Below are positions 1 to 64,000 of a stretch of 64,000 nucleotides of DNA, piece after piece. The notes below the pieces were generated by a model that made no database searches, was not told where the DNA came from, and saw nothing but the letters and a program-made list of their open reading frames with translations. Location of the stretch: contig JAPLOF010000033.1 in assembly GCA_026692665.1 (NCBI GenBank), positions 1 through 64,000 of the forward strand, in the 5' to 3' direction. This stretch comes from Planctomycetota bacterium. Its GTDB lineage: Bacteria; Planctomycetota; UBA1135; GCA-002686595. The position numbers and the translations under genes were made by a program. How positions within the stretch are numbered: position 1 is the stretch's first letter; the number at the start of each line of letters is the position of its first letter.

Positions 1-47
1 GGGAAGATCGTGAGCTGACGGCTCGTGCGTGCCTTCGTTCTCGCCAT
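1..47 (-). CDS. N-terminus of an unidentified gene cut by the left window edge
   Basis: Only 15 codons are inside the window, reading MARTKARTSRQLTIF. The start is well supported: a GGAGG Shine-Dalgarno sequence (positions 58-54) sits six bases before the ATG, and a second AGGAGG-like block lies just upstream, which is the strongest ribosome binding site in the window. The short basic start followed by RQLTIF resembles the N-termini of some REP-associated IS200-like (Y1) transposases, but 15 residues cannot establish that. It is transcribed leftward, away from the MFS gene. Confidence 0.5.
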   Translation of the reverse strand, partial: MARTKARTSRQLTIF

Positions 48-533
48 GAAGTGCCTCCCTCCTAGAACGATCGGGGTTCGCGTGGAGCCCATACATTTCA
101 GGATTTTCTCGCAGCCAGCGCGTCGTTCGACGCAGGCCCGATTGATTCGGCACAGATCGCAGCACGCGGATCGCAGCACGCGGATCGCAGCACGCGGATC
201 CCGCCCATCCGCGCGCAGCGCGCCAGCCTTCAGATTCAAGACGGCCTCGTACATCCACGTCGACCGGTACAGAACCGCCCCTTCGCTCGGGGGGTGAGCG
301 CACGGCACGCGCCTCGCACGCAGGCTCGGCTCCGGCTCCTCCTTGGGGCTCGCGCAGGGTGGAGAGCCGTCCGCGGACCTGCACCCGCGGCGTGCACGTC
401 CCGTGGATCGAACGCGAAGAACGCAGCAGCGTGCGCACGGTCGGCAGGCCTTCGGAGCTCCGTGCTGGGATCCGGCTGCCGACCGCCTGGCCGCCGCCCC
501 GTCCCGCTCCACGCGCGCGTCGAGGCCCCGGTC
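48..533. other. intergenic region without a supported gene
   Basis: This 486-bp gap lies between the leftward edge gene and the 3' end of the leftward MFS gene. It holds the Shine-Dalgarno region of the edge gene, a relatively AT-rich patch around 90-115 that could contain its promoter, and a 14-bp tandem repeat. A 90-codon forward frame crosses it, but its composition follows the repeat and it lacks a ribosome binding site. No RNA gene was recognised. Confidence 0.5.
155..200. repeat. 14-bp tandem repeat, 3.3 copies
   Basis: The unit GATCGCAGCACGCG is repeated three times without change and followed by GATC. It is intergenic, about 110 bp upstream of the left-edge gene start. The short perfect array suggests replication slippage; no function can be read from it. 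Confidence 0.9.
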
Positions 534-1988
534 TTACGCCGCCTCCGCGGGTGCTCCGGGCTCGACCGGTGCGCCCCGCGCGGGCAGGCGGAGCGCGAAC
601 AGGGTCGCGGCGATCATCGAGGCCACGTTGATGCCCAGAGCCCAGGCCGCGGCGCGCGCGTAGGCCTCGGGCCCGCTGCGGCCGGCGAGCACCGTCGCGA
701 AGAGGAGGCCGATGAGGGCCACGCCCAGCGCGGCGGCGACTTGTTGGACCGTGGCGAGGACACCCGACGCGGATCCGGCGCTGCGCGCGGGAACGCCGCG
801 CAGGATCGTCGAGTAGAGGACCGGCGAGATCGCGCCGTTCCCGAAGCCGTACAGAGCGAGTCCGACGCCCATCCCCACGTCGCGCTCGACCCCGACCAGC
901 CACGCCAGGGATCCGACCAGTGTCGCGAGCCCCGCGAGCACGCACGCGAGTCCGCCGAAGAGGAACAGGTTCGGCTTCGCGCTCGCATGACGCGTGGCCA
1001 GCCAGGAAGCCGCGAACGTCGCCACGCCCGAGGGCAGGAACGACAGTGCGGCGCGCACCGGTTCGCGGCCGAGTCCGCTCTGCTCGAACAGCGAGAGCAC
1101 GAGGAACAGCGATCCCGCGCCGAGGAAGTAGGTCCCGACGATGAACAGCCCGCGCCGATAGCCCATCAACCGGAACAAGGCCAGGTCGACGAGCGGATCG
1201 CGACCCGCGAGGGCCGTGCGCCGCTCCAGCTTCACGAACAGGAACAGAGCCGGCGCCGCAGCGACGAGCATCCAGATCGCCCAGGCCGGCCAGCCCTCCT
1301 CGTGCCCCAGGGTCAGCGGCACGAGGACCAGCGCGAGCACCGCCGTCGCCACCAGCACGCCGCCGACGTCGAGGCCCGGAGGATCCTCGGCGCGCACCTC
1401 GCGCAGGGTCCTCTGCGCGATGAACCAGCCGATCGCGCCGATCGGCACGTTGATCAGGAACAGCGCGCGCCAGCCCAGGCCGAAGGCGTCGAGTTGCAGG
1501 AGGAATCCGCCCAGGAGCTGCCCCGTGATCGACGCGGAGGCGACCGTGAGCCCGAAGTACGCGAACGCGCGCGGACGCTCGTGATCCGGGAACAGGACCG
1601 TCACCAGGGCCAGGACCTGCGGGAAGAGCACCGCGGCGGCGATGCCCTGCAGGAGTCGCGCGCCGAGCAGGAACCAGGCCGTCGGCGACAGCGCGACGAG
1701 CACGGATGCCGCCACGAAGGCGATCATGCCGGTCAGGAAGACCCTGCGGCGCCCGTACGCGTCTCCGAGCCGCCCGCCGGTGACCACGAAGACGGCGTTG
1801 CCGAGGCCGTAGAGCGCGATGGCCAACTCGAGTTGCGCGTAGGTCGCGTGCAGGTCCTTCTGGAGCTCCGGCAGCGCCAGGTTGAGCACGAAGAAGTCGA
1901 CGACGCCCAGGAACGGCGCGGTCAGGGCCGCGAACAGCCCGATCCACCGCCGCGGATCCGGCGTCGACTGCGCGAGTGCGGGAACCAC
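534..1988 (-). CDS. MFS transporter, DHA2-like drug/proton antiporter family
   Basis: This 484-residue inner-membrane protein is almost entirely hydrophobic segments, in keeping with the 14-helix DHA2 branch of the major facilitator superfamily. Near the N-terminus it has the family start (LGVVDFFVLNLALPELQKDL) followed by motif A, GGRLGDAYGRRR, in the loop between helices 2 and 3. Such proteins export drugs or other small compounds in exchange for protons; the substrate cannot be read from sequence. The GTG start lies just beyond the GNAT stop codon in the same direction, so it is probably the last gene of the cysS-GNAT-MFS unit. The frame is open 170 codons further upstream, but that part is the shadow of the GNAT gene. 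Confidence 0.85.
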   Translation of the reverse strand: MVPALAQSTPDPRRWIGLFAALTAPFLGVVDFFVLNLALPELQKDLHATYAQLELAIALYGLGNAVFVVTGGRLGDAYGRRRVFLTGMIAFVAASVLVALSPTAWFLLGARLLQGIAAAVLFPQVLALVTVLFPDHERPRAFAYFGLTVASASITGQLLGGFLLQLDAFGLGWRALFLINVPIGAIGWFIAQRTLREVRAEDPPGLDVGGVLVATAVLALVLVPLTLGHEEGWPAWAIWMLVAAAPALFLFVKLERRTALAGRDPLVDLALFRLMGYRRGLFIVGTYFLGAGSLFLVLSLFEQSGLGREPVRAALSFLPSGVATFAASWLATRHASAKPNLFLFGGLACVLAGLATLVGSLAWLVGVERDVGMGVGLALYGFGNGAISPVLYSTILRGVPARSAGSASGVLATVQQVAAALGVALIGLLFATVLAGRSGPEAYARAAAWALGINVASMIAATLFALRLPARGAPVEPGAPAEAA

Positions 1989-1995
1989 GGCCCGA

Positions 1996-2520
1996 TCAGG
2001 CCCCGACAGGCAGCTCGAAGCGCCAGACAGGGCCGTCCTCGGGATGGACGAGATCGCGGTGGCCGCCGAAGCCAGCGCGCGCGAGGACGCGCGTCGAGGC
2101 ATTCGCCTCGCGCAGCGTGTGCGCATGGACAACATCGACCGCACGCGAGTCGCGCGCGATCCGCACGAGCTCGAGAGCCATCGCCGTGGCGATCCCGCGG
2201 CCTTCGAACGGAGGGAGGGTGAAGTAGGCGATCTCGACCGCGCGGTCCGCTGGGCCGGCCACGAACGCGCAGGTGCCCACGACCTGGCTGTCCGCGAGGT
2301 CGACCGCGAGGTACGCGCCGAAGGGCGCCGCGCGCGGCATCCGCCGGAGGTGGGCGATGTTCGGCTCGACGACCTGCCGGTGCAGGAAGTCGAAGTCGTG
2401 GACGCGCACGCCGTAGGCCGCGGCGAACGCCCCCACTCCGCTCTGCGCGACGCTGGCGAGCGCGTCGTCGATCGGCAGGAATCGCAGACGGACGCCACGC
2501 GGCGCCGTTTCGATCGTCAC
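1996..2520 (-). CDS. GNAT family N-acetyltransferase
   Basis: A 174-residue protein of the GCN5-related acetyltransferase fold. The acetyl-CoA binding motif A is visible in the second half (FTLPPFEGRGIATAM, with a Q/R-x-x-G-x-G/A type loop), followed by the typical NxxxxRVLARAGF segment that precedes the last strands (NASTRVLARAGFGG). The substrate is unknown; the arrangement is like RimJ/RimL-type and small-molecule acetyltransferases. Its GTG start overlaps the cysS TGA stop in a GTGA tetranucleotide, so translation is probably coupled to cysS, and the MFS gene follows within a few bases. A resistance or detoxification pair (acetyltransferase plus exporter) is a possible reading of the context, but that is inference. 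Confidence 0.8.
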   Translation of the reverse strand: MTIETAPRGVRLRFLPIDDALASVAQSGVGAFAAAYGVRVHDFDFLHRQVVEPNIAHLRRMPRAAPFGAYLAVDLADSQVVGTCAFVAGPADRAVEIAYFTLPPFEGRGIATAMALELVRIARDSRAVDVVHAHTLREANASTRVLARAGFGGHRDLVHPEDGPVWRFELPVGA

Positions 2521-3968
2521 GCGATCGGTCCCCCGCCCGCGCCCGAAGCCTTGTGCTTCCAGATGACGCCCTTCGCGGTGTCCTCGAGCGTGATCCCCAT
2601 CGCGACGAGTTCGTCGCGCAGCTTGTCCCCGCGCGCGAAGTCCTTGGCCTTCCGCGCGGCGAGGCGCTCGCGGATCTTGGCCTCGACCTCCGTGCCCAGC
2701 GAGCTCTCCTCCACCTGGATGCAGCCCAGCGTCCGGTTCGCCGTGTTCACCACGAATTGGAGCGCCTGCGCGGCCGCCATCGAGCCGAGCTGTTCTTCCA
2801 GCGACAGCGACCGGAGCTTCATCAGGGCCGCGATCGCGCGCGGCACGTTGAGGTCGTCGTCCATCCCCGCGCGGAACTCGGCCATCGCGTCGCCGACCTC
2901 GTCGAGGCCCGCGTCGGCGCTCGCGGCCCCCGATTGCCCGGCCTGGGTGCGACGCAGCCGCACGACGAGGTCGTCCAGGTTCTCGAGCACGCTGGTGGCC
3001 TCGCGCAGGATGTCCCACGTGAAGTTCAGCGGTGTGCGGTAGTGCCCGCGGATCAGGCAGAACCGCAGCGCGCGGATCGTGAAGCCCTTCGCGCGCACGT
3101 CGTCGAGCGAGTAGCAGTTGCCGAGGCGCTTGCTCATCTTGCCGCCGTCGACCTGCAGGAACTTCGTGTGCATCCAGTAGGTCGCGAACGGCTCGCCCGT
3201 GAAGGCCTCCGTCTGCGCGATCTCGCACTCGTGGTGCGGGAAGATGTTGTCCTCGCCGCCCGTGTGGATGTCGATGCGGTCGCCCAGGTGACGCCGCGAC
3301 ATCGCCGAGCACTCGATGTGCCAGCCCGGGAACCCGTCCGGACCGAAGCGACTCGTCCACTTCATCACGTGGTGCGGATCGCTCTTCCACAGCGCGAAGT
3401 CGGCCGGGTGGCGCTTCTCCTCGCGGACGTCGATGCGCGCGCCGGCGTCCAGTTCCTCGACGCTGTTGCCCGAGAGCCGTCCGTAGCGCGGGAACTTCGA
3501 GACCTCGTAGTAGACGTCCTGCCCGACCTGGTACGCGTAGCCCTTCGCGACGAGACCGTCGATCATCTCGAGCATCTCGGGGATGTGCTCGCTGGCCTTC
3601 GGATAGACCATGGCCGGCAGGCACCCGAGGTCCTTCAGGTCCGCGAAGAACTGCTCCGTGTGGCGCCGGCTGATCGCCCACGGGTCGAGCTTCTCGCGGC
3701 GCGCTTGCGCCTCGATCTTGTCCTCGCCCTCCTCGGCGTCGTCGAGCAGGTGGCCCACGTCGGTGATGTTCATCACCTGGCGCACTTCCAGCCCCGAGCA
3801 CTCGAGCCAGCGCCGCAGCGTGTCCGCGAACAGGTACGCGCGGAAGTTGCCGATGTGCGCCCGCCCGTAGACGGTCGGGCCGCAGTTGTACATGCGCACG
3901 AGGCCCGGCTGGAGCGAGCGGAACGGCTCCTTCGCCTTGGTCAGCGTGTTGTGGACTTGGAAGGGCAA
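2517..3968 (-). CDS. cysS: cysteinyl-tRNA synthetase
   Basis: A class I aminoacyl-tRNA synthetase of 483 residues that charges tRNA-Cys with cysteine in the cytoplasm. Diagnostic stretches are the N-terminal [15 protein letters not shown] (zinc ligand Cys and HIGH-type HIGN), [10 protein letters not shown] with the second zinc Cys, [13 protein letters not shown], the [11 protein letters not shown]-binding loop (K-M-S-K-R) and a C-terminal DALR-type helical domain. The start is taken as TTG because a GAGG ribosome binding site lies about seven bases upstream and the protein then begins [11 protein letters not shown], aligning with other CysRS starts (LYNTLTR). It is the first gene of a leftward coupled unit with the GNAT and MFS genes. 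Confidence 0.95.
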
Positions 3969-4084
3969 TCGAGACCTCGGCGGCTTGGGATCGGAAGCGG
4001 CGGATGATCGCCGCCCCGGAGGAGGCCGTCCAGCCTGCGCCCCGCGTACCGCCCGCCGACCGCCTGTCGGCCGCGCGCGTGTGC

Positions 4085-4090
4085 TACTTT
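4085..4090 (+). promoter_or_regulatory. -10-like box TACTTT for the large kinase gene
   Basis: TGCTACTTT lies 10 bases before the GTG at 4101 and there is no Shine-Dalgarno sequence in between, so transcription starting about 7 nt after the box would give a leaderless or nearly leaderless message. It belongs to a recurring pattern in this window (see findings). No clear -35 element was recognised. Confidence 0.4.
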
Positions 4091-4100
4091 GCGCGCAACC

Positions 4101-7100
4101 GTGCCCGTGGAGCAGCGACCGACCAACGACCGAACCTCCGCGCCGCGGTTCCGCCTGGAGGCCGAACTCGGCGCCGGCGCCACGGGCCGTGTGCACCGCG
4201 GGGTGCTGGTCGAGGGCTACGAAGCCTGGCCCGCCGGCCTGCCCGTCGCGGTGAAGTACCTGCACCCCCACCTGGAGAACGATCCCCGCGCGCGGGCCCG
4301 TTTCGAGGCCGAGGGGCGCGCCGGATCGGCCGTGCGCCACCCGGGCGTCGTCCACGTCCTGGGCTCCGGCCTGGACGCGCGCGGCCGTTTCCTCGTCCTG
4401 CCCTTCGTGCCCGGGGAGACGCTGCGCGCGTTGCTGGAGCGCGAGGGCGCGGCGCCGGAGCCGCTGGTGCGGCGCGTGGGCCTGTCCCTGGCCGGGGGCC
4501 TCGCCGCCCTGCACGCCGCCGGGTTCGTGCACGGGGACGTGAAGCCCGAAAACGTGCGCCTGGACGCCGAGGGCAATGCGGTCCTGCTCGACCTCGGGTT
4601 CGCGCGGCCGATCGCGGCGAAGCCGGACGCGTCGATCGCCCCGCGCGCGGGCAGCCTGCCGTACGTCGCGCCCGAGGTCGCGCAGGGCGGAGCCGGCGGC
4701 CCGGAGAGCGACGTGTTCGCGCTGGGCGTCGTGATCTACGAACTCGCGACGGGCGTGCACCCGTTCGCGGCCGAAGCGTCCCGCGGCGCGCGTCCGCGGC
4801 CGCACGGGTCCCTGGAACGATCCGGATCGAGCGGCCAGATCGCGCGCACCGCCCTCTCCGCGCCCGACGCGGACCGCCTGATCGCGGCCATCGTCACGGC
4901 GCGCTTCGTGCCCCCGTCGCGCTCCGTGCCGCAGATCTCGCCGTTCCTCGACCGCAATCTGGAGGAGGCCCTGCGCCGCGATCCGGCGCGGCGCCCGGAC
5001 GCGGCCGAGTTCGCGGCGCGACTCCGGGAGGAGGAGTCGGGCACATGGTGGCGCGGCGAGGTGGAGTTCGCGGCCGGGGCGCGGCGCTCCACGGCGGGAG
5101 AGACGGACGCGACGAGCCTCACGCCGCTCGTCGGTCGGGCGCGCGAACTCGAACTGCTGCTCTCCGCCTGGGAACGATCGGCGGAGTCGCCGCAGTCGGC
5201 CTGGATCCGCGGTCCGGCCGGCGCGGGCAAGACGCGGCTCGTCCTCGAGTTCACGACCCGCGTGCGGACGAGCGGCGATCCGCCCCTCGTCCTGTTCGGC
5301 CGGTCGCGCGCCCTGGAGCAGGACCGTCCCTGCAAGCCGATCCTGCGCATGCTCGAGCGCTACCTGCGCCTCGCGCCGGGAGCGAAGCCCGGTGCGCGCG
5401 ACCGCGCCGAGCTCTCGGGACTCGTCCCGCCCGGACACGTCGACACGCTCCTGCGCGCGCTCGACGCCGACAACACGGAGGAGTCCGGCGCCGCGCTGCC
5501 GCTGGCGCTCGGCGAGTGGATCGCCGCTTTGGCACGCCGCGGCCGGCTCGTCGTGCACGTCGACGACGTGCAATGGTCGGGCGTGGGCACGCTCGAGTCG
5601 ATCGCGCGGGCGGCGGAGAACCTGCGCGGCGGGCGGGCCCTGTTCCTGCTCGGCCAGCGCGACGACAGCCCCGTGCGTTCCGCGGCCGCGCTCGAATCCC
5701 TGCGCGCCCGTCTCGCGTCGCTGGGCGGTGAACCCGTGGATCTGAAGCTCGCGCCGCTCGGGGTCGCCGAGGTCCAGGAGCTCGTCGAGCGCACGTTCCA
5801 CCACACGGCGCCGCGCCTGAAGCTCTCGGAGGTCCTCCTCCAGCGCAGCCGCGGGAACCCGGGGATCCTGGCCGAAATCCTGCGCGGATTGCTCGAGAAG
5901 GGATCCGCCGTCGACCACATGGACGGCACGGGTCTCGTGCTGTCGATCGAGCCCGACGAGCTGCCGCTCCCCTCGTCCGTGCGCGCGGCGATCGTCGAGT
6001 CCTACAAGCGGCTGTCCACGAACGAGCGCTCCTGGCTCAGGCGTCTGGCCGTCGTCGGCGGGCGGATCGAAGTCGACTTCCTGCTGCGCGCATTCCCCGA
6101 CGCGCGCCGCGTCGAGCTCGACGCCCTGCTGGCGCGCCTCGTGCGCGCCGGGTGGCTCGCGCCCTCGGGTTCGCGCTACCGGTTCGCGCGTCCCGCCCTG
6201 CGCGAGGCTGTGTACCGCGCCCTCTCCCGCGAGCAGCGCCTGCGCCTTCACGCCGCCGCCGCGGAGGCGCTGGTGCCGGCCGAGGGCGTGCCTTCCACCC
6301 TGGAGGAGGACTTCCAGCGGACGTTCCACCTGCACGCCGCCGAGGACGACGAGCGCCTGCTCTCCGTCCTTCCTCCGCTGCTCCTGCGACTCCTGAAGAA
6401 CGGGCAGACGCAGCGCGTCCATCCGCTCGCGCAGTGGGGTCTCGAGGCCGTCGACCGGCGTGCGCCGAGCGAGGATCGGGAACGGCTGCGCATCGAGCTG
6501 CTCGAGGCCGCGGCCGACGCTGCGGATCGCCTGGGAATGCGCGAGGACCAGCGCGCCGCGCTGGACCGGCTGTCCGATTCCGCCTTCGATGCCGAGACCG
6601 ATCCCCTCTCCGCCGGCCGCGTCTACCTCCTGCACGCGCGCTTCGCGACGAGCACGGGGCAGTACGGTCTCGCGCGCGGCCTGTTGCGCAACGCGGTCGA
6701 GCTCTTCGAGCGCGCGAAGGCCGAGCGCGAGCTCTCCGAATCGCAGCGCCGCCTCGCGCTCGTTCAAGCGCACGTCGGCGAGCTGGACGAGGCCCGCGAG
6801 CTCGCGAAGCGTTCCCGCGAGCACGCCGCGACCCCGCCGCAGGAGGCGCTGGCTCACCTCGCCCAGGGAGTCGTCGACGTCCTCGAGGACCGCGTCGAGC
6901 CGGCGATGGAGCACGCGAACCGGGCCATCGACATCCTGCGCGCCGACCGCGAGCACGCGCGTCCCGGGATCTTCGGCACGGCGTACCTCCTGCGCGCCCG
7001 GATCTACCGCAGCTCGGGCGAGCCCGGCCGCGCGCTGGCGTCCGCGGCGCGCGCGGTGCGACTCGCGCGCGAAGCCGGCGAGCGGCGACTCGAGGCGGAA

Positions 7101-7703
7101 GCTCTCGCGCGCCTCGGACAGCTCCACCTCGACGTCGACCGCGTCGTCGAAGCCGAGGCTCAGCTGCGCGAGGCGTTGCGCGTCGCCGAGGAGATCGAGG
7201 ACCGGCGCGGACAGGCGCTGGCACGCACGTTCCTGGGCATCCTCTTGTGGGAGAACGACGATCCCGCCGCGGCGGCGATGCTCGAGCGCGCGGCGGCGCT
7301 CTCGGACGAGATGGGCCTGAACCGCATCACGGCGCTCGTGTCCGGTGTGCGCGCGCGCATCGCGCTGCTGCAGGCGCGCGACCACTCCGCGGCACTCCTG
7401 TGGAGCGCCTCGGCCGAGGACCTGGTGCGTCGTTTCGGCGCGGAGCTCGCGGACAGGATCGTGATCCTCGGCACGCGCGCGCTCGTGCTCGAGACCGCCG
7501 GCCTGGTCGACGAGGCGCGGTCGATCGAGCGCGCGCTCTACGAACGGCTCGAGCGCGAGAACGCGCGCGTGCGATCTCCGCTGCTGCGCCTGCGGCAGAG
7601 CCGCGCCGGGCAACGGCTGCTCGAGGCGGTGCTGACGGCGGAAGGCCCGCTCTATCCGCGCGTGCGGATCGACGAGGGGCCTGCTGCGTCGCCCGGCAGT
7701 TGA
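4101..7703 (+). CDS. Ser/Thr protein kinase fused to an AAA/STAND-type ATPase and TPR repeats (PknK-like)
   Basis: A 1200-residue cytoplasmic signalling protein. Residues about 15-310 are a Hanks-type kinase: glycine loop GAGATGRV (24-31), VAVK lysine (about 52), catalytic loop HGDVKPEN with Asp about 146, and DLG in place of DFG. The HRD arginine is Gly, so this is a non-RD kinase, probably not switched by activation-loop phosphorylation. Next comes an AAA module introduced by LVGRARELELLL, with Walker A GPAGAGKT at about 371-378 and Walker B LVVHVDDVQW near 487. The last 400 residues are alpha-helical TPR-like repeats. The order resembles PknK and the MalT/STAND regulators. The GTG start is preferred to an in-frame TTG 12 bases upstream because of the -10 box. 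It converges on the Kdo-kinase-like gene. Confidence 0.85.
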   Translation: MPVEQRPTNDRTSAPRFRLEAELGAGATGRVHRGVLVEGYEAWPAGLPVAVKYLHPHLENDPRARARFEAEGRAGSAVRHPGVVHVLGSGLDARGRFLVLPFVPGETLRALLEREGAAPEPLVRRVGLSLAGGLAALHAAGFVHGDVKPENVRLDAEGNAVLLDLGFARPIAAKPDASIAPRAGSLPYVAPEVAQGGAGGPESDVFALGVVIYELATGVHPFAAEASRGARPRPHGSLERSGSSGQIARTALSAPDADRLIAAIVTARFVPPSRSVPQISPFLDRNLEEALRRDPARRPDAAEFAARLREEESGTWWRGEVEFAAGARRSTAGETDATSLTPLVGRARELELLLSAWERSAESPQSAWIRGPAGAGKTRLVLEFTTRVRTSGDPPLVLFGRSRALEQDRPCKPILRMLERYLRLAPGAKPGARDRAELSGLVPPGHVDTLLRALDADNTEESGAALPLALGEWIAALARRGRLVVHVDDVQWSGVGTLESIARAAENLRGGRALFLLGQRDDSPVRSAAALESLRARLASLGGEPVDLKLAPLGVAEVQELVERTFHHTAPRLKLSEVLLQRSRGNPGILAEILRGLLEKGSAVDHMDGTGLVLSIEPDELPLPSSVRAAIVESYKRLSTNERSWLRRLAVVGGRIEVDFLLRAFPDARRVELDALLARLVRAGWLAPSGSRYRFARPALREAVYRALSREQRLRLHAAAAEALVPAEGVPSTLEEDFQRTFHLHAAEDDERLLSVLPPLLLRLLKNGQTQRVHPLAQWGLEAVDRRAPSEDRERLRIELLEAAADAADRLGMREDQRAALDRLSDSAFDAETDPLSAGRVYLLHARFATSTGQYGLARGLLRNAVELFERAKAERELSESQRRLALVQAHVGELDEARELAKRSREHAATPPQEALAHLAQGVVDVLEDRVEPAMEHANRAIDILRADREHARPGIFGTAYLLRARIYRSSGEPGRALASAARAVRLAREAGERRLEAEALARLGQLHLDVDRVVEAEAQLREALRVAEEIEDRRGQALARTFLGILLWENDDPAAAAMLERAAALSDEMGLNRITALVSGVRARIALLQARDHSAALLWSASAEDLVRRFGAELADRIVILGTRALVLETAGLVDEARSIERALYERLERENARVRSPLLRLRQSRAGQRLLEAVLTAEGPLYPRVRIDEGPAASPGS

Positions 7704-7714
7704 ACGCAGCCGTA

Positions 7715-7742
7715 GGCGCGAGCGCGGCGACTCCCTCGCGCC
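7715..7742. terminator. hairpin between convergent genes
   Basis: GGCGCGAG and CTCGCGCC form a perfect 8-bp stem around a 12-base loop in the 41-bp gap between the two convergent stop codons. No T tract follows on either strand, so it would be a weak or factor-assisted bidirectional terminator. Confidence 0.35.
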
Positions 7743-7744
7743 CG

Positions 7745-8635
7745 TCAACGGCGCGCGCGGTCGAGAGCCCAGCCGATCCGGTGCCAGATCGCCGCGCTCG
7801 CGTGGTCGCGCGCGACCGCGCGCCAGAGCGCGTGCCGCGACGTGCGGTCCGGCGCGTAGGCCACGAGGAAACGGGCAACATCGCTGCGCGCCAGGGCCCG
7901 GCCATCGCGTCGCTCGCGGCGATCGACGAAGCGCCACAGGCGCCGCAGGTTCGTGCGTCGCGTGCTGTCTTGGAGCGGGATTTCGACGCGGGAACGGTCC
8001 AGGTCGAGGATCCACAGGCGCGGCGCGCCCGCACCGCGCGGCTCGACCAGGACGTTCTTCGGAGTCAGGTCGGCGTGCAGCAATCCCAGGCCGTGCATCC
8101 GGGCCACGAGCGCTCCGAACTCGCGCAGCGCCGGGCGCAGGCTGGCGCGCGCGGCGCGGCCGGCACGCACGTCGACGAGGTGGGACTCGAGGTCGCGCGC
8201 TCCACCGATCCGGCGCGTCGCGAGCGCCAGCTCGTGACCCAGGATCGCCGCGCGCCGCGCGCGCGCCGCGGCGACCGGCGGCGTGTCGACGCCGTGACTG
8301 GCGAGCCAGGCCGAGAGCGCCAGCTCGACGAACGGCCGGTTCGGATCGCGAAAGCGGCGCCCGGTCAGGAAACGCAGCAACCCGCCGTGCGTGAAGGCGC
8401 GCACGAGGATCTGCCCGTCCGCGGTCTGCGACAACGCCTTCCGACCCGCGACCTCGCTGGCGCGCAGGTCGCCGTCGGATTCGAGCGTGAAGCCGGCGCG
8501 CGCGAGTTCGGCCGCCGCCCAATCCGCGACGGCCAACCGACCGCGCGGAGTTTCCGTCCGCCGATAGCCGCGCGGAACCGCGGTCAGGTCGGGCGGATCC
8601 GCCGGCCGGTCACGGGGTTGCGCGGAGTCCGCCAT
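7745..8635 (-). CDS. Kdo kinase / lipopolysaccharide kinase family (WaaP/KdkA-like)
   Basis: A 296-residue protein of the eukaryotic-kinase-like LPS kinase family, which phosphorylates Kdo or heptose sugars in the LPS core at the cytoplasmic face of the inner membrane. Supporting segments are RAFTHGGLLRFLTGRRF (the RGG-type nucleotide loop of KdkA), FVELALSAWLASHGVDTPP, the catalytic loop LLHADLTPKNVLV (Asp as base) and LWILDLDRSRV, equivalent to DFG with the metal-binding Asp. The ATG chosen starts MADSAQPRD; the frame is open 22 codons further upstream without a better signal. It lies downstream of the KptA-like gene on the same strand. Its presence argues for an outer membrane with Kdo-containing LPS. 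The exact acceptor is not known. Confidence 0.75.
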   Translation of the reverse strand: MADSAQPRDRPADPPDLTAVPRGYRRTETPRGRLAVADWAAAELARAGFTLESDGDLRASEVAGRKALSQTADGQILVRAFTHGGLLRFLTGRRFRDPNRPFVELALSAWLASHGVDTPPVAAARARRAAILGHELALATRRIGGARDLESHLVDVRAGRAARASLRPALREFGALVARMHGLGLLHADLTPKNVLVEPRGAGAPRLWILDLDRSRVEIPLQDSTRRTNLRRLWRFVDRRERRDGRALARSDVARFLVAYAPDRTSRHALWRAVARDHASAAIWHRIGWALDRARR

Positions 8636-8713
8636 CGTGCGAAGTGCTCGTGCCGGCTCACCGCACGGCGCGGCGCGCCGCGAGGGTGAGCCGAAGCCCA
8701 CCCCCGCGCGGGA

Positions 8714-9040
8714 TCACAGGATCCCCGCGCCGAAGCCGCCGTCATCGGCCGGAGCCTGGCGCTCGGGCTTGCGCTCCTCGACGCGCGGCGCGGGCCGCGG
8801 CGCCGGTTCCGGACGCTGGGCGGCCGGACGCTGCGGCGCCGGACGGGCGCTTCCCCCGTCGTCGACCCCCAGGCCGAAACCGCCCCCACCGCCGTCGCCT
8901 TCGGAGCGGCGCGGTGCCTCGAACTGCGGACGCGGAATGTCGTCCCGGCGCGCGGCCGGACGACCCTCGTCCTGCGGGCGCGACGGCCGGTCGGGGCGGC
9001 CCTGCGGCCGGCCTTCGCCGCGATCGTCGCGCGGGCGCTA
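8714..9040 (-). other. in-frame continuation of the KptA-like tail beyond a TAG codon
   Basis: Beyond the TAG at 9038-9040 the same frame stays open for 107 codons to a TGA. The repeat carries straight through the stop: RPRPDDRPRFD, stop, RPRDDRGEGRP. It continues Arg/Pro-rich, then has two related glycine motifs, GGGGFGLGVDDGG and, at the very end, DDGGFGAGIL. The repeat register puts an acidic residue where TAG stands, so a single G-to-T change from GAG would explain it. The alternatives are a genuine nonsense mutation, a base-call error, or TAG read-through. If joined, the full product would be 517 residues. Confidence 0.65.
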
Positions 9041-10267
9041 GTCGAAGCGCGGACGGTCGTCCGGACGCGGACGCTCGTCCGGGCGCGGACGGCGATCGTC
9101 CGCCCGCGGTCGATCGTCTTGACGCGGTCGATCGTCCTGACGCGGACGATCGTCCTGACGAGGTCGCTCTTCCTGGCGCGGTCGCTCTTCCTGACGCGGT
9201 CGATCTTCCTGGCGCGGACGTTCCTCGAAGCGCGGACGGTCCTCGCGCGCGCGCTCGGGCCCGCGCGGACGGTCGTCGTACGGACGCTCGGGAGCGCGCG
9301 GGCGCTCCTCGGCGCGCGGGGCTCCGCGGTCCGCGGGGAAGGCCCGCTCGGGCGCGCGCCGTTCCGACGGACGCTCCTCGCGACCGCGATCGGGAGCGCG
9401 GTCGAAACCGCGTCCCGCGTCGCCGCGGCCACCTGGAGCTCCACCCGACGGAGCGCCACGGGGTGCGCGGTCCTCGCGCCGCGGCTCCGGTCGAGCCGGC
9501 GGAGCGGGGCGGTACTCCTCGCGCATCGGCGGCGCCTCTTCGTAGTCCTGGATCGGGGCCGGAGCGCGCTCGTCGGCGCGACCCGCGGGAGCGGACTCTC
9601 TCGGCGCGCCCTCGCCACGGCCACGACCGCGGCGACCGCGGCGGCGGCGCGGGCCGTCGTCTCCCGGCGCCGGCGGAACTCCGCCCTGCGGATGGGGCTC
9701 GTAGCCCGCGGAGGCCTCGGTGGGCACGCCCGCGTCCACCTCGAGGTGCGATTCCTCGTCCTCGGGATGCGCGTAGACGACTTCCTCGCGCGCATGCCGG
9801 ACGTGCGCCGGCCGACCCGAGGCCACGCCGCGGTGTCCCTGCGGGGCGGCGCCTTCGAGGAACTGGGTCGGGATCGGGTCCGAGAGGAACAGGGAGATCC
9901 GATCGTAGAAGTTGATGCCCGCTTCCCAGGCATCCAGCGCGTTCACCACGATCACTTCGTGTTCACGGGCCGTGCGCTGCGCCGTCTCGAGCGCGTCGTC
10001 GGGCGTCAGCGCGAGGTGCAGGAAGCGGCGGCGACCCGGACGCAGGCCGTAGCGGCGCGCGCGGTCGGCGTCGGCGCGCGAGACGCCGACGTACAGGCGC
10101 TCGGGCGGACGCGCGGGTTCGCCGGGCTGGACCTCGATGGAGTGTCCGTACAGCGCGCGGATCCGATCGTCGGCGATCTCGTAGCGCTGGCGGTCGCCGG
10201 ACTCGAGGTGCCGGAGCATGTAGGCCAACGAGCGGGTAATGCGTTCGATCAGTGCGGGATGCGTCAT
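9038..10267 (-). CDS. kptA: KptA/Tpt1-like RNA 2'-phosphotransferase with Arg/Asp/Pro repeat tail
   Basis: Residues about 1-135 match the Tpt1/KptA family, which removes an internal RNA 2'-phosphate using NAD+, giving ADP-ribose 1'',2''-cyclic phosphate. Visible family motifs are LAYMLRH (conserved Arg-His), DDRIRALYGHS (Arg and His of the active site), LYVGVSR (equivalent to LYHGTS), GLRPGRRRFLHLAL and the closing FYDRISLFLSDPIPTQFLE. The segment between LRH and YEI is much shorter than in typical KptA, so the N-terminal lobe is reduced. From about residue 170 the protein is disordered: acidic and Pro-rich, then RRRRGRRGRGRG, then hexapeptide repeats of the RPRQDD type up to an in-frame TAG. 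The basic tail may bind RNA (inference). The Kdo-kinase-like gene follows in the same direction. Confidence 0.75.
   Translation of the reverse strand: MTHPALIERITRSLAYMLRHLESGDRQRYEIADDRIRALYGHSIEVQPGEPARPPERLYVGVSRADADRARRYGLRPGRRRFLHLALTPDDALETAQRTAREHEVIVVNALDAWEAGINFYDRISLFLSDPIPTQFLEGAAPQGHRGVASGRPAHVRHAREEVVYAHPEDEESHLEVDAGVPTEASAGYEPHPQGGVPPAPGDDGPRRRRGRRGRGRGEGAPRESAPAGRADERAPAPIQDYEEAPPMREEYRPAPPARPEPRREDRAPRGAPSGGAPGGRGDAGRGFDRAPDRGREERPSERRAPERAFPADRGAPRAEERPRAPERPYDDRPRGPERAREDRPRFEERPRQEDRPRQEERPRQEERPRQDDRPRQDDRPRQDDRPRADDRRPRPDERPRPDDRPRFD
9041..9238 (-). repeat. 18-bp coding repeat encoding RPRQ(D/E)(D/E) hexapeptides
   Basis: About ten diverged copies of an 18-bp unit encode RPRFEE, RPRQED, RPRQEE, RPRQEE, RPRQDD three times, RPRADD and related forms. 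The phase is kept in multiples of three, so this is a protein repeat expanded by slippage rather than a CRISPR-like or intergenic array. One more unit continues past the TAG at 9038. Confidence 0.85.
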
Positions 10268-10403
10268 GAGTTGCAGCGAGGCCCGCGCGATCTTCCACCG
10301 CAGCAGGGCCCGATTCGCAGGGCCCGCATTCTAGGGATGCCCACCCGCGGATCCAACGCGCGAGCCGGATCACCCCGTCCCCCACCCCCCAAATCGGTCC
10401 GGG

Positions 10404-10619
10404 TCAGGCCGCGTTCGGGGTCAGGCGGCTCGCGGTCGGCTGGGGCGGGTCGGGCAGGCGCCGCAGGTCGTAGCCGGCATGGCCCAGTTCCTCGAGGAAC
10501 TCGTGGGTCCCGGTCAGGACGAGCCACAGGAGCTCGCCGCTGTCCTCGTCGCGCCACAGGATGCGGGCCCGCCGCGTCCCGCGATCCGTATCCAAGCCCG
10601 ATTCGTGCTGGTCCTTCAT
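10404..10619 (-). CDS. small conserved-looking protein of unknown function, 71 aa
   Basis: The ATG at 10619 has an AGGAG ribosome binding site five bases upstream, and the protein begins MKDQHESGLDTDRG. The middle (RILWRDEDSGELLWLVLTG, then HEFLEELGHAGYDL) alternates charged and hydrophobic residues like a small alpha/beta domain, and the C-terminus is Pro-rich and probably flexible. There is no signal peptide or membrane segment. I do not recognise a family. It stands alone between the rhodanese and KptA-like genes, all on the minus strand. The strong start signal and the protein-like composition make it a likely real gene. Confidence 0.65.
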   Translation of the reverse strand: MKDQHESGLDTDRGTRRARILWRDEDSGELLWLVLTGTHEFLEELGHAGYDLRRLPDPPQPTASRLTPNAA

Positions 10620-10663
10620 CTCTCTCCTGCCCCCTCGCCTCGCCTGGATCCCCCAGATCCCTC

Positions 10664-10679
10664 GTGCGTCCGGACGCAC
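10664..10679. promoter_or_regulatory. 16-bp perfect palindrome upstream of the 71-aa gene
   Basis: GTGCGTCCGGACGCAC is a perfect dyad located 45-60 bp before the start of the leftward 71-codon gene and 140 bp after the rhodanese stop. The position suits an operator for a dimeric regulator; without a T tract it is a poor terminator. The assignment is inference from position and symmetry only. Confidence 0.35.
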
Positions 10680-10821
10680 CGATCCCGCGGAGATTCCCGG
10701 CGATCCGCTCTTCGACAGCCCCCCTACGTGGGACTGGAGCCAGCGTTCGGGGCAGGACAGGACCTTTGCGCAGCGCGCTGACGCGGGCGTCGATCCGCGG
10801 TCCGCGCCGGCCCCGGGGCCT

Positions 10822-11145
10822 TCACCCGTAGCGCGGAAAGGTCGGATCCGCCTCGAGGGCCCAGCGTTCGAGGCCCCCCGCCAGGTCGAAGACGTGCGCG
10901 AAGCCGCGGGCCGAGAGCAGCGCCGCGGCGTGCAGGCTGCGAACCCCGTGGTGGCAGATGCACACGACCGGTCGGGCCGGGTCGAGTTCCGCGCACCGGC
11001 CCGCGAGCTCGCCGCGTGGGATCAGGACCGACCCGGGGAGGTGCCCGATGGCCCACTCGCGCGGCTCGCGCACGTCGACGAGCTGGAGGTCGTCGCCGCG
11101 CGCGATCCGCGTGCGGAGCTCGAGCGGGGTGAGGCGCGCACTCAC
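10822..11145 (-). CDS. rhodanese-like domain protein
   Basis: A 107-residue single rhodanese domain, similar in size to GlpE/PspE sulfurtransferases. The fold markers are LQLVDVREPREWAIGHLPGS and the active-site loop CHHGVRS, with the persulfide-carrying Cys followed by the expected CxxGxRS pattern, then GGLERWALEADP at the end. It transfers sulfane sulfur from thiosulfate or a protein persulfide to an unknown acceptor in the cytoplasm. The GTG start overlaps the TGA of the upstream phosphodiesterase gene (GTGA), so the two are translationally coupled; the reason for pairing these functions is not evident. Confidence 0.9.
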   Translation of the reverse strand: MSARLTPLELRTRIARGDDLQLVDVREPREWAIGHLPGSVLIPRGELAGRCAELDPARPVVCICHHGVRSLHAAALLSARGFAHVFDLAGGLERWALEADPTFPRYG

Positions 11146-13571
11146 TCGCGGAAGGTGAGCGGCGGGTGGTCGTAGACCGGAGGCACCGCGACCCCGAGCA
11201 CGGCCAACGCCGTCGGCGCGATGTGCAGCAGGTCGATCCCGCCTTCCGGGACGACGACCTTGCGATTCGAGAAGAACACGCCGCGGACGAGGTCGGCCGC
11301 GACCGACACGTGGTCGCCCGACCAGTTCAGGCGGTTGTCCTCGAAGACGCCGCCGGCCACGAAGGTGCCCGGCTTGGCGCCGTCGACGAGCTGGATGTCC
11401 CCGAGCGTCGTGGCCCACGAGACGCGCCAGCCCGCGTCGAAGCCCACCATCAGGTCGGGCTCCTCGCCCAGGTGCGGACCGGAGTGGATCTCGGAGATCA
11501 CGTAGACGTCGCGCACGGCCCGGCGCCCGGAGTCCTCCATCGCGAGGAGCTTCTGCTTGATCTCCGCGAGGAGGGCCGGGGCATCCTTCGGCGCCACGGT
11601 GCCGTCGCGTTCGCGTCCCTGCAGGTTCAGGTAGATCCCGCCCAACCCCACGGCGTAGGCCTTCGTGCGCGACCAGTCGACGAACGACAGCGCGCGCTGG
11701 TCGGCCTTGGTCGCGTCGGGCAGGACGGCCAGGTAGCCCTCCTGCGCCAGCCAGTTGTTCACGTGGACCTGGCGCTTGAAGGACTGGAACCCGTGGTCCG
11801 CGCACACGAGCAACGTGTCGCCCGGCTTCACGTGGTCCTTCAGCACCTCTCCGACGACGCGGTCCATCGACTGGTACGAGGCGCGGATGGCGTCGGAGAG
11901 CGCGATGTCCTCGCCGAAGAACTTCGTGCGGCGCGCGGCCTTCGCGGCGTCGTACGCCGGGTGCGTCGGGTCGGCGAACTGGTACATCATGTGCTGGACG
12001 CGGTCGGGCGTGCTCTCGACGAACATCAGTCCGCGCCAGTCGGTCTGCTTCAACGCCGCGCGCAGCAGGGTCTCGCGCGAGCGCTGCGTCGCCTCGATGT
12101 CCTCGAGGAACGTGACCGGGTCGATCTCGCGATCCTTGAACGGCATCGTGAGGCACGCCCAGCCCACCGTCTCGTAGGGCGCACCCGCGGCGCGCGCGAG
12201 CTCGGCCGCGAACTCGGGCGGCTGGCTGACCGGTTGCCACCAGGCGGGGTGCGCCGGATCGAACTGGAGGAAGTCGAGGAACAGCTCGAAGGGCTCGGAG
12301 CGCTTCACGAGCTTGGCGCGCGTGATCGCGCGGACCTTGACGAGCGGCGAGAGCTCGAACGTCAGGTGGTACCACTTCGACCACTCGCCTTCCTGGAGGA
12401 CCTGCTCCTGCGCGCCGATCTCGACGCGCGCGCCGCCAGCCGGCTCCAACGTGACCTTCAGCGGCAGGCTCACGCGCCCCTCGTCCGAGGCGCGGAAACG
12501 GCCCTGCACCTGGAGGCGCGGCAGCACCTCGCTCTGCAGGTCGCGTTTGCGCTTGCGCAGGGCCTCGACGTCGGCCGAGGACTGACCGGGCTTGCCCATG
12601 CGCGCGTCGATCGCGGCCACTTCGCGCTGCGCCGCATCGATCGCGACGAAGTCGTACGGGCCGTACACCCAGCTCTCGATGACGCTGTCGCGCTCGTCCA
12701 CGCGGAAGATGCGCCCGGCGGTGCTCGTCGGCTGCCCGATCGGCGCGCGCTCGAGCACCTTCGGATCCGTCGTGTACACGAACCAGTCGCCGTTGTTCGA
12801 GCGCACGTCGGGGACGCCGAGGCCGGACAAGACCCGCGCTCCGGGCACTTCGGGCCGGTCCCAGGACATCGCGCTGTCGATCACGACGCACGGAACTCCG
12901 GCCTTCGCGGCCTCCTCCCAGAACGGGGCGGACTTCGTCGGGTTGCCCACGACGTCGGCGATCGAGTGCGGCACGTAGCTGCCCGAGATGCGCGCTCCGG
13001 CTCCGCCGACGGCGCCCAGGATCAGGGCGATCGGCACCGCGACGCGCGCGCGGATCTTGAGCAGTCCGGCGAAGATGCCCAGGAAGAGGAGCGCTGCGCC
13101 GACCCCGACCGCGCCCGCCAGCACCCACGTGTTCTGGCGGATCAGCAGGCCCTCGAGGAACGGCAGCGCGAACGAAGTCGAGGCGCGCTTCTCGTGCGTG
13201 ACGTGACCCAGGGCCGGCATCGGCGTGCCGTCGGGCCCCAGCTCGCGCTTCACGAAGCCCGGGATGCCGGTCTTCGCCGGATTCTGGCCCGAGTTCAGCG
13301 CCGCCCAGGAGACCGGCGACTCGGCCGGCATCGTGGTGCCGAGCGGCGCGAAGGTGCCCGTCTCGCGCAGCCGCGCCAGGTTGGGCAGGCTCCCCTCGTC
13401 CATGAGCTTCGCCGCCGTGCGCGCATCGGCCCCGTCGAAGCCCAGCACGAACAGGCGGCCCTTCGGCGCCGGTCCGCCGGACTGGGCCCGGGCCGGCACC
13501 GCGAACAGGAAGCCGACGGCCAGGGCCAGGGCGGCGAGGGGCCGGACGGCCAGGAGAGTGCGCTGGAACAT
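11142..13571 (-). CDS. type I phosphodiesterase / alkaline phosphatase superfamily membrane protein
   Basis: An 809-residue exported protein. It has an N-terminal signal sequence (about 1-30, ending ARAQ), then the alkaline-phosphatase-superfamily start VLGFDGADA with a metal-binding Asp, and the nucleophile region ESPVSWAALNSGQNPAKTGI, where a Ser in SPVSW is the likely nucleophile. Two or three hydrophobic segments around residues 145-200 interrupt the domain and probably anchor it in the membrane. The metal ligands of the second half are visible as CADHGFQSF and near GDHVSVAADL. Family members cleave phosphoester or phosphonate bonds in nucleotides or lipids; the substrate here is unknown. 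It is followed by a coupled rhodanese gene and diverges from the carboxypeptidase-regulatory-like gene. Confidence 0.8.
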   Translation of the reverse strand: MFQRTLLAVRPLAALALAVGFLFAVPARAQSGGPAPKGRLFVLGFDGADARTAAKLMDEGSLPNLARLRETGTFAPLGTTMPAESPVSWAALNSGQNPAKTGIPGFVKRELGPDGTPMPALGHVTHEKRASTSFALPFLEGLLIRQNTWVLAGAVGVGAALLFLGIFAGLLKIRARVAVPIALILGAVGGAGARISGSYVPHSIADVVGNPTKSAPFWEEAAKAGVPCVVIDSAMSWDRPEVPGARVLSGLGVPDVRSNNGDWFVYTTDPKVLERAPIGQPTSTAGRIFRVDERDSVIESWVYGPYDFVAIDAAQREVAAIDARMGKPGQSSADVEALRKRKRDLQSEVLPRLQVQGRFRASDEGRVSLPLKVTLEPAGGARVEIGAQEQVLQEGEWSKWYHLTFELSPLVKVRAITRAKLVKRSEPFELFLDFLQFDPAHPAWWQPVSQPPEFAAELARAAGAPYETVGWACLTMPFKDREIDPVTFLEDIEATQRSRETLLRAALKQTDWRGLMFVESTPDRVQHMMYQFADPTHPAYDAAKAARRTKFFGEDIALSDAIRASYQSMDRVVGEVLKDHVKPGDTLLVCADHGFQSFKRQVHVNNWLAQEGYLAVLPDATKADQRALSFVDWSRTKAYAVGLGGIYLNLQGRERDGTVAPKDAPALLAEIKQKLLAMEDSGRRAVRDVYVISEIHSGPHLGEEPDLMVGFDAGWRVSWATTLGDIQLVDGAKPGTFVAGGVFEDNRLNWSGDHVSVAADLVRGVFFSNRKVVVPEGGIDLLHIAPTALAVLGVAVPPVYDHPPLTFRE

Positions 13572-13669
13572 CGGATCTGCGTGCTTTCGGGGCGGGAGTT
13601 CGGGCCCGCCAGGGGGCTACGATCGAGGGGCGCCGGGCAGGATGGGATCGGCCGCGGGACGTACGGCGG

Positions 13670-14746
13670 ATGAGCAGCGAGCACGAGAAGAGAAGCGGCG
13701 GGAGGCCCGGGGTCAAGCATGGCGCGGCAGGCGTCGCCCTGATCGTGCTCGTCGTGCTCGTGATCGGCCTGCTCCTCGCGACCTGGTTGTGGACCCGCGG
13801 GTCGGATTCGAGCGGATCGACGGGGCCGTCCGTCCCGGCCGGGCCGTCGGTCGTGGAGCGGCCCTCCGGAACGGAGTCCGCGCCGGCGCCGACCCCGTCG
13901 CGCGAGCAGGTCGCGCCCGTGCGCGACACGCTCGGCAAGGACGACCCGGACCGATTTCGCGGGCGTGGCCGGATCCGCGGCGACCTCGTGGCGGAGGGCG
14001 TCGAGATGCCGCAGCGCTGGACGCTCGTGCTCGAGCCGCATCCGACGCTGGTCGGCGCCGAGCACGCGGCCCGCCGGCGGATCGAGTACGAGCACGGCGA
14101 GACCCGCTTCGAGGCCTCGGACCTGACGCTCGGGGGCTACCGCGTCCTGGCCGAGGCGCCGGGCCTGAACTCGACGAGCGCGGCAGCCCTGCTCGTGCGC
14201 GGATCGACCGACGTGCACGTCACGCTGCGCCTCGTCCGCGCCGGGCTCGTCGATGGGTTCGTCTTCGACTCCGCGGGTCGGCCCGCCGAGGGCATCGCGG
14301 TCACGATCGAGAGCCGCCGCACGCGCGCGCGTTCGGCCGTCGAGGTCGATGCCACGGGGATGTTCGTCGCGCGCGACGTCGTGGACGGCGAGTACCAGAT
14401 CTTCTTCGGCGCGCCAGAACGTCCGCTCGTCCCCCCGGGTGACTTCACGTTCCGCGCGCCGACGCTGCGCTGGCGGGAGACGCGGTTGCCTCCGACCGGC
14501 ACGGCGCTCGTCCAGGTGCGCGACGCGCGCGGGTCGACCATCCTCGACGCGAACGTCGAGGGCTCGGGCTCGCCGCAAGGCGTCGTGCGCGGCCGCACGG
14601 GCGCCGACGGCGAGCTGCTCGCGCGCTTCCTGTGGCCCGCGCGCTACGAGATCCGCGCCACCGCGCCGGACGGACGCGCCGGCCGGGCGACGGCCAACGT
14701 GACCGCCGACGCGGCGATCGTGAACGTGGTCATCGTCGTGGAGTGA
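13670..14746 (+). CDS. membrane-anchored protein with carboxypeptidase regulatory-like (Ig-type) domains
   Basis: A 358-residue protein with a short basic cytoplasmic start, one transmembrane helix (about residues 23-43) and a Ser/Pro/Thr-rich linker to about 80. The remainder consists of beta-rich modules with the spacing of carboxypeptidase regulatory-like folds: VDGFVFDSAGRPAEGIAVTI followed by GMFVARDVVDGEYQIFF, and later LVQVRDARGSTILDANVEG. Such modules are adhesion or structural elements in planctomycete exoproteins, and no catalytic residues are visible. Its last 17 bases overlap the 3' end of the convergent M3 peptidase gene. A TACGAT box about 46 bp before the ATG could be its -10 element. 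Confidence 0.6.
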   Translation: MSSEHEKRSGGRPGVKHGAAGVALIVLVVLVIGLLLATWLWTRGSDSSGSTGPSVPAGPSVVERPSGTESAPAPTPSREQVAPVRDTLGKDDPDRFRGRGRIRGDLVAEGVEMPQRWTLVLEPHPTLVGAEHAARRRIEYEHGETRFEASDLTLGGYRVLAEAPGLNSTSAAALLVRGSTDVHVTLRLVRAGLVDGFVFDSAGRPAEGIAVTIESRRTRARSAVEVDATGMFVARDVVDGEYQIFFGAPERPLVPPGDFTFRAPTLRWRETRLPPTGTALVQVRDARGSTILDANVEGSGSPQGVVRGRTGADGELLARFLWPARYEIRATAPDGRAGRATANVTADAAIVNVVIVVE

Positions 14747-16634
14747 TCGCGGTCTCGCGGCCGATCCAGCGCTCGAAGTCGGAGCACAGCCCCGCGTATC
14801 CGCCGCGCGACGAATCCGCGATCTCCTCCCGGCCGTGGACCACGCGGATCCGCGCGTTCAACTCGACGAGCCCGGCGTGCCGCGGGATCGAGGGTTCGCG
14901 CGCCAGGTCCGCGCGCATCTCCGACAGCGCCTCGTCGGTACCGCGATTCACGCGCGCCGCGATCGCCGCCGAGGACAGCGGTTCGCCGGTCAGGTTCTCG
15001 ACGAAGTCCAGGAAGGTCAGGCTGTTCCCCGGCCGCCAATAGTGCTCGCGCAGATCGGGACCGATGCGCGGGTTGTCGACGAGGTGGCCGTCGCGGGCGC
15101 GGAAGAAGGCACGCGTCTGCTGCACGGCGATCTCGGCCAGCACGTAGCCGTGGTAGTAGGCGCTGCTCTCGCCCGCGAGCAGGTGCGGCACGGAGAGGCT
15201 CGGCCGGGGCGACCCTTCCTCCAGGAACAGGAGCCGGCGCTCGGCGTCCCGGATCGCGGCCAGGACGCGGTCCGCGGAGAGCTCGGCGTCGGGGATCTCG
15301 TAGATCGCGCGCTCGGCCACGCACACAGCGACCATCGCGCGCAGGTTCCAGGCGGCGAACGGCTGCGAGGCGCGGATGCCGCGCTCGACGAGTTCCGCGG
15401 GAATGGGAGCACCGTCGATGTCGCGCGCGTAGCGCTGCTGCCAGTCGGGATCCGACACGAAGCTGTCGAGGAACATGCTCTGCAGCTCGGAGAACGCGAC
15501 CGAGGTCGGCGCGAACTCCTGCGAGAAACAGGGGGACGGCATGTCGACGTTCGCGAAGTGCGCCGCGTGCCCCCCCTCGTGGAACAGGGTCTCCAGCGCG
15601 CGCCGCCCCGCGCCGACCATGCCCGGGATCGCGTTGGCGGTGAACTGGATGCGCGCGGGACGCCACGCGCCGCGCTCGCGCCACGCCGGCACGGGGCCGT
15701 GCATGAATCCGTTCTCGTACTTGCCCGGACGGTCGACGAGGTCCAGGACCAGCGTCGCTCCGCGGTAGTCGATGCCCAGTGCGGCGAAGGAGCGGCCGTA
15801 GCGCTCGAGCGCCTTCGCGAACGGGAAGTACGGGTCCTGCGCCGTCGTGACGTCCCCGCCCACCGCGTAGCGCAGGTTCCAGGGCCGCTTCGCGTCGAGG
15901 CCCTTGGCGGCGACGAGGCCCTCGAGCGCGCGCAAGGCCGAGTCGCGCGTGCGTCGCTCGAGATCGTCGAGGTGCTCGAACACCTGCGCCTTCGTGAGGC
16001 CCTCGACGCGCCGCACCTTCCAGTCGTAGTAGTCCTCCGCGCCGAGCATCCGCCCCAGCTCGTTGCGCTTCCGGACCACCTCCAGGAACCCGTGCGCGAC
16101 TACGTGCGTCTCGATCCCGCGCAGTGCGTCCCAGGCCGATCGGCGCACGGATTCGTCGCGATCGCTGGCGAGCAGGACGCCGAGCTTCACCGAGGACGCC
16201 GGTCGCGACACGCCGCTCTCGTCGCGCACGCGGAGCTCGAGCCGCGCGCGCTCTCCCGCCAGCGCGGCTTCCAGCGCCACGATCTCCGCCTGCAGCGCGC
16301 GCGCCGGCGCGGAGTCGATCACGTGCGCCTCGAAGGTGGCGAGCCATCCGGCCAGCGCCTGGACATCGTCCTCGTGCGGACGCGGCGACTCGGGCGGCTC
16401 GTCGAGCGCGGCCTCCGCCCGGGCGATGGCGCTCCGCACGCTGGAGAGACGCAGCGGATCCGAGAGAAAGGCCTGGAGCTCGACCTCGCGGCGCGCGAGC
16501 TCGGACCGGGCCGCGTCAGGATCGTCGGCCGTGCCCATGTACGCGGTCCAGAAGGCGTCCTCCTTCGCCCTGTGGATGCGTTCGTAGGCGTGGTTCAGGT
16601 CGTGGACGAACTCGGCGGTGCTCGTGTCGGTCAT
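14730..16634 (-). CDS. M3 family metallopeptidase (oligoendopeptidase-like)
   Basis: A 634-residue protein without a signal peptide, so probably cytoplasmic, that hydrolyses oligopeptides. The zinc site is LFHEGGHAAHF, an HExxH motif in the M3-specific form H-E-G/F-G-H, about residue 345, with the downstream glutamate expected in FSQEFAPTSVAFSE. The helical N-terminal half and the length fit the M3 (thimet/oligopeptidase F) fold. The ATG beginning MTDTSTAEFVHD is preferred over one 12 codons upstream because the longer start shows no ribosome binding site. The 3' end overlaps the convergent gene by 17 bp. The Cys/Met PLP gene precedes it on the same strand with a 46-bp gap. Confidence 0.85.
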   Translation of the reverse strand: MTDTSTAEFVHDLNHAYERIHRAKEDAFWTAYMGTADDPDAARSELARREVELQAFLSDPLRLSSVRSAIARAEAALDEPPESPRPHEDDVQALAGWLATFEAHVIDSAPARALQAEIVALEAALAGERARLELRVRDESGVSRPASSVKLGVLLASDRDESVRRSAWDALRGIETHVVAHGFLEVVRKRNELGRMLGAEDYYDWKVRRVEGLTKAQVFEHLDDLERRTRDSALRALEGLVAAKGLDAKRPWNLRYAVGGDVTTAQDPYFPFAKALERYGRSFAALGIDYRGATLVLDLVDRPGKYENGFMHGPVPAWRERGAWRPARIQFTANAIPGMVGAGRRALETLFHEGGHAAHFANVDMPSPCFSQEFAPTSVAFSELQSMFLDSFVSDPDWQQRYARDIDGAPIPAELVERGIRASQPFAAWNLRAMVAVCVAERAIYEIPDAELSADRVLAAIRDAERRLLFLEEGSPRPSLSVPHLLAGESSAYYHGYVLAEIAVQQTRAFFRARDGHLVDNPRIGPDLREHYWRPGNSLTFLDFVENLTGEPLSSAAIAARVNRGTDEALSEMRADLAREPSIPRHAGLVELNARIRVVHGREEIADSSRGGYAGLCSDFERWIGRETAITPRR

Positions 16635-16680
16635 CGTCGTCGGTTCGAAGGCTGCGCCGGATGGATGCACGGTCGGCCGG

Positions 16681-17871
16681 TCAGGCTCCGTCGAGCGCCG
16701 CGACGAAGTCCGCCTCCAGGTCGCGCACGTCCTCCACCCCCACGGAGATCCGCACCAGACCGGGCGGGATCCCGGCCGCCAGGCGCTCGGCCGCGGTCAT
16801 CCGCGTGTGGCTCGTGTTGTAGGGCAGGCTCACGAGGGTCTCGACGCCGCCCAGGCTGGAGGCTTCGAGCGCGAGCTTCAGGCGACGGACCATGCGCAGC
16901 GCGGCCTCGTCGCCGCCGCGCACCACGATCGAGAGCATCCCCCCGAACCCGGAGAGCGTGCGCCGGGCCCGCTCGTGCGCGCGGTGGCTCGCGAGGCCCG
17001 GGTACAGGACCGCCTCGACCCGCGGATGGCGCTCGAGGCGCCGGGCCAGATGGAGCGCGTTCCGCTGGTGGCACTCCATCCGCAGGGGGAGCGTCTTCAG
17101 GCCGCGATCGAGGAGGAACGCGGCGTGCGGATCCATGCAGCCGCCCGCGAGCTGCATCCAGCGGTACACGCGCGCCATGACCGCGGCGCCGCCGCTGACG
17201 CAGCCGCCGATCAGGTCCGAGTGCCCGCCCATGTACTTCGTCGCGGAGTGGATCGAGAGGTCCGCGCCCAGGGAGAGAGGCCGCTGCAGGAGCGGCGTCG
17301 CGAACGTCGCGTCGACGAGGACCTGCGCGCCGGCCGCGCGCGCGTCGGCGGCGATGCGCGGCAGGGCGGGCACGTCGAGCGAGGGATTCGTGATCGTCTC
17401 GAGGTAGACGACGTCGGCTCCGCGCGACAGGGCCGCTCGCCGGGAGTCGTCGTCGTTCAGGTCCACGAACTCCGCGACGATGCCGAGCGGCGCGAGGAGG
17501 TTCGACAGGAGGTCCCACGTGGACCCGTAGATCTCGCGGTGCGCGACGACGCGCGATCCGCTCCGCAGGCTCGCCATCAGGCCCGCGTGGATCGCGGCCA
17601 TGCCCGAGGCGAAGAGCAGCGAACGGTCCGCGCCCTCGAGGGCCGCGATGCGCTCCTGCACGACGTCGAGCGTCGGGTTCCGGATGCGCGTGTAGATCAG
17701 CGCCTCCGACGAACGGCCGCTCGTCATCGCCGCATAGGCCTCGTCGTCGAGCAGGAAGGTCGTGCTGTGGACGACCGGCGCGACCACGGCACGCTGATCC
17801 GCGCTGGCGCGGTGTCCGGCGTGGATGCACAGGGTCGCGGGATGCATGGAGGCCGGTTCCGGGGACTTCAC
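16681..17871 (-). CDS. Cys/Met metabolism PLP-dependent enzyme (cystathionine gamma-synthase / beta-lyase type)
   Basis: A 396-residue fold-type I PLP enzyme of the trans-sulfuration family. Visible features are the N-terminal TLCIHAGHRA, LIYTRIRNPTLDVVQERIAALEG reduced here to its core YTRIRNPT (phosphate-binding Tyr and Arg), the cofactor region FASGMAAIHAGLM, VDATFATPLLQRP with the PLP-binding Asp, and SIHSATKYMGGHSD, where Lys forms the Schiff base. The C-terminal SLGGVETL and substrate-binding RISVGVEDVRDLEAD are typical. Sequence alone does not separate gamma-synthase, gamma-lyase and beta-lyase. The GTG start is chosen because a TACGAT box lies six bases before it; an ATG eight codons downstream (MHPATLC) is the alternative. 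Confidence 0.88.
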   Translation of the reverse strand: MKSPEPASMHPATLCIHAGHRASADQRAVVAPVVHSTTFLLDDEAYAAMTSGRSSEALIYTRIRNPTLDVVQERIAALEGADRSLLFASGMAAIHAGLMASLRSGSRVVAHREIYGSTWDLLSNLLAPLGIVAEFVDLNDDDSRRAALSRGADVVYLETITNPSLDVPALPRIAADARAAGAQVLVDATFATPLLQRPLSLGADLSIHSATKYMGGHSDLIGGCVSGGAAVMARVYRWMQLAGGCMDPHAAFLLDRGLKTLPLRMECHQRNALHLARRLERHPRVEAVLYPGLASHRAHERARRTLSGFGGMLSIVVRGGDEAALRMVRRLKLALEASSLGGVETLVSLPYNTSHTRMTAAERLAAGIPPGLVRISVGVEDVRDLEADFVAALDGA

Positions 17872-17877
17872 GGACGG

Positions 17878-17883
17878 ATCGTA
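17878..17883 (-). promoter_or_regulatory. -10-like box TACGAT for the Cys/Met PLP enzyme gene
   Basis: On the minus strand GGCTACGAT ends six bases before the GTG start, with no Shine-Dalgarno between. This is the spacing expected for a leaderless transcript beginning at the start codon. Confidence 0.45.
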
Positions 17884-17949
17884 GCCCTGCGATCGCGGCC
17901 GCGGAACGATGTGGACGCCAGGGCATTCCGGACGAGGCCCGTTCCCGCC

Positions 17950-17955
17950 TACACT
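17950..17955 (+). promoter_or_regulatory. -10-like box TACACT for the FabZ-like gene
   Basis: GCCTACACT ends eight bases before the ATG at 17964; the bases between are all G or C without a ribosome binding site. With the divergent box at 17878-17883 it marks a compact divergent promoter region of about 90 bp. Confidence 0.45.
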
Positions 17956-17963
17956 CCGGCCCC

Positions 17964-18440
17964 ATGGCGACCGCCCCCCTCCTGGATCCGAACCTCATCG
18001 ACCTGTCCCGCACGGTCGCCACGCACGACGAGATCTACAGCCGCCTGAAGCAGGCCGGTCGCTTCGCGCTCCTCGACGCGATCTCGTACTTCGGCAGCGA
18101 GGACGGCACGGCGGTCGGTTGGAAGGACATCCGCGCCGACGACTGGTGGGCCGCCGATCACATTCCCGGACGTCCGCTGTTCCCCGGCGTGTTGATGACC
18201 GAGGCGGCCGCGCAGCTCGCGAGCTGGGACTACATCCAACGCACGCAGGACTTCAAGAGCTTCCTCGGCTTCGCGGGCCTCGACGACACGCGCTTCCGCG
18301 GCATGGTCGAGCCCGGCGTGCGCATGCACTGGGTGTCGCGCACGGTCCGGATCCGGACGCGCATGTTCGTCTACCAGGTGCAGGGGTTCGTGGCCGAGAA
18401 CCTGGTCTTCGAGACCCAGGTCATCGGCACGATCCTCTGA
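17964..18440 (+). CDS. FabZ/FabA-like hotdog dehydratase
   Basis: A 158-residue hotdog-fold protein resembling 3-hydroxyacyl-ACP dehydratases. The signature is DHIPGRPLFPGVLMTEAAAQ, matching the FabZ motif HFPGxPxxPGVLxxEAxAQ with the catalytic His and Glu both present. The C-terminal strands run VRMHWVSRTVRIRTRMFVYQ. It would remove water from a 3-hydroxyacyl thioester in fatty acid or polyketide-like synthesis. It stands alone: there are no other fab genes here, and the neighbours are a divergent amino-acid enzyme and a convergent secreted protein. FabZ itself is usually near 145 residues, so the assignment to the family is firm but the exact substrate class is not. Confidence 0.8.
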   Translation: MATAPLLDPNLIDLSRTVATHDEIYSRLKQAGRFALLDAISYFGSEDGTAVGWKDIRADDWWAADHIPGRPLFPGVLMTEAAAQLASWDYIQRTQDFKSFLGFAGLDDTRFRGMVEPGVRMHWVSRTVRIRTRMFVYQVQGFVAENLVFETQVIGTIL

Positions 18441-18449
18441 CGCGAACGT

Positions 18450-21212
18450 TCAGGGCCCGAAGCGCGCTTCGAGCCCGTTCGACAGCGAGTAGCCGCCGGG
18501 CTGGTTCGGGTCGACCAGCACGGCCTGCAGGTAGCGCGACGTCCCCACCAGGAAGGGATCGTTCGGGATCGGGAAACGCACCGACCCCGAGCCGTCCACG
18601 GCGACGCGCAGCCGTTGGATCTGCGTGATCGGGTCGGCGAGCAGGGTCCCGCCGCCGAACGGCGCGGAGCCTCCGAAGTCGGAGTGGAGGAGCCATCCGG
18701 TGCGCTCGCCCAGGTCCGAAGCCGTCACGAAGAGCAGCGGCGTCGTCCCGATCGAGGGCGGCGTCGTGCTGGCGAGGTCGAGCGTGTTCGCGCCGCCCAG
18801 GTTCTCGCCGTACCGCACCCACTGCGCGACGGGCGGCGTGCCGGGGAGCCGGTAGTCCCAGATGCCGCGCGCGTAGGTGCCGAACCGCATGAGGCTGCGA
18901 CCCGGCACGGCCTCGACCGACCAGTACAGCGTGATCGGCGTGCCGAGGAGCATCGCGTTCACCCAGGAACCGCTCGTGCGCACGAAGCGCCACGCGCCGG
19001 CTTCGGTCGCCGCGTAGATGTCGCCGGATCCGTCCTCGGCATAGGCCAGGTCGTAGACGAGGGTCGCGGGCAGTCCCGTGGTGAGGGCCGTCCACGTCGT
19101 GCCGCCGTCGAGCGTGCGTCGCACACCCGCCGTGCTGTAGCCCGAGCCGCCGACGACGGCCTCCAGCGGGTTCGTCGGGTGGACCGCGATCGTGTTCCCG
19201 TAGAAGTAGTGCGGGCTCGGGCCGACGTTCGCCGACTCGGTCCAGCTCACGCCGTGGTCCGTGGAACGGAACAGGCGCCCGGCGGTGTTCGCGGCGTACA
19301 CCCGCTGCGGGTCCGAGGGCGCGAAGGCCACGGCGGTGATGTACGTGGCCCCGCCCGTCAGGAAGTTGAACGCCGTGTGCTGGACCGGGCTCCAGGTGTT
19401 GCCCGTGCGGTTGTAGCGGTACAGCTTCTCGGCGCAGAAGAAGAACTTGTTCGCGTCCAGCGGGTCGGCCGTGACCATCGGCAGCCAGCCGTTCGTCGCG
19501 CCCGTGGGGAAGTTCGACTGCCGCAACACGGGGTTCGTCTCGCCCTCGGCGATCAGCACGAAGCCCGGGTACGTCGAGTACACGATCCCGTGCGTGCCGT
19601 CGGACGAGGTCAGGTGTCCGTAGTCGCCGCTGATGATCTGCGCGAAGTCCGTCGAGGGCCCCGTGCCGGTCGGCGTCTGGTAGATCCCGCGCTGGTAGCC
19701 CTGGTCCTGAGCGCCGGCCTGGATGCGGTCGGGATTCGCGCGCGACGTGAGGGTCCCGTAGTACTGGCTCGTGCCGATGCCGGTCAGCGTGAGGTTCTGC
19801 ACCGTCACGCCGCCGTCGAGGCTCTCGTACAGGCCGCCGTCCGTGCCGAAGTACCAGCGCTCGCCGCCGGCCGGGTTCGGCCAGCAGAAGATGCCGGGCG
19901 TGTCCGCGTGCAGCTTGCCGGCCGGGTTCCCGTAGTAGTCGCCCCAGTTGTTGATCTTCGTGAAGGTGACGCCCGCGTTGGACGAGCGCCACGACTCGAG
20001 ACCGCCGTACATCACCTTCGACGCGTCGATCGTCGATGCGCACAGCGTGCCGTCCCAGAGGTCCGAGATGTTCGAGACGAAGGTCCACGTGAACCCCGCG
20101 TCGTCGGAGCGGTGGAGCTTCCACGCGCTGGCGGCTTCGATCGCCGCGTACAAGGTCGGCGCGCCGGCCTCGGAACCGGTCAGGATCGCGCGCGTCGCGG
20201 TCGCGTCGATCGTGCCGCGCGCCTGGAAGGTGGTCGCGCCGTTCGTCGACGCGTGGAGCACGCCCTTCTGCACCACGTAGGCGTGCGAGGCCTGGAACGG
20301 CGCCTTGCGCGGCACCCACATCCAGCCGGGGAAGTTCTGCGTCCCCGTCCAGCGGTTCGAGAACGTGCGGCCGCGATCGGTCGACGCGAACACGCCCGGC
20401 TTCGTGCCGCTCGAGTTGAACTGGCCGTAGACGAGGATCGTCTTGGCCGCGTCGGCGAGCACGCCGACGCCGCGGCAGGACGACAGCGTCGGCAGGCCGG
20501 TCGGAGTCTCCCACGTGGCGCCGTCGTCGCGCGAAACCCGCACGCGTCCGCCGTCGGTGGCCTGGACGACGACGTCGGGGCCGCCGGAGATGTCGCTCGG
20601 CACGACCACGACGTGCTGCGCGCCGCCGTACAGGTTGTCCGAGCGCGGCGACCAGCCGGTGCCGTTCGGGTTCCCGCGCCAGACTCCGCCCAGGTCCGCG
20701 CCGATCCACAGCGGCGACGCGGCCGTGCCGCCCTCGACGCGCGCGATCGTGTGGATCCGGCCGCACTGGTTGCGGCTGCCGACCTCGGTCCAGTCGGTCG
20801 TGGTCAGCGCCTGCTGCTGCGAGAGCTGCGCGCGACGGCGTTCCTCGCGACGGACGTTTTCGGCCTCGATGGCGCGCCAGTCGACGCCGGGCGCCGTGCG
20901 GTGCATCGACTCGATCCAGGCCGCGCGCCCGGCCTTGTCGCGCTCGACGCGCTCGAGCATGCCGCCCTCGGTCGGCACCGGATGGGAGAGGGCCATCAGC
21001 GAGTCGAAGGCGTGCGCCTTGTCGATCGGCTTGCGGGCCGAGAACTTCTTGGGCGCGTCGGGCAGGGCCTGGGCCGCGGCCGGCGGGGCGGGCGCGGGTT
21101 CCGATGGCGAAGGCTCCGTGGCGCAGCCCGCGCACAGTGCGAGGAAAGCGAACCACGGAGGCGCCCAGGTGAACGGCGCGAGAAGGACGTTTCGGGGGGC
21201 TTCTTGCTGCAT
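18450..21212 (-). CDS. secreted BNR/sortilin-like beta-propeller protein, probable lipoprotein
   Basis: A 920-residue exported protein. The N-terminus MQQEAPRN is followed by a hydrophobic stretch ending FLALCAGCAT, which looks like a lipobox variant with Cys as the possible lipidated residue. Repeated BNR/Asp-box-like motifs follow: STDRGRTF, SDDAGFTWTF, SNAGVTFTK, STDHGVSWTE, LDGGTTWTAL, the pattern of VPS10/sortilin and GH74/sialidase-type propellers. No glycosidase catalytic residues can be assigned. The C-terminus SRYLQAVLVDP then LSNGLEARFGP is a short tail of a kind often seen on planctomycete exoproteins. The gene is convergent with the FabZ-like gene (9-bp gap) and lies downstream of the Pus10-like gene. 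Confidence 0.75.
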   Translation of the reverse strand: MQQEAPRNVLLAPFTWAPPWFAFLALCAGCATEPSPSEPAPAPPAAAQALPDAPKKFSARKPIDKAHAFDSLMALSHPVPTEGGMLERVERDKAGRAAWIESMHRTAPGVDWRAIEAENVRREERRRAQLSQQQALTTTDWTEVGSRNQCGRIHTIARVEGGTAASPLWIGADLGGVWRGNPNGTGWSPRSDNLYGGAQHVVVVPSDISGGPDVVVQATDGGRVRVSRDDGATWETPTGLPTLSSCRGVGVLADAAKTILVYGQFNSSGTKPGVFASTDRGRTFSNRWTGTQNFPGWMWVPRKAPFQASHAYVVQKGVLHASTNGATTFQARGTIDATATRAILTGSEAGAPTLYAAIEAASAWKLHRSDDAGFTWTFVSNISDLWDGTLCASTIDASKVMYGGLESWRSSNAGVTFTKINNWGDYYGNPAGKLHADTPGIFCWPNPAGGERWYFGTDGGLYESLDGGVTVQNLTLTGIGTSQYYGTLTSRANPDRIQAGAQDQGYQRGIYQTPTGTGPSTDFAQIISGDYGHLTSSDGTHGIVYSTYPGFVLIAEGETNPVLRQSNFPTGATNGWLPMVTADPLDANKFFFCAEKLYRYNRTGNTWSPVQHTAFNFLTGGATYITAVAFAPSDPQRVYAANTAGRLFRSTDHGVSWTESANVGPSPHYFYGNTIAVHPTNPLEAVVGGSGYSTAGVRRTLDGGTTWTALTTGLPATLVYDLAYAEDGSGDIYAATEAGAWRFVRTSGSWVNAMLLGTPITLYWSVEAVPGRSLMRFGTYARGIWDYRLPGTPPVAQWVRYGENLGGANTLDLASTTPPSIGTTPLLFVTASDLGERTGWLLHSDFGGSAPFGGGTLLADPITQIQRLRVAVDGSGSVRFPIPNDPFLVGTSRYLQAVLVDPNQPGGYSLSNGLEARFGP

Positions 21213-21255
21213 GGGCTTCGTTGGGACTGACCACACGAGCCTACCCCGACAGGCC

Positions 21256-22362
21256 TCAGTCCTGGAGGTTCGCTCCGAAAGCCAGGGGCTTCGCCGGAGG
21301 CGGAGGCGGTTCGCCGGTGACGTCGAGGATCGCCAGGACGTCGAGTTCCCGGCAGACACAGCCCACGCCCAGGAGCTCCGACAGGGAAGGCCGGGTCGCC
21401 CCGCCCTCGCCGTGGATGGCCTCCTTGACGTAGGTGCCGTGCTCGGTCCGCAGGCGGACGCGCAATTCCCCGGGGTTCTCCGTGGGCTCGAACGCGAGGA
21501 ACTCGATCCAGCGCTCGCGTTCCTTGTCCGCGCGGCGGTGGGCGACGCGCGCCGGCGTCTGTTGCACGACCTGGAGGCGCTTCCCGACGAGCGCCGCGTG
21601 CAGCGCGGGGTCGACCGGCGCCTCGAGCGCGACGAGCGCCTCGTACTCCTTGGCGTGCGGCTCCTCCTTCAGGACGCGGACGCGCGACTTGTCGGACCAG
21701 TGGAGACCGCGGATCTCGAGCCGGCCCGCGTTGCGCCGATTGATCTCGGCCTCGACGGCGGCGAGGTCCACGTCCAGGATCTTCGGGCTCTCGATCTCGA
21801 AGACGAACGGGCGGCCCTCGCCGAGCATGCGCACGTCGAGGTCCTCGCGGCCCGCGCCGTGGAACTTGTTGCGCCGCGTCTTGAACGCCGCGCCGAGGAC
21901 CCAGCCCACGAGTTCCTGCACGGACTCGCGCGTGAGCTTGCCGAAGCCCTCGCAGCGCGCGCAGTTCCGGCGTCGTCGCGGGTGCCCCTTGCACTCCGGG
22001 CAGAAGAAGACGGTCTGGGGCAGGTCGCGCGTGAGCTTGCGGTAGCGTCCCTCGACGAAGAGCTTCACGCGCGGCAACTCGGGCTCGCGGCCGTGCGACG
22101 GGCGGTCGCGGCGCTGCAGCGGCGCCAGTTCGTCGCGGTGCGGTCCGGAGCGTCCCGGCGCTGCGCTCGCGGACTCCGCGGCGGCTTGGTCTTCGGCTTC
22201 GTCCAGCGCTCCGTCCTCGAACCCGGCGTCGTGGCCGGCCACTTCGGAGTGCGCCGGGCCGTCCCCGTCGGGTGTCGGGCCCGCGCCGGCCCGCCGAGCG
22301 GCGTCGGAGGCCTCGCTCGACGCCTCGCGCCCTTCGTCCCGCGGGTTTCCGTTTTCACTCAT
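21256..22362 (-). CDS. pus10: Pus10-type tRNA pseudouridine synthase
   Basis: A 368-residue protein with the catalytic core of Pus10, which isomerises uridine 54/55 in the T-loop of tRNA in archaea and eukaryotes. The defining motif GREDLDVRMLGEGRPFVFEI is present, with the expected catalytic Asp in R-E-D (about residue 174), followed by LKEEPHAKEYEA and the closing LRTEHGTYVKEAIHGEGG and PSLSELLG. Two CxxC pairs (CPEC and CARC, about 117-135) form a probable zinc knuckle. The first 90 residues are acidic and low-complexity, and the THUMP-containing N-terminal domain of archaeal Pus10 is not visible. The gene diverges from lgt across a 129-bp gap. Target RNA and position are inferred from the family. 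Confidence 0.85.
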   Translation of the reverse strand: MSENGNPRDEGREASSEASDAARRAGAGPTPDGDGPAHSEVAGHDAGFEDGALDEAEDQAAAESASAAPGRSGPHRDELAPLQRRDRPSHGREPELPRVKLFVEGRYRKLTRDLPQTVFFCPECKGHPRRRRNCARCEGFGKLTRESVQELVGWVLGAAFKTRRNKFHGAGREDLDVRMLGEGRPFVFEIESPKILDVDLAAVEAEINRRNAGRLEIRGLHWSDKSRVRVLKEEPHAKEYEALVALEAPVDPALHAALVGKRLQVVQQTPARVAHRRADKERERWIEFLAFEPTENPGELRVRLRTEHGTYVKEAIHGEGGATRPSLSELLGVGCVCRELDVLAILDVTGEPPPPPAKPLAFGANLQD

Positions 22363-22465
22363 GGGGTCGCTCGCGGGTCGTGGATCGAGACACGGCGCGG
22401 GCGAAGAGGATAGCGATCGCGGCCCGGCTCCGAAACGCGCGCGTGAGCCGCGGGGCGCGGTTCCC

Positions 22466-22471
22466 TAGAAT
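22466..22471 (+). promoter_or_regulatory. -10-like box TAGAAT upstream of lgt
   Basis: CCCTAGAAT lies 20 bases before the lgt ATG in the Pus10-lgt divergent gap. GTGAGC about 17 bases further upstream is a poor match to a -35 element. A start about seven bases after the box gives a leader of some 14 nt. Confidence 0.4.
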
Positions 22472-22491
22472 CCGGCGCCCGGGAACCCTCC

Positions 22492-23358
22492 ATGCACCCG
22501 ATCCTATTCGAGATCCCCGGCCTCGGGTTCCCCGTGAGGTCCTTCGGGCTCATGGTGGCCCTGGGCTTCCTGCTCGGCTCCTTCCTGATCGGAAAGCTCG
22601 CCGCGCGCCACTCCGACGACCCGGAGAAGGACCCGCAGCGGTTCTCGAACGTCACCGTCTGGCTCGTGGTCGGAGTGATCGCCGGAGCGCGGCTCATGTA
22701 CGTGCTCGTCGAGGTGCTGCGCGGGTCGCGGACCGGCCAGAGCTTCCGCGACGATCCCCTGAGCATCCTCTACGTGTGGCAGGGCGGGCTGGTCATGTAC
22801 GGCGGCCTGATCGGCGCGATGGCGGTCGGACTCTGGGCCGCGAAGCGCGAGGGGCTCCGACCGTGGCGCGCGCTCGACATCGGCCTGGTCGGCGGGTACT
22901 GCGGTCAGGCCATCGGCCGTGTGGGATGCCTGCTCGTCGGCGACGACTACGGCAAGGTCGTGCCCGAGCACCTGCAGTGGCTGCCCTTCCCCATCACGCT
23001 GCACGTCCCGGCCGTGCTGCCGCACGACAGCCTCTTCGGGATGGAGAACGCGGGCAAGATCCTGTGGGCGACGCAGCCGCTCATGTCGATCAAGGCGCTG
23101 ATCGTGGCGTTCATCGGCTGGCAGGTGCTCAAGCACCGGCGGTACGGCGGACAGGCCGCGCTGTGGATGCTCTTCTCGTACGGAGTCCTGCGCTTCTCGG
23201 TCGAGCTCCTGCGGGGCGATGCCGTGCGCGGCGTCTGGTTCGGCGGGGCGATCTCGACTTCGCAGATCGTGTCGATCGTCCTGACCAGCGTGTGCGGCGG
23301 GCTCCTGTTGAAGTTCCGCGGCCGCCGCGATGCTCCGCCGGCAACGGCCGCCGGTTGA
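22492..23358 (+). CDS. lgt: prolipoprotein diacylglyceryl transferase
   Basis: A 288-residue inner-membrane enzyme with seven predicted helices that moves diacylglyceryl from phosphatidylglycerol to the lipobox Cys of prolipoproteins. The start (HPILFEIPGL, then VRSFGLMVALGFL), GGLVMYGGLIGA with the essential His replaced by Met-Tyr context, and the Lgt signature GQAIGRVGCLLVGDDYG (GRxGC...G..YG) are all present, as is the late FSYGVLRFSVELLRGD. It supports the lipoproteins seen nearby (26075, 48568, 18450). The RNase HII-like gene follows after eight bases and is probably cotranscribed. Confidence 0.92.
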   Translation: MHPILFEIPGLGFPVRSFGLMVALGFLLGSFLIGKLAARHSDDPEKDPQRFSNVTVWLVVGVIAGARLMYVLVEVLRGSRTGQSFRDDPLSILYVWQGGLVMYGGLIGAMAVGLWAAKREGLRPWRALDIGLVGGYCGQAIGRVGCLLVGDDYGKVVPEHLQWLPFPITLHVPAVLPHDSLFGMENAGKILWATQPLMSIKALIVAFIGWQVLKHRRYGGQAALWMLFSYGVLRFSVELLRGDAVRGVWFGGAISTSQIVSIVLTSVCGGLLLKFRGRRDAPPATAAG

Positions 23359-23366
23359 CGAGTCCG

Positions 23367-24407
23367 ATGCCGCGTCGCAAGCGAACCCCGGACGCGAGCG
23401 CGACCCTCTTCCCGTTCGAGCTGCCCGCAGAACCCGAGTTCAGCCCGCGCATCCTCGCGGGTCTCGACGAGGCCGGATACGGGCCGATGCTCGGGCCGCT
23501 CACGATCGGATGCGTGGCCCTGCGCTCCCCGGAGGGCATCGTGGATCCGTGGCAGAAGCTCGCGCGCGTCGTCTCGCGCGCCCACGAACGCGATCCGGCC
23601 CGGCTGTGCGTCGGGGATTCCAAGGCGGTCTTCGAGCGCAACGAGCGCGGGCGCGCGCGCCTCGAACGCACCGTGCTCGCGTTCCACGCGGTCCTGCACG
23701 GCGTCCCGGCCGACGGCCGCGCGTTCCTGGCCGCGACGCGACCGCCGCTCTCCTGCGCCGAGCTTGAACGCGAGTTCTGGCTCGCGCACCTGGCGTCACG
23801 CCTGTCCGCAGCGGCGGAACCGACCATCGAGGAGGCGCAGCGGAATCTAGCCGCCGCGCTGCACTCCGCGCAGCTCGAGGTCGCGCTGTGCGCGGTGCGC
23901 GCCGTGCCGACCGATCGCCTGAACGCGTCGTTCGCCCGGACCGGAAGCAAGGGCGCGACGCACTGGGAGGAGTGCTCCCCCTTCCTCCTCCACCTGTGGC
24001 GCGAGTTCGCGAGCGAGGGCGTCGAACTGGTCGTCGATCGCCACGGTGGGCGGATGCGCTACGCGTCCCTGCTCGCGGCCACGATTCCAGACGCCGAGGT
24101 CACGACCGTCTCCGAGATCGCGGCGCGCTCGGTCTACCTGCTCCGCGATCCCCGGGGACGGCGCCTGCGCGTCACGTTCGCCGAGAAGGCCGACACGCTT
24201 TCCTTTCCGGTGGCGCTGGCCTCGTGCTGCGCGAAGTACGCACGGGAGTTGTGCATGGACGCCTTCAACGGGCACTTCGCGGGCCTGCAGGCGGGTCTCG
24301 AGCCGACCGCCGGGTACGTGACCGACGCGCGCCGGTGGCTCGAGGACGCCGGACCCGCGCTGCGGCGCGCCGGACTCGCCCGGGAAGCGCTGGTTCGGAC
24401 GCGCTGA
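23367..24407 (+). CDS. RNase HII-like protein, enlarged
   Basis: A 346-residue protein with the layout of ribonuclease HII, which cleaves RNA in RNA/DNA hybrids. The motifs are GLDEAGYGPMLGPL (family GIDEAGRGPLAGP; Asp34 and Glu35), GDSK near 83-86, ELVVDRHGG with a third acidic residue near 224, and ASCCAKYAREL in place of ASIxAKVxRD. The Asp of the last motif is Glu and the first-motif Arg is Tyr, so activity may be altered. At 346 residues it is well above the usual 200-230, with insertions in the middle. It follows lgt by eight bases. Confidence in the fold is good; confidence that this is the housekeeping RNase HII is low. Confidence 0.7.
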   Translation: MPRRKRTPDASATLFPFELPAEPEFSPRILAGLDEAGYGPMLGPLTIGCVALRSPEGIVDPWQKLARVVSRAHERDPARLCVGDSKAVFERNERGRARLERTVLAFHAVLHGVPADGRAFLAATRPPLSCAELEREFWLAHLASRLSAAAEPTIEEAQRNLAAALHSAQLEVALCAVRAVPTDRLNASFARTGSKGATHWEECSPFLLHLWREFASEGVELVVDRHGGRMRYASLLAATIPDAEVTTVSEIAARSVYLLRDPRGRRLRVTFAEKADTLSFPVALASCCAKYARELCMDAFNGHFAGLQAGLEPTAGYVTDARRWLEDAGPALRRAGLAREALVRTR

Positions 24408-24468
24408 CGGGGCGACTCCCCTCGCACGCGCTGGTATCGTTCCTCGTTCCACCCTCGGAGCCCCCCGC

Positions 24469-25797
24469 GTGAAGATCGCCATCCTCGGCGCCGGCGTGAC
24501 CGGCCTCTCCCTGGCCCGTTTCCTCGTGGAGGGCGGCCTCGACGCGGATTCCGTCCATCTCTTCGAGGAGTCCTCCGCGCCGGGCGGCCTGTGCGCCTCG
24601 AAGAACGTCGACGGCTTCACCTACGACGTCACCGGCGGGCACATCCTCTACAGCAAGGACAAGCCGGCGATGGCTTGGATCCAGGAGAAGGCCGGTGGAG
24701 CCGACGCCTTCGTGGAGAAGGACCGCCACACGCGGATCCGCTTCGGCCAGCGCTGGGTGAACTACCCGTTCGAGAACGGGCTCGGCGACCTCCCGCCGGA
24801 GGCGAACTTCGATTGCCTGCGCGGCTACGTCGCGGCCTGGCACCAGCGGCAGACGACGAAGAGTCCCGCCCCGAAGGAGTTCGGCGCGTGGGTCCAGTGG
24901 CGCTTCGGCGAGGGCATCGCCCGGCACTTCATGGACCCGTACAACGCGAAGGTCTGGAAACGCGAGCTCGACTTCCTGACCAGCGACTGGGTCGCGGGAC
25001 GCGTGCCGGACGCGCCGGTCGACGACGTGCTGCGCTCCGCCGTCGGCATCCGGACCGAGGGCTACACGCACCAGGCGATCTTCTACTACCCGAAGAACGG
25101 CGGTTTCCAGGCGATCACGGACGGCATCGCGGCGCCGCTCCGGCCGCGCATCCGGCTCTCGACACCGGTGCGCGAGATCGTGCGGAAGGGCGAGAGCTGG
25201 CGCGTGAACGGCGAGGACTTCGACCTCGTGGTGAACACGCTGAGCCTGACGTTCCTGCCCGACCTGGTACCCGCGATGCCTCGCGAGATCGCGGCTGCCT
25301 GCAAGGCGCTCGAGTACAACGGCATCGTGTGCGTCCTGCTCGCGCTCGACCGCGCGGCGCATCCGGATCTCTCGTGGATCTACCTGCCACACGATTCGCA
25401 GGGCCCCGCGAACCGTATCACGTACATGTCGAACTACGCGCCGAGCCTCGCTCCGAAGGGGCGCTCGTCGCTCCTGTGCGAGGTGACGACCGCGGGCGGG
25501 ACACCGTTCCCGGGAGCGCAGCTCGAGCGCGACATCATCGACGGCCTGGCCCGCTCGGGGCTCATCCGGCGCGATGAAGTCCTCTTCCACGACCGCACGG
25601 CGACCAAGCAGGCCTACGTGGTCTTCGACCACGGCTACGCGGCGCGCCGTCAGGCCATCTTCGCGTGGCTCGATTCCGTAGGACTCTGGACGCTCGGGCG
25701 ATTCGGCCGGTTCGAATACGACAATTCGGACCAATGCGTCATCAAGGCGCGGGGGCTGGCCGAAAAGCTGCTCGAACGAGCGCGCGCCGGCCAGTGA
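24469..25797 (+). CDS. FAD/NAD(P)-binding oxidoreductase, UDP-galactopyranose mutase / protoporphyrinogen oxidase-like
   Basis: A 442-residue flavoprotein. The N-terminal Rossmann loop ILGAGVTGLSLARFL (GxGxxG) is followed by the second FAD-contacting stretch FEESSAPGGLCAS and FTYDVTGGHILYSKD, where the GGHxLxS order matches the UDP-galactopyranose mutase-like branch of the amine oxidase superfamily. Later RWVNYPFENGL, HFMDPYNAKVWKREL and YPKNGGFQAITDGI are typical of that group. Likely a sugar-nucleotide or related redox enzyme in cell-surface glycan synthesis; the substrate is unassigned. The GTG start has GGAG about nine bases upstream. A TATCGT box lies 30 bases before the start. Hairpins follow the stop codon. 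Confidence 0.7.
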   Translation: MKIAILGAGVTGLSLARFLVEGGLDADSVHLFEESSAPGGLCASKNVDGFTYDVTGGHILYSKDKPAMAWIQEKAGGADAFVEKDRHTRIRFGQRWVNYPFENGLGDLPPEANFDCLRGYVAAWHQRQTTKSPAPKEFGAWVQWRFGEGIARHFMDPYNAKVWKRELDFLTSDWVAGRVPDAPVDDVLRSAVGIRTEGYTHQAIFYYPKNGGFQAITDGIAAPLRPRIRLSTPVREIVRKGESWRVNGEDFDLVVNTLSLTFLPDLVPAMPREIAAACKALEYNGIVCVLLALDRAAHPDLSWIYLPHDSQGPANRITYMSNYAPSLAPKGRSSLLCEVTTAGGTPFPGAQLERDIIDGLARSGLIRRDEVLFHDRTATKQAYVVFDHGYAARRQAIFAWLDSVGLWTLGRFGRFEYDNSDQCVIKARGLAEKLLERARAGQ

Positions 25798-25853
25798 ACG
25801 TTTTCCGAATCGCGCATCCCTGAGGCCGTCTTTCCGTTCCGACGCGCGCCCGG

Positions 25854-25912
25854 AGGGCCCGGGGCCCTGGAATTCGGGCCGGAATCCGGCCCCCCCTCCA
25901 GGCCGGGGGTAG
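25854..25912 (+). terminator. cluster of GC-rich hairpins after the flavoprotein gene
   Basis: Three inverted repeats lie in tandem: AGGGCCC/GGGCCCT (25854-25868), GGGCCGG/CCGGCCC (25876-25892), and a run of C pairing with CGGGGG just after. They begin 56 bp past the stop codon in the 277-bp gap before the propeller lipoprotein gene. No U tract is present, so factor-independent termination is uncertain; a 3' processing or stabilising structure is equally possible. Confidence 0.4.
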
Positions 25913-26074
25913 GGTTCCACGAGAAGAGTTCCTGTCCGCAGTTCCAAGCGCCTCTTTTTGCCGGAACTTCGCCGCCTCCCGTTGCGTCCCTTGACCTGAG
26001 AGCCCGTGGCCGACCTTCCCGGTCGGGACCGTGGCCGTTCGGGTCTCGGCTCGCTCCTTGCGGGAGCTGACTCC

Positions 26075-28477
26075 ATGGAAACGAACCACCGCCGCCTGGG
26101 ATCCGCCCTCGTCCTCTCCTGCCTCGCCGCTTGCGGAGGCTCAGGAGGAGGCGGGACCGCTCCCACCCCCATCACCGCTCCGTCGAACCTCGTCTATTCG
26201 GGTTCCAACGCCCTGGTGATGTCGGGCATCGAGATCGCCCCGCTCCTGCCGACCTTCGACGGGGACGTCGACCTGTTCGAGGTCTCGCCGAGCCTGCCGA
26301 CGGGCCTCGTCCTCGACCCGGTCACCGGCGTGCTCGCTGGCCTCCCGACCGTGCCGGTGCAGCGGCGCGACTACACGATCACGGCGCGCAACGCCGGCGG
26401 CTCCACGACCTCGGGAGTGCGGCTCGAAATCGCGGCACCGCAGCGCTTCGCTCTCGTCACGAATGGCGCGGACGACAGCCTGGCCACCCTCGCGGTCGAC
26501 ACGCGGGCGGCGCGGCTCCTGCGCGGGCCTCTCTCCTTCTCGGGTTCGACCGACGTCGGAGCCGAGAGTCCCGTCACGCACCCCAGCGGACGGTTCGTCT
26601 ACGTGCCGCATGCGACCTCGAACTCGCTGGTCGCCTGGCGCATCGACGCGGCGAGCGGCGCAGCCGAGCGCATCGCCTCGCGCGTCCTGGACAACGGCCC
26701 GCACGCCGCCGCGATCGATCCTTCGGGCTCCTGGCTCGCCGTCTCGTGCCGTGGGAGCGACGACGTCTTCGTGTTCGCGATCGATCCCGGGACGGGGATG
26801 CCGTCCTTGGTGCACACGGTTCCCGTGGGCACGCAACCCTCCGACCTGGGCTTCTCGCGCGACGGCCGGCAGCTCTTCGTGACGCACGCGGGGCTCGAGA
26901 TCACGGGCCTGGGCAGCTCCCTCGCGTGCTACGCGTTCCAGCCGCTCACCGGAACCATGGCGCTGCAGAGTGCCCCGCTGGGTCTCAACGGCGGCCGCCC
27001 GACCGCGCTGGTCATCGACCCGAACGAGCCGCTCGTCTACCTGGCGGTGAGCGAGTTCGACGGCGTGCTGGCGGTCCGGACGAGCACGACGGGCGCGATG
27101 ACACCCTTCCCCCCGCTGCGCGCATCCGGTGACGACCCGGTCGACATCGAGCTCGACGCGACCGGCGAGACCCTGTTCGTGGCCGCGGCCGCGGACGACG
27201 AGATCCGCTCGTTCCAGACCGATCCGGCGACCGGGACCCTCTCTGAGGTCGGTTCCTTCGCGGCGGGAGTCGAGCCGCGCACCCTGAAGCGCGATGCCCT
27301 CGGAAACCGGCTCTACGCGGTGGCCCGCGGGTCGAGCGAACTGATCACGTTCCTCGTCGGGCCGGACGGCACGCTGACGCGCGAGAGCTCGTTGGCGCTG
27401 CGCCCGGGCTCCTCCGGCATCGCCTTCGCGACCGGCAGCGCGCAACTCGAATGGACGCCGCGCTTCGTGCACTGCGCGAACGCCGGCTCCGACGACGTCC
27501 ACTCGTTCCGCGTCGACGAGGACACGGGCGCCCTCACGTTCACGGGCCAGACGTTCACCGACGACGGGCCTTCGAGCCTGGCGCTCGACCCGCGGATGCG
27601 CTTCGCGATCGTCTCGGCCGAGGCCGGGCGCACGGTGCAGAGCTTCGCGGTCTCCTCCACGACGGGCGTGCTCTCGGCCGCCGCCCCCAGCGTGGCGATC
27701 ACCGGCACGCCGACCCACGTCGTCGTCGAATCGTCCGGACGCTTCGCCTACGTCACGGTGCGGGATGCGATCGTCCCGGGTGACGGCTGGATCCTGACGT
27801 TCGGCCTCGACGCGACTTCGGGGGCGCTCACGCTCCTCGATGCGCGCGCCGCCGGCCTGGGCTCGTGCGCCGTCGAGGTCGAGCCGACGGGCGAGTTCCT
27901 CTACGTCGCGAACAGCGGCAACGGCACGCCCGGATCGGCCAGCATCGCGGCGTTCCGGATCGATCCCCTGACCGGCATCCCGAGCTCGGTCGGTGGTCCC
28001 GTCTCGGCGCCCGGAGTCGCGGAGCTCGCGTTCCACCCCGACGGGCGCGTGGTGTACGCGGTCCTCCGCGGCTCGGACGCGCTGGCCCGCTACACGATCG
28101 ACCGCGAGAGCGGCGTGCTCACGGTCGTCCCGCCGGTGGCCGCGACGGGTCTCGAGCCCGCCTCGCTGGTGGTGGACCCGCGCGCCCGCTTCGCCTGGGC
28201 GTCGTACACCGCGAACGCGGCGGCCGGGAAGATCGAGGTCCTGACCGTCCTCGAGGGCGGCCAGCTGGGCCCCGTCCAGCAGCAGATCGTGGACGGGAAC
28301 GACCCCATCGCGCTCGCGCTCGAGCCGTCGGGGCGCTTCCTCTACGCCGCGAACCAGGGTTCGCACGACATCTCGATCCTGGCCGTGGATCCCCTGAACG
28401 GGAACCTCGTCCCGCGGGCTCCGATGCCGGCCGGCACCGCGCCGACCGCGATCGTCGCGACCGGGACGACGTACTGA
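26075..28477 (+). CDS. beta-propeller (lactonase/YVTN-type) lipoprotein
   Basis: An 800-residue outer-surface protein. The N-terminus METNHRRLG leads into LVLSCLAACGG, a good lipobox (L-A-A-C), then a Gly/Thr/Pro linker. Residues about 30-125 form a putative Ig-like domain (LPTGLVLDPVTGVLAGLPT, the He_PIG pattern). The rest is two seven-bladed-type propellers built from repeats such as HPSGRFVYVPH, DPSGSWLAVS, SRDGRQLFVTH, DATGETLFVAA and EPSGRFLYAANQGSHDIS, the 6-phosphogluconolactonase/YncE style. No catalytic site is evident, so a binding or scaffold role is more likely than lactonase activity. The ATG has GGGAG about eight bases upstream. Ggt follows 42 bp downstream. Confidence 0.75.
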   Translation: METNHRRLGSALVLSCLAACGGSGGGGTAPTPITAPSNLVYSGSNALVMSGIEIAPLLPTFDGDVDLFEVSPSLPTGLVLDPVTGVLAGLPTVPVQRRDYTITARNAGGSTTSGVRLEIAAPQRFALVTNGADDSLATLAVDTRAARLLRGPLSFSGSTDVGAESPVTHPSGRFVYVPHATSNSLVAWRIDAASGAAERIASRVLDNGPHAAAIDPSGSWLAVSCRGSDDVFVFAIDPGTGMPSLVHTVPVGTQPSDLGFSRDGRQLFVTHAGLEITGLGSSLACYAFQPLTGTMALQSAPLGLNGGRPTALVIDPNEPLVYLAVSEFDGVLAVRTSTTGAMTPFPPLRASGDDPVDIELDATGETLFVAAAADDEIRSFQTDPATGTLSEVGSFAAGVEPRTLKRDALGNRLYAVARGSSELITFLVGPDGTLTRESSLALRPGSSGIAFATGSAQLEWTPRFVHCANAGSDDVHSFRVDEDTGALTFTGQTFTDDGPSSLALDPRMRFAIVSAEAGRTVQSFAVSSTTGVLSAAAPSVAITGTPTHVVVESSGRFAYVTVRDAIVPGDGWILTFGLDATSGALTLLDARAAGLGSCAVEVEPTGEFLYVANSGNGTPGSASIAAFRIDPLTGIPSSVGGPVSAPGVAELAFHPDGRVVYAVLRGSDALARYTIDRESGVLTVVPPVAATGLEPASLVVDPRARFAWASYTANAAAGKIEVLTVLEGGQLGPVQQQIVDGNDPIALALEPSGRFLYAANQGSHDISILAVDPLNGNLVPRAPMPAGTAPTAIVATGTTY

Positions 28478-28519
28478 GGGACGCGCGACGGGAACGGCGG
28501 GGCGTGCCAGACTGCGGGC

Positions 28520-30193
28520 ATGCTGACCGCCCTCCTCGCGCCCCTCCTCCTCGTCCCCGGAGATCGCATCACGGGCCGCGAGTTCGCCTCGCGGTCCGAG
28601 GTCGTCGCCCGGAACGGCATGGCGGCGACCAGCGTGCCGCTCGCGACGCAGGCCGCGCTCGAGATCCTGCGCGCCGGCGGCAGCGCGGTCGACGCGGCGA
28701 TCGCCGCGAACGCGGTGCAGGGGCTCCTCGAACCGACGGGCTGCGGCGTCGGCGGCGACCTCTTCGCGCTGGTGTGGGAGCCCAAGGCGAAGCGACTGCA
28801 CGGCCTCAACGCCAGCGGGCGTTCCCCCGCGACCCTCTCGCCCGAGGAGTTCCAGAAGCGCGGCCTCAAGCGGATCCCGAGCCTCGGCCCGCTGCCGGTC
28901 AGCGTGCCGGGATGCGTCGACGGCTGGTGCGAGCTGTCGGCGAAGTTCGGGAAGCTCCCGCTCGCGCGCGTGCTCGAACCCGCCGTGCGCTACGCGCGCG
29001 AGGGCGCGCCGGTCACGGAGCTGGTCGCGTACTACTGGGCGCGCAGCGTCCCCGCGCTGGAGAAGTTCGACGGCTTCGCGGCCCAGATGACGATCGACGG
29101 CCGCGCGCCCAGGACTGGCGAGATCTGGCGCAATGCGAACCTCGCGAACCTCCTCGAACGTATCGGCCAGTCGGGGCGATCCGCCTTCTACGCCGGCGAG
29201 ACCGCGGCCGCGATCGAGACCTACATGCGCGCCCAGGGCGGCTTCCTGACGGCCGCCGATCTCGCGGCGCACCGGTCGGACTGGGTCGAACCCGTGTCGG
29301 TGAACTACCGCGGCTACGACGTGTGGGAGCTCCCGCCGCCCGGTCAGGGGATCGCGGCGCTGCAGATCCTGAACGTCCTCGAAGGCTACGACCTGAAGTC
29401 GTGGGGCTTCGGCAGCACCGCGTACGTGCACGCGTTCGTCGAGGCGAAGAAGCTCGCGTTCGAGGACCGCGCGCGCTTCTACGCCGACCCCGCGTTCGCC
29501 AAGGTGCCGACCGCGGGCCTGCTCTCGGACGAGTACGCCGCGAAACAGCGCGCGCGGATCGGCGAGAAGGCCGCGAAGACCTTCGAGCCCGGCAACCCGG
29601 CGCTCGAGGACGGCGACACGATCTGCCTCTCCACGGCGGACGCGAGCGGGATGATGGTCTCCCTGATCCAGAGCAACTACCGCGGCATGGGCAGCGGCAT
29701 GACGCCGCCGGGGCTCGGCTTCGTCCTGCAGGACCGCGGTGAGCTCTTCGACCTCGAGCCCGGCCGCGCGAACAGCTACGCGCCCTCGAAGCGCCCGTTC
29801 CACACGATCATCCCGGGCTTCATGACGAAGGACGGCGAAGCGGTCCTCGCGTTCGGGCTCATGGGCGGCGCGACGCAGCCGCAGGGACACGCGCAGATCG
29901 TCGTGAACCTCGTCGATTTCGGCCTGAACACGCAGGAGGCCGGCGATGCCCCGCGAATCCTGCACGACGGCTCGAGCGAGCCGACGGGCGAGCGCATGAC
30001 GGACGGCGGCAAGGTCTCGCTCGAAGAGGGCTTCGGCTGGGAGGTGGTGCGCGGCCTGCTGCAGAAGGGCCACGTGGTGGGCTGGAACCTCGGGGACTAC
30101 GGCGGCTACCAGGCGATTCGCCGCGATCCGAAGACGGGCGTCTACTTCGGCGCGAGCGAGTCGCGCAAGGACGGGCAGGCAGCGGGCTACTGA
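28520..30193 (+). CDS. ggt: gamma-glutamyltransferase
   Basis: A 557-residue Ntn-hydrolase of the gamma-glutamyltranspeptidase family, which breaks the gamma-glutamyl bond of glutathione and related compounds in the periplasm. The large-subunit half carries GMAATSVPLATQAALEILR and GGSAVDAAIAANAVQG. The precursor is cleaved before the catalytic Thr, here Thr367 in EDGDTICLSTADASGMM, which becomes the N-terminal nucleophile of the small subunit. The oxyanion Gly pair region appears as FGLMGGATQPQGHAQI. A short hydrophobic N-terminus (MLTALLAPLLLVPG) is the likely signal. It is 42 bp from the propeller lipoprotein gene and converges with the rhomboid gene. Confidence 0.9.
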   Translation: MLTALLAPLLLVPGDRITGREFASRSEVVARNGMAATSVPLATQAALEILRAGGSAVDAAIAANAVQGLLEPTGCGVGGDLFALVWEPKAKRLHGLNASGRSPATLSPEEFQKRGLKRIPSLGPLPVSVPGCVDGWCELSAKFGKLPLARVLEPAVRYAREGAPVTELVAYYWARSVPALEKFDGFAAQMTIDGRAPRTGEIWRNANLANLLERIGQSGRSAFYAGETAAAIETYMRAQGGFLTAADLAAHRSDWVEPVSVNYRGYDVWELPPPGQGIAALQILNVLEGYDLKSWGFGSTAYVHAFVEAKKLAFEDRARFYADPAFAKVPTAGLLSDEYAAKQRARIGEKAAKTFEPGNPALEDGDTICLSTADASGMMVSLIQSNYRGMGSGMTPPGLGFVLQDRGELFDLEPGRANSYAPSKRPFHTIIPGFMTKDGEAVLAFGLMGGATQPQGHAQIVVNLVDFGLNTQEAGDAPRILHDGSSEPTGERMTDGGKVSLEEGFGWEVVRGLLQKGHVVGWNLGDYGGYQAIRRDPKTGVYFGASESRKDGQAAGY

Positions 30194-30295
30194 CCAGCGA
30201 GCCCGAGCGATCGCGGCGGCATGGTCACTCCGACTTGAACCAAGGCCCCTCGAGGAAGCCCGCCCGTCACCGGGCCGAGCGCGCGAGGGACCTCG

Positions 30296-31141
30296 TCACT
30301 TCCGGCTCGAAGCCTTCTTGAGGAACTCGCGCTCGCCCTTCGAGAGGCTGCCGATCCCCTCGCGACTGATCTTGTCGAGCAACTGGTCGACGCGCATCGC
30401 GTCCGATTGCGCGCGCTCGACCTCGTTCACGGCACGGCGGCGTTCGAGGATCTCGACCGGGTCCTTGCGCACGAGCCCGGTGCGCACGGCCAGGAATCCG
30501 TAAGCGATCCCGCCGAAGTGCACGAGGTGCGCCGTGCCCGACGCGCCGAGCTTCATCTGCACGAGGGCCGAGAACACGGTGATCACGAGGATCAGGAGCG
30601 CCATCCAGCGCAGCGCGATCGGCACGAAGAGCAGGTACACGACGCGCGACGGGAACAACGTCGCGACGGCGATCATCAGGCCGTAGCAGGCGCCCGAAGC
30701 CCCCACCGCCGGACCGGAGCGCATGCCGAGCCAGCAGGCGACGAGGAACACGAGCGCTCCGGCGACCTGGGCTCCGGCGTAGGTCCACAGGAAGCGGCGC
30801 GTGCCGAGTTCCTCCTCCAGCATCGTGCCGAAGAAGTAGAGCATCAGCAGGTTGCCCAGCAGGTGCATCACGTCGACGGGACTGTGGAGCATCCCGTACG
30901 TCGCGAGTTGCCAGAGCGGCACGATCGGCAGGTCGTCGATCCAGGCCTGCGGGTCGAGTTGCAGCGGATCGGTCATCCGCGCGTACGCCGCATCGCTCAC
31001 GAGGAACAGCGCGAACGTCACGAGGTGGACGGCCGCGAGCCCGATCAGGATCCAGCGCACGGCCGGAGTCAGGCGCGGGAACGCGATCTGGGGCATCGCG
31101 GGCCCCGGTTCGCCATCCTGGTAGCGCGACGACCTGGCCAT
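30296..31141 (-). CDS. rhomboid family intramembrane serine protease
   Basis: A 281-residue membrane protein with six hydrophobic segments. The catalytic dyad is visible: Ser in VGASGACYG (about 148) and His in TAHLVHFGGIAYG. The oxyanion-side helix HLLGNLLMLYFFGTMLEEELG carries the H/N-x-x-x-N-type residues seen in GlpG and YqgP. A cytoplasmic C-terminal tail of about 55 residues ends LLDKISREGIGSLSKGEREF, a motif shared by many bacterial rhomboids of this group. The gene starts four bases after the folD stop and is the last gene of the long leftward operon. Confidence 0.9.
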   Translation of the reverse strand: MARSSRYQDGEPGPAMPQIAFPRLTPAVRWILIGLAAVHLVTFALFLVSDAAYARMTDPLQLDPQAWIDDLPIVPLWQLATYGMLHSPVDVMHLLGNLLMLYFFGTMLEEELGTRRFLWTYAGAQVAGALVFLVACWLGMRSGPAVGASGACYGLMIAVATLFPSRVVYLLFVPIALRWMALLILVITVFSALVQMKLGASGTAHLVHFGGIAYGFLAVRTGLVRKDPVEILERRRAVNEVERAQSDAMRVDQLLDKISREGIGSLSKGEREFLKKASSRK

Positions 31142-31145
31142 CGGA

Positions 31146-32018
31146 TCAGAGCACCGCGGCGGACGGTGTCGCCGCGCGCTCGGCCGAGCGGAGGGTGTTC
31201 GCGAGGAGCATCGCGATGGTCATCGGCCCGACGCCCCCCGGAACCGGAGTGATCCAGGCCGCGCGCTCGCGAGCGGGCTCGAAATCGACGTCCCCGGCCA
31301 GGGTCCCGTCCGGGAGGCGGTTGATGCCGACGTCCAGGACCACGGCGCCCGGCTTCACCCAGGCGCCCTGCACGAGGCGCGGGCTGCCGACCGCGGCGAC
31401 CAGGATGTCGGCGCGCGCGCACACCGCTCCGAGGTCCCGCGTCCGCGAGTGCGCGATCGTCACCGTCGCGTTGCGCTCGAGCGCCAGCGCGGCGAGCGGC
31501 TTGCCGACCAGCATCGAACGTCCCAGGACGACGACCTCGCGTCCTTCGAGCGCGAGACCGTGCCGGTCGAGGAGCTCGATGCAGCCGAGCGGCGTGCACG
31601 GCCGCATCCCCGGCCGACCGAGCGTCAGCGCGGCGACGTTGTGCGCCGTGAGTCCATCGACGTCCTTCGACGGATCGATGCGCGCGATCACGCGCTCCGC
31701 GTCCAGGCCTTTCGGGAGCGGGAGCTGGACGAGGATCCCGTGGACAGCCGGATCGCCGTTCTGGGCCTCGACGAGCGCCTCGACGTCCCGTTGCGAGGCC
31801 GTGGCCGGAAGCCGCAGCGTGCGCACCGTGAATCCGGCCTCGTGCGCGGCCTTGTCCTTGTTGCGCACGTAGACGTGACTGGCCGGGTCGTCGCCGACGA
31901 GGATCACGGTCAGGCCGGGCGCTCGACCGCGACCGGCCAGACCCTGCGCACGCTCGCGCACCTCGGCGCGGACCGTCGCCGCGGTCGCCTTGCCGTCGAG
32001 GATGCGCGCGCCCGTCAT
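31146..32018 (-). CDS. folD: bifunctional methylenetetrahydrofolate dehydrogenase / methenyltetrahydrofolate cyclohydrolase
   Basis: A 290-residue cytosolic enzyme that interconverts 5,10-methylene- and 10-formyl-tetrahydrofolate using NADP+. Key features are VGDDPASHVYVRNKDKAA, where the Tyr and the active-site Lys (YVxxKxKA) are present, GILVQLPLPKGL, IDPSKDVDGL, PCTPLGCIELL and the Rossmann-type VVVLGRSMLVGKPLA. The C-terminal VTPVPGGVGPMTIAMLLANT reads here as ITPVPGGVGPMT and is the other family signature. The ATG overlaps the TGA of ccsA (ATGA). The frame extends much further upstream but only as a shadow of ccsA. Confidence 0.95.
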   Translation of the reverse strand: MTGARILDGKATAATVRAEVRERAQGLAGRGRAPGLTVILVGDDPASHVYVRNKDKAAHEAGFTVRTLRLPATASQRDVEALVEAQNGDPAVHGILVQLPLPKGLDAERVIARIDPSKDVDGLTAHNVAALTLGRPGMRPCTPLGCIELLDRHGLALEGREVVVLGRSMLVGKPLAALALERNATVTIAHSRTRDLGAVCARADILVAAVGSPRLVQGAWVKPGAVVLDVGINRLPDGTLAGDVDFEPARERAAWITPVPGGVGPMTIAMLLANTLRSAERAATPSAAVL

Positions 32019-33169
32019 CGCGGCTCGGCGGAGGTCGCGCCGCCCACCTCGGCCTTGGCTTGCTGCGCCGACGGCGCGGGCCCTTGCTGACCCTCCTGCG
32101 GCTCGACCCCGTCGTCGGTGTAGCGGTGGAGGCTCTTCTGGCTGTCGGGGAGGTACCCGAAGATCTGGAACGTCAGGAACACGCTCAGCGCGCCGGCGAC
32201 GAGCGCGCTCATCGCCTTCGCGCCGCGGTAGCCGCCCAGGAGGCGCAGGTGGATGTAGATCACGTAGACGAGCCACGTGATGAGCGCCGAGTTCTCCTTG
32301 CTGTCCCAGCCCCAGTAGTTGGCCCAGGCTTCTTGCGCCCAGAAGGCACCCTGCCACAGGCCCGCGGTCAGGAACGGGAAACCGACCGCGAACGCGCGGA
32401 AGCTGACGTCGTCGAGTTCCTTCTCGAGGCGCAGGACCGTGTCGGCGCCGGGCACGCGTCCGGCTGCCAGGAGTGCGGCGAATACGACCGCCGACACGAG
32501 GAGGAGCGGGATCGTGACGAGGTGGGCGAACGGGATGAGCAGCAGGCCGGCGAGGATCCAGGCCTGGCTCTGCCAGGACTGTCCGCCGCGGTACACGCCG
32601 CTCCAGAAGCGCGTGAGGAAGTACACCAGCGCGATCAGCGCCGCGATGCCCATCGTCGCGTAGCTGAAGATGAGACAGGAAAGGTGCGGCGCGAACCACC
32701 AGCTCTGCAGAGCGGGCGGCAGGTCGCGCTGCGCCGTCGCGAGCGTGCGGACGTAGGCGTGCGTGAACACCACTCCGGCGAGCACGAGCAGGATGAGGAC
32801 GTCCTCGACGATCGCCCAGCCGTGCCCGCGCTTGCGCAGTCCGAGCGCGATCCACAGCACGATCATCGACACCCCGAGAGCCAGGGTGAACATCGCCAGC
32901 ACTTCCGCCATCGTCTGGCTCGGGAAGTGGTTCACCTCGACCCAGCGGTGGCCCACCGCGGTCGCCATGGTGGCCGTCGCCAGGGTGAGGAACAGGATCG
33001 GTCCGTGAGCGACCCAGCCCGGCCGGGTCCCGTCGGCGGAGGGACGCGCGTGGAACAGGATCGAGACGAGGGCCGCCAGGATCCCGATCCCGCACAGGAC
33101 GTCCGCTCCGACGAGCAGACGGGACGAGAGCAGGATGTCGTCGCGGAACAGGATTTCGAACGGATTCAT
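32015..33169 (-). CDS. ccsA: system II cytochrome c biogenesis protein CcsA/ResC
   Basis: A 384-residue membrane protein of the heme handling family that exports and presents heme for attachment to c-type apocytochromes. The tryptophan-rich WWD motif is clear (AQEAWANYWGWDSKENSA), and conserved His residues flank it (VGHRWVEVNHFPSQ upstream, VYIHLRLLGGYRG downstream). At least eight hydrophobic helices are visible. The C-terminus is a Gln/Glu/Ala-rich cytoplasmic tail of about 40 residues. It starts at the ATG that overlaps the resB TGA, and folD overlaps its own stop, so the three genes are translationally coupled. Confidence 0.93.
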   Translation of the reverse strand: MNPFEILFRDDILLSSRLLVGADVLCGIGILAALVSILFHARPSADGTRPGWVAHGPILFLTLATATMATAVGHRWVEVNHFPSQTMAEVLAMFTLALGVSMIVLWIALGLRKRGHGWAIVEDVLILLVLAGVVFTHAYVRTLATAQRDLPPALQSWWFAPHLSCLIFSYATMGIAALIALVYFLTRFWSGVYRGGQSWQSQAWILAGLLLIPFAHLVTIPLLLVSAVVFAALLAAGRVPGADTVLRLEKELDDVSFRAFAVGFPFLTAGLWQGAFWAQEAWANYWGWDSKENSALITWLVYVIYIHLRLLGGYRGAKAMSALVAGALSVFLTFQIFGYLPDSQKSLHRYTDDGVEPQEGQQGPAPSAQQAKAEVGGATSAEPR

Positions 33170-35751
33170 GCCGCCACCTTGGCGCGCCGTGCGCGCGACT
33201 CGGCGATGGGTCGCAGCACGAAGGCCACGATCGCGCCGAAGATCGTCAACCACATTCCGTAGAGCACGAAGGGGATCCCCGGGTCGTAGACGACCCCGAT
33301 CCCCGAGTAGGAAGGCACGCGCGCGTCCGCGTTCGTCTGGAAGAAGCGGTAGCCGCGGTACACGAGGTAGTCGTTCACGCGGATCTCGCGGTCACGCTCG
33401 GAGCCGAGGTCGACCTTCTGCCATTGCCCCGCCTGGTCCTTCTCGTGGATCGACAGCACGCTGCGCCACTCGAAGGGCATCGTCTCCGTGTTCTCGTAGT
33501 AGCGCATCCAGAAGCGCTGATCGCTCGAGGTCCAGACGTTGGCCCGGCCCGTGTCGGTCGAGGCCATCTTCAGCGTGCGCGTCATTTCGCCCGGCTGGCC
33601 CGGATCCGTGGTCAGGCGCAGCACGACTCCGGTGGACTCGTGGGCGTAGAAGTGCTCGTCGTACGCGGGGCCGCTGATGAAGTCCGCCTCCGGATCGAAT
33701 TCGATCGGCGTCTCGAAGCGGACGTTGCGCAGGCTCTCGCGCAGCGTCACTTGCGTCTCCCCCCCGAGAGGCAGGACCGTGCCCGGCTGCACCGGCGTCG
33801 CGCGTCCGCTCGCGTCGACCAGCTCGAGGGCCCGGTTCGGGCCGAACGCCAGCACGAACCGCTGCGGCCCGGGCGACATCCAGCGCTCCCACTCGAGGTT
33901 GAGGGTGAGGTCGGGATACGCGAACTCCTTCTGCATCCCCTGGGACTCGGCGTCGAAGCTCTCGCCGACGACGCGGCGCTCGGGCGCTCCGCCGCCGGAC
34001 TGCAGGATCTCGACGACGATTCCCGGATTGCTCGGGAACTGCTCCGCCAGAGGTCGCGGATCGAGGATCTCGCTCTTCGTCTGCGGGTCGAACCGCAGAT
34101 CTCCGGCGGCCGCGACGACGCGCACGCGGTAGCCCGCGGGCCCGTCGACCGTCTCGCCGACCCGCACCGGCACGATCATCGGTTCGACGTCACCCGCCGC
34201 GGCGACGCGCATCGAGAGCCAACCGACGCGGCCGTCTTCCTTCGGCGCGGCCATGCGGCGCGCGATCTCCGGGTCGTCCCCGTAGGCGACGGCCAGCCGG
34301 AACTTCCAGGCCGGATCGAGGTAGGGCGGCATCCGCGGATCGGGCGTCAGGAACACCGACCGCTCGCGGACGTTGGGCTGCGCGCCCTCCTGGCTCTGCG
34401 CGCTCACCGCGGCGCGGTCGAGCGTGCCGAGGACGACCAGCGGCCCGAGCCCGTCCGGATCGTCGATGCGCTGCGCCTCCCACCAGCGCGGCGAGCCCAC
34501 GAGGGCCTTCTCGTGGATCTCCTGGACCTCGACGCGGATGCGCGGCCGCTTGCCGCCCTTCGCGTCGTCGACGAAGTCGAGCTCGATCTTGCGATCCGGC
34601 CACAGCGTGTAGGCCGGCGGGTTCGACTTGAAGTCGTCCTCGAAGAACCCGACCTCGAGCGTCTTCCAGTCCCGACGGCCGAAGCGGTCGAGGGTCACGG
34701 CGAACGGCATCTGCCTCGGCTTCGACGGGTCGTGGTAGCCGTCGTACACGTTGCGCGGCGGATCGCCGAGCATCAGGTTCAGGATCCCGCGGTCCGTCTC
34801 GAGCTTGCTGTAGAGCCCCCCGGCGAGGAGCGTCATGACGCCCATGTGGACGAGCACGTAACCGCCCTTCCGCAGCGTGAACCACTGGGCCGGCGATCCC
34901 TTGAACGTGTTGAAGAAGACGCCGGCGAAGAGCAGGGCCAGGAGGGTCGCGAACCAGTTGGACTTGTAGGTCCGGTTCAACTCGAGCGCGCTGCAGACCT
35001 CGAACGCGCGGCGAAATGCGTGCTCGTTCGTGCGGATCAGCGCGCCGATCTCCTGGGACTTCTGCCGCCCCGAGAAGGCCGCGACCATCTGCTTCTGCCG
35101 GTTCTCGCGCTCCTCGATGCCGTAGCGATCCTGGAAGTGACCGAGCTTGTCGGCGACCCCCGGGGGCAGCGCGGCCTCGGGCATGCCGACCCCGTACAGG
35201 TGCAGCATGTGGTAGACGAAGAAGCCCTCGGCCCAGCGGAAGGCCGCGTACTCGTTCTTCCAGCGCTTCAGGCGCGAGACCTGGTCCGTGCTCAGTCCGG
35301 CGAGCGCCGGATGATCGTCCGGCCGGCGGCGGAAGTCCTCGTCGGACTTCATCTTCGGGGCCGGCACGTAGGTCTCGAGGACGTCGCTCGGGATGTCGCG
35401 GATGTCCGGCACGTGTTCGGTCGGATCCTCGAACCCCGTGATCTGCGGGACGAGCACGCCCACGCCGACGGCGAAGAGGGTGAGCGAGACGAGCGTCACC
35501 CCGACCTGCATCGTGCGGAAGAAGCGCAGCACCGCGGCGCGCTGCAGCACGAGGAACACGCCGGTCGCGAGCACGAAGCCGCCGAAAGCCGCCGCTTGGA
35601 GCCCCGTCGCCGTGCCGTCGAGCACGCGCCCGAGCACGGACAGGGCCACGTGGCCCGCCACCATCAGAGTCAGCACGAGGAGCGCCGCGCTGCCGAAGCC
35701 CCAGCGGAAGGGGCGTCGCACGGCATCCGTCTTGTTCAGAGTTTCGCCCAC
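33166..35751 (-). CDS. resB: system II cytochrome c biogenesis protein ResB
   Basis: An 861-residue partner of CcsA; together they form the heme lyase at the outer face of the membrane. Paired hydrophobic segments occur at about 25-80 and 88-108, then near 285-305 (NWFATLLALLFAGVFFNTFKG) and 315-335, with a final helix near the C-terminus (FVLYGMWLTIFGAIVAFV). A large extracytoplasmic region of more than 450 residues lies between. It ends with the conserved RGYRFFQTNAD and GIGVVYDPGIPFVLYG, typical of ResB. The GTG start is preferred over a TTG five codons upstream because AGGG lies about eight bases before it. It follows the polyprenyl synthase stop by eight bases. Confidence 0.88.
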   Translation of the reverse strand: MGETLNKTDAVRRPFRWGFGSAALLVLTLMVAGHVALSVLGRVLDGTATGLQAAAFGGFVLATGVFLVLQRAAVLRFFRTMQVGVTLVSLTLFAVGVGVLVPQITGFEDPTEHVPDIRDIPSDVLETYVPAPKMKSDEDFRRRPDDHPALAGLSTDQVSRLKRWKNEYAAFRWAEGFFVYHMLHLYGVGMPEAALPPGVADKLGHFQDRYGIEERENRQKQMVAAFSGRQKSQEIGALIRTNEHAFRRAFEVCSALELNRTYKSNWFATLLALLFAGVFFNTFKGSPAQWFTLRKGGYVLVHMGVMTLLAGGLYSKLETDRGILNLMLGDPPRNVYDGYHDPSKPRQMPFAVTLDRFGRRDWKTLEVGFFEDDFKSNPPAYTLWPDRKIELDFVDDAKGGKRPRIRVEVQEIHEKALVGSPRWWEAQRIDDPDGLGPLVVLGTLDRAAVSAQSQEGAQPNVRERSVFLTPDPRMPPYLDPAWKFRLAVAYGDDPEIARRMAAPKEDGRVGWLSMRVAAAGDVEPMIVPVRVGETVDGPAGYRVRVVAAAGDLRFDPQTKSEILDPRPLAEQFPSNPGIVVEILQSGGGAPERRVVGESFDAESQGMQKEFAYPDLTLNLEWERWMSPGPQRFVLAFGPNRALELVDASGRATPVQPGTVLPLGGETQVTLRESLRNVRFETPIEFDPEADFISGPAYDEHFYAHESTGVVLRLTTDPGQPGEMTRTLKMASTDTGRANVWTSSDQRFWMRYYENTETMPFEWRSVLSIHEKDQAGQWQKVDLGSERDREIRVNDYLVYRGYRFFQTNADARVPSYSGIGVVYDPGIPFVLYGMWLTIFGAIVAFVLRPIAESRARRAKVAA

Positions 35752-35759
35752 TTGGATCC

Positions 35760-36746
35760 CTACCAACGCCTTTCCAGTACGTACTCCGACAGGTCCTCGA
35801 GCGCGGATCGCGCCGGCGAATCGGGCAGAGCGGCGACCCGCGCGCGGGCCCGGACCGTCAACTGCTGCGCGCGCGCCATCGCGCTCTCGACGCCGCCCAG
35901 CAAGTCACAGGCCGAGCGCAAGAGCTGGACGCGATGCGCGAGCCCGGGCTGCGTGTAGATCTCGCGGATGCGCGCCTGCGTGGCCGCGTCGGCGGCGCGA
36001 TACGCGTGCAGGACGGGCAAGGTCACCTTGCCGTCCTCGACGTCGTTGCCGACCGACTTGCCGACCACGCTCTCCTCGCCCACGACGTCGAGGCAGTCGT
36101 CCACGATCTGGAACGCGAGTCCGATCTCGAGGCCGTACTGCCACAACTCCTGGCCGATTTCCTCGCGCCCGCCGGGGTAGCGCGCGCCGAGTTCGCAGGC
36201 CGCCGCGTACAAGGTCGCGGTCTTCGCGCCCGCGATGCTCTCGCAGCGCTCGTCGGTGAGCTCGAAGTCGTAGCGCAGGGTGCTCTGCTCGATCTCGCCC
36301 ACGCAGATCCGGCGCGTGGCCTCCGCCAGGGCGCGGCTCGCGAGCCGCGAGGACAGGTCGGTCGAGAGCGCGAAGGCGCGCGCATACAGGAAGTCGCCGA
36401 GCAGCACCGCGACCTGGTTGTCCCAGCGCTGGTGGACCGTGGCGACCCGGCGCCGCACGTCCGCGCCGTCGAGCACGTCGTCGTGCACGAGGGTCGCCAG
36501 GTGGATCATCTCGACGATCGCCGCGATCGCCGGATGCTCGTCGGTCGAGTTGCCGGTCGCGTCGCCGGCGAGGAGCACCAGGGCGCCGCGCAGCTGCTTG
36601 CCGCGGAACCGCCCCACGTGACCGGTCATGTCCGCCACGGCGTGCGAGCGCTCGGCGACCTGCCGCACGAGGATCTCGCGCATGCGCGCCATGCCGTCGG
36701 CGACGGGCGCGATCAGCCGTTCGAGGCGCGCATCCGAAGCGCTCAC
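35760..36746 (-). CDS. trans-polyprenyl diphosphate synthase (quinone side chain)
   Basis: A 328-residue class I isoprenyl synthase. Both aspartate-rich motifs are present: FARM as LVHDDVLDGADVRRR and SARM as FQIVDDCLDVVG, with GKQLRG near the start and the GDFLYARAF helix. The residues before the first DDxxD are small/hydrophobic (MIHLATLVHDD), compatible with a long-chain product such as the octaprenyl or heptaprenyl tail of menaquinone or ubiquinone. The GTG start overlaps the mobA TGA in GTGA. Placement next to cytochrome c maturation genes fits a role in respiration; the chain length is not determined. Confidence 0.9.
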   Translation of the reverse strand: MSASDARLERLIAPVADGMARMREILVRQVAERSHAVADMTGHVGRFRGKQLRGALVLLAGDATGNSTDEHPAIAAIVEMIHLATLVHDDVLDGADVRRRVATVHQRWDNQVAVLLGDFLYARAFALSTDLSSRLASRALAEATRRICVGEIEQSTLRYDFELTDERCESIAGAKTATLYAAACELGARYPGGREEIGQELWQYGLEIGLAFQIVDDCLDVVGEESVVGKSVGNDVEDGKVTLPVLHAYRAADAATQARIREIYTQPGLAHRVQLLRSACDLLGGVESAMARAQQLTVRARARVAALPDSPARSALEDLSEYVLERRW

Positions 36747-37438
36747 GGGTGGCCCCCGTGAGCCGGCGCCGCGAGTTCGCCGGCGCTGGCGAGGAGAGTC
36801 CGGGCCCGGTCGAACTCCGCGGACGTGTTCACGTTCTGCGTCGCCGCGGCATGACCGGCGCTCGCGGCATCGAACGTGTCGATGCGCGGAAGGCGTCCGT
36901 CCGTCATCGGGTGGGTGAAGAGTGCGGTCATGCGCAATTCTCGAGCGTCCAGGGCGGCACGCACCGCAGGCAGCAGGCGAGTGTGGTACACGCCGCACAG
37001 GGGCTCCACCCCCAGAGCGCTCCCGAGGAGCAGCGCGTCGCAATCCTCCCGTTCGGCCCGTTCGACGAGCAGCAGGAGGAGCGCGGGTTCGACCGCGGGC
37101 ATGTCGACCGCGATCACCAGCACCCGCTCGTAGCGCGCCGCGGCCAGCGCGGCTTCGAGTCCGGCCAGAGGCCCCAGCCCCTCCGCGCGGTCGAGGACGA
37201 TCGGGACGCCGGACTCCGCGTACCTCGGCACCGATCCGGTCGCGAGGAGCAGCTCATCGCACGCCGGACGCAGGACGGCGAGCGCGCGCTCGAGCAACGT
37301 CCGACCGCCGATCTCGAGGGCGGCCTTGTCGTGCCCCATGCGACGACTCCGTCCGCCGCACACGACGACCCCCGTCCGTCCGCGCGCGCGCACGGACGGC
37401 GACTCCCGGGACGAGGGGGTCGAAGCGACCGGGGGCAC
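36743..37438 (-). CDS. mobA: molybdenum cofactor guanylyltransferase
   Basis: A 231-residue nucleotidyltransferase that attaches GMP to molybdopterin to make the bis-MGD cofactor of exported oxidoreductases. The N-terminal signature VVVCGGRSRRMGHDKAAL (family LAGGxSxRMGxDKa) is clear, followed by RAEGLGPLAGLEAAL and VIAVDMPAV, the metal-binding D-x-P. The first 20 residues are an unconserved basic extension behind a GTG start, so a slightly later start is possible. It lies 16 bp after tatA, which suits the export of folded MGD enzymes by the Tat system, and overlaps the polyprenyl synthase gene. Confidence 0.85.
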   Translation of the reverse strand: MPPVASTPSSRESPSVRARGRTGVVVCGGRSRRMGHDKAALEIGGRTLLERALAVLRPACDELLLATGSVPRYAESGVPIVLDRAEGLGPLAGLEAALAAARYERVLVIAVDMPAVEPALLLLLVERAEREDCDALLLGSALGVEPLCGVYHTRLLPAVRAALDARELRMTALFTHPMTDGRLPRIDTFDAASAGHAAATQNVNTSAEFDRARTLLASAGELAAPAHGGHP

Positions 37439-37454
37439 GGGGCGCGGGGCGAGC

Positions 37455-37667
37455 TCAGGGCTCGCGGTTCGTCCCGGTCTTCGGCGGCGCCTCGGAGGGC
37501 GGAGCGGCGTCCTTGCCGCCCTCGTTCATGCCCTTCTTGAACTCGTGGACGCTGCTCCCCATCGAACGCGCCAGCTCGGGCAGCTTGCGCGCACCGAAGA
37601 GCAGCAGGATGGCGAACACGATCAGGAGGATCTCGGGGAGACCCAGTGCGGCGGCGATCGGCAACAT
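37455..37667 (-). CDS. tatA: Sec-independent protein translocase subunit TatA/E
   Basis: A 70-residue protein with one N-terminal transmembrane helix (LPEILLIVFAILLLFGARKL), the conserved Phe-Gly hinge, the amphipathic helix ELARSMGSSVHEFKKGM and an acidic/polar tail. These are diagnostic for TatA/TatE, the pore-forming component of the twin-arginine pathway. A good AAGGA ribosome binding site lies five bases before the ATG. TatC is not in this window. The neighbours mobA and the cytochrome c genes point to export of folded redox proteins. Confidence 0.92.
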   Translation of the reverse strand: MLPIAAALGLPEILLIVFAILLLFGARKLPELARSMGSSVHEFKKGMNEGGKDAAPPSEAPPKTGTNREP

Positions 37668-37726
37668 AAGTTTCCTTGGGCTGGCCTGGACCGGGGTTCG
37701 AGCCACGGTCTGCGCCAAACCCCAGT

Positions 37727-38554
37727 CTAGGGGATCGAACCGCGCGGGTCCCCTGCCTGCGCCCCAAATCGCGGTTCTCCCCCGGACGCGCCAACGCGCG
37801 CGCCGAGGCGCCTCAGGACGCGCGGATCCAGCGAAGGCAGCTCCAGGTCCGGAGAGGCCAGGGTCCCCTCCCGCTTCTCGCCCACGCGGGCGCCCCGCCC
37901 GACGCGCAGCCCGGCGGCGAGCAGACCGGCGCGGACCTCGGTCGCCGCACTGTAGGTCGAGAGCCGGCTCCCGGGCGCCATGCGCCGCGCGACCGCGGCG
38001 AGGAAGTCGCGCGACCAGAGCTCGGGCTCGACCCGCGGCGAGAACGGGTCGAGGAAGACCGCGTCGAAGAGCAGTCCTTCGGGCAGGCCCGCGAGGCTCG
38101 CGCGCGCGTCGCCGAGCCGGAGGCGCAAGCGACCGTTCGCGAGCGGGACGGACTCGGCGCCATGACTCGCGAGCGCGCTGCCGAGGGCCAGACGGACCGG
38201 CGCGTGCCAGCGCTCCAGATCCGCCGGCTCGCGGGGAGCCGCGCGGGCGTGGACGAGGAGGTCGCGATCGCGCTCGAGGCTCGTCGCCTCGAGCGCGACT
38301 CCCGTGTCCGCCAGAGCTTCGAGCGCCGCCGCCAAGTTGAATCCGAGCCCCGTGCCGACGTCGAGCAGGCGCAGGGCGCGCGTCCCGGACGGCGCGAGCT
38401 CCAGCGCCCGCTCGCGGAGCCTGCATTCACGCGCGTAGCGTTCCCGCGCCTGCGTCCACGCTCCGGACATCGAGTGGAACGTCTCGCCGTGATCCGCGTG
38501 CGCCAACGTGGACGATCCGTCCGCCGTGAGCCGTTCGGTCCAGCGCGCGCTCAT
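37727..38554 (-). CDS. MnmC-like SAM-dependent methyltransferase
   Basis: A 275-residue protein like the methyltransferase half of MnmC, which completes the mnm5 modification at U34 of tRNA. It begins with the substrate-side pattern TERLTADGSSTLAHADHGETFHS and MSGAWTQARERY, then the SAM loop LLDVGTGLGFNLAAAL, an acidic ribose-binding position in ATSLERDRD, and DAVFLDPFSPRVEPELWSRD, the typical DAFSPxxNPExW-type motif. The FAD oxidase half of full-length MnmC is absent, as in many stand-alone homologues. The ATG overlaps the TGA of the upstream DUF1648 gene (ATGA). A role in tRNA modification is inferred from the family. Confidence 0.75.
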   Translation of the reverse strand: MSARWTERLTADGSSTLAHADHGETFHSMSGAWTQARERYARECRLRERALELAPSGTRALRLLDVGTGLGFNLAAALEALADTGVALEATSLERDRDLLVHARAAPREPADLERWHAPVRLALGSALASHGAESVPLANGRLRLRLGDARASLAGLPEGLLFDAVFLDPFSPRVEPELWSRDFLAAVARRMAPGSRLSTYSAATEVRAGLLAAGLRVGRGARVGEKREGTLASPDLELPSLDPRVLRRLGARVGASGGEPRFGAQAGDPRGSIP

Positions 38555-39066
38555 CGCGTTCGCGCGCGCAGCGCGCGACGTCGCGCACGGAAGGGCGCGT
38601 CGAGCCAGACGACCCCGCCGCCCACGAGGAGGACGACGAGGGCGGGCCCGGCGAGCCACGCCGAGGAGAGCGCGGCGCTGCCCGCGATCGCATGCTCGCC
38701 GATGGCCACGAACAGGGTCGACAGCGCGACGCCGGTCGCGAGGCCCGCGAAGTCCAGGAACGTCGAGAGGCGCTCCAGCGTGGCCTGCCGGCGCTCCGGC
38801 GCGAGCCAGTAGTCCTTCTCGGGCAGGTTCACCCAGGCCGCGGGCACCGCGGGAATCCAGGTCGCGAGTCCGCCGAACAGGACCGCGAGCCCGGCGAGCA
38901 TCCCGAGCGCCAGGCCCGCGTAGGCACCACGGCCCATGGAGTCGCGCGGCTGTCCGGCGAAGTCGAAGCTCGTCGCGAAGCGCTCCGGCAGGTCCGCCCA
39001 GCGCCAGGCGAACCAGGCCGACACGAGCGCCAGCGGCAGGAGGATCAGGGCACGGCGCAGCGGCAT
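38551..39066 (-). CDS. DUF1648-like membrane protein
   Basis: A 171-residue protein with four hydrophobic segments. The stretch LPERFATSFDFAGQPRDSMGR after the first helix, shortened here to LPERFATSFDFAGQP, is the LPxxxPxHFxxxGxP-type motif of the DUF1648 family found in SdpI-like and other integral membrane proteins. The loop near residue 85 (LPEKDYWLAPERR) is also typical. The function is unknown. It sits between sucD (49-bp gap upstream) and the MnmC-like gene, which overlaps its stop by four bases. Confidence 0.65.
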   Translation of the reverse strand: MPLRRALILLPLALVSAWFAWRWADLPERFATSFDFAGQPRDSMGRGAYAGLALGMLAGLAVLFGGLATWIPAVPAAWVNLPEKDYWLAPERRQATLERLSTFLDFAGLATGVALSTLFVAIGEHAIAGSAALSSAWLAGPALVVLLVGGGVVWLDAPFRARRRALRARTR

Positions 39067-39115
39067 GCCCGATCAGGGTACCGAGTGACCGGCGAGCCGT
39101 GGCGCGCGGCCACGG

Positions 39116-40039
39116 TCAGCCCACGGCCACCGCCGCGCGCGCTCCTTCGAGGAGTCCGGCGGCGGCGAGCGCCTTCTCCATCTCCTCGCCCAGGCGCGCC
39201 GGGCTCTTGCACATGCGCACGCCGGCCTTCTCGAGCGCGGTGATCTTGTCCGCGGCCGTGCCCTGCCCGCCCGAGATGATCGCGCCAGCGTGGCCCATGC
39301 GGCGCCCCGGCGGCGCGGTCTGTCCGGCGATGAAGCCGACCATCGGCTTCTTCACGTTCTTCGCGATGTACTCGGCCGCGCGCTCCTCGGCGTTCCCGCC
39401 GATCTCGCCGATCATGATGATCGCGTCGGTCTCGGGGTCGGCGTTGAAGGCCGTGAGCACGTCCACGAAGTTCGTGCCGTTCACCGGATCGCCGCCGATG
39501 CCGACGCACGTCGACTGGCCGATGCCGCGGCTCGTGAGCTGCCACACGGCCTCGTAGGTCAACGTCCCCGAGCGCGACACGACCCCGACGCGGCCGGCCT
39601 TGTGGATGTAGCCGGGCATGATGCCGATGCGGCATTTCGCTTTGGGCGTGATGACGCCCGGGCAGTTCGGACCCACGAGACGCGTCTTCGTCCCCGGCTG
39701 CGCGAGGCGCTCCGTGACCTTGATCATGTCGAGCACCGGGATGCCCTCCGTGATCGCGACGACGAGCTCGATCCCGGCGTCGATGGCCTCGAGGATCGCG
39801 TCGCCCGCGAACGCCGGGGGCACGAAGACGACGCTGGCGTTCGCGCCGGCCTTCTCGCGAGCCTCGTGGCAGCTCTTGAAGACCGGGAGACCGAGGTGCG
39901 TGGTCCCGGCCTTCTTCGGGTTCACGCCACCCACCATCTTGGTGCCGTACTCGAGGCTCCTCTCGGTGTGGAACGAGCCGAAGTCGCCCGTCATGCCCTG
40001 GCAGACGAGGCGCGTGTTCGCGTCGACGAAGATGCTCAT
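39116..40039 (-). CDS. sucD: succinyl-CoA synthetase (ADP/GDP-forming) alpha subunit
   Basis: A 307-residue subunit carrying the CoA site and the phosphohistidine. Visible are the N-terminal CoA-binding region [44 protein letters not shown] (MPG loop), [17 protein letters not shown] and [16 protein letters not shown], with the active-site His in [16 protein letters not shown] near residue 250. With sucC it converts succinyl-CoA to succinate with substrate-level phosphorylation in the TCA cycle. It follows sucC by ten bases, the usual C-D order, with GAGGG before the ATG. Confidence 0.96.
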
Positions 40040-40049
40040 GTCGTGACCC

Positions 40050-41222
<1,173 letters not shown>

Positions 41223-41356
41223 CGCGGGTGTCTTGCCGGCCGTCGGGCGAGGGAAATGAGGCGGAGAGCCTAGCGGCACGCCCGCGGGGATGGAACTGCT
41301 CGCAGCGCGAGCGGCCGGGTTGCGGAGCGCGCGGCCGGCTGGTCCCATCTGCCCCC

Positions 41357-42490
41357 ATGCATCCCGCCCCCACGCCGAGCCGCGCCGGATCCCTGCTCGT
41401 CGATGCCGAGCTCGAGGCCCTCTCCGGATCCGCCCTGCGGGTGCGCCCCGGAGCCGCCCCGATCACGCGCGCCCAGGTCTCGCCCGCCAGCCTCGACCTG
41501 CGCCTCGGCGCGCGCGCCTGGCGGATGCGCTCGGGCTTCCTCCCGGGGGCCGGCAGCGTCGAGGCGCGCATCGACGAGCTGGCGCTGTCGGAGCTCGACC
41601 TGTCGCGCGGCGCCGTCCTGGAGCGCGGGATCCCCTACCTGGCCGAGATCGAGGAGGAGCTGGCCCTCGATCCGGATCTGCGCGCGCGCTTCAACCCACG
41701 CAGCTCGACCGGTCGCTGCGATGTCTTCACGCGCGTCCTGTGCGCCGGTCATCCGCGTTTCGACGAGGCGCCGGCGGGCTATCGCGGTCGGTTGTGGATC
41801 GAGATCTCGCCGCTGTCCTTCCCGGTGCGGGTCGCGCGCGGCGACCGGCTGGCGCAGCTGCGACTCGCGCGCGGAAACGCCGCGCTCGACGCGGGCGAGC
41901 TGCAGGCACTGCACGCGCGCACGCCGCTCGTGTACGACGAGCGCGGCCCGGCGGAAGCGCTGGTCGACGACGAGGGCGCGCTCGCGCTGCGCGTGGGACT
42001 CGCGAGCCGCGATCCCGCCGGCTGGCGTTCCGCCGCGCACACGGACGTCGTCGAGTTCGCCGTGGAGGGCGCGCACGATCCCGCGGACTTCTGGGAGCCC
42101 GTGCACGCGCGCGGCGGACGCTGCATCCTCGAGCCCGGCAGCTTCTACATCTTCGCCAGCCACGAACGGCTCGTCATCCCGCCCGACCACGCGGCCGAGA
42201 TGCTGCCCATCGACGTGGGCGTCGGCGAGCTGCGCAACAACTACGCGGGCTTCTTCGACAACGGCTTCGGCTGGAGCGCGGACGGCGCGACGCGCGGCAC
42301 GCCGGCGGTGCTCGAAGTGCGCGCGCACGACGTCCCGTTCCTCGTGGAGGACGGCCAACCGTTCTGCCGCCTGCGCTTCTTCCGCACGAGCCGCCGCCCC
42401 GACCGCCTGTACGGCGAGGGGCGCGCGGCGAGCTATCGGAACCAGGACCTCACGCTGGCGCGGTGCTTCCGCGCGCGTGGCGCAACGTGA
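41357..42490 (+). CDS. two-domain 2'-deoxycytidine 5'-triphosphate deaminase
   Basis: A 377-residue protein of the long dCTP deaminase family (dUTPase fold duplicated), which converts dCTP to dUTP for thymidylate synthesis. The first copy has [15 protein letters not shown], here read as [11 protein letters not shown], and the nucleotide loop [14 protein letters not shown]. The second copy has [21 protein letters not shown] and [13 protein letters not shown], close to the AGFFDPGFG motif of the family. The short trimeric Dcd of enterobacteria is about 190 residues, so this is the duplicated type. It is followed by a coupled zeta-like kinase gene whose GTG overlaps its TGA. Confidence 0.8.
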
Positions 42491-43077
42491 ACGCCCTGCC
42501 TCCGATCATCGTCGTTCTCGGTGGGCCCAACGGCGCCGGAAAGACGACGGCTTCCGAACGATTGCTCGGCGACCATCTGAACATCGCCGAGTACGTGAAC
42601 GCCGACGTGATCGCGCGCGGTCTGTCGGGCTTCGATCCCGAGCGTTCCGCCATCCCGGCTGCGCGGATCATGCTGGAGCGGATCGAGACCCTGGCGAACG
42701 AGCGCGCCAACTTCGCTTTCGAGACGACACTCGCGAGCCGTTCGTTCGCCCCGTGGCTGCGCGCGCGCACGGACTCTGGGTACGAGCTCCACCTCTTCTA
42801 CATCTGGCTGTCGAGCGCGGAAGCGGCAATCGCGCGCGTCGCCTCTCGGGTCCGGTCCGGCGGCCATGACATACCCGAGGACACGATTCGAAGGCGCTAC
42901 CCGCGCGGCATCCGGAACCTGTTCGACCTCTACATGCCGATCGCCACGCGCTGGACGATCCTGAATGGCGCCGGCGCGCTCCCGACCTCCATCTCCAGCG
43001 GTGGCCTCGGATCGCCGATCGAAGTGCTAGACTCCTCGGCGTGGGCCGAACTCTCGAGCCGACGCGATGATCCATAA
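42487..43077 (+). CDS. zeta-toxin-like P-loop kinase
   Basis: A 196-residue P-loop protein. Walker A is VLGGPNGAGKTTASE, followed by EYVNADVIARGLSGFDPE and NFAFETTLASRSF, the ordered motifs of the zeta toxin/UDP-GlcNAc kinase fold, where an Asp after NA and an Arg further on would act in phosphoryl transfer. The lid region SRVRSGGHDIPEDTIRRRYPR is also conserved in this group of about 195-residue proteins. Zeta toxins phosphorylate UDP-N-acetylglucosamine and block cell wall synthesis, but the target of this subgroup is not established. The GTG overlaps the deaminase stop (GTGA), and the small partner gene overlaps its 3' end by 11 bp. Confidence 0.72.
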   Translation: MNALPPIIVVLGGPNGAGKTTASERLLGDHLNIAEYVNADVIARGLSGFDPERSAIPAARIMLERIETLANERANFAFETTLASRSFAPWLRARTDSGYELHLFYIWLSSAEAAIARVASRVRSGGHDIPEDTIRRRYPRGIRNLFDLYMPIATRWTILNGAGALPTSISSGGLGSPIEVLDSSAWAELSSRRDDP

Positions 43078-43282
43078 GCCAGAGCCCGATCGACACGCGC
43101 TGCTGCGCGACATGGCCGGGATCACCGCTGCCTTCCAGGCTGCGGCTCGCGACGCTCTCGAGCGCCACAAGAAGCTCGGCGAGTCGATCGTGATCTGGCG
43201 CGACGGCCGCGTGGTCGAGGTCCCGCCCGAGGAGATCGACGCCGAGCTCGCACGCGCCGAACGCGAAGCCGGCCTGCGCTGA
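43067..43282 (+). CDS. small partner of the zeta-like kinase, possible antitoxin, 71 aa
   Basis: A 71-residue highly charged, probably helical protein. After MIHKPEPDRHALLRDM it has a helix ITAAFQAAARDALERHKKLG and a short strand pair SIVIWRDGRVVEVPPEEI. Small proteins of this type regularly follow such kinases. The 11-bp overlap with the kinase gene implies coupled translation, and the size and charge fit an antitoxin, but it does not resemble classical epsilon and no neutralising activity is known to me. The gene order is kinase first, opposite to most epsilon-zeta pairs. Confidence 0.6.
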   Translation: MIHKPEPDRHALLRDMAGITAAFQAAARDALERHKKLGESIVIWRDGRVVEVPPEEIDAELARAEREAGLR

Positions 43283-43364
43283 GGCCCTCCCCTCGGGGTC
43301 CGAGAGCCAATCCGAGGGCAGGCGAGCGGCCGGACCGGCGGCATGCGATACTGCGCGGTCCGCT

Positions 43365-45197
43365 ATGCACGCAGAAATTCCCACGATGCCGACCCCCGAA
43401 GTCCCGACCGAAGCGCCCAACGGATTCGCGACCCTGGGCATCGCGCCCGAACTCCTGGCCGGGCTGACGACGCTCGGCTACGAGGAGCCCACGCCGATCC
43501 AGCGCGCGGCGATCCCGGCGCTCATCGGCGGTCGCGACCTGCTCGGGCAGGCGGCGACGGGCACCGGCAAGACGGCCGCGTTCGCGCTGCCGCTCCTCCA
43601 CGTGACCCCTGCGGGGCCGCTGGCACCGGGCCGACCGCGCGCTCTCGTCCTCGTGCCGACGCGCGAGCTGGCGATGCAGGTCGCGGCCGCGATCCACAAG
43701 TACGGCAAGGTGCGCAACGCGACCGTGCTGCCGATCTACGGCGGCCAGTCGATCTGGCAGCAGATCCGCGTGCTCGACCGCGGCGTCGAAGCCGTCGTCG
43801 CGACGCCGGGTCGCACCGTCGACCACCTCGAGCGCGGCACGCTCGTGCTCGACGACGTGCGCCTGCTCGTGCTCGACGAAGCCGACGAGATGCTCGACAT
43901 GGGCTTCGCCGAGGACCTCGAGAAGATCCTGTCGCGCGCACCGGCGACACGGCAGACGGCCCTCTTCTCGGCCACCATGGCGCCGCGCATCAAGACTCTG
44001 GCGAACCGGCACCTGAAGAACCCCGTGCAGATCTCGATCGAGCGCGAGCGCACGGCAGCGGGCGCGCTGCCGCGCGTGAAGCAGATCGCCTACGTCGTGC
44101 AGCGCGCGCACAAGCTCACCGCGCTCGGCCGCGTGCTCGACATGGAGACCCCGACCTCGGCCATCGTGTTCTGCCGGACGCGCCTGGAGGTCGACGAGGT
44201 CACCGAGTCGATGAACGCGCGCGGCTACCGCGCCGAGGCGTTGCACGGCGGCTTCCCGCAGGAACAGCGCGACCGCGTGATGGCGCGCTTCCGTGACAAC
44301 CGCTCCGATCTGCTCGTCGCGACGGACGTCGCCGCGCGCGGCCTGGACATCGACCACGTGAGCCACGTCGTGAACTTCGACGTGCCCACGGAGCCCGAGT
44401 CGTACGTCCACCGCATCGGGCGCACGGGACGCGCGGGACGCGAGGGCGTCGCGATCACGTTCGTCGAGCCGCGCGAGCAGCGCCTGCTGCGCAACATCCA
44501 AGATGCGACGCGCCAGAGGATCCCGGTCGAGACGATCCCGACCGTCGCCGACCTGCGCAACCGCCGGCTGGAGCTGACGCGCGCCTCGTTGCGCGAGACG
44601 GTGCTGGGTGGCGATCTCGACGCGTTCCGCAGCGTCGTCGAAGGCCTGGCTTCCGAGTTGGACTTGATGGACGTCGCGGCCGCCGCCGTGAAGCTCGCGC
44701 ACGAAGCCCAGCACGCCGCATCCGGCGGTCAGGCCGACGATCAGGACGTGCCGTTCGCACCCCCGCGCGAGGAACGCCGGGAATCCCCGGGCCGCCCGGC
44801 CTGGACAGGCCCCGGGCCCGCCGCGCGCGGCCCCAAGGCGCGCGGCGGGATCCGCGCTCCGAACGAGCGCGGCCCCGCGGGTCCGCGAGACCGCGGGCCG
44901 CGCCCGAACCCGCGCGACGACGCACCGCGCGGCGGACCGCGCGACGAAGTCCAGCGCGGCGGATTCGAGACCACCCGGATCCACCTGAGCGCCGGCCGCT
45001 TCCAGTCCCTGCGCCCGGGCGACCTGGTCGGCGCGATCGCGGGCGAGACCGGCCTGCCCGCGGGCGTCGTCGGCGCGATCGAGATCGCCGATCAGTTCTC
45101 CCTGGTCGACGTCGCGGCCGAGCACGCCGAGCGGATCGTGGAGGCTCTGAGCCGCACGAAGATCCGCGGGCGGCGGGTGACGGTCCGCATCGTCTAG
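43365..45197 (+). CDS. DEAD-box RNA helicase with DbpA-type RNA-binding domain
   Basis: A 610-residue ATP-dependent RNA helicase of the CsdA/DbpA class, acting in ribosome assembly and RNA turnover. In order: the Q motif region GYEEPTPIQRAAIPAL, Walker A AATGTGKT, PTRELAMQ, VLDEADEMLDMGF (DEAD), FSATMAP, VFCRTRLEVDEV, DVAARGLDI and HRIGRTGR. A disordered Arg/Gly/Pro linker of about 90 residues (from about 460) leads to a C-terminal DbpA RNA-binding fold, RIHLSAGRFQSLRPGDLVGA to the end. A GATACT box lies 12 bases before the ATG; a second in-frame ATG seven codons later is the alternative start. Confidence 0.93.
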   Translation: MHAEIPTMPTPEVPTEAPNGFATLGIAPELLAGLTTLGYEEPTPIQRAAIPALIGGRDLLGQAATGTGKTAAFALPLLHVTPAGPLAPGRPRALVLVPTRELAMQVAAAIHKYGKVRNATVLPIYGGQSIWQQIRVLDRGVEAVVATPGRTVDHLERGTLVLDDVRLLVLDEADEMLDMGFAEDLEKILSRAPATRQTALFSATMAPRIKTLANRHLKNPVQISIERERTAAGALPRVKQIAYVVQRAHKLTALGRVLDMETPTSAIVFCRTRLEVDEVTESMNARGYRAEALHGGFPQEQRDRVMARFRDNRSDLLVATDVAARGLDIDHVSHVVNFDVPTEPESYVHRIGRTGRAGREGVAITFVEPREQRLLRNIQDATRQRIPVETIPTVADLRNRRLELTRASLRETVLGGDLDAFRSVVEGLASELDLMDVAAAAVKLAHEAQHAASGGQADDQDVPFAPPREERRESPGRPAWTGPGPAARGPKARGGIRAPNERGPAGPRDRGPRPNPRDDAPRGGPRDEVQRGGFETTRIHLSAGRFQSLRPGDLVGAIAGETGLPAGVVGAIEIADQFSLVDVAAEHAERIVEALSRTKIRGRRVTVRIV

Positions 45198-45208
45198 CCG
45201 ATCGGGAC

Positions 45209-45339
45209 GGAGACTGACCCAGTTCCGTGGCCGTCGCTCTCCGGAGGCCCGGAGCGCGGTTTCCGGGCGAAACGAACCCCATTCCTGGTGGGTCCCGCCC
45301 CCGGCACCCACGAAAGGACAGCGAGCTGGGTCAGCTTCC
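45209..45339. repeat. inverted-repeat-bounded structured spacer between convergent genes
   Basis: CTGACCCAG (45214-45222) and CTGGGTCAG (45326-45334) are exact inverted repeats inside imperfect 18-base arms. Between them are two further hairpins: CTCCGG/CCGGAG near 45240 and GTGGGT/ACCCAC near 45285-45310. It fills the gap between the helicase stop and the HEAT-protein stop, so it may act as a bidirectional terminator; the bounded form also resembles a small MITE or REP-type element. Confidence 0.4.
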
Positions 45340-45341
45340 GT

Positions 45342-47389
45342 TCAGCGCTGGACGACCGCACTCCAGGACTCGAACGCCGCCCCGAAGTGGCCGTCCGCCC
45401 GCAGGGGCTCGTTCCACGGAAGCAGCGACGCGTCCGCGACGGCGCCCAGTGCGCGGACGATCCGCGTGCGACGGCCGGTGGCCATCTCGGGGTCCTTCGC
45501 GAGTGCCGCCAGGGCCTCGATCGAAGTCCCGTCTCCCACGGCGGCGAGAGCGTCGGCCGCGAAGTCCGCCACGAGCAGGCTGCGGGTGTTGGCGAGCAGC
45601 GCCAGCATCTCCGCGGCGGCGGTGGCATCCCCGAGCAGGGCCCGCGCGATCGACGCGTCGCGCACCACCAGCGGGTGATTCTCCCCCACGCTGACGACGC
45701 GCAGGATCGGCAGCACGGCCGTGGCGCCCGAGAGCCCGAGGCCCAGCGCGAGCGCGGCTCGCGCGGTGGCGTCGCCCTCGTGCGGGAAGCGCTCCGCGAG
45801 CAGCGGCGCGGAGGCGACGTCGAGCCGCAGGCCCAGCGCCAGACCGATCGCGGACGACTCGCTCGGACTGCGCGCACGCGACCAGGCTTCCTTGAGGACG
45901 CGATTCCCGTCCGCCGCCGCCACGAGGGCGGAGTCGTGCGCGAAGAGACCCAACGCGAGGCTCAAGAAGCCGGTGCCGCCGCTCTTCGCCTCGGCGAAGT
46001 CCGCGAAGAGCTCGGTCTGGATCTCCAGCGCCGCGGTCTTCTGCTCCTCCTGCCGCGCACGCGCGCCGATCTCGCCGCGCGCGAGCCAGGCGAGCCCGCG
46101 CACGAGCCGGTCGCTGTCGCGCACCAGCGCGGCGAGCGCCGTGCGCGCCGCGCGATCGGGCGCCGAATCGTCGGGGCGCCCGAGGCGTCCGAGTGCAATC
46201 GCCGCGCCCTGCCGCACCATCGTCGGTCGCGCCGCATCCCCGGCGACGCCCGTGGCCCACACGATCGCAGCCGCGCGCGTGCGCTCGTCACCACGCGCCG
46301 CGACCCGGCCGGCCGAAGCGGCGCACTGCGCGCGCACGACCTGGTCCCGATCGGGTTCGTCCGCGAGCCCGGTGAGGAATCGCACGAGCGCCGCCGAGGA
46401 AGACGCCGCGGGCAAGTCCTGGTCGCTCGCGGGCCCGCCGCCGAGATCCACGAGGCCGAGTGCAGCGGCGCACGCGGCGTCCAGGTCTTGAGGCACGCCA
46501 TCGCGCGCCCGGAGCGGCCGCGTGAGCGCGTGCGCGGCGTAGCGTTGGACGTCGACGCGTCCGCGTCCCGCTGCGAGCCCGAGCGCGAGCGCCGCGATCG
46601 AACGCAGGCGCGTGGGCACCTCGTCGCGGCCCACAGCGATCCGACCCGTGGGTGAATCCTCGAGGATCGCCGCCAGCACCGGGATCGATCGCGACGCGCC
46701 GCGCGCACCCAGCGCCATCAGCGCGGATTCCACGACGGACAGTTGGCGGTGCGACAGCGCGCTGGAAATCCGATCCACGGCGCGGCCCGAGGCGCCATCG
46801 TCGATGTCCCGTCCCAGGTCGGCGCGCGCCAAGGCGAGCAGCGCTTCGCCGACGAGCGCCGGATCCGAGTCGGCCTCGATCACGCCGATGAGGATCGGCA
46901 GCACGCGCTCCGCGACGAGGCGCGGATCCGGACGGCGGCGCGCGAGCCCGGTGCCGGCCGGCGCCGCGTTCGCGTCGGCCGCGTACAGGACCGACTTGAT
47001 CGCCAGGAAGCGATCGCGATTCAGGCCCCACCACACTTCCCAGGCGGCGGTGTCGGGGCCGAGGTCGAAGATCGAGATCGTCGACGTCGGCCCGGGCGCC
47101 CCACGGGACTCCCGCCCGGGCCGGGAGTCGGGGCCGCCGGCACGACCGGTGCACCGGCGGTGGGCGTGCCGGGACCACCGCCCTGTCCGGGAGTCGTGGT
47201 GCCGCCCGCCGAACCGCCCGGAACGGTGTCCCCCGGTCCGCCGTAGGAGCCGCCGGCCGGATGGGTCGGCGTCGGACCGTTCGGGTGTTCGTCGGGGTGA
47301 CCGGTCGGATCGACCGGCGTCTGGGCCACGGAGAATGCGCCGAGGAGCGCCACCGCGCACCAGGCCACTGCGAATCGTGTGATTCTCAT
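45342..47389 (-). CDS. secreted HEAT-repeat protein, reading frame broken by a frameshift
   Basis: The gene starts at an ATG with a clear signal peptide (MRITRFAVAWCAVALLGAF, ending SVAQ), then a Gly/Pro/Thr-rich linker. In that frame it soon stops, but the neighbouring frame continues without a break as TISIFDLGPDTAAWEVWWGL and some 560 residues of HEAT-like helical repeats to the TGA at 45342. Adding one G to the four-G run at 47099-47102 joins the frames as GSPVGAPGPTSTIS. So this is either a single-base sequencing error, a recent mutation or, less likely, -1 slippage. The joined product would be about 680 residues and exported. The LNRDRF start of the repeats is a common planctomycete pattern. 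The TPR/VCBS pair is divergent. Confidence 0.7.
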
Positions 47390-47542
47390 CGTGCTGCCTC
47401 CCGAGCGGGACGCGAAGGTCGCCGCTCGCCGAGTTCCCACGGATCCGGCGTCGTCGAGGCCCGTGCTCCGGAGAAGCTCCGGGGGAGAGCCTCGACCCGC
47501 CCACTCTTCTAGGATAGTCCGCGCGTCGAGTCGACGCGCCCC

Positions 47543-48571
47543 GTGCTCCACTTCCTCGTCCTTGCCCCCCTCCTGGCGGTCCAGGCCGCGCCCACGTCGG
47601 CCGCGGAGCTCTGGACCCGCGGACAACGCGTCGAGGCGATCTCGGCCGCGCGCTCCGAACTCGGGGCCGAGCCCTCGGCGGAGTCCTGGAGCCGCCTGAT
47701 CGCGTGGCAGCTCGCCGTGCACCGCTACCAGGCGGCCCTCGAGGACACCGAGCGCTGCGGTCCGCCGTGCACGGCGCAACGCGCCGAGGCCCTGTACCAC
47801 CTGGGCGAGTACGCGCGCGCCGTCGAGATCCTCGACGAGCGGGATCCGCTGGCCGTCGCCTGGAAGATCGACGCGCTCGAAGCCCTCTCGCGCTTCGAGG
47901 AGTCCGACGCCGTCCTCGCGCGCGCCAAGGCGGGGGCGTCGCCTGGATCCGACGACCCGCGCCTCCTCGGCGCGGAAGGCCGGAGCCTCGCGCGCCGCGG
48001 CGAGTTCGGCGCTGCCGCACGGGCTTTCCGAGCGGCGCTCGTCGCCGATCCGTTCGATGGCGAGGCCCTGTTCGGGCTCGGTCGCGCGCTCGTGCAGGGA
48101 GGCGAGCGCGAGGAAGGTCTGCGCGTCCTGGAACGACACCGAGCTCTCGCGCCGCGGCTCGATGCCGTCGACTTCGCGCGGCGCGGCGTGGACCTCGCGC
48201 CGGCGCACGCGCCGAACTGGACCGTGCTGGCCGACGCCGAGCGCGCGCTGACGCGCCTCGATCGCGCGGAGTCCGCGTACCGCCGCGCGGCCGAGTTGGG
48301 AAAGGGCGAAGAGCTCGTCGCCAACGCGCTGCGCTGGGCGCGGCTCTGCTCCGAGGACAAGGGCGACATCCAGGCCGCGGTCGACCTCCTCGTGCGGACC
48401 AGCCGCCGCGGTCCCGATCCGCGGCTCCTCGTGCGGGCCGGAGACCTCCTGGTCGGCGCCCGTCGCGGACGCGAGGCGATCGCGCTCTTCGAGGAGGCGC
48501 AGGCCCTGCGACCGCAGGACACCGAGATCGCGAAGCGCCTCGCCACGGCCCGCGCGGGGGACGGCCGATGA
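47543..48571 (+). CDS. secreted tetratricopeptide-repeat protein
   Basis: A 342-residue protein with a short signal-like start (MLHFLVLAPLLAVQAAP behind GTG) and about seven TPR-like helix pairs, for example QRAEALYHLGEYARAVEIL, AAARAFRAALVADPFDGEAL and SAYRRAAELGKGEELVANAL. TPR arrays bind partner proteins; no enzyme motif is present. A TAGGAT box 27 bases upstream is the likely -10. The stop overlaps the ATG of the VCBS lipoprotein gene (ATGA). The TPR plus ASPIC/VCBS pairing is frequent in planctomycetes and suggests the two products work together at the cell surface. Confidence 0.7.
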   Translation: MLHFLVLAPLLAVQAAPTSAAELWTRGQRVEAISAARSELGAEPSAESWSRLIAWQLAVHRYQAALEDTERCGPPCTAQRAEALYHLGEYARAVEILDERDPLAVAWKIDALEALSRFEESDAVLARAKAGASPGSDDPRLLGAEGRSLARRGEFGAAARAFRAALVADPFDGEALFGLGRALVQGGEREEGLRVLERHRALAPRLDAVDFARRGVDLAPAHAPNWTVLADAERALTRLDRAESAYRRAAELGKGEELVANALRWARLCSEDKGDIQAAVDLLVRTSRRGPDPRLLVRAGDLLVGARRGREAIALFEEAQALRPQDTEIAKRLATARAGDGR

Positions 48572-50361
48572 AGGTGCGTCGGTACGTCGCCGCCGTCGCG
48601 CTCTCCGCGGGAGGACTCAGCGCACCGCTCCTGCTGCTCGCGTGCTCGCGCGAGGAGTCCGCGCCGGGCGCGAAGCCCCCGGCAGCACAGACGGACTCCG
48701 CGGAGTCGGGCTGCGGCACGGCGGCGCCGCCGAGCGCACTGACCTTCGAGGACGTGACGAGCACGTGCGGCATCGACTTCGTCCATGACGCCGGCGCGAC
48801 CCCCGAGAAACACCTGCCCGAGACCATGGGCGGCGGGGCCGCGTTGTTCGATGCGGACGAGGACGGCGACCTCGACGCCTACTTCGTGCAGGGCGGGCCG
48901 CTGCCGCTCCCGGGCGGCGCGCCGGATCGATTCGCCTACCCCTCGGGAGTCCGGCGCCCGACGAACCGCCTGTACGCGAACGACGGCCGAGGCCACTTCC
49001 AGGACGCCACGGAGCGCTCGGGCGACGCAGCCGTGGCGCGCTACGGCATGGGCGTCGCGGTGGGCGACGCGAACGGGGACGGGCACGAGGACCTGTACTT
49101 GACCGTCCTCGGGGACGACGTGCTGCTGCAGGGCGATGGACGCGCGCGTTTCCGCGACGTCACGCGGACGAGCGGCATCGTCGAGCCGCGCTGGACAACG
49201 GGCGCGGCTTTCTTCGACGCGGACGACGACGGGGACCTGGACCTCTTCGTGACGAGCTACGTCACCATCGACCTGGCGGATCCGCCGTGGTGCGGCGAGC
49301 GCAAGCCGGGTTGGCGCAGCTACTGCCACCCCGATCGGTTCCCGGGCGACGAGGACCGCTTCTGGAGGAACCGCGGCGACGGCACGTTCGAGGATCGGAC
49401 GAAGGAGGCGGGATTCTCCGATCCGAACGGCAAGGGGCTGTGCGTGCTCGCGAGCGACCTCGACGGCGACGGACGCGTCGATCTGTACGTCGCGAACGAC
49501 AGCACGGAGAACCGCTTGTATCGCAACCTGGGCGGCGGCCGCTTCGAGGACGCGACGCTGCTCTCCGGGACCGGCGTCGACCGCTACGGCCGCACGGAAG
49601 CGAGCATGGGCGTCGCGAGCGGCGACGTGGACGGCGACCAGGACCTCGACCTCTTCGTCACCGGCTTCGACGACGAGTCGGATACGCTCTACACGAACCA
49701 GGGCGGGATGGTGTTCGAGGACCGCACCGTGCAGGCCGGACTCGAGCTCGCGACGCGCCTGCCGGTCGGCTTCGGATGCCTGCTCGAGGACCTGAACCTG
49801 GACGGCGCGCTCGACCTGTGCATCGCGAACGGTCACATCATCGACAACATCGCCCTCTACCACGACGGCAAGACCTACGCGCAGAAGGCCCTCGTTTACC
49901 GCGGCGATCGCGAGGGCCGGTTCGCGGACGTCTCGGGCGAGGCCGGTGTCGCGGTCGCGCGCGAGCCGCTGGTCGGGCGCGGTCTCCTGGCCGGCGACCT
50001 CGACGGGGACGGCAAGGCGGACCTGCTCCTCACGCAGTGCGGCGGCGCGCCGCGCGTCTTCCGGAACGTCAGCGCGAACCACGGCCTGATCATCGCAGGT
50101 CTGCCCTTCGGCACGCGCGTCGAGCTCCTCGGCGCGCTCGACATCGTGCTCGGGGTCCGCGAAGCGATCCCGGCGCCTTCCTACCTCGGGTCCGGGGCGC
50201 GCGATCCGCGGTTCGGCCTGCACACGGGCGACCTCGCGCACGGCCTGCGCCTCCGCGTGCCGGGCGGCTCCTGGCAGGAGCTGAAGCTCGCGAAGCCGCT
50301 CCAGTCGGGGCGGATCCGCGTGGTGCGCGAGGCCGGCGGCCGCTTCGCTCTCGCGCCCTGA
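48568..50361 (+). CDS. FG-GAP/VCBS repeat lipoprotein (CRTAC1/ASPIC-UnbV-like)
   Basis: A 597-residue exported protein. The N-terminus ends in LLLLACSREES, a lipobox with Cys27-type lipidation, then an Ala/Pro-rich linker. The body is a beta-propeller of FG-GAP/VCBS blades, each with a calcium-binding DxDxDGxxD loop: DADEDGDLDAYF, DANGDGHEDLYL, DADDDGDLDLFV, DLDGDGRVDLYV, DVDGDQDLDLFV and DLDGDGKADLLL. The last 90 residues correspond to the ASPIC/UnbV tail (FGLHTGDLAHGLRLRVPGG). Such proteins bind ligands or form surface structures; catalysis is not expected. It is translationally coupled to the TPR gene. Confidence 0.85.
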   Translation: MKVRRYVAAVALSAGGLSAPLLLLACSREESAPGAKPPAAQTDSAESGCGTAAPPSALTFEDVTSTCGIDFVHDAGATPEKHLPETMGGGAALFDADEDGDLDAYFVQGGPLPLPGGAPDRFAYPSGVRRPTNRLYANDGRGHFQDATERSGDAAVARYGMGVAVGDANGDGHEDLYLTVLGDDVLLQGDGRARFRDVTRTSGIVEPRWTTGAAFFDADDDGDLDLFVTSYVTIDLADPPWCGERKPGWRSYCHPDRFPGDEDRFWRNRGDGTFEDRTKEAGFSDPNGKGLCVLASDLDGDGRVDLYVANDSTENRLYRNLGGGRFEDATLLSGTGVDRYGRTEASMGVASGDVDGDQDLDLFVTGFDDESDTLYTNQGGMVFEDRTVQAGLELATRLPVGFGCLLEDLNLDGALDLCIANGHIIDNIALYHDGKTYAQKALVYRGDREGRFADVSGEAGVAVAREPLVGRGLLAGDLDGDGKADLLLTQCGGAPRVFRNVSANHGLIIAGLPFGTRVELLGALDIVLGVREAIPAPSYLGSGARDPRFGLHTGDLAHGLRLRVPGGSWQELKLAKPLQSGRIRVVREAGGRFALAP

Positions 50362-50373
50362 ACTCCGCGGGGC

Positions 50374-50379
50374 TACCGT
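50374..50379 (+). promoter_or_regulatory. -10-like box TACCGT for the HerA-like ATPase gene
   Basis: GGCTACCGT ends eight bases before the ATG at 50388, and the intervening bases are C/G without a Shine-Dalgarno sequence. The gap to the previous stop is only 26 bp, so a separate promoter here would be superimposed on possible read-through from the VCBS gene. Confidence 0.35.
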
Positions 50380-50387
50380 TCCGCCCC

Positions 50388-52820
50388 ATGCCGCTCCAGG
50401 ACTACGAAAAGCTCGGCGTCTTCTATCTCGGCCAGGAGTACGACCTCGCGGCCCGCGCGCGCCGGCCGGAGCTCGTCCTCTACGACAGCCAGGACCTGAC
50501 CACGCACGCCGTGTGCGTCGGCATGACGGGCAGCGGCAAGACCGGCCTGTGCATGGCGCTGCTCGAGGAGGCCGCGATCGACGGCATCCCCGCCATCGTG
50601 ATCGATCCGAAGGGCGACCTGCCCAACTTGCTGCTGCAGTTCCCCGAGCTGCGCGCCAGCGACTTCGAGCCGTGGATCGATCCCGAGGAGGCGCGTCGCA
50701 ACGCGTCGAGCGTGCCGGCGGCGGCGCAGGCGGCGGCCGATCGCTGGGCGAAGGGCCTCGCCGAGTGGAACCAGGACGGCGCGCGCATCGCCCGCCTGCG
50801 CGAAGCGGCCGACTTCGTGGTGTACACGCCGGGCAGCAACGCCGGATTGCCCGTCTCGATCGTGAAGTCGTTCGCGGCTCCGCCGCGCGCGGTCGTCGAG
50901 GACTCCGAGATCTTCGCCGAGCGCGTCTCGAGCACGGCCACGTCCCTGCTGGGCCTCGTCGGCATCGACGCCGACCCGCTGCAGAGCCGCGAGCACATCC
51001 TGCTCGCGAACATCCTCGACCGCTCCTGGCGGAACGGGCAGGACCTCGACCTCGCCGGCCTGATCGGCGCGATCCAGACGCCGCCCATCCAGCGCATCGG
51101 GGTGTTCGAGTTGGAGGCTTTCTTCCCGGCGAAGGACCGCTTCCAACTCGCGATGCGCCTGAACAACCTGCTCGCCAGCCCGACCTTCGCGCAGTGGCTG
51201 GAGGGCGAACCGCTCGACGTGGGCGCGGCGCTCCACACGAAGGCGGGCAAGCCGCGCATCGCGATCTACTCGATCGCGCACCTTTCCGACGCGGAGCGGA
51301 TGTTCTTCGTGTCGCTGCTCCTGAACCAGACGCTGTCGTGGATGCGCACGCAGAGCGGCACCTCGAGCCTGCGGGCGATCCTGTACATGGACGAGATCGC
51401 GGGCTACTTCCCGCCCGTCGCCAATCCGCCCAGCAAGGCGCCGCTGCTCACGCTCCTCAAGCAAGCGCGCGCGTTCGGGCTCGGATGCGTGCTCGCGACG
51501 CAGAACCCCGTGGACCTCGACTACAAGGGCCTCGCGAACTGCGGCACGTGGTTCGTGGGACGGCTGCAGACGGAGCGCGACAAGGCCCGGCTCCTCGACG
51601 GCCTCGAGGGCGCGACCCCGGGGGCGTTCGACCGCGCGGCGATGGAGCAGACGCTGGCTGCGCTCGGGAAGCGCGTATTCCTGCTGCACAACGTGCACGC
51701 GAAGGCCACACGCACCTTCGAGACGCGCTTCGTCCTGTCGTACCTCCGCGGCCCGATGACGCGAACCGAGATCCAGCGCCTCATGGCCGGCCGGCGCGAC
51801 GCCGCGGCGCCGGAGCCGGATCGCCAGGCCGGACGGCGGACGACACCCGTGCCGAAGACCGCGGCTCCGGAAACCGTCGCGTCGGGAGGGTCCGGGGCTC
51901 CGACGGGCGCCGGATCCGTCCTGCCCGTGCTTCCGCCCGGGATCCCGCAGCACTTCCTGCCGGCGCCCGACGCCGCTTCGCGCTCGAATCCCTTCCGGCC
52001 GGCGCTCTTCGCCAGTGCGCGCGTCTACTTCAGCGATGCCAAGCTGGGGGTCGCCACCGAGGTGTCGCGGAACCTGCTCGTGTTCTTCGCCGACGGTCCC
52101 GTGCCGCTCGACTGGGAGAACGCCGATGCCGTGGATTTCGACGAGAGCTCGCTGACGCCCGCCGGGCCGCAGGGCGCGAGCTTCACCGCGCTACCGGCGG
52201 AGGCCACGAAGCCGAAGTCCTACGACGTCTGGAAGAAGGCCCTGACGGAACGGCTGATCCGCTCCGAGGAACTGTCCCTGTTCCAGAGCCCGTCGCTGGG
52301 CCTCGTCTCGCAGCCGGGCGAAACCGAGGCGCAGTTCCGGCTGCGCATCGCGCAGCGCGCTCGCGAGGAGCGCGATCGCGGCAAGGAGAAGCTGCGCGCG
52401 AAGTTCGCCACGAAGCGCGCCACGCTGGAGGAGCGGGTGCGCCGCGCGCGCCAGCAGGTCGAGGTCCAGGCCGAGCAGTCGCGTGACGCCAAGGTCGGCG
52501 GCGCGATCTCGCTCGGGTCGGCGATCTTCGGCGCGATCTTCGGCAGGAAGGCGCTGTCCGCGGGCACCGTGGGACGCGCGTCCACCGCCGCGCGCGGCGC
52601 GGGGCGTGCGCTGCGGGAGTCGGGCGACGTCGAGCGCGCGACGGAAACGCTCTCCGCCGCGGAGCACGCCTTGCGGGAGCTCGACGCACAGATCGAGGCC
52701 GAGGTCCGCACCCTCGAGGCGGCGCTCGATCCGCTGACCGAACCGCTCGGCTCGGTCGTCCTGAAGCCGAAGAAGACGAACGTCACGGTGCGGCTCGTGA
52801 CGCTCACTTGGGTGCAGTGA
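50388..52820 (+). CDS. HerA/FtsK-like ATP-binding protein
   Basis: An 810-residue cytoplasmic ATPase of the HerA/DUF87-DUF853 group. Walker A is VGMTGSGKTGLCMALLEE with IVIDPKGDLPNLLL directly after, and Walker B is RAILYMDEIAGYFPP. LATQNPVDLDYKGLANCGTW, here the sensor and arginine-finger segment, is very typical of the group. Residues from about 590 on are a separate part: a strand-rich piece, a long charged coiled coil (REERDRGKEKLRAKFATKRA), a Gly/Ala hydrophobic stretch (GGAISLGSAIFGAIFGR) and a second helix pair. The second part may dock to a membrane or another subunit. No NurA-like nuclease is adjacent, so a role in DNA end processing is not supported by context. Confidence 0.8.
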   Translation: MPLQDYEKLGVFYLGQEYDLAARARRPELVLYDSQDLTTHAVCVGMTGSGKTGLCMALLEEAAIDGIPAIVIDPKGDLPNLLLQFPELRASDFEPWIDPEEARRNASSVPAAAQAAADRWAKGLAEWNQDGARIARLREAADFVVYTPGSNAGLPVSIVKSFAAPPRAVVEDSEIFAERVSSTATSLLGLVGIDADPLQSREHILLANILDRSWRNGQDLDLAGLIGAIQTPPIQRIGVFELEAFFPAKDRFQLAMRLNNLLASPTFAQWLEGEPLDVGAALHTKAGKPRIAIYSIAHLSDAERMFFVSLLLNQTLSWMRTQSGTSSLRAILYMDEIAGYFPPVANPPSKAPLLTLLKQARAFGLGCVLATQNPVDLDYKGLANCGTWFVGRLQTERDKARLLDGLEGATPGAFDRAAMEQTLAALGKRVFLLHNVHAKATRTFETRFVLSYLRGPMTRTEIQRLMAGRRDAAAPEPDRQAGRRTTPVPKTAAPETVASGGSGAPTGAGSVLPVLPPGIPQHFLPAPDAASRSNPFRPALFASARVYFSDAKLGVATEVSRNLLVFFADGPVPLDWENADAVDFDESSLTPAGPQGASFTALPAEATKPKSYDVWKKALTERLIRSEELSLFQSPSLGLVSQPGETEAQFRLRIAQRAREERDRGKEKLRAKFATKRATLEERVRRARQQVEVQAEQSRDAKVGGAISLGSAIFGAIFGRKALSAGTVGRASTAARGAGRALRESGDVERATETLSAAEHALRELDAQIEAEVRTLEAALDPLTEPLGSVVLKPKKTNVTVRLVTLTWVQ

Positions 52821-52822
52821 CC

Positions 52823-52848
52823 CCGCGCCGGCGTGCTCGTCGGCGCGG
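52823..52848. terminator. hairpin after the HerA-like gene
   Basis: CCGCGCCG and CGGCGCGG make a perfect 8-bp stem with a 10-base loop starting three bases after the stop codon. The gene on the other side is convergent, so the structure may end transcription from either side. No U tract follows. Confidence 0.4.
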
Positions 52849-52944
52849 TGATCCCATCGCGCGCGCCCGAGGGACTCCGGGACCACGCCGGTCGCCCGAG
52901 CGGCATCCGGGCCCCATCACGGAAGCCCGGACGCCGCGCGGTCG

Positions 52945-54108
52945 TCAGATGCCCCAGACGACGATCACGCCGTTCGTGGTGTTGAAGGACGCGCCGCACG
53001 CCCCGTTCGGGTCGCGGTACCAGACCTGGAAGAAGTCCGTGTCGCCCGCGCTGGCCCCGATGAGCTGGTGGATCGTGAGGCCGGCGGGCGGCAGCGTGCC
53101 GGTCGCGGCACCGGTCGGGATCTTGCGGATGCGCTGCACGTTGCCGCCGACGCAGCGCAGACCGTTCCCGAAGGCCGAGCCCGCTCCTCCGGCGATGTTC
53201 TGGTCGCCGACGAAGAAGTAGCCGGCGCCGTTCGTGATGCTCGCCGTGAGGGTGAGCGTGTCGTTCGCGATGCTCGGCGTGCCGTTCGCCGTGAGCGTGG
53301 CGCCCACGCCCGTGCCGTTGATGCAGCCCGCGCCGGCGCCGCCGCTCGAGTTGTTGCCGCACGGGCAGTTCGCGCCGCCGTTCGCGGCTCCGTCGCCCTC
53401 GCAGAAGTCCTTCGTGAACGGTTGGCACTCGTCGGGGACCCCGTCGTGGTTCGCGTCGTGCGCGCCGTTCTGGATGTCGATGTTGTCCGCGACGCCGTTC
53501 CCGTTGCAGTCCTTCTCGAACTGGTAGCAGATCGAGATGCGCGCGTCGGCGTCCTGCTTCGTGTTCCAGGAGAGGTTGTTGCCCCCGGTGACGGTCGAAG
53601 TGTCGAGCGCCTCGAACACCAGCGCGATGTTCCCGGTGCCCGTGAAGAGCGACAAGTCCGCGGCCGGCGCCGGCGACGTGTGGCTGGCGTTGATGCTGAC
53701 CGTGAGGTTGTTGTGCGACTGGCCCGAGGGGCCGCCGTAGTTCAGGTTGCCGTCGAAGGCCGACAGGTTGTCGGTGAACACCCGGCTCGACGTGCCGGTC
53801 ACGATCACCGAGTTGTCGGGACGGCGCAGGTTCATGACGCAGCGGAACGTGCTGACCGCCGTGACCGGCGAGGTCGCCTGGTTCTCGACGCGGATCTGGC
53901 CGTCGCCGCGGCCGGAGATGTTGAAGACGATGCCGGTCAGGACGTCACCCGGCTGGTCGAACTTCGGGACCTGGAGGGTCTGAACGAAGTTCGTGGCGGT
54001 CGGGGGGATGTTGAAGCGGTGGCAGGTCTGCTGGCTGAGAGCCGGGGCGGCGAGAGCAGCGAGCGCGAGCACGGCCCCTTGGGGACGCAGGAAGTGCAGG
54101 TTGGACAT
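52945..54108 (-). CDS. secreted choice-of-anchor E protein with Cys-rich CPCGN tail
   Basis: A 387-residue exported protein. The signal peptide covers about 1-26 (ALAALAAPALSQQ). The first domain, CHRFNIPPTATNFVQTLQVP followed by KFD, then alternating strands, is the choice-of-anchor E type domain. In the middle, DCNGNGVADNIDIQNGAHDA and DGVPDEC form a calcium-binding, thrombospondin-3/dockerin-like loop. The last 140 residues are a Cys-rich module (FCEGDG, CPCGNNSSGG, FGNGLRCVGGNVQRI, FFQVWYRDPNGACGASFN) shared with the Gdh/PKD gene at 54356. Surface display is likely. It diverges from 54356 over a 247-bp gap, and a second choice-of-anchor E gene sits at the right edge. Confidence 0.75.
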   Translation of the reverse strand: MSNLHFLRPQGAVLALAALAAPALSQQTCHRFNIPPTATNFVQTLQVPKFDQPGDVLTGIVFNISGRGDGQIRVENQATSPVTAVSTFRCVMNLRRPDNSVIVTGTSSRVFTDNLSAFDGNLNYGGPSGQSHNNLTVSINASHTSPAPAADLSLFTGTGNIALVFEALDTSTVTGGNNLSWNTKQDADARISICYQFEKDCNGNGVADNIDIQNGAHDANHDGVPDECQPFTKDFCEGDGAANGGANCPCGNNSSGGAGAGCINGTGVGATLTANGTPSIANDTLTLTASITNGAGYFFVGDQNIAGGAGSAFGNGLRCVGGNVQRIRKIPTGAATGTLPPAGLTIHQLIGASAGDTDFFQVWYRDPNGACGASFNTTNGVIVVWGI

Positions 54109-54355
54109 GGAAGCGGTGTGGAACGGGGTTCAAGGCGGGGCCGGCCGCACCGGGGACCCGCGAATAGATTGAAAGATCGTAGAGCTTCCCGCCGATACGA
54201 GTCAACAACACGACTAATCGGGGCTCGCGCGCCAAACGCTCGGGTGAGCCCTGGCCCGCGAGCGCGACTCGGGGGCACCCAGCCCGGGATGTTCGCGGCC
54301 GGGCTTTCGCGATCCGAGACCCGCCGGTATCCCTGGATCACGAGGCTCAGGACCC

Positions 54356-57300
54356 ATGAAGAAGCACGCACCCAGGAGCCGTCGGATCGCCCGCGGCCTC
54401 GCGGCGCTGCTCGCGCTGGCTGCGAGCGCCGCGGCGCAGTTCCCGGCCAACTTCGCGAGCCTCCCCGTCGGAGCGAACTGGCAGCAGCCCGTCGGCCTGG
54501 CGTTCACGCCGAGCGGATCCCTGCTGGTGTGGGAGAAGGCCGGCCGCGTGTGGTCGGTGGTGAACGGCGTGAAGTCGGCGCAGCCGGTCCTCGACATCTC
54601 GGAGGAGGTCGGCGACTGGCGCGACCACGGGCTGCTCGGATTCGCGGTCGATCCGGACTTCGCCCAGAACGGGCGCGTGTACGCCGGATACGTCGTCGAC
54701 TACCACCACCTGCGCTGGTTCGGGACGCCGCAGTACTCCCCCACGACGAACGAGTACTTCCGCGACACGATCGCGCGCGTCACGCGGTTCGCGCTGGATC
54801 CGGGGACACTCGTCCAGGTCCAGGGCTCGCGCGCCGTGCTCCTCGGCGAGTCGATGACGACCGGCATCCCGATCTGCAACCAGTCGCACGGCATGGGCTC
54901 GCTGGTGTTCGGCGCGGATGGGACGCTGCTCGTCTCGTGCGGTGACGGCGCGAGCTACGACGCGGTGGACTCGGGCGGCCCGGCCGGCGGGAGCAGCAAC
55001 ACGGCTCTGCTCGAGGGGATCCTGCGGCCGAAGGAGGACGTGGGCGCCTTCCGCGCGCAGCTCGTCGACGCGCTCAACGGGAAGGTCCTGCGCATCGACC
55101 CCGCCACGGGCGACGGCGTGCGCTCGAACCCGTTCTTCGACGCCGCCGCTCCGCGCGCGGCCCGTTCGCGCGTGTGGGCGCTCGGCCTGCGCAACCCCTT
55201 CCGCATGTCCCTCCAACCGGGCACGGGAGTCGCGAACCCGCTACTCGCCAACCCGGGCACTCTGTGGATCGGCGACGTGGGCTGGAACGCGTTCGAGGAG
55301 CTCGACGTGTGCGACGCGCCCGGACTGAACTTCGGCTGGCCGCTGCACGAAGGTCTCGAACCCCAGGTGTCGTACGGGGGGCAGACGACCTCCAACCTGG
55401 ACGCCCCGAATCCGCTGTTCGGCACGGGCTCGTGCGGCGCGGCGTACTTCGCGTTCCGCGACCTCCTGGTCCAGGACACGCTGGCCGCACCGGCGTGGCC
55501 GAACCCCTGCAATCCGGCGCAGCAGGTGCCGACGTCCATCCCACGCTTCGAGCACGCGCGACCCGTGGTCGACTGGGGGCACGGCACCGTCGCGCGCGCG
55601 AAGTCCTACGCGGGCGTCACGGCGACGATCGCGAACGTCGGCGCTCCCGGCTCGCCGGTGCAGGGCCCGCAATTCAACGGGGACAGCATCACGGGCGGCG
55701 CGTGGTACGCGGGCACCGAGTATCCGGCCTCCTACTCGGGCTCGTACTTCTTCGCGGACTACGTGGGCGGCTGGATCCGCCGCTTCGTGCCGGGCGCGCC
55801 GGCAGAAATCGTCCCCTTCGCGTCGGGTGCGGGGACGGACGGCGTCGTGAACCTGGTCGCGGCGCCGGGGAGCGGGGCGCTCCACTACATCCGCTACGCG
55901 GAGTTCGGCGGATCCTCGGAGGTACGCCGCGTGGTGTACGCCCAGAACCTGCCGCCGATCGCCGTCGCGACGCCGCCGCGCGCCTTCGGACCGGTGCCGC
56001 TCGCGGTGCAGTTCTCGAGCGCGGGGTCGAGCGATCCCGAGGGGCAGCCGCTGACGTACGCCTGGGACTTCGGCGACGGCACGACCAGCACGCTCCCGGA
56101 TCCGACGCACGTCTACGAGCCCATCGCCGACGTCACGTCGCAGGGCACGATCGTGGCGCGCGTCCTCGAGCTCGACCCGCCGCATCCGCTGGGAGGCGGC
56201 AACTGGGATCCCGAGATCCTGCGCGACGGCGACCTGCCGCCCGTCGGCAGCACGAGCGACTCGCGGCAGTACGACACGTACCACGCCGGCGCCCAGGGGA
56301 ACTTCGACTGGATCGGCTACGCGTTCGCCGCGCCGCACGCGTTCCGCGGGCTCGTCTTCCAGGAGGGCCAGCACTTCTCGGACGGAGGCTGGTTCGACAC
56401 GTGGCGCGTGGAAGTCGGCGACGGCAGCACGTGGAGCACGGTGGCGGGCGCCGTCGCGACGCCGGCATATCCGGGCAACAACGGACTCTCCTACGAGACG
56501 TTCCGCATCGACTTCCCGGCGGCCACGGGCACGCACATCCGGATCGCGGGCGCGCCCGGCGGCTCCGCGCACTTCCTGAGCGCCGGCGAACTGCGCGTCC
56601 TGGCCGAGGATCCGACGCTTCTCACGCAACCGACGCGCCGCGACGTGACCTTGACCGTGCGCGACCCGCTGAACGCCAGCGCGACGGTGACGACCCTGGT
56701 CTCCCTCAACAACACGCCGCCCTCGGTGTCGATCACGAGTCCGGTCGACGGCTCGCTCTACACCCTGGGCCCGCCCGCCACGATCGCCCTGTCGGCCACG
56801 ATCTCCGATGCCGAGCACGCGGCGAACCAGCTCACCTGCGCGTGGCAGACGGTCCTGCACCACGACGAGCACACGCACCCGGAGCCGATCGATTCCAACT
56901 GCTCGACGTCCACCGTGATCACGCCGGAGGGTTGCGACGGACAGACGTACCACTTCGAGGTCTTGCTGACGGTCACCGATGCGGCGGGCCTCTCGACGAC
57001 CGACGAAGTGCACCTGTACCCCGACTGCGCTCCGCTCGCCCTGTGCAAGGGTGACGGAACCGGCGCCGCCTGCCCGTGCGGGAACAGCGGGGCGAGCGGG
57101 CGTGGCTGCGACAACTCCTTCGGAACGGGCGGCGGGCTGCTCGCCGCGAGCGGGAGCGCCCGCACGTCGAGCGATACGCTCCGCCTCGCGGCCAGCGGCA
57201 TGCCTCCGCTGGGCGCGGCGCTCTTCTTCCAGGGTGACTCCGCGCTGGCCGGAGGACTGGGCGCGCCCTTCGGCGATGGGCTGCGCTGCGCCGGCGGAGC

Positions 57301-57505
57301 GGTGCAACGCCTCGCGGTGGTCGACGTGCAGGGCGGAAGCGCCGCCTTCGGATCGGGCGCGGGAGGTTCCCTGTCGGCCCTGGGGTCCATCCCGGCCGAA
57401 GGCGCGGTGCGCACGTACCAGGCCTGGTACCGCAACGCCGCGGTCTACTGCACGGCTTCGGCCTTCAACCTGACGAACGGCCTGCGCGTCACCTGGATTC
57501 CCTGA
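54356..57505 (+). CDS. secreted Gdh/PQQ-type sugar dehydrogenase-like protein with PKD, discoidin-like and Cys-rich tail domains
   Basis: A 1049-residue exported multidomain protein. Signal peptide about 1-28 (LLALAASAAAQ). Residues 30-510 are a glucose/sorbosone-dehydrogenase propeller (GLAFTPSGSLLVWEKAGRV, DHGLLGFAVDPDFAQNGRVY, LRNPFRMSLQPG, IGDVGWNAFEELDV). A PKD domain begins near 530 (YAWDFGDGTTSTLPDPTHVY); its last strand (RDVTLTVRDPLNA) only appears near 760, because a discoidin/F5-8C-like block (DTWRVEVGDGSTWSTVAG, IRIAGAPGG) is inserted. An Ig-like domain follows (PPSVSITSPVDGSLY), then the CPCGNSGASGRGCDNS tail. PQQ binding is not proven by sequence. The tail may serve attachment or export. 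Confidence 0.75.
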   Translation: MKKHAPRSRRIARGLAALLALAASAAAQFPANFASLPVGANWQQPVGLAFTPSGSLLVWEKAGRVWSVVNGVKSAQPVLDISEEVGDWRDHGLLGFAVDPDFAQNGRVYAGYVVDYHHLRWFGTPQYSPTTNEYFRDTIARVTRFALDPGTLVQVQGSRAVLLGESMTTGIPICNQSHGMGSLVFGADGTLLVSCGDGASYDAVDSGGPAGGSSNTALLEGILRPKEDVGAFRAQLVDALNGKVLRIDPATGDGVRSNPFFDAAAPRAARSRVWALGLRNPFRMSLQPGTGVANPLLANPGTLWIGDVGWNAFEELDVCDAPGLNFGWPLHEGLEPQVSYGGQTTSNLDAPNPLFGTGSCGAAYFAFRDLLVQDTLAAPAWPNPCNPAQQVPTSIPRFEHARPVVDWGHGTVARAKSYAGVTATIANVGAPGSPVQGPQFNGDSITGGAWYAGTEYPASYSGSYFFADYVGGWIRRFVPGAPAEIVPFASGAGTDGVVNLVAAPGSGALHYIRYAEFGGSSEVRRVVYAQNLPPIAVATPPRAFGPVPLAVQFSSAGSSDPEGQPLTYAWDFGDGTTSTLPDPTHVYEPIADVTSQGTIVARVLELDPPHPLGGGNWDPEILRDGDLPPVGSTSDSRQYDTYHAGAQGNFDWIGYAFAAPHAFRGLVFQEGQHFSDGGWFDTWRVEVGDGSTWSTVAGAVATPAYPGNNGLSYETFRIDFPAATGTHIRIAGAPGGSAHFLSAGELRVLAEDPTLLTQPTRRDVTLTVRDPLNASATVTTLVSLNNTPPSVSITSPVDGSLYTLGPPATIALSATISDAEHAANQLTCAWQTVLHHDEHTHPEPIDSNCSTSTVITPEGCDGQTYHFEVLLTVTDAAGLSTTDEVHLYPDCAPLALCKGDGTGAACPCGNSGASGRGCDNSFGTGGGLLAASGSARTSSDTLRLAASGMPPLGAALFFQGDSALAGGLGAPFGDGLRCAGGAVQRLAVVDVQGGSAAFGSGAGGSLSALGSIPAEGAVRTYQAWYRNAAVYCTASAFNLTNGLRVTWIP

Positions 57506-57520
57506 GCGCGCGGAATCGCG

Positions 57521-57526
57521 TACACA
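57521..57526 (+). promoter_or_regulatory. -10-like box TACACA for the GT39-like gene
   Basis: GCGTACACA ends ten bases before the ATG at 57537. It matches the recurring box in five of six positions (the last T is A). The gap to the previous stop is 31 bp. Confidence 0.3.
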
Positions 57527-57536
57527 CGGCGCGCCG

Positions 57537-58958
57537 ATGATCGCGCCGCAACCGGAGGATCGCACGGGCCGGACGTGGACCTTCCTCGCCGTCGGGATCG
57601 GCCTCGTGCTGCGACTCGTCCGCCCCGAGGTCCACTCCTTCTGGATCGACGAGGGGATGACGGTGCGGATCGCCCGCGCCGCGGATCCGTTCGCGATGCT
57701 CTGCGCGGACAGCCATCCGCCGCTCGTGTTCCTGCTCGTCCGGGCCTGGATGCGCGCGTTCGGCGAACAGGACTGGATCCTGCGACTCCTGCCAGCGTTC
57801 GTGTCCTGTGCCGCACTCGGCCTGTTCGTCCCGCTCGCGCGCGCCTGGCTCGGGCGAAAGCACGCGGCCTGGGCGATCGCCCTCTACGCCGTATCGCCGC
57901 TCCTCGTGTGGTACGCGCACGAGGTGCGCATGTACGCGTTCCTCGAGTGCTCGACGCTGCTGGTGCTGCTCGCGGCGCGCCGAGCATGGGCGGCGCCCTC
58001 GGCCGCGCGCTGGATCGGGCTCGCCTTCGCGACAGCCGTCGCGACCGGGTTCCACTACTACGGGGCCCTCGCGGGATTGGTGGTCATCGCTCAGGCCGCG
58101 GCCTCGGGCGCGCGCTCGACGGTGCGCACGGGGATCGCGAGCACGGTCGGCGTGCTCGCCTGGACGCCGTGGCTCGTCATGGTCCTGCCCATCCAGCGCA
58201 GCGGCTCCTGGCCCGTGATCGTGCAGGCTTCGCCGCGCGACCTGGCCGAGCTCCCCGCGCGCCTCCTGGCGGTCGACTTCGCCGTCCTCGTGGACCACGG
58301 CGTGCCCGCGATCGGGTGGGTCCTGGGCGGACTGTGCCTCGCGGCATTCATCGCCGGCTGCCTGCGCGCGCTGGCACGCCGGGCTCCGCGCGAGATCGAC
58401 GCGGCACTCGCGGCCCTGATTCCGATCTCTGCGGCCGGACTGCTCGCGTGTTGCGCGAGGGGTGGGTTCCAGCCGCGGTACCTGACGCCGGCGATCCCGG
58501 GCGCGATCGCCTGCATCGCCGCGGGGCTCGTGGCCTGGACGCCGGCCCTACCGGGGCGCGCGGCCTGCGCGGTCCTCCTGCTCTGCGCGACCACGATGAC
58601 GGGCCTGCAGCTGTCCGAGAATCGGCGCGAGGACTACCGCACCGCGACCGCCGAGATCCGCGAGCGTTGGCGTCCGGGCGACCGACTCCTCTTGCTCGTG
58701 TGCGTCCCCGAGTCGCAGATCCCGTCGACGGTCGACCACTACCTGCGCGACAGGCCCGACATCCTCGCGAGCCAGCTCGATCCGCGGGCCTACATGGACG
58801 GTGTCGACCGGCCACCATCGGGCACGCGCATCCACGTCCTGTGGCGGGAAGCGACGATCTGCTTGGAGCCCATGCACCGCCTGGAGACCTCGCACGCGAT
58901 CCTCGAGCGATCCGCGGCCCGTTTCCGCATCCACCGGTTGCTCACCGCCGTCCCGTGA
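57537..58958 (+). CDS. GT39-like membrane glycosyltransferase (ArnT/PMT superfamily)
   Basis: A 473-residue integral membrane protein with about ten hydrophobic segments. The first periplasmic loop contains HSFWIDEGMTVRIAR, where the Asp-Glu pair is the catalytic type seen in GT39 and the ArnT/PMT superfamily, and DSHPPLVFLLVRAW (H-P-P) at the second conserved site. The C-terminal part (REDYRTATAEIRERWRPGD, LLVCVPESQIPSTVDHYLRD) is a soluble periplasmic domain typical for these enzymes. The family moves sugars from polyprenyl-phosphate donors to proteins or lipids; donor and acceptor here are unknown. Confidence 0.75.
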   Translation: MIAPQPEDRTGRTWTFLAVGIGLVLRLVRPEVHSFWIDEGMTVRIARAADPFAMLCADSHPPLVFLLVRAWMRAFGEQDWILRLLPAFVSCAALGLFVPLARAWLGRKHAAWAIALYAVSPLLVWYAHEVRMYAFLECSTLLVLLAARRAWAAPSAARWIGLAFATAVATGFHYYGALAGLVVIAQAAASGARSTVRTGIASTVGVLAWTPWLVMVLPIQRSGSWPVIVQASPRDLAELPARLLAVDFAVLVDHGVPAIGWVLGGLCLAAFIAGCLRALARRAPREIDAALAALIPISAAGLLACCARGGFQPRYLTPAIPGAIACIAAGLVAWTPALPGRAACAVLLLCATTMTGLQLSENRREDYRTATAEIRERWRPGDRLLLLVCVPESQIPSTVDHYLRDRPDILASQLDPRAYMDGVDRPPSGTRIHVLWREATICLEPMHRLETSHAILERSAARFRIHRLLTAVP

Positions 58959-58999
58959 ACGCACGGACGACGTGCGCGATACGCACGAGCCGGGCGCGT

Positions 59000-59168
59000 G
59001 CTAGTGTCCTGACTCGGAAGTACGCGGGCCAATTCACGCCGCCTGCGCCTCCCCGGCGTCGTTGCGCCTCCTCCGAGGGTTGCTGCGAACCCGCGTCGTC
59101 GCCGCGGCTACCCGGGAAGTCGCAGTCGACGCGAATTGGCCCGCGTACTTCCGAGTCAGGACACTAGC
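59000..59168. mobile_element. MITE-like element with 36-bp perfect terminal inverted repeats
   Basis: The 36 bases from 59000 to 59035 (starting GCTAGTGTCCTGACTCGG) are repeated exactly in inverted orientation at 59133-59168 (ending CCGAGTCAGGACACTAGC). Complementarity continues inward with about 16 of the next 21 positions paired, so the element can fold into one long hairpin of 169 bases. It has no coding capacity of its own and sits 31 bp before the ECF sigma ATG. Size, ends and lack of a gene fit a miniature inverted-repeat transposable element; a CTAG palindrome at each end may be target site or part of the repeat. A large transcriptional hairpin is the alternative reading. Confidence 0.75.
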
Positions 59169-59199
59169 TTCGCCAGCGATCGAATCGACGTTCCCATCC

Positions 59200-59784
59200 A
59201 TGCCCGACGACGCACACGACATCACCCTCATCCTGCAGCGCATCGCCGCGGGTGACCGCGCCGCGGACGGCGAGCTGCTCACGATCTTGTACGCGCAGTT
59301 GCGCGGGCTCGCCCAGGCGCACTTCCGCGGCTCGGGCGACGCGGCACAGACGCTGCAGCCGACAGCGCTGGTCCACGAGGCCTTCGTCAAGCTGTTCGGG
59401 AGCCGCGCGCCGAACTTCGCGAACCGCGAGCACTTCCTGGCCGTGGCGGCCAGCGCGATGCGCTCGATCCTGGTCGATCGCGCGCGGGCGCGCGCGACCG
59501 CCAAGCGCGGCGGGAGCCCGACCCGATTGCCTCTCGACGCGATCCTCGTGCCCTACGAGGACCGCGCCTTCTCACTGGTCGACTTGGACGACGCGCTTCA
59601 ACGGCTGGCGATCGAGTCCCAGCAGGCCGCCAAGATCATCGAGCTGCGCTTCTTCGGCGGCCTCGAGGAGGCCGAGATCGCGCACGTGCTCGGCATCGAC
59701 GCCAAGGTGGTCGCGCGGGACTGGCGCACGGCGCGGGCCTGGCTGCGGCGCGAGCTCTCCACGGACGGCGGAGCCCCGCACTGA
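59200..59784 (+). CDS. ECF-family RNA polymerase sigma factor (Acido-Plancto type)
   Basis: A 194-residue sigma-70 family protein of the TIGR02999-like class found in acidobacteria and planctomycetes. It opens DDAHDITLILQRIAAGD; region 2 includes LQPTALVHEAFVKLFG and FLAVAASAMRSILVDRARAR, and region 4 has ELRFFGGLEEAEIAHVLGID with the helix-turn-helix VARDWRTARAWLRREL. The ATG at MPDDAHD is chosen because it aligns with other family members; the frame is open 46 codons upstream, but that part lies in the MITE-like element. A kinase gene follows after 261 bp, as is usual for this class. No anti-sigma factor gene is visible; control may be through the kinase. Confidence 0.9.
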   Translation: MPDDAHDITLILQRIAAGDRAADGELLTILYAQLRGLAQAHFRGSGDAAQTLQPTALVHEAFVKLFGSRAPNFANREHFLAVAASAMRSILVDRARARATAKRGGSPTRLPLDAILVPYEDRAFSLVDLDDALQRLAIESQQAAKIIELRFFGGLEEAEIAHVLGIDAKVVARDWRTARAWLRRELSTDGGAPH

Positions 59785-60045
59785 GCGGCGGATCCCGCGG
59801 AATCCCGGCATCGGACCACGTTTCTCCGGATTTCCGGGCTGCCGCGCCCGTGATTCTCGTGGAAGGCCTGCGGGTAGGAGAGGATCGAGGTCGACGCCGC
59901 TACGCTGTGCGCTCGCGACTGGCTACAGGCGTCGGAGCTCACTTCCCGGGCACTTCGTGAATCCCCTTCCCGCCTTCGATCCTTCCCTGGGGCCGCAGGG
60001 AACCCCGGCCCGCGCGCGTGCCCCGCGCGGCGGGTGCGGTTCGTC

Positions 60046-63000
60046 ATGACACGCCCCTGGGTGGAACTCGCCCGGGCCTTCGACGAGGCCGCCGCGCTGG
60101 CCCCCGCGGAGCGCGCGCGCTTCCTCGACGAGCGTTGCGGCGCGGACGCCGACTTCCGCCGCGAGGTCGAGGCCCTGCTCCAACAGGACGCCCGGGCCGG
60201 CGACTACCTCGAGCCCCCCGCGGCGGCGCAGTCCGGGGCGCTCCGCGGACCGGCGGAGGGCGCGGTCGTGGGCGGGTTCACCCTCCTGCGCCGGATCGGC
60301 TCGGGCGGGATGGGCAGCGTCCACGAAGCACAACAGACGAACCCGCGACGGCGCGTGGCGCTGAAGTTCCTGCCGCCGCTGTCGGCCGATCCCGGAGTGC
60401 GCCGTCGCTTCGAGCAGGAGGCCGTGCTCCTCGCGCGCATGAACCACCCGTCGATCGCGCAGGTGTACGCCGCGGGGGTCGACGGCAACACGCCGTACAT
60501 CGCGATGGAGCTCGTCGAGGGCGCGCTGCCGATCACCGACTACGTGCGGCGTCACGCGCTCTCGACCCTGGAGGCGATCGCCCTGTTCCGTCGCGTGTGC
60601 GCGGCCGTGGCGCACGCCCACGCGAAGGGCATCGTCCACCGCGACCTGAAGCCGGGGAACGTGCTCGTCGACGCCGGAGGCACGCCGAAGCTGATCGATT
60701 TCGGCATCGCGCGCGCGCTCGACGAGGCCGAGGGCGGCGGGCAGAGCCTGACCCGCACCGGGGACCTGCTCGGGACGCTCCAGTACCTGAGCCCGGAGCA
60801 GGCCGACAGCGTCGGCCGCGAGGTCCACGCGCAGTCCGACGTCCACGCGCTCGGCCTCGTCCTGTACGAGATCTTGTGCGGCCGGCGGGCTCATGCGGTC
60901 GAGGGAATGAGCCTGACCCAGGCGCTGCGCGCCATCGCGCGGGACTCCGTGCCGCTGGCCCGCAGCGTGCGACCGGATCTGCCGGCGGAGCTCGAGTGGA
61001 TCCTGGCCAAGGCGCTCGAGACGGACCGGGCGCGACGCTACGCGAGCGTCGTCGAGCTCGACCGCGAGCTCGAACGGTACGTCGCGCACGAGCCCGTGCT
61101 CGCCGGACCGCGCTCGCGGGCGTACGAGATGCGCCTGTGGGCGAGGCGGCACCCCACGGCCAGCGCGGTCCTCGGCGTCTTCGCCGTGTCGGCCGTCGTG
61201 GTCGTCGTGCTCGCGTTGTCGGCGCTGGCGCGCCAGCGCGAGGTCTTCCGGCTCGCCGACGCGGAGCGGCTGCGCGACCTCGAGCGGCGCGCCGATGCGC
61301 TGTGGCCGGCGAGCCCCGAGAAGGCGCCCGAGATGACGGCCTGGCTCGAGGAGGCACGGCGGCTGACCTCGAACCTCGACGAGCATCGCGCGACGCTCGC
61401 CGCGCTGAGGGCGCGAGCGCTCCCGCTGACGGACGCGGATGTCGTCGCGGACGCGGCCGGGCACCCGCGCGCGGCCGAGCTCGCGGAGTTGCGGCGTGAG
61501 GTCGAGCGCGGCCGGGCCGTGCTGCGACGACGGACTCACGACGACGTCCCGCGCCGCACGGACCTCGACCTGTCGGGTTACGACGGCCTCCAGGGGGCGG
61601 ACGCGCTCAACCGCGTCGCGTACGACATGGTGGATCCGGACGGCGCCTTGGCCGGGGATCCCGATGTCGCGCTGGCCCTGGCGCAGCGCGCGCTGGGGAT
61701 GGAGGGCTGCGACAAGGCCGGCGTCCTCGACACGATCGCCTGGGCGTACTTCGCCGCCGGCGACGACGAGGCTGCCGTCGAGTACGCGGAGCGCGCGCTG
61801 GGCGAGGATCCCGATCGTCCCGAGATCGCGGAGTCGGCGGCGCGACTGTCCCGGGAGTCGGACTACGCGCGATCGACCGAGGGGCTGGCGCGAGCCGAGA
61901 CGCGGATCGCGGACCTCGAACGTCGGGTCGAGGAGCTGGCCCTGGTCGTCGGAGCCCGGCGGACCTGGCGCTTCGCCGACGATTCCGACGCCTGGTGGCA
62001 CGACCGCCTCGCGGACCTCGTCGCCCGACTCGAGCTCTTCGCCGACGCGGAGCGCGGCGCGGTCCGCGGCGTGTCTCCCGAGCACGGCCTGGGGGTCGAG
62101 CGGCGCCTCGCGCACGCCCGCGATGTCGAGAGGCTGTCGCTCGTCGAGCCCGCCGGTGCGTGGCGCGACGCGATCGCCGCGATCCGAGCGGATCCGCGCT
62201 ACCAGGGCCTCGAGCTCCTCCCGCAGCTCGGGCTCGTGCCGCTCGGACCCGACCCGGATTCGGGATTGCAGGAGTTCGCCGACATCGCCACGGGGCTCGT
62301 GCCGACGCGCGGCGCCGACGGGAAGCTGGCCCTCACCGCCGAGAGCGCGGTCGTGTTCGTGCTCCTACCCGGGGGCCGTTTCCTGCTCGGCGCCCAGTCC
62401 AGCGACCCGCAGGGTCGGCAGTACGACCCGGACGCGGGGATCAAGGAACAACCGCTGCGCGAAATGGAGCTCGACGCGTACTTCCTGGCGAAGCACGAGC
62501 TGACGCAGGCGCAGTGGGTCCGAGCGGCAGGCTCGAATCCCAGCACGTTTGCTTCCAACGACTCACTGGTCGACGAGATCTTCGATGAACTGCACCCGGT
62601 CGAGACGGTGAGCTGGTCGCAGTGCGTGCGGTTCCTCGAGCGACAGGGCTGGGTCCTCCCGACCGAGGTCCAGTGGGAGCGCGCGGCCCGCGCCGGCACG
62701 ACGACGCCCTGGTGGACGGGGAAGACGGCCGCATCACTGCAGGGCGCGGAGAACATCTCCGACGCGCGCGCCCACGAGAAGAGCTTCGTGCGCGGGACGG
62801 CTTACGAGCTGTCGATCGACGACGGCCACATCGGCCACGCGCGCGTCGGCAGCTACCGTGCGAACCCGTTCGGTCTCCACGACATGTGCGGGAACGTCGT
62901 CGAATGGTGCCGCGATCAGGCCGCGGACTACGGCGCCGAGCGGCGGCGCGGGGACGGGCTCGTGATCGACTCCACGGAGACGCGCTACATCGTCCGCGGC

Positions 63001-63117
63001 GGCGGCTTCCAGAGCAGCGACGCGTGGGGCGCGCGCGTCTCGCGCCGCGGGATGAACGGGCCGGGGCTGGCCGTCGTGGACCTCGGCGTGCGGCCCGCTC
63101 GAACGATCCGACGCTGA
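60046..63117 (+). CDS. transmembrane Ser/Thr protein kinase with C-terminal SUMF1/FGE-like domain
   Basis: A 1023-residue signalling protein. After an N-terminal helical segment with ARAFDEAAALAPAERARFLD (common to planctomycete kinases linked to ECF sigma genes), a full Hanks kinase runs about 78-350: IGSGGMGSV, VALKFL, HRDLKPGNVLV (about 198), DFG, TGDLLGTLQYLSPEQ. One transmembrane helix lies near 375-397. Then come about 370 residues of helical, partly coiled-coil sequence, and from about 769 a formylglycine-generating-enzyme-like fold: HELTQAQWVRAAGSNPS, HPVETVSWSQCVRFL, LPTEVQWERAARAG, MCGNVVEWCRD and YIVRGGGFQSSD. The FGE domain is outside the membrane and may be a sensor; the catalytic copper-binding Cys pair of true FGE is not evident. 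Confidence 0.9.
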   Translation: MTRPWVELARAFDEAAALAPAERARFLDERCGADADFRREVEALLQQDARAGDYLEPPAAAQSGALRGPAEGAVVGGFTLLRRIGSGGMGSVHEAQQTNPRRRVALKFLPPLSADPGVRRRFEQEAVLLARMNHPSIAQVYAAGVDGNTPYIAMELVEGALPITDYVRRHALSTLEAIALFRRVCAAVAHAHAKGIVHRDLKPGNVLVDAGGTPKLIDFGIARALDEAEGGGQSLTRTGDLLGTLQYLSPEQADSVGREVHAQSDVHALGLVLYEILCGRRAHAVEGMSLTQALRAIARDSVPLARSVRPDLPAELEWILAKALETDRARRYASVVELDRELERYVAHEPVLAGPRSRAYEMRLWARRHPTASAVLGVFAVSAVVVVVLALSALARQREVFRLADAERLRDLERRADALWPASPEKAPEMTAWLEEARRLTSNLDEHRATLAALRARALPLTDADVVADAAGHPRAAELAELRREVERGRAVLRRRTHDDVPRRTDLDLSGYDGLQGADALNRVAYDMVDPDGALAGDPDVALALAQRALGMEGCDKAGVLDTIAWAYFAAGDDEAAVEYAERALGEDPDRPEIAESAARLSRESDYARSTEGLARAETRIADLERRVEELALVVGARRTWRFADDSDAWWHDRLADLVARLELFADAERGAVRGVSPEHGLGVERRLAHARDVERLSLVEPAGAWRDAIAAIRADPRYQGLELLPQLGLVPLGPDPDSGLQEFADIATGLVPTRGADGKLALTAESAVVFVLLPGGRFLLGAQSSDPQGRQYDPDAGIKEQPLREMELDAYFLAKHELTQAQWVRAAGSNPSTFASNDSLVDEIFDELHPVETVSWSQCVRFLERQGWVLPTEVQWERAARAGTTTPWWTGKTAASLQGAENISDARAHEKSFVRGTAYELSIDDGHIGHARVGSYRANPFGLHDMCGNVVEWCRDQAADYGAERRRGDGLVIDSTETRYIVRGGGFQSSDAWGARVSRRGMNGPGLAVVDLGVRPARTIRR

Positions 63118-63483
63118 TCGTCCGTCCGGTCGCGACATCCGTCGCTCCGCGTCGAAGCGGAGCGCTCTCGTCCGGTTCCACCATCTGGGCGGACAGCATC
63201 GAGCCTTCGCCGCGTCTCCGTTCGCGGCCGTCCTGATCGTCCGCGCGAGCTGCGCGCGGATGACACCCATCCGCGAATTCGTGCGGCGTTCCTCGCCGCA
63301 GTTCCAGGGCGCGGACACGTCGTCTCCGCAGCAAGACTCGAGCCCGTGCGGCGGCCGCCGGGCCGTTCGTTCGCTCACAGCAGCGACCTGAGGTCTACGT
63401 CCGCTCGTCGAGCGGCGTCGCGTCGAGCGCGCACGAGCGTACCCGCGACGCGCGCAACGCGAGCGCTTCCCTCGGAGACTCTC
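63118..63483. other. 366-bp intergenic region
   Basis: This gap separates the kinase from the last partial gene. A short stem GCTCCGC/GCGGAGC around 63150 is the only clear structure and may help end kinase transcription. Just before the ATG at 63484 there is CGGAG, a weak Shine-Dalgarno. I see no further gene or RNA. Confidence 0.4.
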
Positions 63484-64000
63484 ATGTTCCAGAGCTCGCA
63501 ACCCAAGCTATGGTGCCTCCTCACCCTCGTCGTCGCGTCGATGGCCTCCCGCTCGCGCGCGGACCAGGTCTGCCACACCGTCGCGGTGCCGACCACGGCG
63601 ACGACCTTCGACGTCGAGATCGCGATCCCGCGCTTCGACACCGCCTTCGGGACCCTGCAGGCGGTCACCGTCACGTTCGAGGTCGAGGCCTCCGCCGCGT
63701 CCCAGGTCGAGAGCGTCGGCGGGACACCGTCCGTCGGCAGCCTGATCCCGGGCGTCAGCGCCGTCGTGAAGGCCTCCGACTCGACGCCGCTCGCGTCGGG
63801 GAGCACGACGTCGTCCTCTGCGCAGTCGCTCGCCGCGTACGACGGGACCCTCGACTACGCCGGCATCTCGGGTGTGACGGTGCCGTCCACCACGCTGCCG
63901 GACCTCGTCGGATCCGGCTCGACAACGGATTCCGGAACGCTCGGCCTCTACGCGGGATCCCCGGGCAACCCCGGCCTGTCGGGGACGCGCGTGCGCGTCG
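63484..64000 (+). CDS. partial secreted choice-of-anchor E protein at the right edge
   Basis: 172 codons are in the window and the frame runs off the right edge. The start MFQSSQPKLWCLLTLVVAS is a signal peptide with cleavage after SRSRA or nearby. It is followed directly by QVCHTVAVPTTATTFDVEIA and IPRFDTAFGTLQAVTVTFEV, matching the N-terminal domain of the protein at 52945 (CHRFNIPPTATNFVQ and VPKFD). A weak CGGAG lies about ten bases before the ATG. The C-terminal part, possibly including an anchor, is outside the window. Confidence 0.8.
   Translation, partial: MFQSSQPKLWCLLTLVVASMASRSRADQVCHTVAVPTTATTFDVEIAIPRFDTAFGTLQAVTVTFEVEASAASQVESVGGTPSVGSLIPGVSAVVKASDSTPLASGSTTSSSAQSLAAYDGTLDYAGISGVTVPSTTLPDLVGSGSTTDSGTLGLYAGSPGNPGLSGTRVRV

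Follow-up and report, generated by a model that had tools for sequence, protein, structure and literature searches.

The kptA locus

The window, a 64,000-nucleotide stretch of contig JAPLOF010000033.1 from a draft planctomycete genome, contains on its reverse strand a kptA/Tpt1-like gene, a kinase gene downstream of it and an archaeal-type Pus10-like pseudouridine synthase gene on its upstream side (Table 1). The preliminary description reported that kptA is cut short by an in-frame TAG followed by 107 open codons and a TGA, and this is confirmed in the assembly sequence. The extension begins RPRDDRGEGRP and ends DDGGFGAGIL, and both copies of the glycine motif that had been noted in it are present (FGLGV and FGAGIL); as both lie within the extension, the TAG removes both. 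The open frame itself is rejected as a sign of selection, because when the 107 extension codons are shuffled the frame still stays open in 40-50% of cases, and the case for a truncation is instead made by the conserved C-terminus described below.

Table 1. Features of the kptA region and of the Pus10-like gene in the window.
Feature	Position	Strand	Basis
kptA/Tpt1-like gene, cut short by TAG, 409 codons	9038..10267	-	ORF; PF01885; same-genus identity
In-frame TAG	9038..9040	-	Sequence and translation
107 open codons following the TAG in frame, then TGA at 8714-8716	8717..9037	-	Translation
RPRxDD-type low-complexity repeat, 18-base unit, 9.4 copies	9048..9220	-	Tandem Repeats Finder
Internal FGxG[LIV] copy, FGLGV (context GGFGLGVDD)	8864..8878	-	Translation; counterpart in 46/53 closed homologues
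C-terminal FGAGIL motif	8717..8734	-	Translation; terminal motif in 51/53 closed homologues
Junction where 120 bases (40 codons) are missing in frame from the RNA-binding (winged-helix) lobe, residues 20/21	10205..10210	-	DNA alignment with G001
Kdo/WaaP-like kinase gene, downstream of kptA	7745..8701	-	PF06293, E 6.9e-22
Archaeal-type Pus10-like tRNA pseudouridine synthase ORF, true start probably inside, ends FGANLQD	21256..22362	-	TIGR01213, 258.7 bits (cutoff 200); PF21238
C-terminal motif variant on Pus10, FGANL	21265..21279	-	Sequence

Pfam family PF01885 (Tpt1/KptA) matches both the window protein (35 bits) and a full-length relative, L014 (67.1 bits), above the gathering cutoff of 26. 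The NCBIfam equivalog cutoffs for RNA 2'-phosphotransferase are reached by neither (76 against 279 and 75 against 231 bits for the window protein, 116 against 231 for L014), and these scores place the window kptA as a relative of the equivalog set and not as a curated member. A profile match to CthTpt1 (PDB 6e3a; E 3e-45) covers positions 9-178, and a Foldseek search with the AlphaFold model of L014 ranks Tpt1/KptA structures first (TM 0.79 by target length). In that model, built from 40 sequences, the Tpt1 domain is predicted with confidence and the tail scores low, with the last block at about 55. Arg18, His19 and Arg68 of CthTpt1, as given in PMC6333775, align with residues that are invariant across 40 sequences, and the active-site residues R19, H20 and R68 (L014 numbering) are invariant in alignment A1, the window row included. 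The KptA proteins of the intact relatives are predicted to carry out NAD-dependent removal of 2'-phosphates from RNA.

The gene is widespread in the family to which the host belongs, with kptA matches in 72 of 81 genomes, while the rest of the order has matches in just 2 of 73 genomes, both distant; the named relatives are planctomycete metagenome-assembled genomes. One same-genus genome, G001, has an intact kptA that shares 86% identity with the window gene over residues 18-173. No second kptA copy was found at the threshold used in the window genome itself (G000; 64 contigs, 89.96% complete). Two genomes (those of L069 and L071) have a second, distant KptA-like match with 29-36% identity (G075:C1:27616-28014 and G076:C128:15593-15955), and the one in G075 is interrupted by a TGA.

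A second lesion in the RNA-binding lobe

The window kptA also lacks 40 codons in its 5' part, a loss that was absent from the preliminary description. The distance from the RH to the GHS motif is 22 residues in the window protein and 61-62 in 69 of 69 relatives (four raw values of 50 were corrected to 62, the script having matched a later RH in sequences that are full length), such that the deletion is confined to the window gene among the 70 loci examined. It corresponds to L014 residues 21-60 and falls within the RNA-binding lobe, which PMC6333775 places at residues 1-85 of CthTpt1. The window protein therefore does not have a complete RNA (winged-helix) lobe together with its NAD lobe. The 120 bases removed are in non-repetitive sequence and the frame is kept.

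The core of the gene has a dN/dS of 0.094 relative to G001, and we conclude that constraint on kptA lasted until recently. In the tail the ratio is 0.43 before the TAG and 0.41 after it. As for the GAG codon from which the preliminary description would derive the TAG, the G001 tail has diverged too far around this site to be matched codon by codon with confidence. With the TAG lesion and 40 codons of the RNA-binding lobe lost, kptA is most likely non-functional in the window genome.

The preliminary description had offered truncation, a wrong base or read-through as explanations of the TAG. The first two stand, and kptA here is either recently degraded or misassembled, both of which fit. Because the genome is an approximately 90%-complete draft, both lesions could be artefacts of assembly or consensus, with the gene intact in the living organism, and such an origin would suit the strongly constrained appearance of the kptA core and the presence of the gene throughout most of the family. 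The region is evidently hard to assemble: 17 of the 70 extracted loci leave their contig within kptA, mostly in the repeat tail (L004, L008, L011, L013, L015, L018, L046, L048, L054, L057, L059, L061, L071, L073, L078, L080 and L083), and the repeats therefore seem to break assemblies. However, this reading calls for two separate errors within a single gene, one of them an in-frame loss outside any repeat, and in an informal comparison the syntenic genes on either side show nothing similar. We consider it somewhat unlikely that both lesions are errors.

Read-through, the third suggestion, or a recoding of the TAG that would yield short and long isoforms, is not supported and is very improbable. 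The frame after the TAG is open, the motif is preserved and the tail dN/dS is equal on either side, but a young lesion would give the identical dN/dS pattern. Stops at or near this site are absent from the relatives, and among the other closed homologues just one masked tail has a stop before the motif; the genome encodes release factor RF1 (428 bits, cutoff 423.25); and the RNA lobe has been deleted independently. TAG is also an ordinary stop codon here, ending 6 of the 37 window ORFs in a heuristic gene call (kptA included), one of them, at 43365-45197, a DEAD-box helicase gene that looks normal, and it serves the same role in the kptA genes of relatives. On these grounds we reject recoding, and the TAG appears from the sequence comparisons to be a lone lesion in a degraded or misassembled gene.

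A conserved peptide at the C-terminus of KptA

To define the ends of the homologues, 70 of the 72 loci were extracted; 53 have their stop codon on the contig (closed) and the 17 that run off within the gene were dropped. The motif FG.G[LIVMF], followed by no more than two residues and then the first stop, ends 51 of the 53 closed tails and is represented in 34 of 34 genera, the two tails without it being those of the window and of L082, which is masked. A second, internal FGxG[LIVMF] lies 45-74 residues from the end in 46 of the 53. None of these homologues ends at the position of the window TAG. The earlier suggestion that the final glycine motif is a functional C-terminal peptide, missing from the truncated form, is thus strongly supported. 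It is highly improbable that the motif is a by-product of the low-complexity composition of these Gly-, Arg- and Pro-rich tails, as shuffling them gives an expectation of 0.002 terminal motifs against 51 observed, none of 38 tails from other DEAD-box helicases has it and Pus10 carries it without a Gly-rich tail (see below).

A DEAD-box helicase and Pus10 share the peptide

Genomes were scanned at the DNA level for the motif next to a stop codon, using FGxG[LIV] plus stop in six genomes and FGAG[LIV] plus TAA or TGA in the 81 genomes of the family. The latter search gives 58 matches compared with 13 for a reversed control, and the enrichment does not extend to the rest of the order, where 73 genomes give 13 matches and the reversed control 17. 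Sorted by reading, the 58 comprise 18 KptA proteins, 21 DEAD-box helicases, three Pus10 proteins, five unassigned pieces of tail that lie at the edge of a contig, and a remainder of 11, a number close to the 13 control matches. L169 is identified as a DEAD-box helicase by Pfam. In G066, which is a single contig, FGxG[LIV] directly followed by a stop ends three long ORFs (L111, L116 and L120), and these are a DEAD-box helicase, Pus10 and KptA.

The helicase with the motif is DeaD-like. Seventy of 71 rows were examined, and after 13 tails that leave the contig or the fetched stretch were dropped, 38 of 57 closed tails (23 of 36 genera) end in the strict motif and 16 have an internal copy. Pus10-like proteins have matches in 78 of the 81 family genomes, an archaeal type of enzyme in a bacterial host, and among the 70 examined the strict motif ends 40 (28 of 39 genera), with a looser FGxx[LIVMF] near the end in 63. 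The strict motif is accordingly missing from 19 of the 57 DeaD-like and 30 of the 70 Pus10 tails. Pus10 bears its motif on an end of about 20 residues without an RG tail, and an AlphaFold model of a Pus10 relative has a good fold with its last 19 residues at 65 and 48.

The window genome does not follow the strict pattern for either protein. Its Pus10 ends FGANLQD (FGSNLLD in G001), and the DeaD-like helicases of both G000 and G001 lack the motif; another DEAD-box helicase ends FGTGV in G000 and FGVGL in G001. The idea that the motif always moves to another helicase where the DeaD-like protein lacks it is only partly true: the g1, g6 and g42 genera fit, and there is no terminal motif in 18 closed tails from genomes picked mainly for a DeaD-like helicase without it. 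As a control, 40 tails were taken from other DEAD-box helicases; the terminal motif is on none of the 38 that are closed, although three of those counted as misses (L351, L367 and L369) have a non-terminal FGxG[LIV]. The motif status of DeaD and Pus10 is moderately correlated, with both having it in 24 cases, neither in 11 and the mixed classes contributing 8 and 6 (Fisher p 0.013, uncorrected for shared ancestry).

Gene neighbourhood

In all 46 genomes that have Pus10 and kptA on one contig, the Pus10 gene is on the kptA strand and upstream, at a median distance of 10.1 kb. The kinase gene follows downstream, again on the kptA strand, in 42 of the 48 loci with room for it. Its product scores best as a Kdo-type kinase, though its 76 bits fall short of the curated cutoff of 142, and a relationship to ArkI is unsupported by either a PDB sequence search or NCBIfam. 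From this gene order the Kdo/WaaP-like kinase is a possible functional partner of KptA.

A proposed docking peptide

What makes the TAG valuable is the C-terminal peptide to which it led, one common to three unrelated RNA enzyme families within one planctomycete family. On balance we favor the interpretation, with some confidence, that the window kptA has a recent nonsense lesion or an assembly error together with the loss of 40 codons, and that the TAG removes a bipartite docking peptide. Such a peptide would consist of the internal FGxG[LIV], a spacer rich in Pro, Glu and Ala, and the terminal FGxG[LIV] no more than two residues from the end. An intact relative would use its Tpt1/KptA domain to strip 2'-phosphates from RNA and could use its RG/RD-rich tail, predicted by AlphaFold to be disordered around the motif, as a flexible tether that binds RNA. 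Its terminal peptide may dock into a putative receptor that the DEAD-box helicase and Pus10 peptides also use, such that docking of all three would gather these RNA enzymes into one assembly.

A conserved peptide at the C-terminus of several unrelated proteins is what would be expected of a docking signal, and a common docking site would be the simplest account of its presence on three enzyme families. What the analysis shows directly are the lesions, the conservation of the motif, its sharing among three unrelated enzyme families and the predicted disorder; docking, a receptor for it, an assembly of the enzymes and the RNA substrate are inferences. Docking of the motif on the protein's own KptA or Pus10 domain is not seen in the AlphaFold models, where both ends have low confidence, and because the motif is predicted to be free in both it weakly suggests a fit to binding another protein.

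Alternatively, the FGxG[LIV] ends could be condensate stickers or a stability signal, and not a peptide for one specific receptor. Aromatic-glycine motifs in disordered tails of this kind are often linked to condensates, and the KptA tails are both RG/RD-rich and predicted to be disordered. However, a motif that sits within two residues of the end and has nearly invariant F, G and G residues suggests recognition of the terminus by a pocket, and the short end of Pus10 carries the motif with no RG tail at all; this alternative is in our view unlikely.

Returning to the docking peptide, we propose more tentatively, and at somewhat less than even chances, that the FGxG[LIV] terminus is the address tag of a previously undescribed RNA-enzyme assembly in this planctomycete family. 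KptA, one DEAD-box helicase and the archaeal-type Pus10 would be brought together by a putative hub whose pocket accepts a free C-terminus, and the kptA-adjacent kinase may write the 2'-phosphate that KptA erases. The shared end-peptide and the gene neighbourhood offer a direct handle on the natural role of bacterial Tpt1/KptA. In the searched set of PMC full texts, which is incomplete, we found no paper on FGAGL, FGAGI or FGLGI in this sense, none that combines Pus10 with planctomycetes and none that combines planctomycetes with DEAD-box proteins and a C-terminal motif.

Comparison with known systems

According to PMC9095486, natural 2'-phosphate RNA substrates of the thermophilic archaeal and bacterial KptA homologues were unidentified before the archaeal tRNA site that it describes, at which the ArkI kinase of thermophilic archaea writes a tRNA 2'-phosphate and KptA erases it. 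The planctomycete loci share the KptA eraser with that reversible system, and a kinase gene adjoins kptA. ArkI is of a different kinase family (COG2112) from the Kdo-type neighbor; since the neighbor is not an ArkI relative by the tools used, a writer and eraser pair is a lead only.

The Tpt1/KptA RNA 2'-phosphotransferases (CthTpt1, 6e3a; Thermococcus kodakarensis KptA, 9ld*) are matched by the KptA proteins described here in predicted fold and in active-site residues. The solved chains (6e3a, 9ld*) end at the domain, unlike the planctomycete relatives, which carry on for roughly 110-430 more residues as a disordered tail rich in RG/RD, mostly with a bipartite FGxG[LIV] ending. Unlike the solved proteins, the window kptA is without about 40 of roughly 85 RNA-lobe residues.

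The gathering of nucleic-acid enzymes by short conserved peptides is familiar from the C-terminal tip of SSB and from the RNase E microdomains of the RNA degradosome. These are likewise short conserved peptides within or at the ends of disordered tails, and differ from FGxG[LIV] in sequence. The arrangement also differs from that of SSB, in that the SSB tip sits on the hub, whereas here it is the clients that carry the peptide and the hub that would provide the putative receptor.

Follow-up and report, generated by a model that had tools for sequence, protein, structure and literature searches.

The inverted-repeat element at 59000..59168 (no strand assigned) of the window, the whole 64-kb stretch of DNA that we analysed, is very probably a MITE of the IS630 family, mobilised by an IS630 transposase, and at its centre lies a 65-nt hairpin core that recurs within Planctomycetota in elements with quite different arms. 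The element, taken here together with its palindromic target flanks, is present in further copies in the host genome. Its two arms (59000-59056 and 59112-59168, 57 nt each) are 91% complementary and perfect over the outermost 36 bp, and the predicted fold of 59000-59168 reaches -123 kcal/mol for the plus strand and -137 kcal/mol for the minus strand. With a fold z of about -14.5 against shuffles, a chance origin of the hairpin is excluded. The 36-bp perfect inverted repeat described in the first-pass annotation is thus real; since the palindromic target GCTAGC supplies 4 bp per side of it (GCTA/TAGC), the perfect end that belongs to the element itself is 32 bp long. These terminal inverted repeats proper lie at 59004..59035 (plus strand, an IS630-type end, GTGTCCTGACTCGGAAGTACGCGG...) and, as its partner, at 59133..59164 (minus strand). 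They are bordered by a left CTAG target at 59001..59004 (TA at 59002-59003) and a right one at 59164..59167 (TA duplicate at 59165-59166), neither with a strand of its own. The element proper measures about 161 bp plus the TA duplication and is non-coding, and, as the annotation had stated, no transposase lies within it. CTAG is 13-fold depleted in the 64-kb window (12 found against about 163 expected), and 2 of those 12 sites are the flanks of this element. The further pairing of the inner arms also held, and the centre proved to be a distinct conserved core (59051..59115, minus strand), marked out by a match to covariance model R1, by covariation and by G.A conservation.

The host genome (G000, a MAG of 4.58 Mb in 64 contigs, about 90% complete) has several dispersed copies, as expected of a MITE: four are full-length, including the window copy, and 95-100% identical, and three more are truncated or internally deleted, which makes about 7 copies of the family, besides more diverged ones. 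The junctions of nearly all complete host copies are CTAG or a one-base variant of it, and most complete copies have TA at both ends. The suggested search for the 36-bp end in other genomes found the same kind of end in 7 of the 150 relatives searched, where several such copies are elements of 129-164 bp; the sole other genome of the host genus lacked both element and core by the end search and the core model. Two of the host copies (L015 and L328, contigs C32 and C25) agree in private substitutions and in about 30 bp of flanking sequence, so that one of them looks like a segmental duplicate and not a separate insertion. A truncated copy (L018, C56:19988) adjoins GCAGCCCGTTGAAAAAGTCCCT, a sequence similar to an end of some other insertion sequence. 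In G061 and a relative, elements of the form CCGTGTCCTGACTCGGAAGT...ACTTCCGAGTCAGGACACTA (L063, L083, L091) consist of a perfect hairpin of about 50 bp joined to a second, longer hairpin that is GC-rich and bears TAGTGTCCTGAATCAGAAGA ends, so that the ends are nested or chimeric.

The assignment to IS630 draws on insertion at TA within CTAG and on ends held in common with a transposase-bearing IS630, in a relative and not in the same genome. In G028, from the same GTDB family as the host, ends of the form TAGTGTCCTGAGTCAGAAGTTCGT flank a complete IS630 transposase of 363 aa at its 5' and 3' parts (domains DDE_3 (PF13358) and HTH; 286 bits to NF033545), and this end is identical to the window end at 20 of 24 positions, compared by eye. 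Genome G017 holds seven IS630 elements that are complete, 1.2 kb long and located at CTAG, with inverted ends of 26 nt (TAGTGGGGTGAGTCAAAG...). Judged from coordinates and junction reads, six of these seven copies abut a MITE copy (L334, L340, L343, L345, L347, L348) and share its CTAG; they do so on both sides and in both orientations, as though IS630 in that genome favoured the CTAG at the end of a MITE as its target. Two further MITE copies there (L179, L180) sit inside the core of another MITE, at its CTAG and with TA duplicated, and intact cores in the same genome provide the empty CTAG sites that match these filled ones, at a locus other than the window's. A preference of IS630 for the TA in CTAG is the subject of the title of Tenzen & Ohtsubo 1991, as cited in PMC2170065. 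The earlier proposal of a MITE or a miniature of an unknown insertion sequence therefore stands in its first part, given the multiple copies, the TA/CTAG sites and a relative's IS630 with close ends; the insertion sequence is no longer unknown but belongs to the IS630 family. Likewise, the full-length element with a transposase that the annotation proposed to look for has a counterpart with closely related ends in G028; none with ends identical to the window element's subfamily was found in the host and relatives searched. The IS630 transposase had no match in the host or in its sister G001, so the copies look orphaned; an IS630 transposase in the host is not needed for membership as a MITE copy, and the host's own has probably been lost or left unassembled, with the host copies as orphans. 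Mobilisation would thus have been in trans: an IS630 transposase would bind both inverted ends, cut the MITE out and paste it into the TA of a CTAG. By this route the non-autonomous, Tc1/mariner-like element would have landed at a CTAG in the space before the sigma ORF, whose upstream neighbour is co-directional with it.

The core was followed with a covariance model built from 9 copies and searched within Planctomycetota. It was found in 30 of 61 relatives, with at least 86 scored copies in the richest genome and 73 in G017, which is nearly complete. A phylum-wide sample of 199 genomes had it in 26, and the other 173, with no match, serve as the sole specificity control. When 67 complete examples were grouped by their arms, they fell into at least 32 arm families; likeness between families is 0.60 for the arms against 0.58 for shuffled arms, and 0.73 for the core. 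The ends are mostly of CTAGTG type, and CTAGCAGGCCGTTGAA, CTGAGAGGCTGTGAAG and CTTAGGGCCC types are also present. Given these several end types, elements with this core may be moved by transposases of more than one family. One group of core hairpins from other families of the phylum (L218, L223, L230, L235, L237) also has inner arms in common (ACCGAGGCCGAGCGAG / GCAGCCGGCCGAAT), which suggests further conserved internal loops that may be present there. Rfam covariance models gave no relevant match to the element at E<=1, and nothing relevant to Planctomycete MITEs or the core sequence was found among the papers searched.

The core consists of an outer stem, a stem GCGCN/N'GCGC, two tandem G.A/A.G steps and a variable inner stem-loop. 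Among 76 distinct core sequences, 90% of cells pair and both sides change in 16 of 18 pairs. Covariation scored 0.440, whereas shuffles gave 0.107 and slid partners no more than 0.084, figures that overstate independence and are not to be read as probabilities, as the alignment was gathered and fitted with a paired model and the copies are related. As a counterweight to this bias, the arms outside the model are palindromic too, pairing within their own element at 0.75 compared with 0.60 for the arms of other elements. Of 77 sequences, 66-68 have the two tandem G.A/A.G steps, and the base pair that separates the steps is C-G in 67, G-C in 6 and T-A in 1; the same G.A picture is obtained with one representative per arm family. 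Mismatches in the arms, read on the core strand, are also lopsided (G.T 188 against A.C 82, with G.A far above C.T), which identifies one strand as the one that folds preferentially, and base-composition skew could contribute. We put it at about an even chance that selection has maintained the core as a single folded strand through exchanges of the arms and ends around it.

The best-surviving alternative is that the core is common by descent only and functionless, its pairing being maintained by arm-to-arm correction of the palindrome (template switching). All of the elements are palindromes, and their arms are complementary although unrelated between families, as such correction would produce. 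However, correction should erase the G.A mismatches, which instead are retained even as the intervening pair flips, and the strand asymmetry of the mismatches, even with some contribution from skew, also speaks against it. We regard this explanation as somewhat unlikely.

Orientation relative to genes was determined with a codon-usage gene caller written for this analysis. In G017, 30 copies have convergent genes as neighbours, 8 have divergent and 29 co-directional ones, and about 30 of 70 copies supply the junction TAG as a neighbour's stop codon, some of these neighbours perhaps being truncated genes. The core strand is antisense to co-directional genes 22:7 in G017 and 20:7 in G034, G026 and the host (pooled 42:14, p = 0.0002). 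No clear replication-strand bias was seen among the G017 copies (about 41 against 32 by hand counts, with the GC-skew replichore switch placed roughly near 3.5 Mb). The antisense bias, the excess of convergent over divergent placement and the stop-codon junctions are all what one would expect if the core exerted an effect from its C-rich strand, transcribed at the 3' ends of genes, serving for example in Rho-type loading or mRNA stability, and if this action caused the orientation bias. Yet CTAG targeting at TAG stops can by itself yield a 3'-end bias, and the better-folding strand is the opposite one, which leaves this account improbable. Insertion into CTAG at TAG stop codons accounts for the preference for gene 3' ends but not for the orientation of the core.

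It is very unlikely that the element is an internal-deletion derivative of a single IS630 whose interior is a transposase remnant: its ends are of IS630 type, but the core is not found in IS630 copies, except for one weak match (L073, E 0.012), and it recurs under unrelated ends. We therefore rejected the core as an IS630 remnant, and the interior would instead be the 65-nt folded core that numerous hairpin MITEs in the phylum have in common.

The surroundings of the element were considered separately, as the first-pass annotation had raised the possibility that it sets expression of the gene that follows. An ECF sigma factor gene (194 aa, PF07638, TIGR02999) lies outside the element at 59200..59784 on the plus strand, its ATG at the 31-bp distance originally noted, and a co-directional membrane glycosyltransferase gene (PMT_2; 57537..58958, plus strand), also outside it, ends 41 bp upstream of the element. 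On the 3' side of the sigma gene is a Ser/Thr kinase fused to an FGE-sulfatase domain (60034-63117, plus strand); a search with this protein gave 36 matches in the host genome, so such kinases are numerous there. No orthologue of the sigma factor was found in 80 relatives (best relative 52%, same-genus genome 49%), nor a close orthologue of the kinase among relatives, which makes an empty-site comparison at the sigma locus impossible. Within the element, no sigma-70 promoter match was predicted, and there is no GC hairpin followed by a T-run as in an intrinsic terminator. The core of the window copy is antisense to the flanking co-directional genes, as in most copies, and a sense transcript of the sigma gene would bear its weaker-folding strand. 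The least credible reading, that of a conserved cis-regulatory hairpin in the sigma 5' leader controlling sigma expression, has the position shortly before the ATG and the very stable fold in its favour, but we rejected it because the element is multi-copy elsewhere in the genome and has no orthologous sigma locus, and the promoter, terminator and antisense results likewise speak against it. A hairpin present at this locus in all relatives with compensatory changes, and nowhere else in the genome, which had been named as the sign of a conserved regulatory structure, is thus not what we see. A local effect on the sigma gene is possible, though none of the results points to one, and would most likely be incidental; the insertion at this locus was presumably neutral.

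Several known systems resemble the element in part. RUP of Streptococcus pneumoniae, a MITE mobilised by IS630-Spn1, is like it in its TA site, IS630-like ends, intergenic position and high copy number; RUP elements are about 107 bp and insert into one another (PMC2229807, PMC10969869). RUP differs in being one family in one species, with 9-bp TIRs and no reported functional motif, whereas here one core is found in at least 32 arm families across a phylum. Nezha of cyanobacteria and Chunjie of Geobacter are small non-coding inverted-repeat mobile elements similar to this MITE, and we know of no conserved structured core under different ends in either. ERIC and Correia/NEMIS are likewise hairpins of 100-200 bp with TA at their termini, and the orientation of ERIC affects mRNA stability (PMC2229807); unlike the window element, they have no exchangeable ends described, the likeness drawn here being one of general features. 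REP/REPIN sequences with RAYT are also high-copy extragenic palindromes and are reported in Planctomycetes too (PMC3733652). They differ in their length of 20-40 bp, their GTAG or CGTC tags and their RAYT-type transposase, whereas the window element, by its length and its CTAG/TA ends, does not fit REP/REPIN and has long arms, a CTAG site and a DDE transposase in relatives. ISY100 and other IS630 transposons have the same TA target and duplication, and for ISY100 transposition the terminal inverted repeats suffice and internal sequence is dispensable (PMC2170065), so that conservation of the core needs another reason. What is new relative to RUP, ERIC, Correia and REP is a core common phylum-wide under unrelated arms, with conserved tandem G.A steps.

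On the sequence comparisons made here, the core may have a function of its own. Tentatively, and with less than even confidence, we propose that the persistent unit is the 65-nt core itself, a strand-specific folded RNA or ssDNA module with tandem G.A steps that would have repeatedly gained new transposon ends, from IS630 lineages and apparently from other families, and would have outlasted changes of transposase across Planctomycetota. MITEs are usually viewed as decayed insertion sequences whose interiors are unimportant. Here, a core with covariation, non-canonical pairs, strand asymmetry and an orientation bias is found under at least 32 unrelated sets of arms in many genera. For work on these genomes, hairpins beside regulators would often be chance insertions at CTAG. 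If the core is selected, it would represent a long-lived genetic parasite defined by its structure and not by its transposase, and the question of why MITEs keep their interior would become directly testable.
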